Positions 1 to 64,000 of a stretch of DNA of 64,000 nt are shown here, piece by piece (positions within the stretch are counted from its first letter, which is position 1; every line of letters starts with the position of its first letter). Position numbers and translations under genes: made by a program. The notes under the pieces were generated by a model that saw nothing but the letters and a program-made list of their open reading frames with translations, was not told where the DNA came from and did no database searches. Source of the stretch: Prevotella sp. (lineage in GTDB: Bacteria; Bacteroidota; Bacteroidia; Bacteroidales; Bacteroidaceae); assembly GCA_016281815.1 (NCBI GenBank), contig JAEEJK010000043.1, forward strand, positions 31,207-95,206. The letters run 5' to 3'.

Positions 1-1
1 C

Positions 2-784
2 TCACTCGATTACAACGGACAGAAGAAGTGGGTGCTCATCGTGAGCGTCAATCCTGGCGGCCCGGTCTTGGGCTCGGGCACCATGTATTTCGTGGGACAG
101 TTTGATGGCACCAACTTCACTCCTGATGCCCTCGATTATCCGCTTTGGCTTGACTATGGCATGGACAACTATGCCGGCGTCACTTGGAGCAACACTGGCA
201 ATCGTAGGCTGCTCATCGGATGGATGAACAACTGGGAGTATGCGGGAGCCGTGCCTTGCAAACCTTGGCGTTCGGCCATGACGCTGCCCCGTGAACTGAA
301 ACTGGTGGAAAGAGATGGCAAGCCGCTGCTCACCAGCGCCGTCGTGAGTGAGATCGACAAGATTGCCGGAGCATGGCAACCTGCCACCGCTACCCTCGAT
401 GTGAGCGATGCCTATCAGTTGCGTGTCACCGTCAGCCTGGAACATAACAGCACGATAACACTCGAAAATGGCCAGGGTGAGAAATATGTGGTCGATGTCA
501 ACGCTGCAACACGCACCGTCGCTGCTCACCGCAATGCACAGACGGGACAAACACGTTTCTCGGGGACGTTCTCTCTTCCCTCCATCCTGGCTCCGCTCAA
601 TACGGTGGGCTCCAAGGTTACGCTCGACTTCTTTGTCGATCAGTCCTCAGTGGAGTTGCTCACCAGCGACGGAAGCATGTCGATGACCAACTTGGTGTTC
701 CCACAGTCCATCTACAACACGCTCTCCGTAACAGGAGGGGACTATGAGGCTCAGGTGCGCCAACTCAAGAGCGTTTGGCGATAA
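2..784 (+). CDS. GH32 fructanase/levanase-type glycoside hydrolase, C-terminal fragment (5' truncated by window edge)
   Basis: Frame open from window start; NPGGP..YFVGQFDG, WLDYGMDNYAGVTW, GWMNNWEYA, SVELL..TNLVFP motifs as in the complete GH32 at 998-2689. Confidence 0.9.
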   Translation, partial: SLDYNGQKKWVLIVSVNPGGPVLGSGTMYFVGQFDGTNFTPDALDYPLWLDYGMDNYAGVTWSNTGNRRLLIGWMNNWEYAGAVPCKPWRSAMTLPRELKLVERDGKPLLTSAVVSEIDKIAGAWQPATATLDVSDAYQLRVTVSLEHNSTITLENGQGEKYVVDVNAATRTVAAHRNAQTGQTRFSGTFSLPSILAPLNTVGSKVTLDFFVDQSSVELLTSDGSMSMTNLVFPQSIYNTLSVTGGDYEAQVRQLKSVWR

Positions 785-997
785 TGAACCCTTAAGGGAA
801 AAATTGTTACATGAACGATTTATGTTATTAATTGAAACAAGATTTATCGTAGTGTAGCAAAAATTAGGCTATCTTTGCCACAGAAAAGTCAATCACATAG
901 CTTAGTATAAGTAGTATTTTAGGTTTTTGTTAGGTGAGAGATTGTTTTTTAGGATAACATTTTGAAAGTGACAGATGACTAAAAACATATAACTATT

Positions 998-2689
998 ATG
1001 AGCATGACAAGGAAATTAACGGCAATTGTGGCAACCTTGATGATGACATTGGCTGTCTATGCGCAAGCCCCCCAGGTTCTCGGCGACAGCCATGCCATGA
1101 AAAGGGTGAAGGTCAGTAGCAAGTATCTGCTGCTGCCTGTGCAGGAGAAAGTAGAGAATGCCAACGTGCGTGTGTTGGTGGATAACCAACAAATGCAGTC
1201 GTTCAATGTGAAACTGGCAGTGGATAAAGTGGACTATTTCGTGCCACTTGACCTCGGCCGGCTCAAGAGCAAGGATGTGCTGCTCGACATCACATTCCAC
1301 GGTGACCGGCGAGCCACAGGGGCTGTCAAGGATTTCATCTGCTGGCGTGAGATGAAACTAAGTGATGAGTTCGACACGACCAACAGAGAGCGTTTCCGTC
1401 CCATTTATCACCACACCCCGGAATATGGATGGATGAACGATCCCAACGGCATGTTCTACAAAGATGGCCAATGGCATCTTTATTACCAGTGGAATCCTTA
1501 TGGCTCTCAATGGGAGAACATGACATGGGGACATTCCACCAGCCGTGACCTCCTTCATTGGGATGCCCAGCCCACGGCTGTAGAGCCAGATGCACTGGGA
1601 ACCATTTTTAGTGGCTCATGTGTGGTCGACAAGAAAAATGACCGCGTGGTGGCTTTCTACACCTCTGCAGGACAGCATCAGGTACAGTCAATGGCTGTCT
1701 CCAAAGACAATGGCAAGACCTTTGTCAAAGAAATCGACAATCCTATCCTCACCTCCAACGAACCTGACTTCCGTGATCCCAAGGCATTCTGGAACCCAGA
1801 ACTGCAGGCTTGGAACCTGGTGCTGGCTGTAGGACAGGAGATGCGCATTTTCTCTTCAAAGGACTTGAAAAACTGGAAGTTTGAGAGTGCCTTTGGAAAA
1901 GGATATGGCAACCATGAAGGTGTTTGGGAGTGTCCCGACTTGATGAAACTGCAGGTGCGAGGCACCGACACACAGAAGTGGATGCTCATCTGCAACATCA
2001 ATCCTGGCGGACCATTTGGTGGCAGTGCCACACAGTATTTTGTGGGTGATTTCGACGGCCATACATTCACTTGCGACCACAAGGACACACGGTGGATGGA
2101 TTACGGCAAGGACCACTATGCCACCGTCACCTTCGACAACGCTCCCGACGGACGGAGAGTGGCTCTGGCGTGGATGTCCAACTGGCAATATGCCAACGAA
2201 GTGCCTACCAAGCAGTTCCGTTCTGCCAACAGCGTGCCACGCGACCTCGACCTCTTTGAATACAACGGACAGTATTATTGTGGCGTAACCCCGTCAAAGG
2301 AATTGCTCGCTCTGCGTGGCAAGAAGACGGCAAATCCCACTGAGGCATGTGAGATCGTGGTGGATGCCAAAGGACCGATGACACTGACACTGTCGAATAC
2401 CAAAGGTGAGCAGGTGACCATGCGCTACGATAAGGCAGCCAAGACCTTCACCATGAACCGCGAAAAAAGTGGTGACACTGCTTTCAGTGAGGCATTCCCC
2501 GGGGAGACCACTGCCCCCGTCTATGGCAATATCCGACAATTCAGGATCTTCATCGACCGATGCAGCATCGAGGTGTTCGATGCCGAAGGCCGCCTGGCAA
2601 TGACCAATCTCGTGTTCCCCACAGAACCCTACAGCAAACTGACGGTCAAGGGTGGCAAAGCCTCTGTCTATCAACTGGCAGGATTCTAA
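998..2689 (+). CDS. GH32 fructan-degrading hydrolase (levanase/inulinase type) with N-terminal accessory region (DUF4980-like)
   Basis: HHTPEYGWMNDPNGMFY nucleophile motif, RDPKAFW, ECPDL, signal peptide; about 120-aa extension before the catalytic domain. Confidence 0.93.
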   Translation: MSMTRKLTAIVATLMMTLAVYAQAPQVLGDSHAMKRVKVSSKYLLLPVQEKVENANVRVLVDNQQMQSFNVKLAVDKVDYFVPLDLGRLKSKDVLLDITFHGDRRATGAVKDFICWREMKLSDEFDTTNRERFRPIYHHTPEYGWMNDPNGMFYKDGQWHLYYQWNPYGSQWENMTWGHSTSRDLLHWDAQPTAVEPDALGTIFSGSCVVDKKNDRVVAFYTSAGQHQVQSMAVSKDNGKTFVKEIDNPILTSNEPDFRDPKAFWNPELQAWNLVLAVGQEMRIFSSKDLKNWKFESAFGKGYGNHEGVWECPDLMKLQVRGTDTQKWMLICNINPGGPFGGSATQYFVGDFDGHTFTCDHKDTRWMDYGKDHYATVTFDNAPDGRRVALAWMSNWQYANEVPTKQFRSANSVPRDLDLFEYNGQYYCGVTPSKELLALRGKKTANPTEACEIVVDAKGPMTLTLSNTKGEQVTMRYDKAAKTFTMNREKSGDTAFSEAFPGETTAPVYGNIRQFRIFIDRCSIEVFDAEGRLAMTNLVFPTEPYSKLTVKGGKASVYQLAGF

Positions 2690-2729
2690 ATAATGATCTT
2701 CTACTAACCAGACAACAAAATTCTTAACA

Positions 2730-3890
2730 ATGAGCAAGCAAAATAAATCTATCTATCTCATCCCAGTGATGCTCTGCTTCTTCTGCATGGGCTTCGTCGA
2801 CCTCGTGGGCATAGCCTCCAACTATGTGAAGGAAGACCTGGGACTCACAGACTCTGTAGCCAACGTGTTCCCGTCGCTGGTGTTCTTCTGGTTCCTCATC
2901 TTCAGTGTTCCCACCGGGATGCTGATGAACAAGATCGGACGTAAGAATACGGTGCTGCTGTCGCTCATCGTCACGGTCATCTCACTGCTGATACCTCTTT
3001 TTGGAAACAGTTTCGGCGTGATGCTGGTGGCTTTCTCGCTCCTGGGAATCGGTAACGCCCTGATGCAGACGAGTATCAATCCGCTCGCCATGCTCATCAT
3101 CGGTGACAAGAACCTGGCTTCTACGCTCACTTTCGGACAGTTTGTCAAGGCCATTGCCTCTTTCCTCGCTCCCTACCTGGCCATGTGGGGTGCCACCAAG
3201 GTCATTCCTTCGCTGGGATACGACTGGCGTGTGCTCTTCCTCATCTATTTGGTAGTCGGTGTGCTGGCATCGTTGATTCTCTGGCTCACACCCATCCATG
3301 AGGAGTTGAGCGAAGGCAAGTCTTCGTCGTTCATGGACTGTATCAAACTGTTGAGCAAACCCATCGTGCTGCTCTCATTCCTCGCCATCATGTGCCACGT
3401 GGGCATCGATGTGGGCACCAATACCACTGCTCCTAAACTGCTCATGGAGCGCGTGGGCATGTCGCTCAATGAGGCTGCGTTTGCCACTTCGCTCTATTTT
3501 ATCTTCCGTACCATAGGTGCGCTCACAGGCTCTTTCTTCCTGAGAGTGATGAAGACACGCTGGTTCTTTATCTTCAGCGTGCTGCTCATGGCGGCCAGCA
3601 TGGCTCTCATGTTCGGCGGACAGTCGAAGATGATGCTGTACGTGGCCATCGCATTGGTGGGATACGGCAACTCCAACATCTTCTCCATGGCCTTCTCTGA
3701 GGCTCTGCTCTCCGTGCCTGACAAGCAGAATGAGGTCAGCGGACTGATGATCATGGGTCTCTTCGGAGGCACGATCTTCCCCCTCATCATGGGCTTCATG
3801 AGCGATGCCATGGGACAAGCCGGTGCTGTGGCGGTGATGGCTATTGGTGTCATCTACCTCTTTACCTATATTCCTCAAGTCAAACACTGA
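2730..3890 (+). CDS. MFS sugar transporter (fucose/glucose-galactose permease-like), probable fructose uptake
   Basis: About 12 hydrophobic segments, MFS-like GRKN motif, position between GH32 and a PfkB kinase. Confidence 0.82.
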   Translation: MSKQNKSIYLIPVMLCFFCMGFVDLVGIASNYVKEDLGLTDSVANVFPSLVFFWFLIFSVPTGMLMNKIGRKNTVLLSLIVTVISLLIPLFGNSFGVMLVAFSLLGIGNALMQTSINPLAMLIIGDKNLASTLTFGQFVKAIASFLAPYLAMWGATKVIPSLGYDWRVLFLIYLVVGVLASLILWLTPIHEELSEGKSSSFMDCIKLLSKPIVLLSFLAIMCHVGIDVGTNTTAPKLLMERVGMSLNEAAFATSLYFIFRTIGALTGSFFLRVMKTRWFFIFSVLLMAASMALMFGGQSKMMLYVAIALVGYGNSNIFSMAFSEALLSVPDKQNEVSGLMIMGLFGGTIFPLIMGFMSDAMGQAGAVAVMAIGVIYLFTYIPQVKH

Positions 3891-3921
3891 TTGTCAGATC
3901 AAACACTAATCCTATACGAAT

Positions 3922-4815
3922 ATGAATCAAAAACGCTATGTAGTAGGACTCGGAGAAGTCCTGTGGGATGTACTTCCCGAAGGAAAGAAACTCGGTGGTG
4001 CCCCTGCCAACTTTGCCTATCATGCCGGACAGTTCCTGGGCATTGACAATACCATTGCAGTGAGCGCATTGGGTAACGACAAATTGGGCGACGAGACCAT
4101 CGAAGCCCTGAAGGAGCATGGACTGAACGACCTGTTGCCCCGCGTGCCTTATCCGACAGGAACTGTACAGGTGCAACTCGATGAGCAGGGCATACCTACG
4201 TATGATATCAAGGAGAATGTGGCATGGGACAACATTCCCTTCGACGATGATATCGCTGCCATCGCCCGCAACTGCCGCGCCGTTTGCTTCGGCTCCTTGG
4301 CTCAGCGCAACGTGGTGAGCCGTGAGACCATCCAAAAGTTCCTTGATGCCACACCTGCCGACTGTGTGAAGATTTTCGACATCAACCTGCGCCAGCAGTT
4401 CTACACCAAGGAGATCATCAAAGAATCACTGCTTCGCTGCAACATTCTCAAAATCAATGATGAGGAACTGGTGCTGATTGGCCGTATGTTCGGTTATCCA
4501 GGTCTGGACATCGAGAACAAGTGCTGGCTCATCCTGGGCAAGTACAACCTCGATATGCTCGTGCTCACCTGTGGCACCAATGGCTCCTATGTATTCACTC
4601 CAGGACAGATGTCATTCCAGGCGACTCCAAAGGTGGAGGTGGCCGATACCGTAGGTGCCGGCGATTCGTTCACTGGTTCCTTCTGTGCTGCCATCCTGAG
4701 CGGAAAACCTGTGGCTGAGGCTCATAAGTTGGCTGTGGAGGTATCCGCCTACGTATGTACACAAAACGGCGCGATGCCGGAGATGAAACCCGAATTGTTA
4801 GCCAAGATGAAATAA
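3922..4815 (+). CDS. PfkB-family carbohydrate kinase, probable fructokinase
   Basis: GGAPANFAYH N-terminal and DTVGAGDSFTGSF C-terminal PfkB signatures. Confidence 0.9.
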   Translation: MNQKRYVVGLGEVLWDVLPEGKKLGGAPANFAYHAGQFLGIDNTIAVSALGNDKLGDETIEALKEHGLNDLLPRVPYPTGTVQVQLDEQGIPTYDIKENVAWDNIPFDDDIAAIARNCRAVCFGSLAQRNVVSRETIQKFLDATPADCVKIFDINLRQQFYTKEIIKESLLRCNILKINDEELVLIGRMFGYPGLDIENKCWLILGKYNLDMLVLTCGTNGSYVFTPGQMSFQATPKVEVADTVGAGDSFTGSFCAAILSGKPVAEAHKLAVEVSAYVCTQNGAMPEMKPELLAKMK

Positions 4816-4978
4816 AAACGATTGTGTTCCAAATCTTTTGTAAGTCGGTGGGCGTATTCAAAAAGCGCTTGCCGGCTTTTTTTGAGGCCCCGATGAATCC
4901 GGCAGGTGCTGTGCCCGTATTTATGTGTTGCCATCGCGGTAAACCTTTCACATTTTTCGCTATATCGGATTTTTTGCC

Positions 4979-4986
4979 TAATTTTG
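4979..4986 (+). promoter_or_regulatory. Candidate Bacteroidetes -7 promoter element (TAATTTTG) for the EamA transporter, upstream of the MITE-like insertion
   Basis: Match to TAnnTTTG; no clear -33 TTTG at ideal spacing. Confidence 0.35.
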
Positions 4987-5016
4987 CAGGCTGAAATGAA
5001 TGATTGGGGATATTAT

Positions 5017-5184
5017 TCAACTTTCTCAAGTTGAAAGGAGTGTAGGAGTGTGGGAGTATAGGAGTGTAGACATTACTCCTGCAAGTGACAGCCACTGCTG
5101 AGGATGAGCAATCGGTTCTATTGTCTAAACTTCTGATCTCCTAAACTCCTAAACTCCAAAAAGTTGAGCAAATGCGTAACTTGA
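5017..5184 (+). mobile_element. MITE-like non-autonomous element, copy 1
   Basis: Flanked by direct repeat GGATATTAT(T) at 5008-5017 and 5185-5194; ends TCAACTTTCTC...GCGTAACTTGA; imperfect terminal inverted repeats; second copy in reverse orientation at 36582-36755. Confidence 0.75.
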
Positions 5185-5203
5185 GGATATTATTAATCAA
5201 AGG

Positions 5204-6148
5204 ATGAAGATGGAAAAAAATAACCGGCCTCTTTATGCTCACTTGAGCATGTTTTTGGCATGTGCCATCTGGGGACTGATGTCACCCATAGGGAAAGATG
5301 CGATGACACATGGTCTCGACGGCATCGTCATGGTGTCGTTTCGGGTGGCGGGAGGTGCGCTGCTCTTCTGGCTCTCCTCATTCTTTCTTCCTAAAGAGCA
5401 TGTCACCACCCGGGATAAGTTCATCTTTGCCGGGGCAGCCCTCTTTGGACTGGTGTGCAACCAATGCTGTTTCACCATCGGACTGAGCATTACCTCGCCC
5501 GTCAATGCGAGCATTGTCACGACATCGATGCCCATCTTCGCTATGCTGCTCTCTTTCCTCATTCTCCATGAGCCTATCACATGGAAAAAGGCGGGAGGTG
5601 TGGCCATTGGATGCTGCGGGGCAGTGACGCTTATCCTCACCAGCCTCTCGGCAGCAGATGCCAAGGTGGGGGATATCCGGGGCGACCTCCTCGTGCTGGG
5701 GGCACAGTTTTCCTATGCCTTGTTTCTCTCACTCTTCAATAAGTTCATCAAGAAATATTCCATTTTTACTGTGAACAAATGGATGTTCCTGTGGGCCACC
5801 ATCATTGTCTGGCCTTTTACCGGATTACATGTGGTACAGACTGATTGGGCTGCCGTGAATGCCAAGACATGGATGGAGACGGCTTATGTGGTGGTCTTCG
5901 GTACCTTCATCGGATATATCCTCATCGTCAACGCTCAGAAGGTGCTGCGCCCCACGGTCGTTGCCATCTACAACTACGTACAGCCCTTGGTGGCTGTCAT
6001 CGTCAGCCTTGCCATGGGTATCGGGGCTGTGAAATGGAGCCAGGGCTTGGCTGTGCTGCTTGTGTTTGCAGGAGTATGGATGGTGACGAAGTCGAAGTCA
6101 AGGCGCGACATGCTTGAGGAGGAAATAAAGGCTATTCCAGTTGATTGA
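5204..6148 (+). CDS. DMT-superfamily EamA-type transporter
   Basis: Ten hydrophobic segments, two EamA-like halves (ACAIWGLMSPIGK; GAQFSYALF). Confidence 0.85.
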   Translation: MKMEKNNRPLYAHLSMFLACAIWGLMSPIGKDAMTHGLDGIVMVSFRVAGGALLFWLSSFFLPKEHVTTRDKFIFAGAALFGLVCNQCCFTIGLSITSPVNASIVTTSMPIFAMLLSFLILHEPITWKKAGGVAIGCCGAVTLILTSLSAADAKVGDIRGDLLVLGAQFSYALFLSLFNKFIKKYSIFTVNKWMFLWATIIVWPFTGLHVVQTDWAAVNAKTWMETAYVVVFGTFIGYILIVNAQKVLRPTVVAIYNYVQPLVAVIVSLAMGIGAVKWSQGLAVLLVFAGVWMVTKSKSRRDMLEEEIKAIPVD

Positions 6149-7271
6149 TCCGCTGTGTTATCACCTCCAAACTCAATTCTGCCCAATGGTTTTGGTAATA
6201 AGACAATACAACTTCTTTGCTTAGGGAGCGCCCGTCTTTGATCAGTTCATTTGCCACATCCCATGCATCATCTGTATTGTAGAAACCAATGGCCCATAAA
6301 GCCACGTAAACTTGGTGAGGATGACTGTCGGCAAGCAATTGCTGCCTCAACTCTGGACTGCGCAGACAATCTGCTGCCAGACTAAGAATCTCACCATCTG
6401 AATCTTTTTCTATTCCCATGTCTGTTTTGGGAAAGAGCATGGCGTATAGCGAGGGTGCCATGATTTCTTTCAACTTTTCGTTCTCCTTCATGCTGTCAAT
6501 CAAGAACAACATACTCTCTGGAACAATCCCTAATTGATGCTCAAATACCTGACTGACAAAAGATTCAAAATAGTCGTCTTGATGAAGAAAAAGGTTGACG
6601 GTTGATAGAAGTAATTGTGGATTGGCACTCTTCAATATCGGTGTAATAAATATCTGGCAAGACACATCGGAATAATCTTCTTCATCTAATTCTGCAACCA
6701 AAAAGTCGATGATCTTTTGATCGCTAGATACAATCTTTATGGTCAACCATTCTAATATGATATCAATGGTGTCTGGCAAATACCATTCCTCACCATCTCC
6801 ACTATCTTCTATAATACAACTATACATCAATTGCTCGTCATCCCATCCCAAGGCATCCAAGGCAAAAAAATCCTTTATAGCCCAATCAATCGCATTCACA
6901 TGCAAAAGAGGGCGTTTGCCACCAGCAGGCACACAGGTGCCATTCAAAGAGACTGCACAATGCTCTTCTATTTGCAGGAAGTCTTGAAACTGCTTGAAAT
7001 AACTGTCCGACAGAATAAATCTTGCAAAACGTCCTACAGGTCCTGCCATCATATCAGCCATCCTGAGGATTTTCTCTGAGTCTAAGTAAGAAAACAATAC
7101 ATAAAGAAAATCTTCTTCCAGGTCTTCTTCTGACATCAATTCTTTCTCAAAACCATTGAATAGAGACTGTACATCCTCATCTTGCTCATCTATCCTTTTA
7201 TGGAGGTCGCATAGACGATTGCCAACTTTCTCTTGCAATTCTTCCGGTAATTCTACAATGTGTGAATACAT
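6132..7271 (-). CDS. Hypothetical acidic helical protein (start probably at MYSHIVELP rather than 7325)
   Basis: Long ORF; 17-bp tail-to-tail overlap with the EamA gene; no recognised domain. Confidence 0.65.
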   Translation of the reverse strand: MYSHIVELPEELQEKVGNRLCDLHKRIDEQDEDVQSLFNGFEKELMSEEDLEEDFLYVLFSYLDSEKILRMADMMAGPVGRFARFILSDSYFKQFQDFLQIEEHCAVSLNGTCVPAGGKRPLLHVNAIDWAIKDFFALDALGWDDEQLMYSCIIEDSGDGEEWYLPDTIDIILEWLTIKIVSSDQKIIDFLVAELDEEDYSDVSCQIFITPILKSANPQLLLSTVNLFLHQDDYFESFVSQVFEHQLGIVPESMLFLIDSMKENEKLKEIMAPSLYAMLFPKTDMGIEKDSDGEILSLAADCLRSPELRQQLLADSHPHQVYVALWAIGFYNTDDAWDVANELIKDGRSLSKEVVLSYYQNHWAELSLEVITQRINQLE

Positions 7272-7480
7272 ATTTCTCTCTTTCTTTTGCGCAAATTTAA
7301 GCAAAAAAATGAATGACATCATCATTTCAAAGAAAAATCTCTGTTCTCTGCATCTCCATGTAGACTCCTCAAAAGAAAATCCTCTGTATCTCTGTACATC
7401 TGTGTTGCCCTCCCAAAATTAAGCAAAAAAAGAATAAACTCTGTATCTCTGTGTCTCTGTGTTGAACCCCCAAGTAAAGC

Positions 7481-7622
7481 AAAGAAAATAAAATCTTCGC
7501 TATTTATTTTGCTTTCCCCTCGCTTAATCGTAACTTTAATTTTCATTGAAGTTACTTCCGCTCGGGAAAGAAAATAAAAACTACGTATTTATTTTGCTTT
7601 CCCCTCGCTTAATCGTAACTTT
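7481..7622 (+). promoter_or_regulatory. Tandemly duplicated promoter module upstream of the GH97 gene
   Basis: tatttattttgctttcccctcgcttaatcgtaacttt at 7501-7537 and 7586-7622; each has TTTG-N19-TAACTTT; only the second has intact TAACTTTG. Confidence 0.7.
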
Positions 7623-7651
7623 GCAAAAAATTCTGACTAATTATCTTCCTT

Positions 7652-9589
7652 ATGAAAAAAATCATTCTCTTTTTGGTGACATCCCTCGTCAGTTCGGTGG
7701 GATGGGCAGACAACGTGGTGAAAAGTCCTGACGGACACATTACCCTGACCTTTGACGTGAAGGACGGCAGTCCTCGTTACAGCGTGGCGTTTGACGGAAC
7801 GACGATGGTGGCGGAGTCGCCTCTTGGCATCGTGGCCAACATCGGAGACTATACCACCGGTCTGAAACTGACGAAAATGGAGCAGAACCCAGTGAAGGAC
7901 AGTTATTCACTCCGCAACATCAAGCAAAGTAGCGTCAGTTATGAGGCCAATGAGGCCATTGCTGTGTTGGAGAAAGACAACAGGCATGTGCTCGACATCA
8001 TTTTCAGGGTGAGCAACCGCGATGTGGCATACCGCTATCAGGTGCATCCCAGACGCGACACCCGCGTGTGCGTGGTGGAGCGTGAGGCAAGCGGCTTTGT
8101 CATGCCGCAGGGGACGACCACCTTCCTCTGCCCGCAGTCGAAGCCCATGGGTGGCTTTGCACGTACGTCACCAAGTTATGAGACGGCATACGACACAGAT
8201 GTGCCGACAGGAAAAAACGGATGGGGTGAAGGCTATTCCTTCCCTTGTCTGTTCAAGGTCGGTGAAAGTGGATGGGTGCTGCTGAGCGAGACGGGCGTGG
8301 ATGGCGCCTACTGCGCCAGCCGACTGATTGGTGAGGTTGACGGCTCTTATCATATCGGCTTCCCCCAAACCGGTGAGAACAACGGACTGGGTTCGGTGAC
8401 TCCTGGCATCGCTCTGCCCGGATATACTCCGTGGCGCACTATTACCGTCGGACCGTCGCTGCACAATATCGTGGAGACCACAGTGCCATTCGACCTCGTG
8501 CAGCCCAAATATGAGGCTTCTCAGACATACACTTACGGCAAGGGTTCATGGAGTTGGATCATCGGCATGGACAACAGTTGCAACTTCGACGAGCAGCGCA
8601 GATACATCGACTTCTCTGCCGCCATGGGTTATCAGAGCGTGCTGATTGACGCGTTCTGGGATCAGCGCATCGGACGTGATCGCATCGCGGAGTTGGCTGC
8701 CTATGGCCGTGAGCGCGGCGTGGGCCTTTTCCTGTGGTACAACAGCAATGGTCATTGGAACGACGCTCCTCAGACTCCCATTGGCAAGATGGACCGCTCC
8801 GGTGAGCGCCGCCGTGAGATGGCGTGGATGAAGAGCGTAGGTATCAGAGGCATCAAGGTCGACTTCTTCGGCGGCGACAAGCAGCAGACGATGCAGTTGT
8901 ATGAGGACATCCTCACCGACGCCAATGACTTCGGACTGCTTGTGATTTTCCATGGCTGTACGCTGCCGAGAGGGTGGGAGAGGATGTATCCCAACTATGC
9001 CGCCAGCGAGGCGGTGCTCGCCAGCGAGAACCTGCATTTCTCGCAGGACTTCTGCAACAAGGAGGCGCGCAACGCCTGCATCCATCCCTTCATCCGCAAC
9101 ACGGTGGGCTCGATGGACTTCGGTGGCTCGGCGCTGAATAAGTTCTATGGCGCAGACAACAAACGCGGCAGCAAGAGAATGACGAGCGATGTGTTCGCTC
9201 TCGCAGTGGCTGTCCTCTTCCAGAGTGCGGTGCAGCATTTCGCCCTGGCTCCCAACAACCTTGACGATGCTCCGGCATGGGCCATCGACTTCATGAAGAA
9301 GGTGCCCACGACATGGGATGAGGTGAAGTTCATCGACGGCTATCCTGGCAAGTATGTCATTCTCGCCCGCCGCCATGCTGACAAATGGTTTGTGGTGGGT
9401 GTCAATGCACAGGAGCAACCCCTCACTGCCACCATTACCCTGCCGATGTTCAAGGGAGGGTCGGCGCTTCAGGTCTATAGCGACGATGCGCAACTCAACG
9501 GCAGCGTGAAGCAGGTCAAGATCAACAAGAAGCAGCAGATGAAGGTGACCATCCCGAATAATGGCGGTCTCGTCATCGTCAATCCGTAA
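7652..9589 (+). CDS. GH97 glycoside hydrolase (alpha-glucosidase/alpha-galactosidase, SusB family)
   Basis: GH97 N-terminal (SPDGHITLTFDV..), WSWIIGMDNSCNFDEQRRYIDFSAAMGYQSVLIDAFWD, GIKVDFFGGDKQ. Confidence 0.92.
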   Translation: MKKIILFLVTSLVSSVGWADNVVKSPDGHITLTFDVKDGSPRYSVAFDGTTMVAESPLGIVANIGDYTTGLKLTKMEQNPVKDSYSLRNIKQSSVSYEANEAIAVLEKDNRHVLDIIFRVSNRDVAYRYQVHPRRDTRVCVVEREASGFVMPQGTTTFLCPQSKPMGGFARTSPSYETAYDTDVPTGKNGWGEGYSFPCLFKVGESGWVLLSETGVDGAYCASRLIGEVDGSYHIGFPQTGENNGLGSVTPGIALPGYTPWRTITVGPSLHNIVETTVPFDLVQPKYEASQTYTYGKGSWSWIIGMDNSCNFDEQRRYIDFSAAMGYQSVLIDAFWDQRIGRDRIAELAAYGRERGVGLFLWYNSNGHWNDAPQTPIGKMDRSGERRREMAWMKSVGIRGIKVDFFGGDKQQTMQLYEDILTDANDFGLLVIFHGCTLPRGWERMYPNYAASEAVLASENLHFSQDFCNKEARNACIHPFIRNTVGSMDFGGSALNKFYGADNKRGSKRMTSDVFALAVAVLFQSAVQHFALAPNNLDDAPAWAIDFMKKVPTTWDEVKFIDGYPGKYVILARRHADKWFVVGVNAQEQPLTATITLPMFKGGSALQVYSDDAQLNGSVKQVKINKKQQMKVTIPNNGGLVIVNP

Positions 9590-9609
9590 TCGGTCATTCC
9601 CATATTCAG

Positions 9610-9647
9610 CATGGCAGTCTCTCTCTCAGAGGCTGCCATGTTTTTTT
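9610..9647 (+). terminator. Rho-independent terminator after GH97
   Basis: catggcag...ctgccatg hairpin followed by ttttttt. Confidence 0.8.
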
Positions 9648-9755
9648 GTAATCGTTAATGAAGCACAATTAATCCCAAAAAAGTTGGAAGAAAGCATGTG
9701 TTGTTGAGAAAAAGAATAAATTTGTGCAATCAAACTATTCAAACCAAAACTGAAG

Positions 9756-11675
9756 ATGATGAAATCAAGATTATTCCTATTGTTGGCATTCATGATGATG
9801 GGCATGGGCATCCAGGCGGCAGAAAAACATGAGGCTCTCATCAAGCATGTGACAGTTTTCACCAACGGTGCGCAGGTGGAGCGCACCCAGTCGCTTAATC
9901 TTACAGCGGGCGAACAGGTCGTCACGTTCACCGGCTTGTCTCCCTATACAGATACGAAAAGCATACAGATGCGGGTAAAAGGCAAACTGACCGTCATCGG
10001 CGTGAACTACCGCAAGGCGCATCCCGACAGTGTGAAGCAGGTGAGACAACTGAAAGAGGCTCAGCAGAAAGTGAAGGCTGCAGAGGACCAGGAGAACCAG
10101 TTGAAGGCTCAGCGTGAGGTGGTGGAGTCACAGTCGGAAATGGTGAAGACCAATTGTTCTGTGGGCAACCGCACGGCGGTCACACCACTGGCTGGTATCA
10201 AGGAAATCAACAACTACTACTCCCAGGAACTGCTCTCACTGAAGAAAAAACTCATCTCCATCGATGAGGATCTTGGAAAGGTGAGGGAGGAGAAGCAAAA
10301 GTTGGAGCAGAAAGCAGACTCCATCGGGCACCTGCGTCTTGAGACTGTGACCGAGGTGGATGTGAAGGTCAGCGTGCCTCAGGCTTGTCGCGCTGAGTTC
10401 GACCTTTCTTATTACGTGAAGAATGCGGGTTGGTATCCCACCTATGATGTCAGGTCGGAGGGCATCTCGCATCCCCTGCAACTCTCCTATAAGGCCAACG
10501 TCTTCCAAAACACCAGGGAAAAATGGAACAATGTGATGGTGACGCTTTCCTCTGCCAACCCCAACCGCTCGAATGTGGCTCCCGAACTGCGCACGTATTG
10601 GCTCGACTATGGGCGTCAGGCGCCTCGCTATGACCAGAGTGACGAAGAGAGCGGCGTCTCTGGACTGGTGACGGATGAGTCGGGAAGTCCGCTCATCGGT
10701 GCTACCGTGATGGTGGTGGGAACAAAACTCGGCACTGTGACCGATTTTGAAGGTCACTATTCCATTACTTTGCCTAAGGACAAGAGGCAGTTGCGGTTCT
10801 CCTTCGTCGGTTATGAACAGCAGACAAGGCGTGCGAATGGTCCGACCCTGAATGTCAGGATGAGAGAGGATGCCGCTTCTCTCAATGAGGTTGAGGTGGT
10901 GGGATATGCCACAGCAGATGCTCTCCAGGGGAGAGTCGCCGGTTTGCAAGTCAGCAACTCATCAAAGAAAAAAGAGAGAATGTCAATGACAGCAGGAGCC
11001 AAGGAGATGCCGGAGATGGAGGCGCTGGAGGAAAGTGCGATGATGGATGTGCAGGAACAGAAGGCTCAGTTTGGCTATGAGTTCGATATCCGGCAACCGC
11101 TCACGCTGCTTTCCAATGGCAAGGTGACCGTTACAGAGATTGCACGTTATGAGTTGCCTGCCACCTACCAGTATGTGGGCATCCCAAGAGCGGATAAAGA
11201 TGCCTTCCTCGTGGCAGATGCCACAGGGTGGGAGAATGTCAACTTGCTCGAAGGTGAGGCCAACGTGTATTTCGATAATGCCTTCGTGGGCAAGACCATC
11301 TTGGATCCCAGCGAGATGGGCGACACCCTCCACTTCTCTTTGGGACGGGACAACAGCATCCGTATCCAGCGCACCAAGGTGGCGGATAAATCGACTCGCA
11401 AACTGCTTGCTTCCTCTCAGGAGCAGAACATGACCTGGCGCATCACGGTGAAGAACACGCGCAACGAGGCGGTCGCCCTGACGCTCAAGGACCAGATACC
11501 CGTTTCCCAGAATTCCGGCATCACCGTGACGACTGAGGAATTGAGTGGCGGAAAACTGGATAAGGAGAAGGGCATCGTCACTTGGCAACTCAGTCTCATG
11601 CCCAATGAGCAGAAGGAACTGATGGTGGAATATAAGGTGAAATATCCCAAGAACCGCCGTCTGGTTGTGGAGTGA
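9756..11675 (+). CDS. DUF4139 (MuiA-like) protein with inserted CarboxypepD_reg-like and SusC plug-like segment
   Basis: N-terminal VTVFTNGAQVERTQSLNL and C-terminal DUF4139 features; central GLVTDESGSPLIGATVMVVGTKLGTVTDFEGHYSITLP...LNEVEVVGYA...ALQGRVAGLQVS. Confidence 0.85.
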   Translation: MMKSRLFLLLAFMMMGMGIQAAEKHEALIKHVTVFTNGAQVERTQSLNLTAGEQVVTFTGLSPYTDTKSIQMRVKGKLTVIGVNYRKAHPDSVKQVRQLKEAQQKVKAAEDQENQLKAQREVVESQSEMVKTNCSVGNRTAVTPLAGIKEINNYYSQELLSLKKKLISIDEDLGKVREEKQKLEQKADSIGHLRLETVTEVDVKVSVPQACRAEFDLSYYVKNAGWYPTYDVRSEGISHPLQLSYKANVFQNTREKWNNVMVTLSSANPNRSNVAPELRTYWLDYGRQAPRYDQSDEESGVSGLVTDESGSPLIGATVMVVGTKLGTVTDFEGHYSITLPKDKRQLRFSFVGYEQQTRRANGPTLNVRMREDAASLNEVEVVGYATADALQGRVAGLQVSNSSKKKERMSMTAGAKEMPEMEALEESAMMDVQEQKAQFGYEFDIRQPLTLLSNGKVTVTEIARYELPATYQYVGIPRADKDAFLVADATGWENVNLLEGEANVYFDNAFVGKTILDPSEMGDTLHFSLGRDNSIRIQRTKVADKSTRKLLASSQEQNMTWRITVKNTRNEAVALTLKDQIPVSQNSGITVTTEELSGGKLDKEKGIVTWQLSLMPNEQKELMVEYKVKYPKNRRLVVE

Positions 11676-11825
11676 TGTGTGTTTCACAAAAAATGTAAAG
11701 TTTTGCAATGGAATGATAAAAAGATAGTTTTTTCCAGTTCTGATTAAACTAATTGTTACTTTCTGCATCAAATAAGCAGAAAATGATAAAAACTAATTCA
11801 TTCCAACTAACAAAAAAACAAACGT

Positions 11826-12377
11826 ATGAAAAAATTAATGATGATCGCTGTCATGGCTGTGGCCCTTTCGCTCAATGCCAATGCACAACAGGAGAACCCC
11901 CAGATGGGACAGCGGATGGACAGATCCGAAATGATTAAGATGCGCACAGAGGCGATAGCCAAGCAATATGGTCTTGATGAGGCTCAGCAGGAGAAACTGC
12001 TTGAACTCAACAAACAATACCCTGAAGCCATGCCAAGGATGGGCATGAGAGGCCCGAGACCCGGTATGGGCAACAGACCTGGTGGCCCGCAAGGAGCACC
12101 GGGTGAGAACGGACAGCGCCCACCGAGAATGAGACAGGGTGGTGGCCAGCCAGGACAGGGATTCGGACGTGGCGGTGGCCCCAGAGGCCCCAGAGGCGGT
12201 TTCAGAATGCCGGACCCGGAGACCATGGAGAAGTACAACGCTCAACTCAAGGAAATCATGACCGAGGAGCAGTTCAACAAGTACCAGGCTGACCAGGAAG
12301 AGGCACGCAAGCGTTTCATGGAGCGTATGCAGCAGATGCAGCAGATGCAGCAGATGCAACAGCAGCAGAATCAGTAA
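11826..12377 (+). CDS. Secreted low-complexity G/P/R/M/Q-rich protein (DUF4890-like)
   Basis: Signal peptide, YGLDEAQQEKLLELNKQY and GRGGGPRGPRGG segments, QQM repeat tail. Confidence 0.65.
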   Translation: MKKLMMIAVMAVALSLNANAQQENPQMGQRMDRSEMIKMRTEAIAKQYGLDEAQQEKLLELNKQYPEAMPRMGMRGPRPGMGNRPGGPQGAPGENGQRPPRMRQGGGQPGQGFGRGGGPRGPRGGFRMPDPETMEKYNAQLKEIMTEEQFNKYQADQEEARKRFMERMQQMQQMQQMQQQQNQ

Positions 12378-12438
12378 GAAAAGTTTGGTTTTAGTAATAT
12401 ATAGACGATTTTTAGGTAGTTATTGATTCAGGACAACA

Positions 12439-12468
12439 GAGCCACCTTGTCATAGGGTGGCTCATTTC
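12439..12468 (+). terminator. Probable terminator hairpin
   Basis: gagccacc ttgtcatag ggtggctc followed by atttct. Confidence 0.6.
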
Positions 12469-12515
12469 TCGTTGATAATAAGACTCCCTATATCATCTTA
12501 TAATATTATAATATC

Positions 12516-12587
12516 TATATCATCTATAACATCTATATCATCTATATCATCTATATCATCTATCATATCTATATCATCTATATCATC
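12516..12587 (+). repeat. 9-bp tandem repeat array (TATATCATC, 8 units with 2 variants)
   Basis: Direct reading; ends about 29 nt before the aldo/keto reductase ATG. Confidence 0.9.
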
Positions 12588-12616
12588 TATAAAAAACTCT
12601 ATACCCCTACATCACT

Positions 12617-13969
12617 ATGGACAAGAAAAAACACAACATCAACCGACGCGAGTTCCTCAAAAGACTGGGACTCGGTGCTGGTTCGGCCTTTGCCTTGATG
12701 ACCTTAGAACCTTTCTCAGCCTTGGCGGGCGAAAAACAAATCAAGAGTGCGGACAACAAGATGACCTACCGTATCCAGCATGGTTCGGGTGAACAGGTGT
12801 CCCTGCTCGGATTTGGAATGATGAGACTGCCCAACAACCAGGAACAGGTCAACGAACTGGTAGACTATGCCATCGCACATGGCGTCAATTACTTCGACAC
12901 CGCACCGATGTATATGGGAGGACAGTCGGAAGTGCTGACAGGCAATGCACTTGCTCGCTACCCTCGTGAGAAATACATGGTGGCAACTAAGATGTCCAAC
13001 CAAAGTCCACAGATGTGGAACTTGGAGGCGGCCAAGAATATGTTTGAGCAGTCGCTCCAAAGACTCAGAGTGGATTATATCGACTATTACCTACTGCATG
13101 GTATAGGAGGCGGCGGCGTGGACAACCTGCACCAGCGTTTCCTCGACAATGGCATCCTCGACTATATTCTCGAACAGCGCAAGGCGGGACGCATCAAGCA
13201 TCTGGGCTTTTCCTATCATGGCGACGTGAGAGCGTTTGACTGGCTACTCGACCGCCAAGAGGAGTATCATTGGGACTTCGCACAGATTCAGATGAACTTC
13301 CTGGATTGGCGTCATGCTTCCATCAGGGGAGGACGCCGGCATGATGCCGATGCTGAGTATCTGTACAACAAATGCGAGAAAACGGGCGTACAGTGTGTGA
13401 TCATGGAACCGCTCCGGGGTGGTGCTCTGGGGAAGGTCTCTTCCGAACTGATGGATCAACTGAAGGCCATGCACCCTGATGACAGTCCCGCTCGATGGGC
13501 TTTCCGGTGGGTAGGGTCTTATCCCAATATCCTCACTGCACTGAGTGGCATGAACAGAATGGATCACCTGGTGGAGAACGTGGCGACCTTCTCGCCGCTT
13601 GATCCTTGTACAGAGGCAGAGAAAGCACTGCTGGCCACTATCGCCGATAAGATGGCTGGATTCCCCACCATCCCCTGCACTACCTGTGCATACTGCATGC
13701 CTTGTCCCTATGGCGTGGACATCCCAGGCAACTTCGCTTACTATAATGAGGCGGTGAACGAGCATTTGTTGCCTCTGCCCGAAAAGACTGCGGCTGACTA
13801 TAAAGAGAAAAAGCAGAAATTCATCGATGGATATGAGAAAGCCTTGGCTGACCAGAAGACATGGGCACAACGATGTGAGGACTGCGAAGCCTGTCTGTCA
13901 AAATGCCCCCAGCAGATACGTATTCCCAATCAGATGGCACGTATCGTGGAAACACTGAGGTCAAGATGA
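12617..13969 (+). CDS. Aldo/keto reductase with Tat-like leader and C-terminal 4Fe-4S cluster region
   Basis: NRREFLKRLGLGAGSAFAL leader; AKR motifs NYFDTAPMYMGGQSE; CTTCAYCMPCPYGVDIP and CEDCEACLSKCPQ. Confidence 0.9.
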   Translation: MDKKKHNINRREFLKRLGLGAGSAFALMTLEPFSALAGEKQIKSADNKMTYRIQHGSGEQVSLLGFGMMRLPNNQEQVNELVDYAIAHGVNYFDTAPMYMGGQSEVLTGNALARYPREKYMVATKMSNQSPQMWNLEAAKNMFEQSLQRLRVDYIDYYLLHGIGGGGVDNLHQRFLDNGILDYILEQRKAGRIKHLGFSYHGDVRAFDWLLDRQEEYHWDFAQIQMNFLDWRHASIRGGRRHDADAEYLYNKCEKTGVQCVIMEPLRGGALGKVSSELMDQLKAMHPDDSPARWAFRWVGSYPNILTALSGMNRMDHLVENVATFSPLDPCTEAEKALLATIADKMAGFPTIPCTTCAYCMPCPYGVDIPGNFAYYNEAVNEHLLPLPEKTAADYKEKKQKFIDGYEKALADQKTWAQRCEDCEACLSKCPQQIRIPNQMARIVETLRSR

Positions 13970-14004
13970 CAACAACTAAAAAAGCACTAACTCCAATAAA
14001 TGAC

Positions 14005-14033
14005 AAAAGGTGTGCCTCTCCGGCACACCTTTT
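14005..14033 (+). terminator. Rho-independent terminator
   Basis: aaaaggtgtgcc / ggcacacctttt perfect arms. Confidence 0.85.
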
Positions 14034-14313
14034 AATTCTTCATTGCCTCACGGCAACGTGAATGTCGCAAATTTTTAAGCATAACCTAAAATAACCTACT
14101 AAAGCAAATCTAACATGAAACAATGGCTGTTTCTTTCTACGATGCAAAGATAGTCCATATTTCCTGACATGTCAAACTATAATGTTACTTAGACTTTACA
14201 CTTTGTAACCGGATGTGCGAATGCAAAAAGACCACAACAAAATGATACATATTTAAAGTTTTTGTACCATATTTATATATAAATTTGCAAAGTATTAAAG
14301 AAAAAAGTTCTAA

Positions 14314-18474
<4,161 letters not shown>

Positions 18475-18512
18475 AATAAACTCCCCGGTTTTTTATTTAT
18501 TTGATTAGTTTT

Positions 18513-18551
18513 TTTGCGAAATGTAACAAAATAATTGTTGCATTTCGCAAA
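18513..18551. promoter_or_regulatory. Palindrome overlapping the promoter of the hybrid two-component regulator (operator and/or terminator)
   Basis: TTTGCGAAATGTAACAA-aataa-TTGTTGCATTTCGCAAA: 17-bp arms, one mismatch; -7 TAACTTTG at 18559-18566. Confidence 0.65.
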
Positions 18552-18606
18552 TTTTGTTTAACTTTGCCACGTAATCTATAATAACTGCATATTGAAATAA
18601 CCTACC

Positions 18607-21600
18607 ATGAAGCGTAAAGTTCTGTTTTGCGTGATTTTCATGTCTGTATATCCGTGTCTGTACCTTTATGCGCAGATGGGAAAACTGTTCAATGCTGATA
18701 ACCAACTTTCCAGCAGTTTCACCAATCAGGTGTATCTCGACAGAGACGGTTTTATTTGGACTGCCACACGCAATGGACTGAGCCGTTATGACGGATATCA
18801 GCAACGTATTTATAAAAAAGAAAACGGCACCGGCATGGCGAGCAACTATGTCAACTGTATCATGCAGGACAGCAAAGGATTGTTCTATGTTGGTATGTAC
18901 GGAGCGCTTCAAACTTATGACGGTTCTGCTTTCAAGGATGTCACGGTGACCGACCTCAACGGCAACAAGGTGTTTTGCTACGTTACCTCTTTTGTTGAGC
19001 GAAAGACAGGTGAGATCATGGTGGGAACGTCAGGACATGGCTTGCTGCAGATAGATTCGCCGGAGAAAGCCCATCAGGTCAACGGCGACCTGAGGAACAT
19101 AGAGACCATCCACCAGATGATGGAGGACAGAAAGGGCCGCTTGTGGCTTGTCACCGATAAAAACGGACTTCTGGTGTATGCTAAGGGAAAGGTGGTGGCA
19201 CGCTATATGCAGGAAGAAAGCATGCGTGAGAATGTCCTCACTGTATGTGAGGACCATGATGGCCGCATTTATGCCGGTATCACCAATCAGGGACTTTTCC
19301 GCTTGGAAGGCAATTCATTCGTCCGCGTGGAGAATTCAGAGAAAGAGTCTGTGTCGGCTCTCTACTGCAACCACGACGGAAACATCATGGTGGGATACGA
19401 TGGCTTTGGTCTGGGTATATATGACCCTCAGAGTGGCAGCATGACCTCCAACCCATATTTCAGCCGTGAGGTGGACCTGGCTTTGGCTAAGATTGTTTCC
19501 ATCAGTGAGGACTTGGGTGGAAATGTCTGGCTGGGCATCAGACAGAAAGGTGTATACATGCAGCCCGCTGCACAGACCGATTTCAATTACATGGGTGACA
19601 AACTGGGAACACACAACCTCATCGGACAGGCGTGTGTCACCAGTACACTCGTTGACTCCAAAAAACATGTTTGGGTCGGAACCGACAAAGATGGATTATA
19701 CCAACTCAGTGGGCCCCAGCAACTTTACAGACATTATTCCTCCAACGTGCCTGCCACGATCCTGTCACTCGCTGAGGACCATCAGGGCCGGGTATGGCTG
19801 GGCAGTTACCAGGATGGATGCGGATGGGTGGATGCCGGTGGCAACTACCATCCTCTGAATCTTTCCCAAGGATCCAATGTCAGTGTGTTCGACATCGCCA
19901 GCGATTCCAAGGGCAATTTATGGCTGGCTACGATGGGCAATGGCCTGCTGCGTGTAGGTGCTGATGGTGCCGTCACGGCTTATACGATGAAGAAAGGGGC
20001 GGACAACGACCGCAAGATCAACAGCATCCCCAATGACTATATCTCTAAAATGATGGTGGCTGAGGACGGAAAGAAAATCTTTCTCGCCACCACTGTGGGC
20101 TTATGCTGCTTTGATACGGAGAAAAACAGTTGGACTTCTTTCTTCGGTGGCAACTGTCTCAATTATGGCACTCCCATGCGTATCGTCAGATTGTATGGAG
20201 ATAAACTGTGGATGGGTACCAATGACGGACTGCTCTGTTATGATATCAAGACACGTGCTCAGGCTCGGTATGGGACGGAAAACGGACTCTCTGACAATGG
20301 CATCGCTTCCATCGAGCAAGACAAGGCGGGTAAACTGTGGCTTTCTACTGACCACGGCCTCTGCTGTTTCGACCCGAAAACGGAAAAGGCTACCAACTAT
20401 TTTGTTGACAACGGACTGCAGTCGAATGAGTTCTCCGATGGAGCGTCGTGGTTTACCAAGGAGGGCGTGATGGTGTTCGGCGGAGTAGGGGGCGTCACAT
20501 GGTTTGACCCGACCAAACTCCAACCTACGGAGTGGAAAACCAGTGTGAAACTGACTGCATTCCTCATCAATGGCCATCCGGTGGATCCGTCAACGAAGTC
20601 TGGACATTATCAGGTGTGCAAAAAAACGGTCATCTCCTGCGACCGATTCAATCTCTCTTACAGAGACAACTCATTCAACATTCAGTTGTCTACGCTGACG
20701 TATGACAATCCTGAACATATCACCTACCTCTACAGCATCAACAACGAACCGTTCGTGCGTATGCAGCCTGGACAGAATGATATCACTTTCTCCCATCTCT
20801 CACCGGGCACCTATCATTTCCGCATCAAGGCGGAGCGCAATACGCAGCAGACCGCTGAAAGGACTTTCACGGTGGTCGTCCACAGTCCGTGGTTCAAGAC
20901 ATGGTGGGCTTATTGCCTGTATCTGGCTCTGATCGCATTTGCGGTATGGCAGTATCTGAAATTGCGCAACCGTCAGGAACAGGACAAACTGCGGCTTCAG
21001 GAGCATATCCATGCTGAGGAGATGAGTGAGGCCAAACTGCGCTTCTTCATGAACATCAGTCATGAGATTCGCACGCCTATGACGTTGATCCTCACACCGT
21101 TGCTCACCCTGATGAAGCAGGATGATGATCCGCACCGGCGCAATGTCTATGTGATCATCAAGAGGAATGCGGAGCGAATACTCAGTCTCATCAACCAACT
21201 GATGGACTTGCGGAAGATTGACAAGGGCATGATGCAGATGCGGATGTCTGAAACGGATATGGTGGCTTTTATCAAAGATATCCACACGCTGTTTGAGCAT
21301 CAGGCTCATGCCAAGAACATCAACTTCATCTTTGAGCATGATGCAGAGGAGTTGCCTGTCTGGATTGATAGGAAACAATTTGACAAAGTGATTGTCAATA
21401 TCCTCTCCAATGCATTCAAATTCACACCATCGGGTGGGGAAATTGATATACAACTGAAACATGACGCCAAGCATGCATCCATCGCCATCAGTGACGACGG
21501 TGAGCATATCCCTGAAGATAAGTTGGAGCATATTTTCAAGAGGTTCTATCAGACGGCATCTTCTGTGAATGACACCAATACGGGCACAGGCATCGGACTC

Positions 21601-22572
21601 GACCTGACTCGTTCGTTGGTGGAACTCCACCATGGTACCATCGTTGCACGCAATCTGGAGAAAGGATGTGAGTTTGTCGTGACCATTCCTTTGGGAAAGG
21701 CTCATTTGAAAGATGATGAGATCATGTTGGTTGAGGAGGAGGAACCACACGCTCTGTTGAGCAATGAACTTGAAGAACTGATGCCGGAAGAGACCATGCC
21801 TGCACAGCCGGTCAGCGGCAGACCGACCATTGTGCTGGCTGAAGACGACGATGAGATCAGGGGCTATCTTGCTGAGACGCTCAGTTCTGACTATGAGGTG
21901 AAAGCCTGTGTCGACGGAAAGGAGGCTCTTGCAGAGTCTCTGAAGGTGATGCCCGACCTTGTCATCAGTGATATCATGATGCCGAAGATGGATGGCAACA
22001 CGCTCTCGGCCACATTGAAGACCAATCCACAGACCAGCCATATTCCTGTTGTACTCCTGACGGCGAAAAACCGAGATGACGACAAACTTGAGGGTCTGGA
22101 AACGGGTGCTGACGCCTATATCGTGAAACCGTTCAACCTGGATATTCTCAAACGTACCATCGCCAACCTCATCAACTCTCGCAGGCAACTCCAACTGAAG
22201 TTCGGACGCAATGACCAACTGGAGAGCCAGGTGGAGGAGGTGGCTCTGAAGTCGCCGGACGAGAAACTGCTGGAGAGGGTGATGAAGGTCATCAACCAGA
22301 ATATATCCAACAGCGACCTGAGTGTCGACAGCATCGCAGCAGAGGTGGGCATCAGCCGCGTGCACCTGCACAGGAAGATGAAGGAACTCACTGGGCAGAC
22401 TCCGCATGACTTCATCCGCAATATTCGACTCAAACAGGCGGCACGCCTGCTTTCGATGGGCGATATGAATGTGACAGAGGTGATGTATGCCTGCGGATTC
22501 AGCAATCTGGCGTCGTTCTCCACCATTTTCAAGAAATTCTATGGGATGACGCCGCGCGAGTACAAGAAGTAG
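18607..22572 (+). CDS. Hybrid two-component system regulator (beta-propeller/Y_Y_Y sensor, histidine kinase, receiver, AraC HTH)
   Basis: Repeated DGxxWxGT propeller blades, FFMNISHEIRTPMTLI H-box, LVISDIMMPKMDG receiver, C-terminal AraC HTH. Confidence 0.95.
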   Translation: MKRKVLFCVIFMSVYPCLYLYAQMGKLFNADNQLSSSFTNQVYLDRDGFIWTATRNGLSRYDGYQQRIYKKENGTGMASNYVNCIMQDSKGLFYVGMYGALQTYDGSAFKDVTVTDLNGNKVFCYVTSFVERKTGEIMVGTSGHGLLQIDSPEKAHQVNGDLRNIETIHQMMEDRKGRLWLVTDKNGLLVYAKGKVVARYMQEESMRENVLTVCEDHDGRIYAGITNQGLFRLEGNSFVRVENSEKESVSALYCNHDGNIMVGYDGFGLGIYDPQSGSMTSNPYFSREVDLALAKIVSISEDLGGNVWLGIRQKGVYMQPAAQTDFNYMGDKLGTHNLIGQACVTSTLVDSKKHVWVGTDKDGLYQLSGPQQLYRHYSSNVPATILSLAEDHQGRVWLGSYQDGCGWVDAGGNYHPLNLSQGSNVSVFDIASDSKGNLWLATMGNGLLRVGADGAVTAYTMKKGADNDRKINSIPNDYISKMMVAEDGKKIFLATTVGLCCFDTEKNSWTSFFGGNCLNYGTPMRIVRLYGDKLWMGTNDGLLCYDIKTRAQARYGTENGLSDNGIASIEQDKAGKLWLSTDHGLCCFDPKTEKATNYFVDNGLQSNEFSDGASWFTKEGVMVFGGVGGVTWFDPTKLQPTEWKTSVKLTAFLINGHPVDPSTKSGHYQVCKKTVISCDRFNLSYRDNSFNIQLSTLTYDNPEHITYLYSINNEPFVRMQPGQNDITFSHLSPGTYHFRIKAERNTQQTAERTFTVVVHSPWFKTWWAYCLYLALIAFAVWQYLKLRNRQEQDKLRLQEHIHAEEMSEAKLRFFMNISHEIRTPMTLILTPLLTLMKQDDDPHRRNVYVIIKRNAERILSLINQLMDLRKIDKGMMQMRMSETDMVAFIKDIHTLFEHQAHAKNINFIFEHDAEELPVWIDRKQFDKVIVNILSNAFKFTPSGGEIDIQLKHDAKHASIAISDDGEHIPEDKLEHIFKRFYQTASSVNDTNTGTGIGLDLTRSLVELHHGTIVARNLEKGCEFVVTIPLGKAHLKDDEIMLVEEEEPHALLSNELEELMPEETMPAQPVSGRPTIVLAEDDDEIRGYLAETLSSDYEVKACVDGKEALAESLKVMPDLVISDIMMPKMDGNTLSATLKTNPQTSHIPVVLLTAKNRDDDKLEGLETGADAYIVKPFNLDILKRTIANLINSRRQLQLKFGRNDQLESQVEEVALKSPDEKLLERVMKVINQNISNSDLSVDSIAAEVGISRVHLHRKMKELTGQTPHDFIRNIRLKQAARLLSMGDMNVTEVMYACGFSNLASFSTIFKKFYGMTPREYKK

Positions 22573-22665
22573 AGAACCATTGTCATTAACATTTTTTGTG
22601 CCATGCAGACATGGGCTTTCCCATGATTTGCACTACCTTTGCTCGCGTATTGGAAAATGTAACAA

Positions 22666-23256
22666 ATGAGCATCATGAGAAAACTGAAGGCCGTTCTGGC
22701 TGTAGTCCTTTGCGCAGGGCTGTTTGTAGCCTGTGAGAAAGAGAAAAAAAACACTGTCCATAATATATTGGTGCCTCCGCGTGAGGAAGCCGCTCCCGAT
22801 ACCTTGATTCATCAGATGAATGTCATTGAGGCAACGGACACGGCTCACTGGCTGGGGAGTGTCTATGAGATCAGTACGCATCGCTATACTTCCGACAGCC
22901 TTTCTTATATTACCGACAACAATGGGAAACGCATGAGAAACAATATCATCCATGTGGTCATCAAACGAAAGGATGGCAGCGTTTTCTTTGATAAGAAATT
23001 CACCAAGAAAGCCTTTGAACCTTATCTGGACGATGATTGCATGGCCCGGAACGTGTTGCTCGGACTGGTTTACAATGGTTCTGCAGAGGATCTTGAATTG
23101 CTGGGCAGTGTGGGCAATCCCGACATTCTCACCGAGGAGTTTGTTCCCTTCAATGTGCACATCAACAAGACGGGGGAGGTGAGAATAGAGAAGGCCATCC
23201 TCAAAGTGCCGGAGAACAACGACTCTGCTTTCGTGGCTGACAACGAGGGGGTGTGA
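22666..23256 (+). CDS. Hypothetical lipoprotein (DUF4738-like)
   Basis: Lipobox-like LFVAC after hydrophobic leader. Confidence 0.55.
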   Translation: MSIMRKLKAVLAVVLCAGLFVACEKEKKNTVHNILVPPREEAAPDTLIHQMNVIEATDTAHWLGSVYEISTHRYTSDSLSYITDNNGKRMRNNIIHVVIKRKDGSVFFDKKFTKKAFEPYLDDDCMARNVLLGLVYNGSAEDLELLGSVGNPDILTEEFVPFNVHINKTGEVRIEKAILKVPENNDSAFVADNEGV

Positions 23257-23280
23257 GTTCCTAAAATTTTCTGATCATCA

Positions 23281-26184
23281 TCATTTCCTGAACAAGTCGT
23301 TCTCATCCACTATCACGATTTTGCCATAGCGGGAGAGGGCGTTCATGTCCAGTTGGTTCTTGTTGCCTACGATGCCGAGCACCCGATGCCCCTCATGGTG
23401 GCGGATGTGGGTGTCGTAATATCGCTTCATGTCTTCCATCGTGGCTGTGGCATAGCCCGCTGCCAGTTCCACATTGCTGTCATGATCATGGCCGTTCCAC
23501 CTGAGTAAGGCAATGTGGTTGCCTATCTGCCGGAACGAGGGGAAACTGTTGTTGATGTTGTTGATTGCCTCACGTTTGATGGACTCAAAGTTGTTGGCAA
23601 TGAGCGGCATGTCATGGAGCAGGGAGTCTACCAGCGCAATGGCGCTCATCGCTTTGTCGCCTTGCGTGCCGACGAAGGCTCCGAATGCCAGCGGACTGTT
23701 GGGGGCCAATATCCGGGAACGGCTGAAATAATAACTCTGTGTGCTGTAGGCCATGGACCGGAATTCGCGTACCTCCTGGAACAGCACTGATGACATGCTG
23801 CCTCCGAAATAGTCTTTCAGCAGCATAAACGGTATCCGTTCCTCTGGCGTGGGGAGCGGGGACAGTTGCTCATAGGTGAAAAATAGGGTCTGGCGAGATT
23901 TGGGCATGTCGTAGACAAAGACAGTGGGTTGGTCGTAGCCGAGTGGGTCTGTGGGGTAGTCGGTGTAGGGTTTGGTGCTCCGGTTGACTGGCAAGTGCCG
24001 CCGTACTGCTTGCTCCACCTGTTCTTGGGCAAGTGTGCCGCTGTAGACGATGTGGCAGGCGCTTTCCTGCATTTCGCCAAAAGAGGACAGCATCTCGTCT
24101 GCTGTGAGTTTCTTGGTCTCTGACAGCGTGAGGTGGTTGAGATAACTGGATGCCTCGCCGAACATCACCTTGAGGCGCAGGGCTTTCAGCACCTCGGTGT
24201 TCTCCTTGCCGATGGCTTTCGACTCGGCTTTCTTGGTCTCTTTTACCTGACTCAGGTTCTTGGAGGTGGGGCGCACATGGTGTATGAAATGGTCGACCAG
24301 GCGCATCGTTTCCTCAAAATGACGGTCTGTGCCACTGATACTGAGTTGGGTGGCCTGATTGTCAGTGGAGAACAGCATGGATGACCCTAACGCCTGAAGT
24401 CGTTTCTCCAGTTGCTGACGGGTGAGTGAGTCGGTGCCGGCTACGTTGAGCAATGCGCAGGAGGCTTCCAACCTGCGGTCTGCCTTGAGTCCTTTGTTCC
24501 AGGTGATCGTGAGGTTGAACAGGTCGTTCACGGGATTGTTGACGGTGTAGAGGACGGCCTCTCCTCCGAGTGGGGTGGTGGTGGCGTCTCTCTGGAAGTC
24601 GATGAAGCGGGGTGGTACGTTTGCCACGACGGTGCTGTCCAACCGCTTGGCGTATGCCGATACGGCATCTTTGTTGCGGGGCACGATGGGGGTATAGCCG
24701 GGCTGACTGATTTTGTCCTTCGGGTATGTGCCGTTTTTTTTCTTGAATCTCACAAACGGCGCACCTAAGTATTTTTTCGCTGCTGCGACGACATCATTCT
24801 TGCTCAGGGCGTTGATGCCGTTCACTTTGTCGAGATATTCCTGCCAGGAATGGCCCGACGACATCACCATGACCATTTTCATGGCGCGTTCGCTGATGGT
24901 TTCCAGTTCCCGTTGTGCCTCACGGTAAGCATCCTGTTTCTGTGCCATGAATGCCTCGTCGCTGAAATCGCCTTGACAGAGCCGCTGCACTTGGGCGAGA
25001 CAGGTTCTCTCCGCTTTTCCAGATGAGGCGAGCAGGTTGGGCACGACGAGAATGAATGCCACACCGGCATCGTTGAGTCCTTGCGTGGCGGCCATGGCAT
25101 TCATGAGAGTACCTTCATGGCAGAGCGAGTCGAGCATGCCGGCTTGTTCATTATACAGCAGCGACATGGCGATCTGCATGGCATTGGCATCGGGCTCAAA
25201 TTCAGTGGGGGCCTTGTAGGCCAGCATCTCAATGCTGACGATGGGGATGGGTATCTTCACCTCCACGGTGCGCTCTGCGGTAAGGTCGGGTAGGGCAGAA
25301 CTTACATGAACCGGGGGCGTGCCTTGCGGGATGCGTCCGAAAGTGCGCTCCAACAGGGGTTGGATATGCTCGCTGTCGATGTCGCCGCAGAGCACCAGAC
25401 CCATGTTGCATCCCACATAGTATTTGTCGTAAAAATCACGCATGGCCGACTGCCGTGGATTCTTCAGGTTCTCTGTACTTCCGATGATGGGGTAGGCATA
25501 GGGCAGGGTGTCAAACACCTCCTTCATCATCCGGTCGAGGGCTGTGGAGAGCATGTCATCGGCATACATGTTCTTTTCCTCATACACGGCTTCCAACTCT
25601 CCTTGGAAGAGCCGGTAGACGGGGCGGATGAGGCGGTCGCTGTTCAACTGGCACCATTGCTCCAGGTATTGGGGCGTAAATGTGTTGTGGTAGTAGGTGA
25701 AGTCCCAACTGGTGCCGGCATTGAGTTGGGTACCTCCGTATTTGGATATCAAGCGGTTGAACTCGTTGGGAATGGCATACTCTCCTGCTTTCTGACTTAG
25801 GCGGTTGATGTCTTTCTGGATGATGAGCCTTTGTGCCTCGTCGGTGGTGGCGGCCAACTGGTCGTATTTGGCAGAGATGGAGTCGAGCCAGGGCTTCTCT
25901 GCCTGATAGTCGATGGTGCCGATTTCCTCGGTTCCCTTGAACATGATATGTTCAAAGTAGTGGGCGATGCCGGTGTCGGGGCAGTCCTTGGCGCCGGCGT
26001 TCACCACGACGGCCCCGAACACCTTGGGCTGACTGTGGTCCTCGTTGAGCCACACCCTCATGCCGTTGCTGAGCATCATCTCCTTCACTTGCAATGCACC
26101 AGCCGTCTGCCCTTTCACCACGCCTGCCATGACTATCGCCACCACAAGCATCATCCATGTTTCCTTTCTCATCAATAAAAGCAT
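23281..26184 (-). CDS. M16-family zinc metallopeptidase (pitrilysin-like), secreted
   Basis: HYFEHIMFKGTEEIGT (HxxEH), two M16 halves, N-terminal hydrophobic leader. Confidence 0.92.
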   Translation of the reverse strand: MLLLMRKETWMMLVVAIVMAGVVKGQTAGALQVKEMMLSNGMRVWLNEDHSQPKVFGAVVVNAGAKDCPDTGIAHYFEHIMFKGTEEIGTIDYQAEKPWLDSISAKYDQLAATTDEAQRLIIQKDINRLSQKAGEYAIPNEFNRLISKYGGTQLNAGTSWDFTYYHNTFTPQYLEQWCQLNSDRLIRPVYRLFQGELEAVYEEKNMYADDMLSTALDRMMKEVFDTLPYAYPIIGSTENLKNPRQSAMRDFYDKYYVGCNMGLVLCGDIDSEHIQPLLERTFGRIPQGTPPVHVSSALPDLTAERTVEVKIPIPIVSIEMLAYKAPTEFEPDANAMQIAMSLLYNEQAGMLDSLCHEGTLMNAMAATQGLNDAGVAFILVVPNLLASSGKAERTCLAQVQRLCQGDFSDEAFMAQKQDAYREAQRELETISERAMKMVMVMSSGHSWQEYLDKVNGINALSKNDVVAAAKKYLGAPFVRFKKKNGTYPKDKISQPGYTPIVPRNKDAVSAYAKRLDSTVVANVPPRFIDFQRDATTTPLGGEAVLYTVNNPVNDLFNLTITWNKGLKADRRLEASCALLNVAGTDSLTRQQLEKRLQALGSSMLFSTDNQATQLSISGTDRHFEETMRLVDHFIHHVRPTSKNLSQVKETKKAESKAIGKENTEVLKALRLKVMFGEASSYLNHLTLSETKKLTADEMLSSFGEMQESACHIVYSGTLAQEQVEQAVRRHLPVNRSTKPYTDYPTDPLGYDQPTVFVYDMPKSRQTLFFTYEQLSPLPTPEERIPFMLLKDYFGGSMSSVLFQEVREFRSMAYSTQSYYFSRSRILAPNSPLAFGAFVGTQGDKAMSAIALVDSLLHDMPLIANNFESIKREAINNINNSFPSFRQIGNHIALLRWNGHDHDSNVELAAGYATATMEDMKRYYDTHIRHHEGHRVLGIVGNKNQLDMNALSRYGKIVIVDENDLFRK

Positions 26185-26269
26185 TCTTTTTGCAAAGGTA
26201 ATTAAAACTTGAAAAAAAGAAAGATATTCAATTCTTTTTATTAAATTTGCGGCATAAAGGATTTGAGTA

Positions 26270-26625
26270 ACAATTCAGTGAATGAGTTTTAGAGTGCCCT
26301 ATCGGGCAAAACCAACGGTCGACCTGCGAAGCGGGTATCTGTTCAGCGAATAATATCAAGAAGTGCCCTATCGGGCAGAAATCCTACAAATCAATTCAAA
26401 TCTGTCAAATTTTTATATTTTTCGCAATAGAAATTTGTTTGATTTGTAAAGATTTGAAAGATTTCTCGCCGTAGGCGACTCAAAAAGATGATTCGCTGAA
26501 TGGTTACCGAAGCGGAAGTCAAATGAAAAAATAGTGAAAAATATTTTCTTACCATTTTCTTAAAAATTTTCTTAAGATTTTTCGCCGAAGGCGACTTCTT
26601 TTACTCTTCGCTGAATAATTAAGAT
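26270..26625. repeat. Intergenic mosaic of short hairpin/palindromic repeats
   Basis: TGCCCTATCGGGCA at 26295 and 26364; TCGCCgtaGGCGA at 26466; TCGCCgaaGGCGA at 26582; several TTCRGYGAAT-type motifs in both orientations. Confidence 0.7.
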
Positions 26626-26676
26626 TTTGAAACAATGATGTAGATACCAGTTTAACTATATTTTGAAACAACCATT

Positions 26677-27165
26677 ATGAAAAGAAAAACATTTGTTATA
26701 GCAGCCATATTTTTCGGCTTGCTCTTCCTTTCTTCTTGTAAATCAAGGGAGGAACAGGTAATCAGCCAGTTGGACGACCTCTCCGAAAGGGTTGAGAAAG
26801 ACAGTAAAAAATTTGATTCTGATGACTGGAAAAATGCCATTGCGGAATTTGAGCAGATCCACAACGAAATGGCAGACTGTGATTTCACCAAGGAAGAACT
26901 AAGAGAAATCGGACGCAAAGAGGGCAAACTGGCCGTTATCTTGGCCAAAGAAGGTGCAAAGAAGGTGGGCAGCCATCTGCAAGAATTCATGGAAAGCATC
27001 GGCTCCTTCTCCGAAGGTTTAAAAGAAGGCATTGAGAGCGAATTTAATGAAAAAGACTTCGAAAAACTCGGTAACGAATTGGAGAAAATGGGCGGCGATT
27101 TCGAGAAAATGGGAAACGACTTAGAGAAAGAACTCAATCATCTCATGGACGGCTTATCCGAATGA
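26677..27165 (+). CDS. Small coiled-coil lipoprotein (DUF6565-like)
   Basis: FLSSC lipobox, charged heptad-like sequence. Confidence 0.6.
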   Translation: MKRKTFVIAAIFFGLLFLSSCKSREEQVISQLDDLSERVEKDSKKFDSDDWKNAIAEFEQIHNEMADCDFTKEELREIGRKEGKLAVILAKEGAKKVGSHLQEFMESIGSFSEGLKEGIESEFNEKDFEKLGNELEKMGGDFEKMGNDLEKELNHLMDGLSE

Positions 27166-27170
27166 AGCCA

Positions 27171-27213
27171 GTAGGGACGCGATGTATCGCGTCCGCTTCT
27201 CCACAAATGTCCC
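27171..27213 (+). repeat. 43-bp dispersed repeat, copy A
   Basis: gtagggacgcgatgtatcgcgtccgcttctccacaaatgtccc; 41/43 identical to 28770-28812. Confidence 0.9.
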
Positions 27214-27285
27214 CTTTGGTGTGCGCAAAAATGTTATGAATTTGTATGGACTTGCTTTATAACGAGAAAAACTTAAAATCACTAT

Positions 27286-27747
27286 ATGCCAATGAAAAAA
27301 CTTTTGACCATTCTTGTATTGCTGTTTGCTTTCTCCATGGTTCATGCCGACAATTCGACTAACCTGGTCATCAAGCAGAAGGCGGGCAACGAAACTATTT
27401 TGTCGCTCGACTCCAAACCCATTATCACGTTCGAGGGAGAGTACATGATTGTAAAGAATGACTTCGCCACCATCTCCTTTCCCATCGCAGATGTCGACCA
27501 GTATAGTGTGTCCACTTCGACTGATGTCAAGGAAATACACTCCCAGCCACGTCTCTTGAATGGTCAGGTCACCATTAATGATTTGCCCAAGGGATCAAAG
27601 GCATATATCCATTCCATAGACGGAAAGGTCATCCGGGAATTTGATGCAAATGGCTTAGGTACAGTGACCTTCAACCTGCGTGACCTGCCAAAAGGCACCT
27701 ATATTATCAGTGCCCCGAATACCAGATTTAAGATGTCCAATAAGTAG
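27286..27747 (+). CDS. Small secreted protein with T9SS type-A-like C-terminal segment
   Basis: Signal peptide; KAYIHSIDGKVIREFDANGLGTVTFNLRDLPKGTYIIS. Confidence 0.6.
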   Translation: MPMKKLLTILVLLFAFSMVHADNSTNLVIKQKAGNETILSLDSKPIITFEGEYMIVKNDFATISFPIADVDQYSVSTSTDVKEIHSQPRLLNGQVTINDLPKGSKAYIHSIDGKVIREFDANGLGTVTFNLRDLPKGTYIISAPNTRFKMSNK

Positions 27748-27771
27748 TAACCTTCATCAAAACCACTCATC

Positions 27772-28602
27772 ATGAGAAAGATTTTTTTACTCACCGCCTT
27801 CACATGCCTGTTTACCGTTTTCTGCCACGCTCAGAAGAAATACGAAATGGTCGTTGAGAAGACCGACGGCTCGAACATTGTTGTCAACACCGAGGACATC
27901 ATACGCACCTATTTCCGGGAGAGGACAGGAGGTGGTAATAATGAGGGAGGTATTGGTGATACCTCACAAGCATACCTTGCCTGCCCCGATAACCACCACC
28001 CCCACATGATTGACCTCGGACTGCCCTCCGGCACAAAGTGGGCATGCTGCAACGTAGGCGCTCCCTTGCCCGAGACAGTTGGCGGTTACTACGCATGGGG
28101 CGAGACACAGGAGAAGAGTGTATACAATTCAGTTAATTATCAGTATGCCACCGGAGTGGACGATGATGGTGACGGCAGGTATGATGACCACCATAGTGAT
28201 ACAGATGCGTATGGTGTTTGGCAGTACCTTGGTTCCGACATCGCTGGCACCCAGTATGATGTTGCCTATGTGAAGTGGGGCGGCCCTTGGCGGATGCCAA
28301 CATGTGACCAAATCGAGGAATTGCTCCAATGGTGTGATGTCAAATGGACAAGCCGGAATGGAATCAAAGGATGCCTATTTACCAGTTATAAATCCGGTGG
28401 CACTATCTTCTTGCCAGCGGCGGGCTACCGCCTCGGCTCCGACCTTTACTATGCCGGCTCGCGCGGCTACTACTGGTCGTCCACGCAGTACCCGTCGTAC
28501 GCGGTCGACGCCTACTACCTGTACTTCAATTCGGGCGGCACTGGCGCGGACTTCCTCAGCCGCAGCTACGGTCGAAGCGTCCGCCCGGTAGTCAGAAAAT
28601 AG
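27772..28602 (+). CDS. Secreted DUF1566/Fibrobacter-paralog-like protein with C-type-lectin-like hypervariable C-terminus (candidate DGR target)
   Basis: MIDLGLPSGTKWACCNVGA...GYYAWGE...WRMPTCDQIEELL...LPAAGYR...GYYWSST...SVRPV. Confidence 0.75.
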   Translation: MRKIFLLTAFTCLFTVFCHAQKKYEMVVEKTDGSNIVVNTEDIIRTYFRERTGGGNNEGGIGDTSQAYLACPDNHHPHMIDLGLPSGTKWACCNVGAPLPETVGGYYAWGETQEKSVYNSVNYQYATGVDDDGDGRYDDHHSDTDAYGVWQYLGSDIAGTQYDVAYVKWGGPWRMPTCDQIEELLQWCDVKWTSRNGIKGCLFTSYKSGGTIFLPAAGYRLGSDLYYAGSRGYYWSSTQYPSYAVDAYYLYFNSGGTGADFLSRSYGRSVRPVVRK

Positions 28603-28648
28603 TGCATCCTTCCCAAAAGAATCAATGCCCCCGACCCAACGTCTAATT

Positions 28649-28738
28649 CGGCAAATCCCACTCACGGACAGGCGGTGGGGCGTAGGCCTCCCAAGGCCTA
28701 CATCCAGCCCCACTGCAGGCCGTGAGTGGGATTTGCCG
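28649..28738. repeat. Long hairpin/cruciform downstream of the candidate DGR target
   Basis: CGGCAAATCCCACTCACGG / CCGTGAGTGGGATTTGCCG (19 bp perfect), GTGGGGC/GCCCCAC, GTAGGCCT/AGGCCTAC, loop ccca. Confidence 0.9.
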
Positions 28739-28769
28739 CTTTTGACACACCACAAATGTCCGCCAGCAA

Positions 28770-28812
28770 GTAGGGACGCGATGTATTGCGTCCGCTTCCC
28801 CACAAATGTCCC
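28770..28812 (+). repeat. 43-bp dispersed repeat, copy B
   Basis: gtagggacgcgatgtattgcgtccgcttccccacaaatgtccc. Confidence 0.9.
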
Positions 28813-29056
28813 TACTCATTCCACAGGTGGCATTCATTGTAGGCACTTTTTTACTTCGTTGATTTTTGTTGTGTTTCGGCATAACCGTTGTAAAGCATCG
28901 CTCTGCTCTCTCTACTTAAATATTTCGCAAGCATCAGCGTTTCGCGAATGCTTTCCCATAATGTTTTTCTATTTTTTTCTGAAGCGAAGCGGTTTTTGAT
29001 CTTCTCTCTTTAACAAATAAAATCGACCCGTACGATTGGATTGGGAAAAAGGTTTT

Positions 29057-29144
29057 CGGACATGCATAAAGCAAGTCCCTACGACATTTTTGCACCCGCC
29101 AAAGGGCCTGTTGCAACTGTAGGAACTTGCTTTATGCATGTCCG
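29057..29144. repeat. 26-bp inverted repeat (one mismatch) with 36-bp spacer
   Basis: cggacatgcataaagcaagtccctac at 29057-29082 and gtaggaacttgctttatgcatgtccg at 29119-29144. Confidence 0.9.
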
Positions 29145-29213
29145 TACAAAAGCCAGCGGTCGGTCACTTTTCAACCGTACAGGTTGAATAGAATTGACCT
29201 TGCAGAAACTATA

Positions 29214-29282
29214 AATTTTCAATTTTCAATTTTCAATTTTCAATCTTCAATCTTTAATTTTCAATTTTCAATTTTCAATTTT
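29214..29282 (-). repeat. Heptamer array (TTTTCAA/TCTTCAA on + strand)
   Basis: Direct reading; abuts stop of 29281-29925 gene. Confidence 0.9.
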
Positions 29283-29925
29283 AAACAATCCTATACCCAT
29301 TCTCCTTGCACCAGTCGATGGCAGGACGGTAACCTTGTGTCATCGCCTTCCTCATCCATCGCAGGCCGGTCTCCTTGTCCTCCTTGACACCGGTGCCAGT
29401 CATGAGAAACCATCCGGTGGCAAACTGCGCCTGGGCATCACCGCCATTGGCAGCCAACTCATACCAAAAGGCGCACTCCTCCAGGTTGCGCTCCACACCA
29501 TCGCCGTTCCAATAGGCGGCACCCACGTTTTTCTGTGACTGCACATGTCCTTGGAAGGCCGCCTCGCGGTACCATTCGAAGGCCTTGGTGTGATCCTGTT
29601 CGACACCGCTGCCGAGGTAATAGGCGTTGGCGACATTCACCTGCGACTGCATATCACCTTTCAGGGCCGCTTTGAGATACCACTCAAAGGCGAGCGTCAT
29701 GTTCTGCTCCACACCGTCGCCTCGGTAATAACATTCGGCAACATTGAAACAGCCATAGAGGTCATCGGCGGAGGCAGCCCGAAGATACCATTGGAAAGCC
29801 ATCTCATGGTCTTCGGTGACACCGTGGCCACGCATATAGCAGACCCCAAGGTTGTTCATCGCCTTGGGGTCGCCTTCATTCGCTTGTTTGCGGTATGCGT
29901 TCGCTGTTTCGCGCTCTTTGCTCAT
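29281..29925 (-). CDS. SEL1-like (TPR-type) repeat protein
   Basis: Repeats AFQWYLRAA, AFEWYLKAA, AFEWYREAA with GxGVExD spacing. Confidence 0.9.
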   Translation of the reverse strand: MSKERETANAYRKQANEGDPKAMNNLGVCYMRGHGVTEDHEMAFQWYLRAASADDLYGCFNVAECYYRGDGVEQNMTLAFEWYLKAALKGDMQSQVNVANAYYLGSGVEQDHTKAFEWYREAAFQGHVQSQKNVGAAYWNGDGVERNLEECAFWYELAANGGDAQAQFATGWFLMTGTGVKEDKETGLRWMRKAMTQGYRPAIDWCKENGYRIV

Positions 29926-30099
29926 CGCAAAAGTTTTAACGATAATCTGTAAGTCAGGACGTTGATGTTGTTAACATATAATTACCATTAATAATTCATG
30001 AATTTTTAGGTATGAAATTAATGAACAATTCTTGGACGAGCCAAGCGGCAGAGCCGAGCGCGTGGTAATTCGTGTTATTACACCTGCTTATTATTGTAT

Positions 30100-31578
30100 C
30101 TACAGAATAGTCTTCACTGCCTCGAGCATGCCCTTCTCCTGAATCAGGTCAAGGTCTTTCTTCACGAGTTCTGCCAGACCGGGAACAGCATGGAGATCCT
30201 CACCCCAGATGCTGGTGGCGCCAAGCACGCCGTCGGTCACCTTCTGGGTGTCGCCGGTAGCCCACAGTTCTTTCAGCAGGTCCATGATCTTCTGGTCGTC
30301 ATTGGGTGTGATCTCTGCGCCATCGGCACGCTTTCCACCCTTGTAGTAGGTGATGATGGCAGCCAGACCCATCACGAGGCCCTGGGGCAGTACGCCCTTG
30401 CGCTCGAGATACACCTTCACGCCGGGGAGGTCGCGGGCGCAGAACTTCGGGAAGGAGTTGAGCATGATGCTGGTCACCTGATGATCGACGAACGGGTTGT
30501 TGAAGCGCTCCAGCACATCGGCGGCAAACTTCTTCAGTTCGTCCATCGGGAGGTTGAGGGTCTCCATGAGTTCCTCAAACTGCACCTTGTGGATATATTT
30601 GCCGATGACCTCATGGTTGCAAGCATCGCGCACGATATCGACACCGCTCAGGTAGGCGACGGGGGAGAGTACGGTATGCGGACCGTTGAGCAGGGTCACC
30701 TTGCGCTCGTGATAAGGCTTCTCGCTCTCTGCGATGAGCACATGCAAACCGGCCTTCTCTGCCGGGAACTCAGCACGCAGTTCTTCGCAGGTCATGTTCT
30801 CTGCTTTCTCAATCACCCAGAGGTGGAACACTTCTGCCTGTACGACGAGGTTGTCCTTGTAACTGATCTTCTGCTGGATCTCGGCAATCTCCTTGCGGGG
30901 GAAGCCCGGTACGATACGGTCGACGAGAGTGGCGCAGACATAGCAATATTTGGTGAACCACTCCTTGAATCCCTCGTAGTCGGCTCCGAAGTCGTCCTTC
31001 CACAGTTCGATATACTGATAGATGCACTCCTTCAGGTGATGGCCGTTGAGGAAGATGAGTTCGCAGGGCATGATGATGAGGCCCTTGGTGGGGTCACCCT
31101 CGAAGGTCTGATAGCGGCGGTAGAGCAACTGCACGAGTTTGCCGGGGTAACTGCTGGCGGGAGCGTCGCTGAGTTTGCAGGCGGGGTCGAAAGCGATGCC
31201 TGCCTCTGTGGTATTGGAAATCACAAAGCGGATCTCGGGCTGGTCAGCGAGAGCCATGTATGCCCAGTTCTGGGTATAGGGGTTGATGGCGCGTGAGACA
31301 ACGTCGATGCGCTCGAGGCTGTTGACGGCCTCACCGTTCTCGCGGCCCTGAAGGTTGACGTGATAGAGACAGTCCTGACCGTTGAGCCAGTCGACCATAC
31401 CGCGCTCGATGGGCTGCACCACCACTACGCTGCCGTTGAAATCGGTGCGCTGGTTCATCTTCCACAGAATCCAGTCTACAAAGGCACGGAGGAAGTTACC
31501 CTCACCAAACTGAATGACTTTCTCGGGCATGACGCTCTTCGGTGCTGTCCGCTTGTTCAATTCTTGCAATCTTTTCAT
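30100..31578 (-). CDS. uxaB: Tagaturonate reductase
   Basis: VIQFGEGNFLRAFVDWI, PCELIFLNGHHLKECI, NNPFVDHQVTSIMLNSFPKF; mannitol-dehydrogenase superfamily. Confidence 0.9.
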   Translation of the reverse strand: MKRLQELNKRTAPKSVMPEKVIQFGEGNFLRAFVDWILWKMNQRTDFNGSVVVVQPIERGMVDWLNGQDCLYHVNLQGRENGEAVNSLERIDVVSRAINPYTQNWAYMALADQPEIRFVISNTTEAGIAFDPACKLSDAPASSYPGKLVQLLYRRYQTFEGDPTKGLIIMPCELIFLNGHHLKECIYQYIELWKDDFGADYEGFKEWFTKYCYVCATLVDRIVPGFPRKEIAEIQQKISYKDNLVVQAEVFHLWVIEKAENMTCEELRAEFPAEKAGLHVLIAESEKPYHERKVTLLNGPHTVLSPVAYLSGVDIVRDACNHEVIGKYIHKVQFEELMETLNLPMDELKKFAADVLERFNNPFVDHQVTSIMLNSFPKFCARDLPGVKVYLERKGVLPQGLVMGLAAIITYYKGGKRADGAEITPNDDQKIMDLLKELWATGDTQKVTDGVLGATSIWGEDLHAVPGLAELVKKDLDLIQEKGMLEAVKTIL

Positions 31579-31698
31579 TTGTTTTATAGATTAAGTTGAT
31601 GTTTGTTTTTCGTATTGCAAAGGTAGGCATTAATTCCCAAATCGCAAGCGTTATTCTTGTATTTTTACACGAAAAGGTTTACGAACAATGATATCTTA

Positions 31699-31737
31699 AT
31701 TTTCAATTTTCAATCTTCAATTTTCAATCTTCAATAA
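31699..31737 (-). repeat. Heptamer array overlapping the 3' end of the AAA/PD-(D/E)XK gene
   Basis: aattttcaattttcaatcttcaattttcaatcttcaata. Confidence 0.9.
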
Positions 31738-33331
31738 TAAATTCCGTCATGGCGCGCTTTTCCACGTCGAAACCAATGCCGGCCTTCACGATGCGGCGGC
31801 CGTCGGTGGCATAGCGCAGGGCATAGCCCTTGTCGTTGATTTGGTCAAGGGCATCCTGTGCCGTGCCGTTGATCTTGAGTTCCATCACGTAGATGGTGTC
31901 GGGCATGAATACCACCATGTCTGTACGCCCACGGGCGCACTTCACTTGCGTCTGCACGTAGACGTTGAGCATGGAGAAGATGAGGTAGAACGACCATTCG
32001 TAGAAACCCTCGGCGGTGGAGACCTCTTCTAATTTCTTCTTGAACCCCTCTACGTAGGGCAATTCCTCAAGATATGCCTGCAGTTCGCGCAGGGCCAGGT
32101 CGGTATCCGATTGCCGCAGGGCGCGCCAGAAACGCACGGCAAAGCCTGCTTGCACATCGCTGCCGCGTACTCCGGCGACAACTGGCAGCAGTCCCTCCGT
32201 GAAGCCCACACGCACTTCCTTGTTGGGGAGGCCCAGTGTATAAATCTGGCTGTAAAAGTCGTAGTCCTTGATGGTCATGTATCCGCTCTGGTAGAGCAGG
32301 GGGAGGGCGTCAAGCATATTCTCCGTGGGCTGGTCGAAAGCCGACGCTGGCACTTCAAGCCCATCGAGTTTGGTGATATCTGTGCGAAAATGGCGCATCT
32401 GGCGGATGAGGTAGGACGGTGTGCCACTCTCAAACCAAAAGTTGTTCAGCCGACGCTCATTAAAAGCCTTCATCAGACTGAAGGGGTTGTAGATATCGGG
32501 CGACTCTTCAGAAAAATGATAGCCGTCGTAGGTAGAACGCAGCATCTCGCGCATTTCCTCAGGAGTGCATTTGTAACGCTCTGCCAAACGTTCCACGTCG
32601 GTTTTCATCTGCGTGTCAATCTCCTCGCCGGTAATGCCGCAGATGGCAGCAAACTCGGGGAGGAGCGAGATGTTGGTGATGTTGTTGAGGGTGGAGAAGA
32701 TGCTGAGTTGCGAGAACTTGGTGATGCCGGTGATGAAGCAGAACCGGATCATCGCCTCATCGGCCTTGAGACACTGGTAGAATTCCTGCATCACGCGGCG
32801 GTATCCATCGAGTTGCTCCTCCTCATGGAGCACTTCCAACAGTGGTGCATCGTATTCGTCGATGACCACCACCACCTGGCGGCCTGTCTGCTCGTAGGCT
32901 CGGCGGATAAGACCGTCGAATACCGCCCCAGGAGTGAGTTCGTTGGGCATGGAGCCATATTTTTGGGTCAAGGGTTCCAACCGGCGGAGCAGTGCATTGC
33001 GGAGCATCTCGACATTCTCTTGCCCTTTGGCCATGCTCACGTCGATGTGGAGCACAGGATAACTCAGCCACTCCTTCTCCAACTCCATCACCTTGAGCCC
33101 CTCAAAAAGGTCACGTCGGCCCTCAAAGAAGGAGCATAGCGTGGTGGTGAGCAGCGATTTGCCGAATCGCCTCGGGCGGCTCAGGAAAATGAAGGGACTT
33201 ACTCGGGTCATCTTCCACATCAGGTCGGTCTTGTCGATATAGACGTAACCATCCTCCCTCAGACGGGAGAATGTCTGTATGCCGACGGGATACCGGCGCT
33301 CGTCTGGATAGGGGTTGCTTGGATGGGTCAT
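31724..33331 (-). CDS. AAA-ATPase_like / PD-(D/E)XK nuclease-superfamily protein (DUF1703 type)
   Basis: FIFLSRPRRFGKSLLTTTL Walker A-like; VVVIDEYDAPL; C-terminal YVMELKINGTAQDALDQI PD-(D/E)XK core. Confidence 0.9.
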   Translation of the reverse strand: MTHPSNPYPDERRYPVGIQTFSRLREDGYVYIDKTDLMWKMTRVSPFIFLSRPRRFGKSLLTTTLCSFFEGRRDLFEGLKVMELEKEWLSYPVLHIDVSMAKGQENVEMLRNALLRRLEPLTQKYGSMPNELTPGAVFDGLIRRAYEQTGRQVVVVIDEYDAPLLEVLHEEEQLDGYRRVMQEFYQCLKADEAMIRFCFITGITKFSQLSIFSTLNNITNISLLPEFAAICGITGEEIDTQMKTDVERLAERYKCTPEEMREMLRSTYDGYHFSEESPDIYNPFSLMKAFNERRLNNFWFESGTPSYLIRQMRHFRTDITKLDGLEVPASAFDQPTENMLDALPLLYQSGYMTIKDYDFYSQIYTLGLPNKEVRVGFTEGLLPVVAGVRGSDVQAGFAVRFWRALRQSDTDLALRELQAYLEELPYVEGFKKKLEEVSTAEGFYEWSFYLIFSMLNVYVQTQVKCARGRTDMVVFMPDTIYVMELKINGTAQDALDQINDKGYALRYATDGRRIVKAGIGFDVEKRAMTEFIIED

Positions 33332-33430
33332 GGGGTCTCCTCCGGTTGTTTTGCCTTGTTGTTATTCATTTCCGCCGCTAAGTTAGCAAATAGTCGTGAC
33401 ATGGCAAAACGTTTCCTGCAAATTAAAAAA

Positions 33431-33478
33431 GCCAGGATGCGTTTTTGTTCGCAGTTTGGACGGATTTGCAATCCGTCC
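33431..33478. repeat. Direct-repeat copy gccaggatgcgtttttgttc followed by palindrome ggacggatt-tgc-aatccgtcc
   Basis: 20 nt identical at 33431-33450 and 33636-33655; palindrome arms 33458-33466 and 33470-33478. Confidence 0.8.
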
Positions 33479-33601
33479 GCAATTATTATTAGGATTTGTA
33501 ATCCGATAAAATACTGATTTTCAATAGGTTTATTCTTGCTTTCGGCATTGTAAATGCCTATATTCAATGCGGGCAGATTGCAAATCCGCCCGAACGCGTA
33601 T

Positions 33602-33629
33602 CTCAATTTTCAATTTTCAATCTTCAATA
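33602..33629 (-). repeat. Heptamer array
   Basis: ctcaattttcaattttcaatcttcaata. Confidence 0.85.
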
Positions 33630-33631
33630 AT

Positions 33632-33669
33632 ATATGCCAGGATGCGTTTTTGTTCACATCCTGGCATAT
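33632..33669 (-). terminator. Hairpin downstream of the mannitol dehydrogenase-family gene
   Basis: tatgccaggatg...catcctggcata. Confidence 0.6.
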
Positions 33670-33688
33670 CATAAAAAGTATCTGGTCT

Positions 33689-35278
33689 TTATCTTGCTGC
33701 CACGTATTTATGCAGGGTGGCTCGCACGGCACCGGGTCCGGCATAGAGTTCCTTGACCATGCCCTCTATCTGCTCGCCCAGTCCGGCCTCATAGAGGTCG
33801 AGGCCGAAGACATCGGCACGGCTGTAGAGTTGGCGCAGGCAGGAGTAGTCTTGGTCGGGCTTGCCAATCTCCAAAGGCTTGACGATAGCCTGCATCTCTT
33901 CCAGCATGGGATCGGGAGAGGGGTCGAACGGTGTGCCGTCGTCCTTGATGCCTTTCAGGTAACGGGCATAGCCTGCCAGCGTCAGCGGGATGAGTTGGAG
34001 GTTGCTCATGTCAAGTCCGCGGGCAATGTATTTCTTGATGGTCTCGCCAAAGCGGATGGGCAACTTCTGGCTGGTGTCCATGGCGATGCGCTGAGGAGCG
34101 TCGGGCATGAAGGGGTTGGGCAGACGGCGGTTGATGACGGCACCGATGAACTCGTAAGGATTGAGCACACCCGGGTCGGTCACCACAGGCATGGCTTCCA
34201 TATAGCCGATTTTCTGGATAAAACTGCGCAGGTCGTCGTCGGCCATCTCGGCGGAGATGAGGGTATAGCCCAGCATGCAACCGTAGATGGACATCGCCGT
34301 GTGGAGGGGGTTGAGGCAGGTGGTCACCTTCATGGTCTCCACCTTGTCCACGGTCTCACGGGTGGTGTAGAGGGCACCGCCGAGGTCGAGTGGGGGACGG
34401 CCGTTGGTATAATTGTCCTCGATGACGAGATACTGCACCTCCTCGGCATTGACAAACGGGGCGGTGAAAGTGTGCTTCTCCGTCTCGATGTAGTTGTTGT
34501 CTTCAAAACCGTCGGCAGCAAGCATCTCCTGCACCTTCTGGTGGGGACGTGGCGTGATCTTGTCGATCATCGACCAGGGGAAGGTAATCTTTGTCTCATC
34601 TCTCAGGTAGTCAAGGAAGGCAGCGGGAACGAGACCGTCCTTCACCCATTTCTCTGCGTATGCGAAGACACCGGCTTTCACCTTGTCGCCGTTGTGTGAG
34701 CAGTTGTCCATGCTCTGAACGGTCAGTGGCAGTGCCCCGGCTTGGAAACGCTCCAGGAGCAGGGCGGTCACCTTACCCATGGCGAGCACGGGCTTAAGGC
34801 CGCGCTCCAGATCGGCGGGTGCCACGCTGTAGCCTTTCTCGGTGATGGTGAAAGAAATCATCTGTAGTGACGGGTTGCGGAAAATCTCCACCAACCGCTG
34901 CCAGTCGGCAAACTGGTAGTCGGCTTTGAGGGCTTCGGTGACGGAGGCGATGACTTTTTTCTCGATGGTGCCTGTCGACTGCAGGCTGACGAGCAACGAG
35001 AGGTTGCCGTAAGGGGCGTAGGCCTTGTCGATGACCTCGAAGTCGAAGGTCTCGGCGACAATCACGCCACGGTCGTACTTGCCCGTGTTGAGGGCATCGT
35101 TGAGGATGGCAGCGGGGAAGGCACGGAAGATGTTTCCTCCTCCAAAATGCACCCATGTGGGCTCGTCGTGGGTCTTCTTCACAACGGCTGCCCTGTCAAA
35201 CTGAGGAAGCAGGTAACCTTTTGCTTCCCATTCTGCGGCATTGAACTGGCCGCTCAGTATATCCGTTAGTTTCATCAT
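33689..35278 (-). CDS. uxuB: Mannitol dehydrogenase family protein, probable fructuronate reductase (D-mannonate oxidoreductase)
   Basis: WVHFGGGNIFRAFPAAILN, TVDKVETMKVTTCLNPLHTAM; adjacent to uxuA; ATG preferred over ORF-track TTG at 35296. Confidence 0.82.
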   Translation of the reverse strand: MMKLTDILSGQFNAAEWEAKGYLLPQFDRAAVVKKTHDEPTWVHFGGGNIFRAFPAAILNDALNTGKYDRGVIVAETFDFEVIDKAYAPYGNLSLLVSLQSTGTIEKKVIASVTEALKADYQFADWQRLVEIFRNPSLQMISFTITEKGYSVAPADLERGLKPVLAMGKVTALLLERFQAGALPLTVQSMDNCSHNGDKVKAGVFAYAEKWVKDGLVPAAFLDYLRDETKITFPWSMIDKITPRPHQKVQEMLAADGFEDNNYIETEKHTFTAPFVNAEEVQYLVIEDNYTNGRPPLDLGGALYTTRETVDKVETMKVTTCLNPLHTAMSIYGCMLGYTLISAEMADDDLRSFIQKIGYMEAMPVVTDPGVLNPYEFIGAVINRRLPNPFMPDAPQRIAMDTSQKLPIRFGETIKKYIARGLDMSNLQLIPLTLAGYARYLKGIKDDGTPFDPSPDPMLEEMQAIVKPLEIGKPDQDYSCLRQLYSRADVFGLDLYEAGLGEQIEGMVKELYAGPGAVRATLHKYVAAR

Positions 35279-35280
35279 GA

Positions 35281-35304
35281 AATTTTCAATTTTCAATTTT
35301 CAAT
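35281..35304 (-). repeat. Heptamer array between uxuA and uxuB
   Basis: aattttcaattttcaattttcaat. Confidence 0.85.
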
Positions 35305-36553
35305 CAAAGAAACCGGGTTGTTTGTATTCTATGCCTAACTCACGGTCGACGGTAGCAAGGATGCCTTGCACCTGTCCGAGAGCGAACATACGTCCCAACA
35401 GGGTGTAGCCCGCATTGTGACCGTGGCTGCTCTCATCCATGATGCCTCCAGGCTCGTCGGTAAAGGTCATGCCATGGTCCACGCGCATCGGCAGTTCGGG
35501 ATTCTCCTTCTCGAAGATGCGGGCGAGTTCGATGATGTCGGCACGGCCACCAAGATGACTGGCTTCGGTGAAGTCTCCGCTGGGGAAGATATGACAGGAG
35601 CGCAGGTGCACGAAATGGGTGCGCGATGCAAATTTCTTCGCCATCTCAACCACATTGTTGTAGGCTCCTGCAGAGAGTGAACCCGCACAGAAGGTCAGGC
35701 CATTGTGCTTGTTGGGCACAGCATCGAGGAACCACTGGATGTCCTCCTCGGTGCGGACGATGCGCGGCAGACCCAGGATCTCAATTGGCGGGTCATCGGG
35801 GTGTACGCACATGTTCATGCCACATTCCTCGCAGGTGGGCATGATGGCTTCGAGGAAGTATTTCATGTTGGCACGCAACTGTGCCTTGTCAATTCCCTTG
35901 TACAAGTCGAGGAACTCACGGAATTTCTGTATCGGCGCCTCGTCGTCTTCCTTGAAATTGCCGCTGACGAAGCCCTGTGTCTTGATGACGATGTTCTCCA
36001 CCAAAGCGTGGTCTTTCTCCGGAGTCATGGTCTTGGCCAGTGCGTCGGCCTCAGCCAGCACGTTGCGACCCTCGCCGACACCGGCAGGGAACTCAAACTT
36101 CGCCCATTCCTCGCGCGCGCCCGCGCGCTTGAGTATATAAATGTCGAAATAGGCAAACTCGGCATAGTTGAAGTAAAGGTTGGTCGAGCCGTTGGGGTTC
36201 TCGTGCAGCAGGTCTGTGCGTGCCCAGTCGAGCACAGGCATGAAATTGTAGCAGATAGTATGGATGCCCTCGGACGAGAGGTTGCGCAGCGACTCCTTGT
36301 AGACCTCAATCTGATGGTCACGGTCTTTCCCGCCGTATTTGATGGTCTCCACTACGGGGAGTGACTCCACCACGCTCCAGCGCATACCGTAACTTTCGAT
36401 ATATTCACGCAGGTCTCGGATCTTCTCGCGAGTCCAAACTTCGCCCAGAGGCACGTCGTGCAGGGCGGTCACAATGCCCTCGACACCAATCTGTCGGAGC
36501 ATGGCAAGTGTGATCTTGTCTTTCTTGCCAAACCATCGCCATGTTCTTTCCAT
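35300..36553 (-). CDS. uxuA: Mannonate dehydratase
   Basis: TWRWFGKKDKITLAMLRQIGVEGIVTALHDVPLGEVW, MCVHPDDPP, VHLRSCHIFPSGDFTEASHLGG. Confidence 0.95.
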   Translation of the reverse strand: MERTWRWFGKKDKITLAMLRQIGVEGIVTALHDVPLGEVWTREKIRDLREYIESYGMRWSVVESLPVVETIKYGGKDRDHQIEVYKESLRNLSSEGIHTICYNFMPVLDWARTDLLHENPNGSTNLYFNYAEFAYFDIYILKRAGAREEWAKFEFPAGVGEGRNVLAEADALAKTMTPEKDHALVENIVIKTQGFVSGNFKEDDEAPIQKFREFLDLYKGIDKAQLRANMKYFLEAIMPTCEECGMNMCVHPDDPPIEILGLPRIVRTEEDIQWFLDAVPNKHNGLTFCAGSLSAGAYNNVVEMAKKFASRTHFVHLRSCHIFPSGDFTEASHLGGRADIIELARIFEKENPELPMRVDHGMTFTDEPGGIMDESSHGHNAGYTLLGRMFALGQVQGILATVDRELGIEYKQPGFFD

Positions 36554-36581
36554 AATAATAGATGTTAATTAATTATTAAAT

Positions 36582-36755
36582 TCAAGTTTCGCATTTGTTC
36601 AACTTTGGGAGTTTAGGAGTTTAGGAGATTTGGAGTTTAGACAATAGTTCGATTGAGCAAGTGGAAAGAAAACAGTTTTCTCTCCCGAGCGTGAGTAATG
36701 TCTACACTCCTAAACTACCACACTCCTACACTCCTTTCAACTTGAGAAAGTTGAG
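36582..36755 (-). mobile_element. MITE-like non-autonomous element, copy 2
   Basis: Flanked by TTATTAAAT at 36573-36581 and 36756-36764; reverse complement begins CTCAACTTTCTCAAGTTGAAAGGAGTGTAGGAGTG and ends AACAAATGCGAAACTTGA, matching copy 1. Confidence 0.75.
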
Positions 36756-36776
36756 TTATTAAATAGTTGTTTTACT

Positions 36777-36806
36777 GAAAGAGCCTGTCTGTGAGGACAG
36801 GCTCTT
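36777..36806 (-). terminator. Terminator hairpin after rpsA
   Basis: gagcctgtc...gacaggctc inverted repeat; short T-tract on minus strand. Confidence 0.65.
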
Positions 36807-36828
36807 GTCATTTATTGATAGCGGCAGA

Positions 36829-38607
36829 TTAGTCGCCGTTCTCCATCTTGGCTTTCAGCGCTGCGAGAGCGTCGAGATCGCCGAGGGTTGTGCCGGCAGC
36901 CACATTGTTGATGGCAGGTGCTTCCTCGGCTTTCGGAGCCTGGCGGCGGGCAGCAGCACGCGGCTTCTTCTCTTCCTTGGCCTCCTCGAAGGTGCGGCTG
37001 TGGGAGAGGATGATGCGCTTGGTCTCCTTCACGAACTCAATCACCTTGAAGGGGAGTTCCTCGCCCTGTTGGGCCTGAGTGCCGTCTTCCTTCACCAGGT
37101 GCTTCGGTGTGGCAAATCCCTCGCCACCCTCGTTCAGTGCAATGACAGCACCCTTGTCCATGGACTCGGTGATCTTGCCAACGTGTACTGATCCGGGAGT
37201 GTAGATGGTCTCATAGGTGTCCCAAGGATTGTCCTCGAGTTGCTTGTGGCCAAGGCTCAGACGACGGTTCTCCTTGTCAATCTCAAGCACCATCACATCG
37301 ATGGGAGAACCCACCTGTGTGAACTCTGACGGGTGCTTCACCTTCTTGGTCCATGACAGGTCGCTGATGTGAATCAGACCGTCAACACCTTCCTCAAGTT
37401 CGACAAAGATACCGAAGTTGGTGAAGTTGCGAACCTTTGCGGTGTGCTTCGAACCGAGAGGATATTTCACCTCGATGTTCTCCCATGGGTCTTCCTTCAA
37501 CTGCTTGATGCCGAGAGACATCTTGCGCTCGTTGCGGTCGAGTGTGAGGATCACTGCCTCTACCTCGTCACCCACGTGCATGAACTCCTGAGCAGAGCGC
37601 AGGTGCTGGCTCCAACTCATCTCGGATACGTGGATCAGACCTTCAACACCCGGAGCAATCTCGACAAATGCACCGTAGTCGGCGATGACGACTACCTTGC
37701 CCTTCACGTGGTCGCCCACCTTCAGGTTCTCATCGAGAGCATCCCATGGATGCGGAGTGAGTTGCTTCAGACCGAGGGCAATGCGCTTCTTCTCGTCGTC
37801 GAAGTCGAGAATCACCACGTTGATCTTCTGGTCGAGTTCCACTACCTCATGAGGATCGCTCACGCGGCCCCATGACAGGTCGGTGATGTGGATGAGTCCG
37901 TCTACGCCGCCCAAGTCAACAAACACACCGTAAGTGGTGATGTTCTTGACGGTTCCTTCGTAGATCTGACCCTTCTCCATCTTGGAGATGATCTCCTTCT
38001 TCTGTGCCTCGAGTTCGGCCTCGATGAGGGCCTTGTGTGAAACCACCACGTTGCGGAACTCCTGGTTGATCTTCACCACCTTGAACTCCATGGTCTTGCC
38101 TACGAACACGTCGTAGTCGCGGATGGGATGCACATCAATCTGGCTGCCGGGAAGGAATGCCTCGATGCCGAATACGTCGACAATCATGCCACCCTTGGTG
38201 CGGCACTTGATGTAACCGGTGATGACTTCCTCGTTGTCGAGGGCGGCGTTGACACGCTCCCAACTCTTGCTCAGGCGAGCCTTCTTGTGGGAAAGAATCA
38301 ACTGACCTTTTTTGTCTTCCTGATTTTCTACGTAAACCTCTACCATGTCACCCACCTTCAGGTCGGGATTGTAGCGGAATTCGCTGGCGGGGATAATACC
38401 GTCGCTTTTGTAGCCGATGTTCACGACTACTTCTTTCTTGTCGAAAGAGATGACGCGGCCTTCAACAACCTGATGTTCGCTCACTTTGTTGAGTGTCTCG
38501 TCGTACGCTTTTGCAAGCTCTTCTTGGCTTGTTTCGCCCATTGTGCCGTTCTCAAATTCTTCCCAGTTGAAGTCCTCGAGCGGCTGGACATTTTTTAAGT
38601 TAGACAT
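36829..38607 (-). CDS. rpsA: 30S ribosomal protein S1
   Basis: Six S1-type domains (GVFVDLGGVDGLIHITDLSWGRVSDP; GAFVEIAPGVEGLIHVSEMSW; etc.). Confidence 0.95.
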   Translation of the reverse strand: MSNLKNVQPLEDFNWEEFENGTMGETSQEELAKAYDETLNKVSEHQVVEGRVISFDKKEVVVNIGYKSDGIIPASEFRYNPDLKVGDMVEVYVENQEDKKGQLILSHKKARLSKSWERVNAALDNEEVITGYIKCRTKGGMIVDVFGIEAFLPGSQIDVHPIRDYDVFVGKTMEFKVVKINQEFRNVVVSHKALIEAELEAQKKEIISKMEKGQIYEGTVKNITTYGVFVDLGGVDGLIHITDLSWGRVSDPHEVVELDQKINVVILDFDDEKKRIALGLKQLTPHPWDALDENLKVGDHVKGKVVVIADYGAFVEIAPGVEGLIHVSEMSWSQHLRSAQEFMHVGDEVEAVILTLDRNERKMSLGIKQLKEDPWENIEVKYPLGSKHTAKVRNFTNFGIFVELEEGVDGLIHISDLSWTKKVKHPSEFTQVGSPIDVMVLEIDKENRRLSLGHKQLEDNPWDTYETIYTPGSVHVGKITESMDKGAVIALNEGGEGFATPKHLVKEDGTQAQQGEELPFKVIEFVKETKRIILSHSRTFEEAKEEKKPRAAARRQAPKAEEAPAINNVAAGTTLGDLDALAALKAKMENGD

Positions 38608-38759
38608 AAATGTGAATTAAAAAAATAAATAAATTAATAAAGTTGGACTTTATGTTGATCGAAAATCGGCTGCAAAGGTACTGAAAAAACATCAGAAAAC
38701 ATCATTTTCCACCTTTTTATTTTCTCAAAATCAACGGGTTTCTGAATATTTAATGAATA

Positions 38760-40289
38760 TTAACGAAGTATCTTTCTTCCGCCAGTGATATAGATGCCTT
38801 TTGAGGTGGGTTCTCCCTTGATGGGACGGCCAGAAAGGTCATACCATTTCTGCGTGGTGGGCGGCAAGGTAATGGATGCTATTCCGCTGTCATCGTTATC
38901 CACAGAAGCGAGGAAGCGTATGGCATCGTATCGTTGGTCGCTGACAAAGAACTCCATGCCGGTGTCCACATGCATGCCGTTGAGTAGTGACGGATAGAAC
39001 TTCACCTGCTCTCCGAAGTTGCATTCCGCAATTTGGTAATTCTGGAAAGGCACCACCTCATCATGGGTGCTGTGGTAGAGGCAGACGGGGTGAGTGGGCT
39101 TCCATCCCGTGGTGAGATTGTTGTTTTCAAGAGCCCTGTGCAGGTCTTTTGCAGGAGTTCCGCCTTCAGGCAAAGGAATGTTTCTGGCAGAAAAGTCGGG
39201 ATATTTGTCCAGCAACTCACTGAGATAGTCATATAAGTCAGGCTTCAGAATGTTCCTCAGCATCGCACCGCCACCGCTGGTCAGCACCGACCGGTAATAG
39301 GTGTTGTCGCCGTCCTTGCCATTTTTATAATAGTATTTCCATGCGTACGTGATGTCATCGATAGTCATGTCCTTGCTGGCTATCCAGTTCAGTATTCCTG
39401 TCTCCAGAAAACGCTCATTCAGGAAATCACTTACCTGGTGGTCTGACAAATTCTCATCATAGTCGCATAGACCTTTCAGCATGAGGGGAATGACCACGGG
39501 CATCGATACCTCCTTTCCTTGGCGGTCCTGCTCCATATAATCGAGGATGGTGACAAGTGGGGAGTAGGGGCCGTCGCCGCAGAGAGAACCTGCCAGATGC
39601 AGTTCACTGCTGAGGCCCTGCTCCTCGATGTAGCGCTGGGTGACCATGGCCACGGCACCGCCCTGTGAGTATCCTGTGCAGATGGTGCGCCAGTTCTGGC
39701 GGAAAGGTAGCCTGATATTCTCCAGTTGGATGTCGTTCTGGTAGAGTTGAATGCCATAGCGCACAGCATCGGTCACTTGCCTTGCTGTGATCTCACCGCA
39801 CAGATAGGGGTGTGCCCTGTTGCGTGTGATGCCATAGCCCTCGTAGTCGGGCAAGATGACGAGGTTGTGGTAGGCAAGGTTTTCTTGAGCGCCGAGATTG
39901 TTGCTGGCGAGGGACATGGTAAGGAAGAGGTCGCTGAAAATGTCTCCCGAGGTATTGTATTCGGTAGGACAGTCTTTGTTGGCGGTGATGGTGATGTGGC
40001 ATCCGGCGATGACATTGTTGATCTCTTCCCCGTCACCTCCCCCGTCGGGCATACAGGCCAACGCTGAGAGTGTCACAGGTTGGCCGTCGCCGCTTGTTGA
40101 GGGGTAGTTGAACGAAAACCAGCATATGCTGAACACCCTGTAGGTGCCTTGGTCGTAAAATCCAGACACATCTCCGGGCGCATCGCTCCATCTCAGCGTT
40201 GCATGACCGATTTTTGTTATTTCCTGCGCGTTGAGACAGGGGATGGCCATGTAGGCTACCATGGCCACCAATATCAGTTTTTTTCTCAC
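38760..40289 (-). CDS. Secreted alpha/beta hydrolase (lipase/peptidase-like) with C-terminal sorting-like tag
   Basis: GYSQGGAVAM nucleophile elbow; signal peptide; WYDLSGRPIKGEPTSKGIYITGGRKILR C-terminus. Confidence 0.75.
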   Translation of the reverse strand: MRKKLILVAMVAYMAIPCLNAQEITKIGHATLRWSDAPGDVSGFYDQGTYRVFSICWFSFNYPSTSGDGQPVTLSALACMPDGGGDGEEINNVIAGCHITITANKDCPTEYNTSGDIFSDLFLTMSLASNNLGAQENLAYHNLVILPDYEGYGITRNRAHPYLCGEITARQVTDAVRYGIQLYQNDIQLENIRLPFRQNWRTICTGYSQGGAVAMVTQRYIEEQGLSSELHLAGSLCGDGPYSPLVTILDYMEQDRQGKEVSMPVVIPLMLKGLCDYDENLSDHQVSDFLNERFLETGILNWIASKDMTIDDITYAWKYYYKNGKDGDNTYYRSVLTSGGGAMLRNILKPDLYDYLSELLDKYPDFSARNIPLPEGGTPAKDLHRALENNNLTTGWKPTHPVCLYHSTHDEVVPFQNYQIAECNFGEQVKFYPSLLNGMHVDTGMEFFVSDQRYDAIRFLASVDNDDSGIASITLPPTTQKWYDLSGRPIKGEPTSKGIYITGGRKILR

Positions 40290-42046
40290 TTTATCACGAC
40301 CTTTTTGCCATTAATGATGTAGATGCCCTTAGTTGTTGGCTTTTGGCCATTGGCTATACGGCGGCCCTGTAAGTCATAGATGCCCTTGGCAACCTTGGCA
40401 ACGGGAGTAATCTCTGTGATGCTGCTGGGCTCTTCGCTGACTTCCTTGTAGGCCCATGCAGTGCTGCCCGAAGTGGTCATTCCCGTGAAGGCCACAGCCT
40501 TCTGGCGCTTGGGCTCCATCAGTTGCATCACCAACAAACCCTTGTATATGATGTTGTTGATTTTCAAGTTCATATAACAGGTGCCGGGAATGATTTCCCA
40601 TGTTCCGGTGCGGTCGCCGCTGACGGAACCGTCGGCATTGAGTTTGATAGTCACCGGGGTGGCGAGTTCCTTCTTGTCATGGTTGAGGCCATAGCGGTGG
40701 ACGAGCAGTTGATAGTCGCCGATGATGTAGTCTTTGCTGAACAGTTCTGTTGTGGCGATGTCGGTGTCCGTTGTCTTCTCTCCCGTGTACTCAAAAGGTG
40801 CGGCGCAGAGCCATCCGTCCTGATTGAGGAACACCTGATGCACACGCACCTGATGTCCTTCGCCTCCATTCTGGAATCGCGTGTGGTAAACGAGATAGGT
40901 CCGTCCGTCTGGGGCGGCGATGATGGAGTTGTGGCCCTGTGAGCGTTCTCCGTCGCTCATATTGCCCCAACTGCCGTAGGCACCAAAAATGTTCTCGCCT
41001 CGGGTGTCTCCATTAGGACCATAATTGAGTTTGTAGGAGGTGTAGATGGCGCTGGTGCCTTTGGGGTCGGTGTATGGACCGTCGGGATTGTCAGAGCGGA
41101 AGACGCGCATCTGATAACCTTTGGTTTGTTCCAGTCCTCCGTTGGTGATGAACAGGTAATAGTGGTCGCCGATGTGCTCGATGTAACTGGCCTCGCCCGA
41201 CACATACCATCCTCCGCCGATCTTTTTGCCGAAATAGGGGTCGCTGGTCATGTTCTCGCCCGATCCTTGTACAGAGTAGGTGGTGTCGTAGTCGCGCAGA
41301 CCGTTGTCTCCATTGAGTTTCAGTATCCAGATGCCTCCGCTCCAGGAACCGTACGACATCCACAGTTGCCCTTCCTCATCATAGAACACGCAGGGGTCGA
41401 TGCAGTGGGGGAAAAAACTGCCCCATTTGTTGCCTCGGTTGTAACGTGTTGGCAATGAGTTCTGTTTCCCGATGACCATCTCCAGGTCGGTATTCTTATA
41501 ACTCACGCCTGCATCGCTGGTGACGTTGAATCCGCTGATGACGACGGGGGCCTGGTAGCGGTAGGGTCCCTCAATGTTGTTGCTTGTTAGAAGGATGATG
41601 CTGGAGTTCCACTGCGGTCCGTTGATGCTCAGATACATGCACCATTTCTCCATCTTCTTGTTCCAGATGACGTCTGGTGCCCACATGTTGCCGTCAATGT
41701 TGTAACCGTTGCCATAGGTTGCCGACCATTGCATGGCATTGAAATTGGGAAAATCTACCTCTTTCCCATTGATGGTCACCTTGGTGACTTCCTGGGTCAT
41801 GAAGGCAAGACGGTTAGGGGCATTATTGTTGGTGGCGTTTGCCCAGGGTGCGGTGAATGCGGTCCAACTCATCAGGTCTCTGGTACGGGCAGAGGCACGG
41901 TGGCTGCCAAAGACATACCAATAGTTGGTGTTTTGGTTGAACACAATCGAAGGGTCGTGCACTGACACACGCTTCATCGTGATGTTGCCCTGTCCCATCA
42001 AGGCAAGAGGGACGATCATCCCCAAAAATGTAAGTAGTCGTTTCAT
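40286..42046 (-). CDS. GH43 family glycoside hydrolase (arabinanase-like) with C-terminal tag
   Basis: [72 protein letters not shown]...[14 protein letters not shown]. Confidence 0.88.
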   Translation of the reverse strand: [586 protein letters not shown]

Positions 42047-42088
42047 GTTCTTTTTGTGTATGCTTTAGTTTTTGATAGATTGCTGTCA

Positions 42089-44215
42089 TCATTGCTCCGT
42101 CTCTTCCCACTTGAGCACACTGCCGTTGCGTCGCGCTGGGTCACTGCCTTTGAAGTCCATGGAGTATGGGCTTCCTGTGGTGGGACTTTTACCGACATAC
42201 AGGTGGTTGCGCAGGGAGAGGAGCATAAACTCTTGGTTGAGATAGTCTTGCCAGAGGAAGACCTCTGCCTCATCGGGATTGGTGGTGAAGCGGACATCGC
42301 CAGGGAGCCCTTCACCATATACCTTGACATATCGGCCGTCAACACACTTCAGAGACACCATTCCTGCACCTCGGTCAATGAGTTGGAACTGTGTCCGCGG
42401 ACTTCTGTCCTCCGCACGGGTGTCGTAGAGCAGACCATGGGGATCGCAGACGGCAGGACGGCCTGTAGCCAGATTGATGATACGGAATGTCTTGCCAAAG
42501 GGAATGTTGCATGAGCGATTGGCCAACGGTTCTTCGACGGTGAAATTGTCAAAATCGGCGTAGCCACCGTTCTTCCCCTTGATATTGAAGGCAAAAAGGG
42601 CATGGCGCGAACCTTGGAATGAGATGAGTTGGTAACTGAGTGGCATCATGCGGCCCATGGTCTGGAAGGTGATGCCGTCGGTAGAATAGGCATACTGTGC
42701 CTGGTCGTTGTCGTAGTCGCCGATGCAGCGCAACCAGATTTTGCCCTTGGGCAGGCTGATTTCTGTGTCGGTGGTGTCATTGGTGAGTTGCTCAAAGCAT
42801 CTCAGGGTGAGTGCCTTGCCGCTTTTCACTACGCCAATCCATGAACAGGGAACGTTGATGTTGCCCAGTCCGGCCACATCGCCATCCTTCAGACCTTTCA
42901 CGCTGAGTTCTACGGTAGTGGTACTCTTGGGACCTATGACACGTTGGGTGAGGGTGTTCCGGGCCCACATCAGTTGTTCTGCGGGCAGGGCGTTCAGGCG
43001 CAGACGTCCGCCTTTCAGACTCCACATCCTGTCATCGGGGTTGTGGTTCCACTGCCACACACGGCCAAGTGTCTTGCTGTCGAAGTTGTCGCTGCGCATG
43101 TATGGGGCATGTGGCTTCTCCAAGGACTGCCCGGTGGAAGGACGGCCCATCTGGGTGCCGGGATTGAACCAGGTGCGAGGAGCGCGTCCAAAGTTGCCTT
43201 TGAGACCCACCATCGGCCAACCGTCTTCCCAGGTTATGGGCATCAGGCATACTGTGCGGCCGATGGAGTGGAAGTCCTGCATGAGCAAGGCCCACCATGT
43301 TCCGTCAGTGGCCTGTACGATGCCTCCCTGGTGGGCATTGGAACAGGCGGTGGCATCTTTGTCCAGCGGACCAAGGCCAAACTTGGTGCCGTCTTGCCCG
43401 ATGCGGTATTTCTCGCCTCTGGGCACCTGGGTGAGTGAGGCTGCGTGGTAGCCATAGGTCTCGTCGGCAGTGATGACACGGGTCTCATAGGGTCCCCAAA
43501 TAGATTTTGAGCGTGAGCAGAGGGTGCGGCCGTTGGGTCGGTAGTCGGTGGAAATCAGGTAGTACATACCGTTGATTTTATACATGTGGTGTCCTTCGCC
43601 CACTCCGTTGCCCTCTGGGATGATGGTTCTGGTGGTGCCGTCCTTCGGACCGCTCATGTTTGGCTCCAGTTCGGTGCATTTCACTTCTCCATAACCGTGG
43701 ATGGCGTAGATCTTCCCGTCATCGTCGAAGAGCACGCTCAGGTCATAGATGTTGCCTTTCATGTTGTGGTGCTCCCATGGTCCGCGGATGTCTTTTGAGG
43801 TATAGCACTGCAGACCTTTCCCGTTGACGTTTGTATAGACATAGAATTGGCCGTTGGCATAGCGGATACAGGGTGCCCACACGCCTTGCCCATAGATCTC
43901 CTCATGGTTCTTCAGCGAGAAACGGTCCTCGGTGAAATCGAAGCGGTCGAAACAGTAAGAGATGTTTTCCCAGTTGACCAAATCCTTGGAGTGAAGGATG
44001 ACCAGCCCCGGCACACTGTGCATAGTGGTGCCGGCGAGGTAGTAATCGTCGCTTACGCGGAGGATGTCGGGGTCGCTGAACTCGTCGTAGAACAGTGGGT
44101 TGGTAAAGGTGCCGTTGCCGTTGTCGGCAGTCCATGATACCTGAGCGATGGAGGTCGAGATGCCAATGATGTTGAGCAGAAGGGTAAATAATGTCGCTCT
44201 GATGGATGGGGACAT
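42089..44215 (-). CDS. GH43 family beta-xylosidase/alpha-L-arabinofuranosidase
   Basis: FTNPLFYDEFSDPDILRVSDDYYLAGTTMHSVPGLVILHSKDLVNW; VWAPCIRY; GEGHHMYKINGMYYL. Confidence 0.92.
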   Translation of the reverse strand: MSPSIRATLFTLLLNIIGISTSIAQVSWTADNGNGTFTNPLFYDEFSDPDILRVSDDYYLAGTTMHSVPGLVILHSKDLVNWENISYCFDRFDFTEDRFSLKNHEEIYGQGVWAPCIRYANGQFYVYTNVNGKGLQCYTSKDIRGPWEHHNMKGNIYDLSVLFDDDGKIYAIHGYGEVKCTELEPNMSGPKDGTTRTIIPEGNGVGEGHHMYKINGMYYLISTDYRPNGRTLCSRSKSIWGPYETRVITADETYGYHAASLTQVPRGEKYRIGQDGTKFGLGPLDKDATACSNAHQGGIVQATDGTWWALLMQDFHSIGRTVCLMPITWEDGWPMVGLKGNFGRAPRTWFNPGTQMGRPSTGQSLEKPHAPYMRSDNFDSKTLGRVWQWNHNPDDRMWSLKGGRLRLNALPAEQLMWARNTLTQRVIGPKSTTTVELSVKGLKDGDVAGLGNINVPCSWIGVVKSGKALTLRCFEQLTNDTTDTEISLPKGKIWLRCIGDYDNDQAQYAYSTDGITFQTMGRMMPLSYQLISFQGSRHALFAFNIKGKNGGYADFDNFTVEEPLANRSCNIPFGKTFRIINLATGRPAVCDPHGLLYDTRAEDRSPRTQFQLIDRGAGMVSLKCVDGRYVKVYGEGLPGDVRFTTNPDEAEVFLWQDYLNQEFMLLSLRNHLYVGKSPTTGSPYSMDFKGSDPARRNGSVLKWEETEQ

Positions 44216-44358
44216 GATTGTAAAAGTAGATGTTGATGATTTTACTTGCTTTACAAGTTGACAAAGTTAAAACATTTTGGCCGTATGACAAAATAATTGG
44301 TGGAAAAAGTTGGCCTCTCGTTTTTATTCTTTAATTTTGCATGAAAAGACCATATCCT

Positions 44359-46275
44359 ATGAGTTATGATTTGAAGAATGTAGTCGCCTATGAGGCCATC
44401 AGTTACCATATCATTCCCTTCGCCCTTGACGGAAAGATTGGTGCCGATCATTTCACCATGCCCGAAGATTCCTTTTGGGAGCGCACTCCGCTTAGACTCG
44501 ACAGCAATGTTTTCTACAGACACATACAGGATTTCCTGATGTCTTCGGTCACTGAAGGAATGAGCACGGGAGAACGCCCAAATTATGAATTCCTTGTTTA
44601 TTCCTTGAAAGAGTCACCGATGAGAAAGGATATTACCGAAATGCTGAGGGGTGATGCTGAGTTCAGGGATTTCATGCTTCATCATCCCTCGCTCGGTCTG
44701 ACGCCAGAGGATTCCGATATGCTGTATGAGAAATGGGGAGCGATTGACAAGTCGGTCAGAAGAGAGGTGCTCATGGACTATTATCTCCAGCACGATGCGC
44801 AGGCATTGCAGAAAATCATGGTCCACAAACTCTTGGAGCAGGTGTTTTGTCTGAGGCTTGAGGACAGAAATCATGTCGGAGGGAAAAATGTAAGAGACAA
44901 TTCCCGATACGTTCCGTTCAAGATTGCCGAGAACATGAAAACCCAAACTTTCGACTCACCCAAGTTGATGATTTATCCGGATGCCTCTGTGGGGATGCTG
45001 GTCATTCCTGTTGCCTTCAATACGACTAAAGGACAGATTGTCAGCAAGTTGAGTATGCCTGATGAGTTGAAGACCCCCATCACCATGTATGATTTCATGG
45101 CGGCAAACAATGTGCTGGTGCGGAGCAAGAAAACTCGCAAACGTGTGATGCCGCTTCGCTCCTGCGGCATCCAAATAATGGAGAAGATGGAGCGAAACCC
45201 GCAGATGGAGCGGTTTCTCAGTGCAGAGAGAAAGGCATTGGTGAATACCTGCAACACCATCTATCAGGTACTCAATATGGACAATCCTACCAGTGGAAAT
45301 GGCGTTTCAGATTATGAAAACTTCTCTTTTAGTTTTTCCGACATCATCGACTTCATGCTCAGTCTGATGCATATCCGTTATGATCGGTTCAACAAGAAAA
45401 AGAGTCATATCTTCACATATCTGCAAATCAACGAAGAAGATGTCCCGGAAGGTGGTTTGGGCAATGCCGATTTTCACTGCGATTTCATCCGTATCGTCAG
45501 GGGCGAACATGCCAACTTCCAGATTATTGATGATGAGCATGAGCGGGTCTATATGCAGACCTTTAGGAATATTTTTGTAGGCTCAAGTGTGGAGGGGGGA
45601 TCCATCCTCACCATCCGCACTAAAATCGACGACGGCGGATTCATTGAGAGATTTAAGGAAAAGTCAGTAGACAAGCGCTACATTTGGATATATATCCTTG
45701 CTTATGTGCAGCGGATGTCGCTGCTCAACATGGTTCGGGAATTAGGAGGCATCGACAACACGAAAGACGGAAATATCATCGTGCCGCTGCGCAACCTTCG
45801 CGACCTCTACAAGCGCCTGTCGAGAATTCAGGTCAACACTTTCTACTCTGCGGTGTCCGACATCTCACAGCATAATCAGTTCTATCGTCTTTGCACTCAC
45901 AATTTGGGGGTTGAACTGTTGCTCAATGAGGTGGACAATAAGATGAATATCCTCAGCAAATGCCTGCAGCAGGAGTATGATGAGGAGAAAGAAAGGATGC
46001 AAAAAGATATTGACAGATTGCGTCAGCAGAATGCTGATGCCAAAGAGCGTTTTGGGGTGTATATCACACTCAGCGTTTTGTTGTTGGCAGTTTTCTCCGG
46101 ACTAAACGACCTCTATGACCTATTGCATAGCCTATTGAGCATTCCTGATTCTCCCAAGACATGGATAATCTCAATTGGCATTTGGGCACTCTTCGGTTTT
46201 GGTATCTATAAAGTGTTTTGTTATTTCTACCGGCATCGCAAATCCTTTTCTGCGAAAAAACCTAACAAAGAATGA
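44359..46275 (+). CDS. Uncharacterised protein with two C-terminal TM helices preceded by a coiled coil
   Basis: Long ORF with Bacteroidetes promoter (TTG-N19-TAATTTTG ending 44339); C-terminal FGVYITLSVLLLAVFSGL and TWIISIGIWALFGFGIYKVF; start placed at the second Met because the first ATG abuts the -7 element. Confidence 0.7.
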   Translation: MSYDLKNVVAYEAISYHIIPFALDGKIGADHFTMPEDSFWERTPLRLDSNVFYRHIQDFLMSSVTEGMSTGERPNYEFLVYSLKESPMRKDITEMLRGDAEFRDFMLHHPSLGLTPEDSDMLYEKWGAIDKSVRREVLMDYYLQHDAQALQKIMVHKLLEQVFCLRLEDRNHVGGKNVRDNSRYVPFKIAENMKTQTFDSPKLMIYPDASVGMLVIPVAFNTTKGQIVSKLSMPDELKTPITMYDFMAANNVLVRSKKTRKRVMPLRSCGIQIMEKMERNPQMERFLSAERKALVNTCNTIYQVLNMDNPTSGNGVSDYENFSFSFSDIIDFMLSLMHIRYDRFNKKKSHIFTYLQINEEDVPEGGLGNADFHCDFIRIVRGEHANFQIIDDEHERVYMQTFRNIFVGSSVEGGSILTIRTKIDDGGFIERFKEKSVDKRYIWIYILAYVQRMSLLNMVRELGGIDNTKDGNIIVPLRNLRDLYKRLSRIQVNTFYSAVSDISQHNQFYRLCTHNLGVELLLNEVDNKMNILSKCLQQEYDEEKERMQKDIDRLRQQNADAKERFGVYITLSVLLLAVFSGLNDLYDLLHSLLSIPDSPKTWIISIGIWALFGFGIYKVFCYFYRHRKSFSAKKPNKE

Positions 46276-46278
46276 CCT

Positions 46279-46356
46279 AATTTTCAATTTTCAATCTTCA
46301 ATCTTCAATTTTCAATTTTCAATTTTCAATCTTCAATTTTCAATCTTCAATTTTCA
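46279..46356 (-). repeat. Heptamer array overlapping tsaE 3' end
   Basis: About 10 units of TTTTCAA/TCTTCAA. Confidence 0.9.
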
Positions 46357-46762
46357 TCTCCCTCTGCCCATCTGTCTGTTCTTCAATATGTATCCTGACG
46401 GCATCGTCGGGCAGCAGATCCTCAATCAGTTCCGGCCATTCTATCAGGCACAGGTGTCCGCTGTAGAAATAGTCTTCGTATCCCATGTCGTAAACCTCTT
46501 CCAACTTCTTGATGCGGTAGAAGTCGAAGTGGAAGATAGGACCGACGGTGGGGGAATGGTATTCGTTCACGATGGCAAAGGAGGGTGATGTGATGCCGTC
46601 TTCCACTCCCAGTTCCTCGCACAGTGCCTTGATGAATGTGGTCTTGCCTGTCCCCATTTTTCCATAGAAGGCGAAAATGGTGTGGTCTCCCATCTGTTCG
46701 ATGAAAGAACGGGCGCTTTCGTGAATGCGCTCTAAAGTGGGTATCAGAATGGTGGTTTTCAT
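46340..46762 (-). CDS. tsaE: tRNA threonylcarbamoyladenosine biosynthesis ATPase TsaE
   Basis: FYGKMGTGKTTFIKALCEELGV Walker A, SPSFAIVNEYH, HFDFYRI. Confidence 0.95.
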   Translation of the reverse strand: MKTTILIPTLERIHESARSFIEQMGDHTIFAFYGKMGTGKTTFIKALCEELGVEDGITSPSFAIVNEYHSPTVGPIFHFDFYRIKKLEEVYDMGYEDYFYSGHLCLIEWPELIEDLLPDDAVRIHIEEQTDGQREMKIED

Positions 46763-48327
46763 CAGCGTTTTCGGGGAGTAAGGGTGACGATGGGGATGAG
46801 CATTTCTTCCAAAGAAATGCCTCCGTGCTGGAATGTGTCCTTGTAATACGACACGTAATAATTGTAGTTGTTGGGATAGGCGAAGAAGTCTGCTCCTGTG
46901 GCAAACACGTAGGTGGTGCTCAGGTTGGGGGCGGGCAACTGTGCAGCCCTGGGATTCTTCACCACAAAGACATCTTTCTGGTTGTAACTCAGGTTCTTGC
47001 CCAATTTGTAGCGGAGATTGGTGTTGGTGTTGCGGTCACCGATAATTTTGATGGGCTTCGAGGCTCGTATACTGCCGTGGTCGGTGGTGAGCACCACCTT
47101 GTAGTCCGACTGGGAGAGCACTTTGAATAGTTCGGAGATGACAGAGTGACGGAACCAACTGAGGGTGATGGAGCGGTAGGCGGACTCATTGCTGGCGAGT
47201 TCGCGCACCATCTTCGACTCTGTGCGGGCATGCGACAGCATGTCGATGAAATTGATGACCACCACGTTGAGGTCGTTCTTCTCCAGACTGCGATATTGCT
47301 GCATGAGGTTCTCTGCTCCTGCGGAGTCGTTGATCTTGTGATATGAGAAACTGTGATGCCGGCGGTATCTGTCTATTTGGGTCTGTACGAGTGGACCCTC
47401 GTTGAGGTTCTTGCCTTCCTCCTCATCTTCGTCCACCCAGAGGTCGGGAAACATCTTGGCTATCTGGTCGGGCATCAGACCGCTGAAAATGGCATTGCGG
47501 GCATATTGGGTCGCTGTGGGGAGAATACTGCAATACAGGTCCTCGTCGATGTCAAAAAGGTCGCCGATTTCCTCGGACAGCACGCGCCATTGGTCGAAGC
47601 GGAAATTGTCGATGACGATGAGGAATACTTTTTCGCCATTGCTAAGCAAGGGAAATACTTTCTGCTTGAAGATATCCGGACTCATCATCGGGCGACCTGT
47701 ATCGCTGCCTTTTTGCGACGGCGAGACCCAGTTGAGGTAGTTGTTCTTGACGAATTTGGCGAAACCATTGTTGGCGTCCTCTTTTTGCGTCTTCAGCATC
47801 TCTGTCATGTTGCTGTCGGTGCTGCTCAGTTCGAGTTCCCAGTGCACCAGCGTCCGATAGATGTCTATCCAGTCGCTGATGTTGCGGCAGTCGCTGATTT
47901 TTGTCGAGATATCAAGGAAATTCTGTTGATATCCGCTTTGCGTCACTTCCGTGACAATCTCCTTGCGATGGATATTTTTCTTCAGTGTCAGCAAAATTTG
48001 GTTGGGGTTGACGGGTTTGATGAGGTAATCGGCGATTTTGGAACCAATGGCTTGGTCCATGATGTTCTCTTCCTCGCTCTTGGTCACCATCACGATGGGG
48101 GTGGAGGGTTGCAACTCCTTGATTTTCTGCAACGTTTCCAATCCCGAGAGGCCGGGCATCATCTCATCGAGCAATACCAGGTCAAAGGTTTGCTGCCGGC
48201 ATTGGTCGATGGCGTCGGTCCCGTTGCTCACGGTGGTCACGTCATAGCCTTTTTTCTCTAAAAACAGAATGTGGGCCTTGAGCACTTCTATCTCATCGTC
48301 CACCCACAGCAATTGTCCGTTGCTCAT
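46762..48327 (-). CDS. porX: Response regulator with PglZ domain (T9SS regulator PorX)
   Basis: N-terminal receiver LLWVDDE...LVLLDEMMPGLSG...VTKSEEE; PglZ-type phosphatase domain with FLIVIDNFRFDQW and LTTDHGSIRA. Confidence 0.92.
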   Translation of the reverse strand: MSNGQLLWVDDEIEVLKAHILFLEKKGYDVTTVSNGTDAIDQCRQQTFDLVLLDEMMPGLSGLETLQKIKELQPSTPIVMVTKSEEENIMDQAIGSKIADYLIKPVNPNQILLTLKKNIHRKEIVTEVTQSGYQQNFLDISTKISDCRNISDWIDIYRTLVHWELELSSTDSNMTEMLKTQKEDANNGFAKFVKNNYLNWVSPSQKGSDTGRPMMSPDIFKQKVFPLLSNGEKVFLIVIDNFRFDQWRVLSEEIGDLFDIDEDLYCSILPTATQYARNAIFSGLMPDQIAKMFPDLWVDEDEEEGKNLNEGPLVQTQIDRYRRHHSFSYHKINDSAGAENLMQQYRSLEKNDLNVVVINFIDMLSHARTESKMVRELASNESAYRSITLSWFRHSVISELFKVLSQSDYKVVLTTDHGSIRASKPIKIIGDRNTNTNLRYKLGKNLSYNQKDVFVVKNPRAAQLPAPNLSTTYVFATGADFFAYPNNYNYYVSYYKDTFQHGGISLEEMLIPIVTLTPRKR

Positions 48328-48386
48328 AACTGATATGGTCTGATACTGACTGTAATAACTGTATTTATCTGATACGTACAGATGAT

Positions 48387-51300
48387 TTAAAAACCATCCA
48401 ATTCGTAATACTCATCGTCGAGGAACAGGTCCTCCAGTTCCTTTTCCTTTTTCTTCTCTTTCTTTGGCGTAGCAGGAACTGGTTCCTCTCCGAAACCGTC
48501 ATCGAACTCGATACCCGTATCCTCCCGCTCCGGATTGATAGGCTCAGTCTTCTGCTCAGTCTTCTTGACTGGCTTCTCCTGCTTGACGACTGGCTTCTCT
48601 TGCTTCACAACCGGTCTCTCTTGCTTCACGACTGGACGCTCTTGCTTTATAACCGGTCTTTCCTGCTTCACCACAGGTGTAGTCTTCTTGGTGGAGGTGG
48701 GCAGGGTGATGGCCTTTTGCTCAAGGTCGCTTTGTATGGTGGGAGGCAGGGTGGGATTCTGCTTCTTCACCTCACGGCGCTCGTCAATGATGAGACCGTC
48801 ATCGTCATTGCTATTTGTGTTGTTTTCTCCATTGTCTTCAATGACAAAACCGTCGTCATTGTTGTTGGGGTTGTTTCCGCCATTGTCTTCAATGACAAAG
48901 CCGTCGTCATTGTTGTTAGGATTGTTTCCTCTATCGTCTTCGATGACAAAGCCGTCGTCGTTATTGGGCAGTGTGATGCCTGTGTTGTCATCGGGCAGGG
49001 TCAGTTGATTGTTTCCAGATGATACCCCGGTGTTTCCAGATACCCCGGTATTTCGAGATACTCCAGTGTTTCCAGATGCTCCAGTGTTTCCGGGTGTTTC
49101 GAAGTTTCCTTTGATGCGGTTGGATTCTTTTACCTCGTTGTCATCGACATTTATCCCTTCTTCCACATCCACATTCTGTCCGCCTTCATCATTGATGTCC
49201 AATCCGTCATCCACGTTGACATCCTGACCGCCGCCTTCGTTGACATCGAATCCGCCTTCATCGATGACTTGCCCGTCATCAGAGGGTAGTTTACCGTCGC
49301 CGTCTTCCTCTGCCTGTGGCTTTTTGAGGTCAGGCTCCTTTTCATAGCCGATCTCTGCTGGTTCGTTGAGTAGATTTTCGGTGTTCACGCGCAACGGGGC
49401 GAAATGTTTGGCGTAGAACTCATCATAATCGTCATAACTGTATTGCTTGCCCAGGAGTTCAAGGTTGTCGCTGCTGATGACGATGGTTCGTGCGTTCTTC
49501 ATCCTGTTGACCACATTGGCGTTCTTGTGCACTTCAGTGGCATATTGGTGTGCCTCGTCGAAATTGCGGAATCCGGAAATTTCCATGAGGTGAATGCCGT
49601 CGGCATCGACCAACTGGATGTCGAAGTTGCGCACGATGAAGGTGGTGAAGTTGAAACGTGCCATCTCATAGAGCAACTGGTTCTCGTTGAGAGAATCGGG
49701 ATGGTAGGCGAGGATGAACAGGAAATCCTTGTTGCGGTCGGCGACGAAGGTGCGTGCGGCGATGGAATCGCTGTCGCTCAGCACCACGGAGCGACGGCTC
49801 CATACATCGCTGAGGTCGAAGGACCCACCTCTCAGTTGCTTGCCGGCCTTCACGCCGTTGACAATCATGCCTGCCATCTCACTGATGCGGCTGTTGGGAT
49901 AGTTCTTCACCACGTCGTTCATGTCCTCCAGGCATCCGTCGGCATCATCGTTGTTGAGGCGGCTCAACCCTCGGATAAAAATGAACTTGTCGCGGTTGGC
50001 GCCCAGAGGGAAACGGGTTTCCGACACATGGGCGTTGCCGAATACCTCCTCGTAGCGGCTGGCCTTGAAGGCATTGTAGGTGGCTGCATAGAGCGAGTCT
50101 TCTATCTGTTCGCCCCATTTGGAGTTTTCTGCGAAGTTGGGGTCGGTGAGGATGGTGGTCCACTGACTCTCGGGGAATTTTTCCTTGAGCAGCGTTACGT
50201 ATGAATCTGCGGTCATTGTGTCACCCTTGCGGGAATACAGCAGGAAGAGATGGTAGTACACATCGTCCATCTTCTCAAATTCGGGATAGGATGTGGTGAG
50301 GCGGTTGAACTGCTTCTCACTCAGGCGGAGGTTGTCGAACTTGTCCTTGAAAATGATGCCGGAGTTGTAAAGTCCGTCAGCGATGATGGCGTGGCACCCT
50401 TCTTTCTGTTCTTCGGTGAAGGGAATGTCCTTGAGGTAGTACTCGCGTTTGTGGGGATCGTTCTGTGCGCTGTCCTGCACGGTGGCGAGGGAGTCCTCGG
50501 CCGTCTGCAGCGCGGCGAGGGAGTCGCTGATGGCTTCGGTTTGTCCTTCCTCGTCGAAGAGGCCGCTCACCACGGTCTTGTTGGCCCGCTGCCAGTTGTC
50601 CTCGTTCTCACGCTTGCCCCATTGCCGCTGGAAAGCGGTCTTTCCCTGCGTCACGGCCATTTGGTTATAGAAATACCATTCGCCTTTTTGCTGTTGGTTG
50701 GCTTGGGGCGTGGTGGGGGGCTGCTGGCGGTTCATGTTGCCTCCGTTCCTGGCCTGTGCCTGCTGCACAGCCGCCTCGGCCTGGTTGCGCTTCTCTTCCT
50801 TCTCTTTCTTCTTCAGGGCCTCAATCACGCGGTCGATGGCTTCGTTGCGTTCCTTCTCTGGCATTTCAGAGAGGGCGAGCAGCGAGTCCTGCAAGTGAAT
50901 GGCTTCGGTATGGGGAGCCAGTTCGTCGAGTATCTTGGAGCGGTGGGAGAGTTCCTCGTAATCCTCACGTTCCTTGTCGAGCATGCCGATGGCGGCTCCG
51001 TAGCAGCGCTGTGCATCGCCGAATTTCTCTTTCTCCCAATAAAGGTCGCCGAGGCGGAGCAGCAGCACGCCTTTTTCCACCCCGTTGCGAGTGGATTTCT
51101 CATTGCCTTTCTCGTAGGCTCCGATGGCATTGGCGGTGTCTTTCTCCAACAGATAGACATTGCCCATGGCATAATACACCTGGTCAAGATAGTCTTTGTT
51201 GTTGTCCGAGGCGGCCATGCGTTTCAGTTGGCTGATGGTCTTCTTCGCCTGACCGGCTGCCATCACCTCGGTCATGGCGATGCGGGCGTTGAAGGCGAGT

Positions 51301-52139
51301 TCATACGAGGGGTTCTGGGCTACCACTTTCTTGTAGGCTTTGTAAGCCAGGTCGCGGTGACCGAGGGCAGCCTCCATTTGTCCCAAAAGGAACCACTCGC
51401 GGGCGCGCTGCTTCTTGCGCATCTCATGCTTGATCACTTTGCGCAGGTAGGGGATGGCTTTCTCATACTCGCCTGTATGGATATAGTAGTCGGCGTAGGT
51501 GTAGTCCCATTCCTTCACGGCATGGTAGTCGATGCTGTCACGGCTCATGTTGCGGATCACATCCTCAGCATCGTAGAGCCAGTCTTGCTCGATGTAGCAT
51601 TTGGCGAGCCAGGCACGGGCCTTACCGTAGATGGCAGGCTGGGTCTGATAGAGGCGGCTCATGTAAGAGAAGGTGGCGGCTGCCTCGTCGAAGGCACCTT
51701 TATGGAATTGCGAGCGGCCCATCAGCATCCAAGCCTTCCACATCATGGGGTTGTACTCGCGGCGGTTGAGCCATTCGATGTCCCGGGCGGTCTTGCGGCG
51801 GTTTTTCGTCCATTCAGGACGCTTGTTGATGCTGTGGAGTTTGATGGCCTTCTGACTCTTCTCGATGGCGCGGTCGAAGTTGCCGGACCCCAGTTGCTGA
51901 CTTTGCTTGTTGCCTACTGTGTAGAGAGGGATGATCTCTGTGAAGTTGTCCTTGTTGCCGTTCTCCTTTTCCAATGAACCGTCAATATAGGCGAGTGTGC
52001 CGTTGTAGTAGGTGTTGTACCTCGCGGTGAACGCCTGCCAGAAACGACTCTTCGCCGTGTTCTTCTTTGAAGAGCACGACGCACCCGCCAGCAGTATGAC
52101 TGCCAGCAACAGTGGAATGATGGCTTTGGTCTTTCGCAT
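48387..52139 (-). CDS. TPR lipoprotein, PorW/SprE-like (T9SS-associated), with long low-complexity repeat C-terminus
   Basis: ILLAGASCSSKKNTAKSRFWQAFTARYNTYYNGTLAYIDG; TPR array; C-terminal NNDDGFVIEDNGGNNPN, NTGVSG and VVKQERP repeats. Confidence 0.75.
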   Translation of the reverse strand: MRKTKAIIPLLLAVILLAGASCSSKKNTAKSRFWQAFTARYNTYYNGTLAYIDGSLEKENGNKDNFTEIIPLYTVGNKQSQQLGSGNFDRAIEKSQKAIKLHSINKRPEWTKNRRKTARDIEWLNRREYNPMMWKAWMLMGRSQFHKGAFDEAAATFSYMSRLYQTQPAIYGKARAWLAKCYIEQDWLYDAEDVIRNMSRDSIDYHAVKEWDYTYADYYIHTGEYEKAIPYLRKVIKHEMRKKQRAREWFLLGQMEAALGHRDLAYKAYKKVVAQNPSYELAFNARIAMTEVMAAGQAKKTISQLKRMAASDNNKDYLDQVYYAMGNVYLLEKDTANAIGAYEKGNEKSTRNGVEKGVLLLRLGDLYWEKEKFGDAQRCYGAAIGMLDKEREDYEELSHRSKILDELAPHTEAIHLQDSLLALSEMPEKERNEAIDRVIEALKKKEKEEKRNQAEAAVQQAQARNGGNMNRQQPPTTPQANQQQKGEWYFYNQMAVTQGKTAFQRQWGKRENEDNWQRANKTVVSGLFDEEGQTEAISDSLAALQTAEDSLATVQDSAQNDPHKREYYLKDIPFTEEQKEGCHAIIADGLYNSGIIFKDKFDNLRLSEKQFNRLTTSYPEFEKMDDVYYHLFLLYSRKGDTMTADSYVTLLKEKFPESQWTTILTDPNFAENSKWGEQIEDSLYAATYNAFKASRYEEVFGNAHVSETRFPLGANRDKFIFIRGLSRLNNDDADGCLEDMNDVVKNYPNSRISEMAGMIVNGVKAGKQLRGGSFDLSDVWSRRSVVLSDSDSIAARTFVADRNKDFLFILAYHPDSLNENQLLYEMARFNFTTFIVRNFDIQLVDADGIHLMEISGFRNFDEAHQYATEVHKNANVVNRMKNARTIVISSDNLELLGKQYSYDDYDEFYAKHFAPLRVNTENLLNEPAEIGYEKEPDLKKPQAEEDGDGKLPSDDGQVIDEGGFDVNEGGGQDVNVDDGLDINDEGGQNVDVEEGINVDDNEVKESNRIKGNFETPGNTGASGNTGVSRNTGVSGNTGVSSGNNQLTLPDDNTGITLPNNDDGFVIEDDRGNNPNNNDDGFVIEDNGGNNPNNNDDGFVIEDNGENNTNSNDDDGLIIDERREVKKQNPTLPPTIQSDLEQKAITLPTSTKKTTPVVKQERPVIKQERPVVKQERPVVKQEKPVVKQEKPVKKTEQKTEPINPEREDTGIEFDDGFGEEPVPATPKKEKKKEKELEDLFLDDEYYELDGF

Positions 52140-52253
52140 CTTTTATAATAACACGGAAAAGGCTTTTTTATTGCCTTTTGGTTGGATTTCATTGAGATTT
52201 TGGCAACAATGGTGACTTGTGTGACCTGCATAAGTACAAAAATCCCCATATTA

Positions 52254-52285
52254 TTTGCAATGAAAAGTAAAAAATGCTATCTTTG
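52254..52285 (+). promoter_or_regulatory. Bacteroidetes promoter TTTG-N20-TATCTTTG
   Basis: -33 TTTG at 52254-52257, -7 TATCTTTG at 52278-52285. Confidence 0.7.
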
Positions 52286-52345
52286 CACATATTACATAAC
52301 AATCTTTACCCAACTATTCATTCAGAAAACCAAAACCATAAGAAT

Positions 52346-55300
52346 ATGAAGACTACAAAACTACTGTTCCTCATGGCCATGTTGCTCATGGGAGCCATTG
52401 GTGTCCAGGCGGCAACAAAGACTGCCAAAGCCGTGTTGTCGTTTGATGGGAAGACTCTGACTTTCGAATATAACGATCAAAAGTATAATCCCCTTAGGAC
52501 TAAGGTATATATGCTTAACTCTGGTACCGAGGCTCCTGGCTGGCTTGAGAATAAAGAAACAATCACAACTGTGGTTTTCGACAGCTCATTCAGGGAAGCA
52601 ACACCCACGTCGTGCTATAAATGGTTTGAAGGGATGAGTGAACTGACGACCATCGAAATGAAGAACCCGTCGGTTTCCGACCCCTCCGCTACCAACTATA
52701 TGAATCTCAATACCTCAGAGGTGACGACGATGAACAGCATGTTCAGTGGCTGCTCAAAGTTGGAAACACTCCCTGATCTTTATCGGCTGAGTACCAGCAA
52801 TGTGACCGATATGTCGGGCATGTTTAAAAATTGTTCGGCCTTGACCAGCCTTAATTTGGCAGATCATTCTATCATGATAGATAATGAAAGAGTCAATGTT
52901 CAATCACGATTCATAACGGCGAATGTGACCACGATGGCATCCATGTTCTACAATTGCAGTAGTTTGACCAGTCTTAATCTCACCAAGTTCAACACAGATA
53001 AGGTGACCAGTATGAGAACTATGTTCTACAATTGCAGTAGCCTCACCACACTCAGATTGGGCAATTTCAACACCTCTTTGGTGGAGGATATGGGATTTAT
53101 GTTCATGAAATGCAACAAATTGCAAACAATCGTTGGCCTCGACAATTTCGATACGTCGAATGTCACCACGATGCAGCAGATGTTTGCCTGGTGTTCGGGT
53201 TTGAAGCAGTTGAATCTTCCCTTTAATACCTCAAGTGTGGAGATCATGTCATTTATGTTTGCGGAATGCACCAGTCTTGTTGCTGCCGATATCAGCAGTT
53301 TTGACTTTCCTGATCTTAACTCTTATGATTTGTTTATGGGTTGCACTGCACTATCGCAGTTGACCGTCTCTGCCACAGCGGCCAATCTGAGACCTTCTGA
53401 TGATACTCCGAACTCAGGTTCATTGATCGGCGTAGGCACAAAGTTATCTCCATGCTATCTTATTTGCGTCGGATTTACTCCTTCGCCCGAGGAAACAGGT
53501 GCAGGTTGGTTCAAATGGAAAGGTGGCTATTTTACCGAATCCTTAATTGCGATGCCATACGCTGCTTTGAAAGACAATGTTCTCACTTTCCGCTATGATG
53601 ACCAGAAAATGGCGCTTTTCAGTGCGGGGGCAGATGTATATCCTTTGAATGAGGCTCTCGTTCAGCCTGGATGGAGAGGATGCAGTGCCACCAAAGTAGT
53701 GTTTGATCCTTCGTTTGCAGAGGCAAGGCCATCGTCGTGCGCCTTTTGGTTCTATAACATGACAGAACTCGATTCTATCACGGACATGAAGTATCTCAAT
53801 ACTTCTGAGGTGACCAACATGTACATGATGTTTTCCTACTGTGATAATTTGAGGAAAGTCGATGTGAGCCATTTCAATACCTCCAAGGTGGAAAACATGA
53901 ACTACATGTTCTATGAATGTTGGAACCTGTTTAATTTGGATGTCAGCAATTTCGACTTGCCTGAGGGGAATACTTATAGTATGTTCAAAGGATCTTCCAT
54001 TAACCATCTGACTGTCCCTGAGTGTGCGGAAATCCTTAATGAGAATGCCTGCGAAGGTTTGGGCTATCAGGTAAATCCCTGGGAACTGATTTGTCCTGCC
54101 GGCTTCACTCCTGTGCCTCAGGAAGTGGATCCCGAAGGCAACTGGATCAAGTGGAAGGGCGGCTACTTCTTCGTATCGCAGATGGAGCCATACGCCGCAC
54201 TGAAAGACAGTGTGCTCACCTTCCGCTATGATGCCAAAAAGAATGAGCTTTCTGGTCAGGGAGCAAGTGTCTATAGTTTGAATGAAGGATACGATTTGCC
54301 GGACTGGACACGAAACCCATCCGTAGCTGCTAATGTGACAAAAGTGGTGTTCAATGCATCTTTCGCCAAGGTAAAACCTGTATCTTGCGCTTACTGGTTC
54401 AATCAGATGTACAAACTTAAGTCCATCGAGGGCTTGGAGTACCTCAATACCTCAGAGGTGACCACCATGGAGCAGATGTTTACATCTTGCAAAAAATTGA
54501 GGGAGGTTGATGTGAGCCATTTCAATACCTCTAAGGTGGAAAACATGAACTACATGTTCTATGAATGTTCGAATCTGTTCATCCTGGACATCAGCAATTT
54601 TGATTTGCCTACAGAAAACACGGATCAGATGTTCGTAAAATCTTCTATCAACTATCTGACAGTTCCAGTATGCGCGGAAGTCCTCAGCGCCAATGCCTGC
54701 CAGGGTATGGGTTCTCAGGAGAATCCTTGGCAACTGATATGTCCTGCCGGCTTCACCCCGGAGCCTCAGGAAACAGATCTAGATGGCAATTGGATTTTAT
54801 GGAAGGGCGGCTATTTCACGGCAGTACAGAAGGATCTATACGCCATTTTGGAAGACAATGTGCTTACCTTCATGTATGATCTCAAGAAACAAAAGTATAT
54901 AACCGATGGTTATACGGTCTTTGACTTGAATGACACGGAAACAGCCCCGGCATGGTATAATAACAGGAATGTTGTCACCAAGGTGATATTTGATGAGTCT
55001 TTCGCACGTGCCAGACCCGTCTCATGCCGCAGCTGGTTCTATGGTATGTTTAATCTTCAAAAGATTGAGGGCATTGAGAATCTGAACACATCGGAAGTGA
55101 CCACCATGCATGCCATGTTTTATGGATGTGAACGACTTGGCAAGGTTGACCTGAGTCATTTTAACACCTCAAAGGTGACCACTATGCGTAACATGTTCAA
55201 TGGGTGCACCCGACTCGAAAGTCTCGATCTGAGCCATTTCGACACCTCAAAGGTGACCACCATGTATGCTATGTTCCATGGATGCAAAGCACTCGAAAGT

Positions 55301-55999
55301 CTCGACTTGAGTCATTTTGACACTTCCTTGGTGGAGGATATGAGCTGTATGTTCATGAAAAGTAACAAGCTGACTTCTATTGAAGGCCTTGACAAGTTTG
55401 ACACGTCGAATGCGACCACCATGTATCAGATGTTTTACGAATGCAGCCATCTTCAACAAGTGGACCTGAGTCATTTCAATACCTCCAAGGTGGAAAACAT
55501 GGCATTTATGTTTATAGACTGTAGCAGCCTGACCTCTGCCAATATCAGCAACTTCGAATTCAAGGAAGGTTGTATCAACAACAACATGTTCCAGGATTGC
55601 ACCTCCTTGAACAAGCTTTATGTTTCTTCTTCAGCAGCCAACCTGCGCACTTATGACACGGGTAACGATCCTTTTGATTCCGGCTCATGTGTGGGTGTAG
55701 GCACAGAAACAACTCCCTGCATACTGATTTGTTCAGATGGCTTCAATCCTGTACCTGAGGAGGAAGATTCTGATGGCAAATGGATGAAGTGGAAGAGTGG
55801 CTATTTCATCGTTTCTCCCATGGGTGATGTCAATGAAGACGGGAGGTTGTCTGTGGCTGATGTGATGTTGACAGTCAACCGGCTGTTGGTACATCCCGTT
55901 TCCATTTTCAATGAGGGAAATGCCGATATGAATAATGACGGCAGGTTGTCTGTGGCCGACGTGATGCTGATGGTCAAGGCAATTACAGGACAACACTAA
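52346..55999 (+). CDS. BspA/DUF285-repeat surface protein with C-terminal dockerin-like repeats
   Basis: Many NTSKVTTMRNMFNGCTRLESLDLSHFDTS repeats; C-terminal MGDVNEDGRLSVADVMLTVNRLL...NADMNNDGRLSVADVMLMVKAI; start at MKTTKLLFLMAMLL. Confidence 0.9.
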   Translation: MKTTKLLFLMAMLLMGAIGVQAATKTAKAVLSFDGKTLTFEYNDQKYNPLRTKVYMLNSGTEAPGWLENKETITTVVFDSSFREATPTSCYKWFEGMSELTTIEMKNPSVSDPSATNYMNLNTSEVTTMNSMFSGCSKLETLPDLYRLSTSNVTDMSGMFKNCSALTSLNLADHSIMIDNERVNVQSRFITANVTTMASMFYNCSSLTSLNLTKFNTDKVTSMRTMFYNCSSLTTLRLGNFNTSLVEDMGFMFMKCNKLQTIVGLDNFDTSNVTTMQQMFAWCSGLKQLNLPFNTSSVEIMSFMFAECTSLVAADISSFDFPDLNSYDLFMGCTALSQLTVSATAANLRPSDDTPNSGSLIGVGTKLSPCYLICVGFTPSPEETGAGWFKWKGGYFTESLIAMPYAALKDNVLTFRYDDQKMALFSAGADVYPLNEALVQPGWRGCSATKVVFDPSFAEARPSSCAFWFYNMTELDSITDMKYLNTSEVTNMYMMFSYCDNLRKVDVSHFNTSKVENMNYMFYECWNLFNLDVSNFDLPEGNTYSMFKGSSINHLTVPECAEILNENACEGLGYQVNPWELICPAGFTPVPQEVDPEGNWIKWKGGYFFVSQMEPYAALKDSVLTFRYDAKKNELSGQGASVYSLNEGYDLPDWTRNPSVAANVTKVVFNASFAKVKPVSCAYWFNQMYKLKSIEGLEYLNTSEVTTMEQMFTSCKKLREVDVSHFNTSKVENMNYMFYECSNLFILDISNFDLPTENTDQMFVKSSINYLTVPVCAEVLSANACQGMGSQENPWQLICPAGFTPEPQETDLDGNWILWKGGYFTAVQKDLYAILEDNVLTFMYDLKKQKYITDGYTVFDLNDTETAPAWYNNRNVVTKVIFDESFARARPVSCRSWFYGMFNLQKIEGIENLNTSEVTTMHAMFYGCERLGKVDLSHFNTSKVTTMRNMFNGCTRLESLDLSHFDTSKVTTMYAMFHGCKALESLDLSHFDTSLVEDMSCMFMKSNKLTSIEGLDKFDTSNATTMYQMFYECSHLQQVDLSHFNTSKVENMAFMFIDCSSLTSANISNFEFKEGCINNNMFQDCTSLNKLYVSSSAANLRTYDTGNDPFDSGSCVGVGTETTPCILICSDGFNPVPEEEDSDGKWMKWKSGYFIVSPMGDVNEDGRLSVADVMLTVNRLLVHPVSIFNEGNADMNNDGRLSVADVMLMVKAITGQH

Positions 56000-56419
56000 T
56001 CATCCTTCTAATAGCATCAGCAGCTCGTCTTTGATCTGGTCGGGCACGCTGATGCCGCGAAGGATGAGGCTGCGGTTCCACGCTGGCACCTCCTCAGGAC
56101 GCAACGTGGTGAGCACTTCCTCAAACAACTCGGCTTCTTCGTCGGTATAGCTGTCACTGCGGCGACCGGCAAAGGAGTCGAGTTCTTCGTCTTCAAAATA
56201 TTCAATGGGTTTCACGGAGGCTTCCATCATGCAAACCTGCTCGCAACGTGTGTCATGGCCGTTACAGGTGTCGCACGAAGGCCCTTCGGTGATGCTCTTG
56301 CCATCGTCTTTGGAGAGCCAGCCCAAAAGTGCGGCTATGCCTCCAAGGAGGACAAGGGCAATGAGCAGGATGGCAACAGCACCTATACCTGCAAAAATGA
56401 CCATCGTGATAGTGCTCAT
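56000..56419 (-). CDS. Hypothetical small membrane protein with Cys motif (CDTCNGHDTRCEQVC)
   Basis: N-terminal TM; 4-bp overlap with aroA. Confidence 0.65.
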   Translation of the reverse strand: MSTITMVIFAGIGAVAILLIALVLLGGIAALLGWLSKDDGKSITEGPSCDTCNGHDTRCEQVCMMEASVKPIEYFEDEELDSFAGRRSDSYTDEEAELFEEVLTTLRPEEVPAWNRSLILRGISVPDQIKDELLMLLEG

Positions 56420-57669
56420 GCCTCTTCCTCAATGACAAAACCGGCAGATCGCAGGTGGTCCCAATACTGGGGGTATGACTTCGTCACTACAGATGGATTG
56501 TTGATGCGTAGATCAGGGAAACGCAGGGCTGCGGGGGCAAAGGCGAGTGCCATGCGGTGGTCATCGTAGGTTTCAATCACCGGGTGAATGTCTGCTTGGC
56601 AACGGCTGCCGTCCCAGATGAGGTCGTTGTCGGCATTGCTCTTCACCACATACCCCAATTTGGCCAACTCGCGCTTGAGTGCCTCAATGCGGTCGGTCTC
56701 CTTGATGCGCAGGGTGCCCAGACCACGGAAATGGAAGGGGATATCCTTCAGGGCACAGGTCACAATCATGGTCTGAGCCAAATCGGGCTGGTTGACGAGA
56801 TTGTATTCCATCCGTGGTAGTTTGATGGGGTGACTGCTCAGTGTGACGGTGGTGGGAACTCCTTTGTCGAGCACACCGAACTTGGTGCGAACACCAAGAA
56901 GACTCATCAGATAACGCACCACCGAGTCACCTTGGCGCGATCCGTCGGTGAGACCTTCCAATTTCACCTGATATTCGCCATCGCTCAATGCCACCATCTC
57001 ATACCAATAGGAAGCGGCACTCCAGTCATTCTCAATGAAATAGGGGGTGGGGCGGTAGGGACGGGCACTCACCCGAATGGTATTGGGACCTGTCCACTCT
57101 ACCTCGGCTCCAAAGTCACGCATCGTGCAGAGTGTGAGGTCAATATAGGGACGGGAGATGATGCTGCCGGTCAAACGAAGTTCCATGCCTTGGCGCATCG
57201 CGGCTCCGGCGATGAGCATCGCGGAGATGAACTGAGAACTCACGTTGCCTTCCATTTCGACGGCACCGCCTTCCAACTGCCTGCCGCGGATGCGAAGTGG
57301 GGGATAACCCTCCGCTCCCACATACTCGATGTCGGCTCCGAGACGGCGGAGGGCCTCCACGAGGATGCCGATGGGACGGTGCTGCATACGCTCCGTTCCA
57401 GTGATGACGTGCTCACCGCTGTCGGTGACAGCCAGATAGGCGGTCATGAAACGCATGGCTGTTCCTGCTGCCTTGATGTCAATGGTGTAAGGCATGTCGC
57501 GCAGTGCGCGCACGATCACTTCCGTGTCGTCACAGTCGGAGAGGTTGGCGGGCATCTGGTTCCCTCCGGTGAGAGCATGTATCACCAGCGCACGGTTGCT
57601 GATGCTTTTTGAGGCTGGCAACTTGATGGAGGTGTCAAGTGCCTCCGGTGCCGTTATCTTGTATCGCAT
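56416..57669 (-). CDS. aroA: 3-phosphoshikimate 1-carboxyvinyltransferase (EPSP synthase)
   Basis: LPASKSISNRALVIHAL, GTAMRFMTAYLAV, IKETDRIEALKRELAKLG, TYDDHRMALAFA. Confidence 0.95.
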   Translation of the reverse strand: MRYKITAPEALDTSIKLPASKSISNRALVIHALTGGNQMPANLSDCDDTEVIVRALRDMPYTIDIKAAGTAMRFMTAYLAVTDSGEHVITGTERMQHRPIGILVEALRRLGADIEYVGAEGYPPLRIRGRQLEGGAVEMEGNVSSQFISAMLIAGAAMRQGMELRLTGSIISRPYIDLTLCTMRDFGAEVEWTGPNTIRVSARPYRPTPYFIENDWSAASYWYEMVALSDGEYQVKLEGLTDGSRQGDSVVRYLMSLLGVRTKFGVLDKGVPTTVTLSSHPIKLPRMEYNLVNQPDLAQTMIVTCALKDIPFHFRGLGTLRIKETDRIEALKRELAKLGYVVKSNADNDLIWDGSRCQADIHPVIETYDDHRMALAFAPAALRFPDLRINNPSVVTKSYPQYWDHLRSAGFVIEEEA

Positions 57670-57930
57670 GATGGGTGTTTTTTGCTTTAGCGGCTGCGAA
57701 ATTACAAAGATTTTATGAAAATTCCAATAATAAATGCTTTTTCTATCCCTGTCAACCTTAAAAAATGTTTACGTTGACACCTGATTTGCGACAATCTCCC
57801 AACAATCATTCAAATAATCCGAAATGCGCGTGATTTCTTTCTCCTATTTCTTCTGCTGGTAAATTTGGCCGTTTCAATAATAATTAATAATTTTGCAAAA
57901 ATTATTCTACAAACCTTGACATAACGCACT

Positions 57931-59436
57931 ATGGACCAACTACACCTGAAGATGAATGCTAACCCAGTGGTGGCATTCCTGCAAAAAGATCCCGAAGAGT
58001 TCACCAAGTCCGACATCATCCGCTTCATTTCTGAAAACGAGGTCCGGATGGTCAATTTCATGTATCCGGGCGGAGACGGAAAACTCAAGACACTCAATTT
58101 CGTCATCACCGACGGGGCATACCTCGATACCATCCTGACCTGTGGGGAGAGGGTGGATGGCAGCAGCCTGTTCTCCTTTGTTGAGGCTGGAAGCAGCGAC
58201 CTCTATGTGATTCCAAGATATGCGACCGCCTTTCTGGATCCCTTTGCAGAGATTCCCACGCTTTGCATGCTCTGCTCATTCTTTGACAAGGATGGGGCTT
58301 TGCTGGCAAGCGCTCCGGAACAGACACTGGCCAAAGCATGCCGGTCGTTCACGAAAGTGACGGGAATGGAGTTTCATGCCATGGGCGAACTGGAGTATTA
58401 CGTCATTTTCGGCGATGACGGACGCTTCCCCGCCATCGACCAGCATGGCTACCATGAGTCTGCTCCCTACGCCAAGGCAAACGAGTTCCGTGCCAAGTGC
58501 ATGCTCTACATCGCCCAGACCGGTGGACAGATCAAATATGGTCACTCCGAGGTGGGCAACTTCATCCTCAACGACAAGGTGTATGAACAGAATGAGATAG
58601 AGTTTCTGCCGGTCAGGGCAGAGAAGGCTGCCGACCAGTTGATGCTCGCCAAATGGGTCATCCGCAATTTGGCCTACCGCATGGGGTTGGAAGTCACTTT
58701 CGCCCCAAAGATCACGGCAGGGAAGGCGGGTTCAGGTCTGCATATCCACATGCGGATGATGCGCGACGGGCACAACTGCATGTTGCATGAGGGCAGACTC
58801 AGTGATGACGCTCGCCGTATGATTGCTGGAATGATGAAACTGGCGCCCAGCATCACCGCATTCGGCAACAAGAATCCCATGTCGTATTTCCGCCTCGTAC
58901 CTCATCAGGAGGCGCCCACCAATGTGTGCTGGGGCGACCGCAACAGGTCGGTGCTCGTACGGGTGCCACTGGGTTGGAGTTCGGGAGTTGACATGTGCCA
59001 CACAGCCAATCCTGCACAGCAGGTCAGCCAGGTGGACACTTCGATGAAACAGACCGTGGAGATGCGCTCGCCCGACGGGTCGGCTGACCTCTACCAGTTG
59101 ATTGCCGGACTATGCGTGGCATGCCGCTGGGGATTTGAGATGGAAGATGCCCTGAAGGTGGCTGAGCGCACCTACGTCAATGTGAATATCCATGATGAAG
59201 CCAATCGTGAGAAACTCGCCCAACTCGCCCAACTGCCCGACAGTTGTGCCGCCTCAGCCGATTGTCTGGAGCAGCAGCGGGAGTATTATGAGCGCGATGG
59301 CGTGTTCAGTCCGGCGATGATCGACAGCATCATCAGCCAACTCAGGTCATACAATGACCGCACTCTCCGCAAGGACATCGGACATGACCTGAAAAAGGTG
59401 CTCAACCTCGTCCAAACTTATTTCCACTGCGGATAA
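57931..59436 (+). CDS. Glutamine synthetase
   Basis: DGSSLFSFVEAGSSDLYVIP, EFMAMGELEYY-type motif, AGKAGSGLHIHMRM, FGNKNPMSYFRLVPHQEAP. Confidence 0.92.
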   Translation: MDQLHLKMNANPVVAFLQKDPEEFTKSDIIRFISENEVRMVNFMYPGGDGKLKTLNFVITDGAYLDTILTCGERVDGSSLFSFVEAGSSDLYVIPRYATAFLDPFAEIPTLCMLCSFFDKDGALLASAPEQTLAKACRSFTKVTGMEFHAMGELEYYVIFGDDGRFPAIDQHGYHESAPYAKANEFRAKCMLYIAQTGGQIKYGHSEVGNFILNDKVYEQNEIEFLPVRAEKAADQLMLAKWVIRNLAYRMGLEVTFAPKITAGKAGSGLHIHMRMMRDGHNCMLHEGRLSDDARRMIAGMMKLAPSITAFGNKNPMSYFRLVPHQEAPTNVCWGDRNRSVLVRVPLGWSSGVDMCHTANPAQQVSQVDTSMKQTVEMRSPDGSADLYQLIAGLCVACRWGFEMEDALKVAERTYVNVNIHDEANREKLAQLAQLPDSCAASADCLEQQREYYERDGVFSPAMIDSIISQLRSYNDRTLRKDIGHDLKKVLNLVQTYFHCG

Positions 59437-59482
59437 AAACTTAACTCCTTCAACTCGACCGAGTTGAAGGAGTTAAGTTTTT
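59435..59482 (+). terminator. Strong rho-independent terminator after glutamine synthetase
   Basis: aaaaacttaactccttcaactc-gacc-gagttgaaggagttaagttttt. Confidence 0.92.
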
Positions 59483-59498
59483 TAGACATTCGGATTAT

Positions 59499-59552
59499 AA
59501 TTTTCAATTTTCAATTTTCAATTTTCAATTTTCAATTTTCAATCTTCAATTG
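59499..59552 (-). repeat. Heptamer array
   Basis: TTTTCAA repeats ending at the stop of 59556-61634. Confidence 0.9.
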
Positions 59553-59555
59553 AAA

Positions 59556-61634
59556 TCATCCTTTTTGCACGAAGATTCGAGCGTCCACCGCGGTGACGCT
59601 GGTCTCGTCGGCCAACAATGGGTTGATGTCCATCTCCTTGATTTCGGTGGCAAAGCGCAGCAGGGTGGACAGACGGACGATCACTTCTGCGAAACGGGCC
59701 TCATTGATGCCGGCCTGACCACGTGTTCCTTTGATGATCTTGTAGGCACGCAGCGACTTGATCATTGAATAGGCCTCGGCGTATGAAAGTGGGGCCAAAC
59801 CGCTGCTCACGTCCTTGAGCACCTCGACGAAGATGCCGCCAAGACCGCAGAGAACGACATGACCGAACCTCGGTTCGTACTTGGCACCGACAAATAGTTC
59901 CGTTCCCTTGATCATCTTCTGTACCATCACCGAGGTGGCACCCTCAATCTGCATCATCCGTTCAAACTCCAACCGCAGGTGCTTCGCGCTCTTGATGTCA
60001 AGCGACACACCGCCCACATCACTCTTGTGGACAGGTCCCACCACCTTGGCAACCACTGGGTAGCCGATACGCTCGGCGAATGCCACAAGGTCGTCCACAT
60101 TCTCACTCACCATCTCTGGCACCATGGGGATGCGGGCGCAGTCGAGCAACTCATGCACGAGGGTGGGGGAGATGTAGCCGCTCTCTTGGATGCCTGAGAT
60201 GATGTCGCGGATGCGCGGTACGTCGACACCGAACAACTCGATCTCTGGCGGGGCGGGTGGCGGAGTGCGCATCACCTGGGTGAGTGCGGTGGCGAGCGTC
60301 ACCTCATCGCTGAAGTTCACATGGCCTTTCTTGAGAAACTCCTCCACCTCGGGACCGGCGGTGTGCAGACTCGGAAGGATGGGGAAAACGGGCTTCTTGC
60401 ACTCCAATATCTTCTTGTGCAGCACATCATAGGTCTCGTAGAGTTGCACGAGGCCTGGTGTGCCGAATATCACCATGATGGCATCGATATTGTCAAAACG
60501 GTTCTCGCAGAAGTCGATGGCGGTGCCCAACTGCTCTGGGGTGCCTGTGGCAAGGATGTCGATGGGGTTGGCCACGGAGGCTCCGGGAAATAGTTTTTCC
60601 TTGAGTTCCTCTCCCACGGCAGGGTCGACAGGAGGCACCGACAGCCCTCCCTTGGAAAGGGCATCGGTGAGCATCACGCCCGGACCACCGGCATGGGTGA
60701 CGATGGCAACATTCTTGCCCTTGATGGGGGGGAGGGTGAAGATGCAGCCCACCGTGGTGAGTTCCTCACGGGAAAAACACCTCACGATACCGGCCTTGCG
60801 GAACAAAGCCTCGACAGCGGAGTCGCTGCTGGCGATGGCTCCGGTGTGTGAGGAGGCGGCACGGCTGCCACTCTCCGAACTGCCGGCTTTGATGGCTGCG
60901 ATGCGGCAGCCCTTGCGGATGAGTGATGCGGCATGGAAGAGCAGTTTGTCAGGATTGCTGATGTTCTCAATGTAGAGCAGTTTGACCTTGGAGTCCTTAT
61001 CTGAGTCGAAATTCTCGTCCATATACTGCAAGACATCCTCAATGCCAATCTGCTTGCCGTTGCCGATGCTCCAGACTGAGTTGAACTGCAAGCCTTTGAT
61101 GACAGCAGACTCGAGGATGAACACCGCGGTGGCTCCCGATCCTGAGATGAAATCTACGCCTTGTGGGTTGAGATGGGGTATCGGCTTGGTGAACACGCTG
61201 TGGTGCCACGAGTTGAGCAGTCCGATGCAGTTGGGACCGATCAGAGCGGCGCCATATTGCTCGCAGATATCAAGAATCTCTTTCTCCAACGCGGCTCCTG
61301 CGGGGGTCTCCTCGCCAAAACCGGCTGAGATGATGATGAATGCCCTGACGCCTTTCTCCGATGCGAGCAACTTAACAGTGGCTGGGCACAACTTGGCTGG
61401 AATCACCACGACGGCAAGATCGGTGGGAGGGAGTTCCTTGGCGTCGTGGAACACTTTGATGCCCTGCACCTCGTCTTCCTTGGGGTTGACCACACGCAGC
61501 ACTCCCTTGTAGCCTCCGTTGAGAAGGTTGCGCACAACGGCGCCACCAGGTTTGTGGATGTTGTTGCTGCCTCCAATCACCACAATGCTCTCTGGCTGTA
61601 ATAACTGTCTGTTGATCATGGCCTTAATCTTCAA
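59556..61634 (-). CDS. Acetate/acyl-CoA ligase (ADP-forming), fused alpha-beta subunits
   Basis: VVIGGSNNIHKPGGAVVRNLL, GPNCIGLLN, SSHTGAIASSD, C-terminal ATP-grasp DVGGVSLDIKSA. Confidence 0.93.
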   Translation of the reverse strand: MKIKAMINRQLLQPESIVVIGGSNNIHKPGGAVVRNLLNGGYKGVLRVVNPKEDEVQGIKVFHDAKELPPTDLAVVVIPAKLCPATVKLLASEKGVRAFIIISAGFGEETPAGAALEKEILDICEQYGAALIGPNCIGLLNSWHHSVFTKPIPHLNPQGVDFISGSGATAVFILESAVIKGLQFNSVWSIGNGKQIGIEDVLQYMDENFDSDKDSKVKLLYIENISNPDKLLFHAASLIRKGCRIAAIKAGSSESGSRAASSHTGAIASSDSAVEALFRKAGIVRCFSREELTTVGCIFTLPPIKGKNVAIVTHAGGPGVMLTDALSKGGLSVPPVDPAVGEELKEKLFPGASVANPIDILATGTPEQLGTAIDFCENRFDNIDAIMVIFGTPGLVQLYETYDVLHKKILECKKPVFPILPSLHTAGPEVEEFLKKGHVNFSDEVTLATALTQVMRTPPPAPPEIELFGVDVPRIRDIISGIQESGYISPTLVHELLDCARIPMVPEMVSENVDDLVAFAERIGYPVVAKVVGPVHKSDVGGVSLDIKSAKHLRLEFERMMQIEGATSVMVQKMIKGTELFVGAKYEPRFGHVVLCGLGGIFVEVLKDVSSGLAPLSYAEAYSMIKSLRAYKIIKGTRGQAGINEARFAEVIVRLSTLLRFATEIKEMDINPLLADETSVTAVDARIFVQKG

Positions 61635-61659
61635 TCTTCAATTTTCAATTTTCAATAAT
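61625..61659 (-). repeat. Heptamer array overlapping bcp 3' end
   Basis: aatcttcaatcttcaattttcaattttcaataatt. Confidence 0.9.
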
Positions 61660-62100
61660 TTGTTTGGCGTGTTCCTTGGTCTTGATTTGTTTCGGCCCGA
61701 TGATGCGCTCCACGATACCTTCCTCATTGATGATGAAGGTGGTGCGGAACGTACCGAAATACTTTCGGCCATACATGCTCTTCTCGCCCCAGACACCAAA
61801 CTGCTCCACGAGGGTCTTTTCCGTGTCTGCGATGAGGTGGAAGGGTAGTTCGTGCTTGGCGATGAATTTCTGATGTGACTTGGCATCATCTACACTGGCT
61901 CCCAGCACGGCATAGCCGGCCTCACTCAGTGCACCCATGTTGTCGCGCAGGTTGCAGGCCTCGGTGGTGCAGCCGGAAGTCATGTCCTTGGGATAGAAAT
62001 AAAGAACTAATTTCTTGCCGGCAAAATCGCTCAGACGGATCTCGTTGCCGTTCTCATCGTGCCCCAATACCTCAGGGGCCTTGTCTCCTACTTGTATCAT
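61645..62100 (-). CDS. bcp: Thioredoxin-dependent peroxiredoxin (Bcp/PrxQ)
   Basis: LYFYPKDMTSGCTTEACNLRD. Confidence 0.95.
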   Translation of the reverse strand: MIQVGDKAPEVLGHDENGNEIRLSDFAGKKLVLYFYPKDMTSGCTTEACNLRDNMGALSEAGYAVLGASVDDAKSHQKFIAKHELPFHLIADTEKTLVEQFGVWGEKSMYGRKYFGTFRTTFIINEEGIVERIIGPKQIKTKEHAKQIIEN

Positions 62101-62249
62101 GATGTCGTGTTTTTGATAGATGGTTTGTTGTGAAACGCAAAATTACAAATATTTCTCAAAAAATGGAAAAATATGATAGCAAATTTTCCTGTTACGCAAA
62201 AAAAGTGTATCTTCGCACTAAAATCATCCATCAACAATTCATTAACCTT

Positions 62250-62981
62250 ATGAAGCAACATTTCTTCGCATTCTTCACATTCCTTACAATGGCCATCAAC
62301 GCCAGTGCGCTCTCTTTCGACGAGGCACGTCATGAGGCTCTTTACCTCACCGACAAGATGGCATATGAACTGGCTCTCTCCATAGAGCAAATGGAGGCTG
62401 TATATGAGATCAATCTCGACTACTTGCTCAATGTCAACCGCAGCAGCGACCTTTACAGCATCTTCTGGGAACGCCGCAACCTTGACCTGCAGTATGTGCT
62501 GAATCCTTATCAGTTTCAGGCATACATGAGTGCCAACTATTTCTACCGTCCGCTCAACTGGATCAGGGGAGCATGGAGGTTGGCTATCTATGGGCGTTAC
62601 ACCGACCCACACCTTTTTTATTATGCCCGACCAAGAGCGTGGGTGTCTTTCCGCGGCGGTCGCAATGTGGGGACAAGGAGTTTCTATATGGGACGCAATT
62701 ACTTCGCACCTGCTAATGGGGGAAGGCCGGGCAATGGTCATATTCCCGGAGCAAATCCTCGGAATGGTCATCGGCCAGGTCAGGGTATCCACAATCCCAA
62801 CAACGGTTATCGTCCAGGACAGGGCATGCCCAACAATGGCTATCGTCCCGGACAAACCACTTCACAGCGGCCACAACAGGGACAAAATCCTCCACAGCGG
62901 CCTCAGCAGGGGCAGGGCAATCCCCAAAGACCTCAGCAGGGACCAACTCCCGGACAGGGACGTCGGTTTTTCCGCAATTAA
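62250..62981 (+). CDS. Secreted hypothetical protein with NGYRPGQG / QRPQQGQ repeat tail
   Basis: Signal peptide MKQHFFAFFTFLTMAINASA; tandem repeats; start moved from 62130. Confidence 0.65.
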   Translation: MKQHFFAFFTFLTMAINASALSFDEARHEALYLTDKMAYELALSIEQMEAVYEINLDYLLNVNRSSDLYSIFWERRNLDLQYVLNPYQFQAYMSANYFYRPLNWIRGAWRLAIYGRYTDPHLFYYARPRAWVSFRGGRNVGTRSFYMGRNYFAPANGGRPGNGHIPGANPRNGHRPGQGIHNPNNGYRPGQGMPNNGYRPGQTTSQRPQQGQNPPQRPQQGQGNPQRPQQGPTPGQGRRFFRN

Positions 62982-63002
62982 TCATACTTTGTTCTTGGAT
63001 TC

Positions 63003-63809
63003 ATGACTGGACTGCAGAAAATGACTTTTGCACCCCTGTTGCTGATGGTGGTTTCCGTCATCATGGGGTGCAACAATTATGAGAAGGCCAAGACCGACAT
63101 GCAGCACGACCTCAATCAGGCCCTGCGCATGATGGTGATGGATGCCGGACAACGAGAAGCACTGATGGATTCGGTTGCTGCACTTCAGGGAGATGCGGTG
63201 CTGACACTGGGGCAGGCACAGGACATGCTTTGCCGGCAACTGACCATCGCTTCCCTGAAGGATACGTCGCATGTCTCCTTGTGCTTGGTCAGGAACGGAC
63301 AACATGAACCATTCTGCGAGCGTGCCATGCTCAGCAGTGACACCTTGCTTTGTGTCCCATCCCGTGCGGGCATAGGTGATTTGACGATCGCCATCAAGGC
63401 TTTTGCCAATCCTTCTTGGTGGTCGGTGATGAGGCATTCCCAGCAGCGTCTTCCACTGACCGGCATCATGATGGGCTTGTTGGGACTGATGGCTTTGGCC
63501 TTCAGAAAGAACATGGGGGCGGTTCCTGCGGTTGTCGAACCAGATCGGTTGGCTCTTCCTTCCATGCGTCTGACTCCCATGCAGGAGCAACTGATTCATC
63601 TGTTTGCCTCTGCTCCCGGTCATGTCCTCTCCAAGGAAACGATTTGTTCGGAACTGTGGCCTAAGAAAGACAGACCAGAAGATACCCTCTACACCTTCAT
63701 CAGCCGTCTGAAAACCTCTCTCCACCAACAGTCAGACTTGGATATCGTCAACAATAGAGGAAAGGAATATCAACTGGTATCAAAAACGCAAAACGACGAT
63801 AACCAGTAA
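63003..63809 (+). CDS. Membrane-anchored one-component regulator with C-terminal OmpR/PhoB winged-helix
   Basis: N-terminal leader with GC (possible lipobox), TM LTGIMMGLLGLMALAF, C-terminal LTPMQEQLIHLFASAPGHVLSKETICSELWPKKDRPEDTLYTFISRLKTSL. Confidence 0.8.
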   Translation: MTGLQKMTFAPLLLMVVSVIMGCNNYEKAKTDMQHDLNQALRMMVMDAGQREALMDSVAALQGDAVLTLGQAQDMLCRQLTIASLKDTSHVSLCLVRNGQHEPFCERAMLSSDTLLCVPSRAGIGDLTIAIKAFANPSWWSVMRHSQQRLPLTGIMMGLLGLMALAFRKNMGAVPAVVEPDRLALPSMRLTPMQEQLIHLFASAPGHVLSKETICSELWPKKDRPEDTLYTFISRLKTSLHQQSDLDIVNNRGKEYQLVSKTQNDDNQ

Positions 63810-64000
63810 TTGCCATATAAATTCCCATTAATCTTTTATTCTCTGTATCTCTGTATCTCTTCTATGTTGCAATCCAAATAATTGGGTCATATTTTAGTGT
63901 TGTTTAACGGTTATATGTTCATTTTTGCACAGTTTTTCAGGTTTTTATACAAGGAATCCCCTGCCAGACACGTTCAACATGCCTGGAGAGTTGCGTAAGC

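Follow-up and report, generated by a model that had tools for sequence, protein, structure and literature searches.

The window, a 64-kb stretch of DNA that forms part of contig C62 in a 4.1-Mb draft genome (127 contigs, 92% complete), contains a gene whose product begins with a stretch resembling, by eye, a signal peptide (MRKIFLLTAFTCLFTVFCHAQ) and continues through a linker into a C-terminal variable domain. The gene is followed by a short motif and a long hairpin (Table 1). The neighbourhood of the gene is bordered by GGGACGCGATGTAT(C/T)GCGTCC repeats, and intergenic CAATTTT runs are seen repeatedly (window 27174, 28773; 29220-29280, 46306, 59505). Diversity-generating retroelements (DGRs) are systems that copy a template while randomising its adenines, and the preliminary description had proposed that the 3′ end of this gene is a DGR variable region. 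The ORF terminates exactly in the peptide quoted there. The switch to A-poor, GC-rich sequence is confirmed, positions 28431-28590 containing 23 A in 160 nt at a GC of 0.65, and so is the enrichment in NNC codons, which make up 40 of 66 codons in 28405-28602 against 75 of 211 earlier in the ORF; A content drops from 26% to 16% between the same two parts. Since 2.8% of 160-nt segments on the + strand of the window are equally A-poor, composition alone says little, and the case is carried by homology and codon-position tests.

Table 1. Features of the remote target locus in the window (TR, template repeat).
Feature	Position	Strand	Basis or detail
Target gene, 276-aa protein	27772-28602	+	ORF ending in stop codon
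DGR-target-type domain, IDLGLPSGTKWA...YYAWGET...MP...FLPAAG...SVRPV	27979-28599	+	Comparison with 20 related domains
Variable repeat (VR), 61 codons	28408-28590	+	Alignment to C49 TR
VR core, near-perfect fit to C49 TR	28454-28536	+	11/23 A-sites and 2/60 non-A sites differ
TGCATCCTT motif, candidate homing/initiation site	28603-28611	+	Common to ends of sister VRs and C49 TR
Long hairpin/cruciform, 90 nt, candidate DGR target-recognition structure	28649-28738	+	DNA fold

The DGR-target-type domain is 38-66% identical to 20 related domains, mostly targets of Bacteroidales DGR cassettes. The protein matches Pfam Lcl_C (PF07603) below threshold (E 6.4e-5, 23.7 bits versus a cut-off of 34.9). 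An AlphaFold2 model of the domain, built from a domain-only alignment and not from the full-length protein, has a mean pLDDT of 89. Comparison of the model with PDB structures gave zero matches at E ≤ 0.001, and thus none to CLec-fold DGR proteins such as Mtd and TvpA, so the lectin-like fold attributed to the protein is unconfirmed. The sole structural hint is a weak top match to the C-terminal domain of Legionella Lcl (E 0.12 over 42 columns), which agrees with the Pfam match below threshold. The protein is presumably secreted and, by analogy with DGR targets in general, may bind a ligand at the cell surface or outside the cell.

The window had been described as free of a DGR reverse transcriptase (RT) and template, and indeed all RVT_1 matches of the genome sit on other contigs. 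It was argued that the sequence would then have to be a remote target or a non-DGR relative; the former is supported by a DGR on contig C49. There, a 710-aa target with a VR at its end is followed by a hairpin, then by a 184-aa MutS_I-like accessory gene, a TR and a 393-aa RT. The target domain belongs to the family of the window protein (60% identity). The RT, whose intact ORF contains the motifs IGNLTSQ and YVDD, has matches to RVT_1 and to a family of phage RTs. The TR and its cognate VR mismatch at 32 of 52 TR adenines and at 0 of 140 C/G/T positions, apart from one 3-nt gap. No other RT locus of the genome has a TR/VR pair: the RTs on C118 and C77 are group II-intron-like (judged by eye), and the C17 RT (L002:1093-2358) fits UG26, a class of RTs of the defence type (E 1.3e-158). 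Repeat-scan pairs on C64 reflect paralogue similarity instead of a TR/VR relationship. Rfam gave zero matches for the window hairpin or the C49 cassette. The only match in viral contigs is a distant one (28% identity), so nothing hints at a phage as its home. The post-VR motif recurs in inverted orientation, as AAGGATGCA, ~160 nt before the C49 TR (L061:4864-4872) and in a cassette remnant on C68 (L080:4041-4049). Together with TGCATCCTT behind the TR, the inverted copy could allow the ends of the template RNA to pair.

We collected 45 RT relatives. A-biased TR/VR pairs were found in about 20 Bacteroidales cassettes with window-like target domains, and the order in related GTDB cassettes is again target, hairpin, accessory gene, TR, RT. 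An accessory gene of ~180 aa lies between VR/hairpin and TR (C49: L061:4295-4849; relatives L107-L147), in place of Avd. The accessory genes match MutS domain I near the Pfam cut-off (E down to 1.6e-4), with one member above it. MutS-like DGR accessory proteins have been described previously.

Within the genome the window-protein family comprises 57 matching stretches and roughly 15-20 VR-like domains, mostly decayed, and many of the C-termini have drifted at all positions. On C117 a single ORF of about 2,000 aa or more (C117:2501-8380; L062:2-5881) contains, as read by eye, a VWA-like part, three FN3-like repeats and five VR-type domains with Ig-like spacers. Two loci retain pieces of a cassette: C32 (L079:1414-1880) has kept VR and hairpin next to an accessory gene truncated after about 100 codons, and C68 (L080:3830-4200) combines a VR with a deleted accessory gene and still has a template leader, but neither TR nor RT. 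DNA matches to window-like VRs occur in 13 other genomes, accompanied by a detected related RT in G177 only. VRs can thus outlive their DGR.

We compared the window VR with the C49 TR over 61 codons and found differences at 30 of 51 A-sites and 21 of 132 non-A sites (Fisher test, p 2.5e-8). All 21 AAY codons of the TR correspond to NNY in the VR, and 19 of them retain the third base. The adenine bias appears strong though not exclusive. Both flanks of the VR have non-A mismatches, so the C49 TR is not its direct template; judged by this comparison, it is a related sister template. The direct template was not encountered. A whole-genome pattern search for an A-mutable source of a 66-nt core of the VR turned up nothing beyond the C49 TR, a single VR of C117 and the window sequence, and no template with a skeleton matching the window VR was found in the assembly. 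A pattern search of 60 relatives for the 5′ part of the second template as we infer it (TR2) had a C117 VR as its sole match. Among 398 genomes of the genus, a related TR core is present in one other, G177. The candidate second template at C14:7320 is a short VR-like relic lacking template-type A-rich codons. The near-copy richer in adenine and next to an RT that the preliminary description had proposed to look for therefore exists in part: TR and RT are there on C49, but this TR is only a sister of the one needed.

VRs written from one template should agree at third codon positions (non-A in AAC) and differ at positions 1 and 2, whatever the age of the genes. The best of 15 paralogue comparisons was with C117_5, the final VR domain in the C117 protein, and the effect survives correction for that choice. 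Within the VR the two sequences differ by 29/29/5% at codon positions 1/2/3, with 56 of 59 third positions identical against 28.5 ± 3.0 in a composition shuffle. Over the ~111 codons just upstream the differences are 30/28/52%, with 53 of 111 third positions identical. VR and upstream part are thus distinct at third positions (Fisher test, p about 1e-10) and alike at positions 1-2 (p 1.0). The same trend, weaker, is seen in the third-position differences of VR versus upstream part for C117_4 (15% versus 58%), C49 (21% versus 58%) and C32 (21% versus 55%). VRs of other species in G177 and G237 give 15% versus 49-67%, although choosing these for their similarity to the query DNA favours similar VRs. 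Identity at position 3 combined with diversified positions 1-2 indicates that the window VR and C117_5 most likely derive from one adenine-mutated template, absent from the assembly. Adenine-mutagenic copying produces such a pattern, whereas drift, gene conversion and selection acting on the protein do not. It is highly improbable that this is an ordinary family of paralogous domains in which mutation, selection and gene conversion created the diversity with no DGR involved, as the dozens of genome copies and the many drifted C-termini might suggest, because gene conversion would equalise positions 1-2 too, the opposite of what is observed, drift would not spare position 3, and within this family the genome holds a TR/VR pair with A-specific differences. 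Genome searches found no gene-conversion donor matching all three codon positions.

The sequence behind the VR points in the same direction as the codon-position test. TGCATCCTT starts directly after the stop codon and has no second copy on the + strand of the window; the motif stands behind nine VRs and behind the C49 TR. An extended form, TGCATCCTTNCCC, has eight copies in the genome, of which seven immediately follow family members (the C90 copy among those checked) and the eighth (C120:44509) lies inside an unrelated coding gene. The window copy reads TGCATCCTTCCCA and is therefore not one of these eight. In the C117 protein gene TGCATCCTT follows the last VR only, so the inner copies look frozen. 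The window hairpin has 19-bp perfect outer arms, inner stems and a 5-nt bulge on the 3′ side. Its fold, about –49 kcal/mol, is more stable than all ~1500 random 160-nt segments of the window. Hairpin-like sequence elsewhere in the genome occurs only behind VRs, two further weak matches (E 0.17-0.59) being at chance level. Among seven regions folded in the genome, the hairpin is intact at the window, C49 and C32 only. Related GTDB cassettes carry the same kind of structure behind their VRs with unrelated stem sequences (median –39.7 versus –19.3 kcal/mol background). VR hairpins in Bacteroidales (L107-L142) often have a 3′-side bulge with TACCCA-like sequence between inner and outer stem. In phage BPP-1 a hairpin/cruciform behind the VR is needed for retrohoming while its stem sequence is free (PMC3240598), and by analogy we infer homing roles for TGCATCCTT and the window hairpin. 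Hairpins are common behind genes, and the window stem is followed by CTTTTG, as would suit a mere transcription terminator that tells nothing about a DGR. We consider this improbable: the C49 hairpin has no T-run behind it, the 3′-bulged shape recurs behind VRs with unrelated stem sequences, and in C49 and its relatives the hairpin sits between VR and accessory gene, within the cassette.

The DGR variable region proposed for the C-terminus is therefore supported by A-site bias, NNY codons, third-position homogenisation, motif and hairpin, and the C49 DGR. Overall, we suggest that the target gene of Table 1 is a remote target of a Bacteroidales DGR, with a probability of roughly 0.87. Its last 61 codons would have been written by mutagenic retrohoming from an RNA template, with AAY codons turned into NNY. 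That template, TR2, would be a sister of the C49 TR located outside the assembly. TGCATCCTT and the hairpin directly after the stop codon would steer retrohoming, with RT and MutS_I-like accessory protein acting in trans. As far as can be read from the DNA, the target site is apparently complete, with both motif and hairpin present. The missing template of matching skeleton counts against a DGR target, as do the 21 non-A differences from the C49 TR and the related VR-like genes in genomes with no detected related RT; the assembly, a draft, is 92% complete.

The remote-target reading has two sub-cases, a fossil and a site still being rewritten, and current activity is unproven because the template is absent from the assembly. 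We would give even odds to a fossil VR, written earlier, then deprived of its template and now frozen and evolving as an ordinary gene. The missing template, the decayed cassettes on C68 and C32, the internal C117 VR copies without motif and the general lack of an RT in genomes with such VRs all fit this course of events. However, the motif and the perfect outer arms are preserved, and only 3 of 59 third positions differ from C117_5 next to a strongly diverged upstream part, which makes the last writing comparatively recent. A remote target active today, served in trans by the C49 RT and accessory protein together with an unassembled second template, is a real possibility, though one we hold at below even odds. 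The ORF and TGCATCCTT motif in the window are intact, as is the C49 RT ORF, and the near-perfect hairpin has been lost by most other orphan VRs of this genome. Remote targets can be active: in Trichodesmium, 11 of 18 TR/VR-homologous loci are hypervariable in reads (PMC8867640). Against activity stand the lack of a matching template in the assembly and the broken state of several sister cassettes, with a truncated accessory gene on C32 and no TR or RT on C68. As all recognisable cis elements are kept at the window site, it may either still be served in trans or have been frozen recently.

A remote DGR-written VR is of a kind already known from Treponema denticola (PMC4891356) and Trichodesmium (PMC8867640). 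The TvpA-type remote targets of T. denticola likewise combine one RT/TR with several dispersed targets carrying C-terminal VRs, and in isolate SP32 a remote VR can fit a TR other than the resident one. The authors consider the extra targets possibly leftovers that may still function (PMC4891356). Unlike in T. denticola, the target family is a different one, the matching TR is missing and the cassette includes a MutS_I-like accessory gene. Our locus resembles the DGR of Bordetella phage BPP-1 (mtd, TR, brt, avd) in that a C-terminal VR is A-to-N mutagenised and followed by a hairpin/cruciform, but the target is remote and not adjacent, and a MutS_I-like protein takes the place of Avd. Phage-type hairpins have stems of 7-10 bp and a 4-nt GRNA loop (PMC3240598), whereas here the stem is about 30-40 bp with a 3′ bulge. 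The sub-threshold Lcl_C match and the weak structural match to Lcl recall DUF1566/Lcl_C DGR targets (DUF1566 is mentioned in PMC6642488); the window protein differs from them in its score under the Pfam cut-off and in a long IDLGLPSG...YAWGET part in front. Closest is the C49 DGR, with the same target domain, motif and bulged hairpin and a TR that the window VR core fits at 58 of 60 non-A positions, the mismatched flanks being the difference.

The points of interest are how many VR relatives this genome contains, the lack of the template and a C117 protein with five VRs. Remote targets escape DGR finders that depend on a TR and VR close to the RT, a limit that Roux et al. state for their own survey (PMC8144416). 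The third-codon-position test can recognise DGR-written genes even with no template at hand, and its outcome suggests that one genome may carry many more DGR-written genes than would be expected from a single RT. An active site would offer a ready model of remote targeting in a DGR type with MutS_I-like accessory protein and long bulged hairpin. More tentatively still, the DGR of these Prevotella-like bacteria might found a standing protein library: successive templates write dispersed VRs, and after templates and RTs have disappeared the frozen variants persist, undergo duplication and are strung together, as in the five VRs of C117. If so, the genome would hold a live plus an inherited repertoire.
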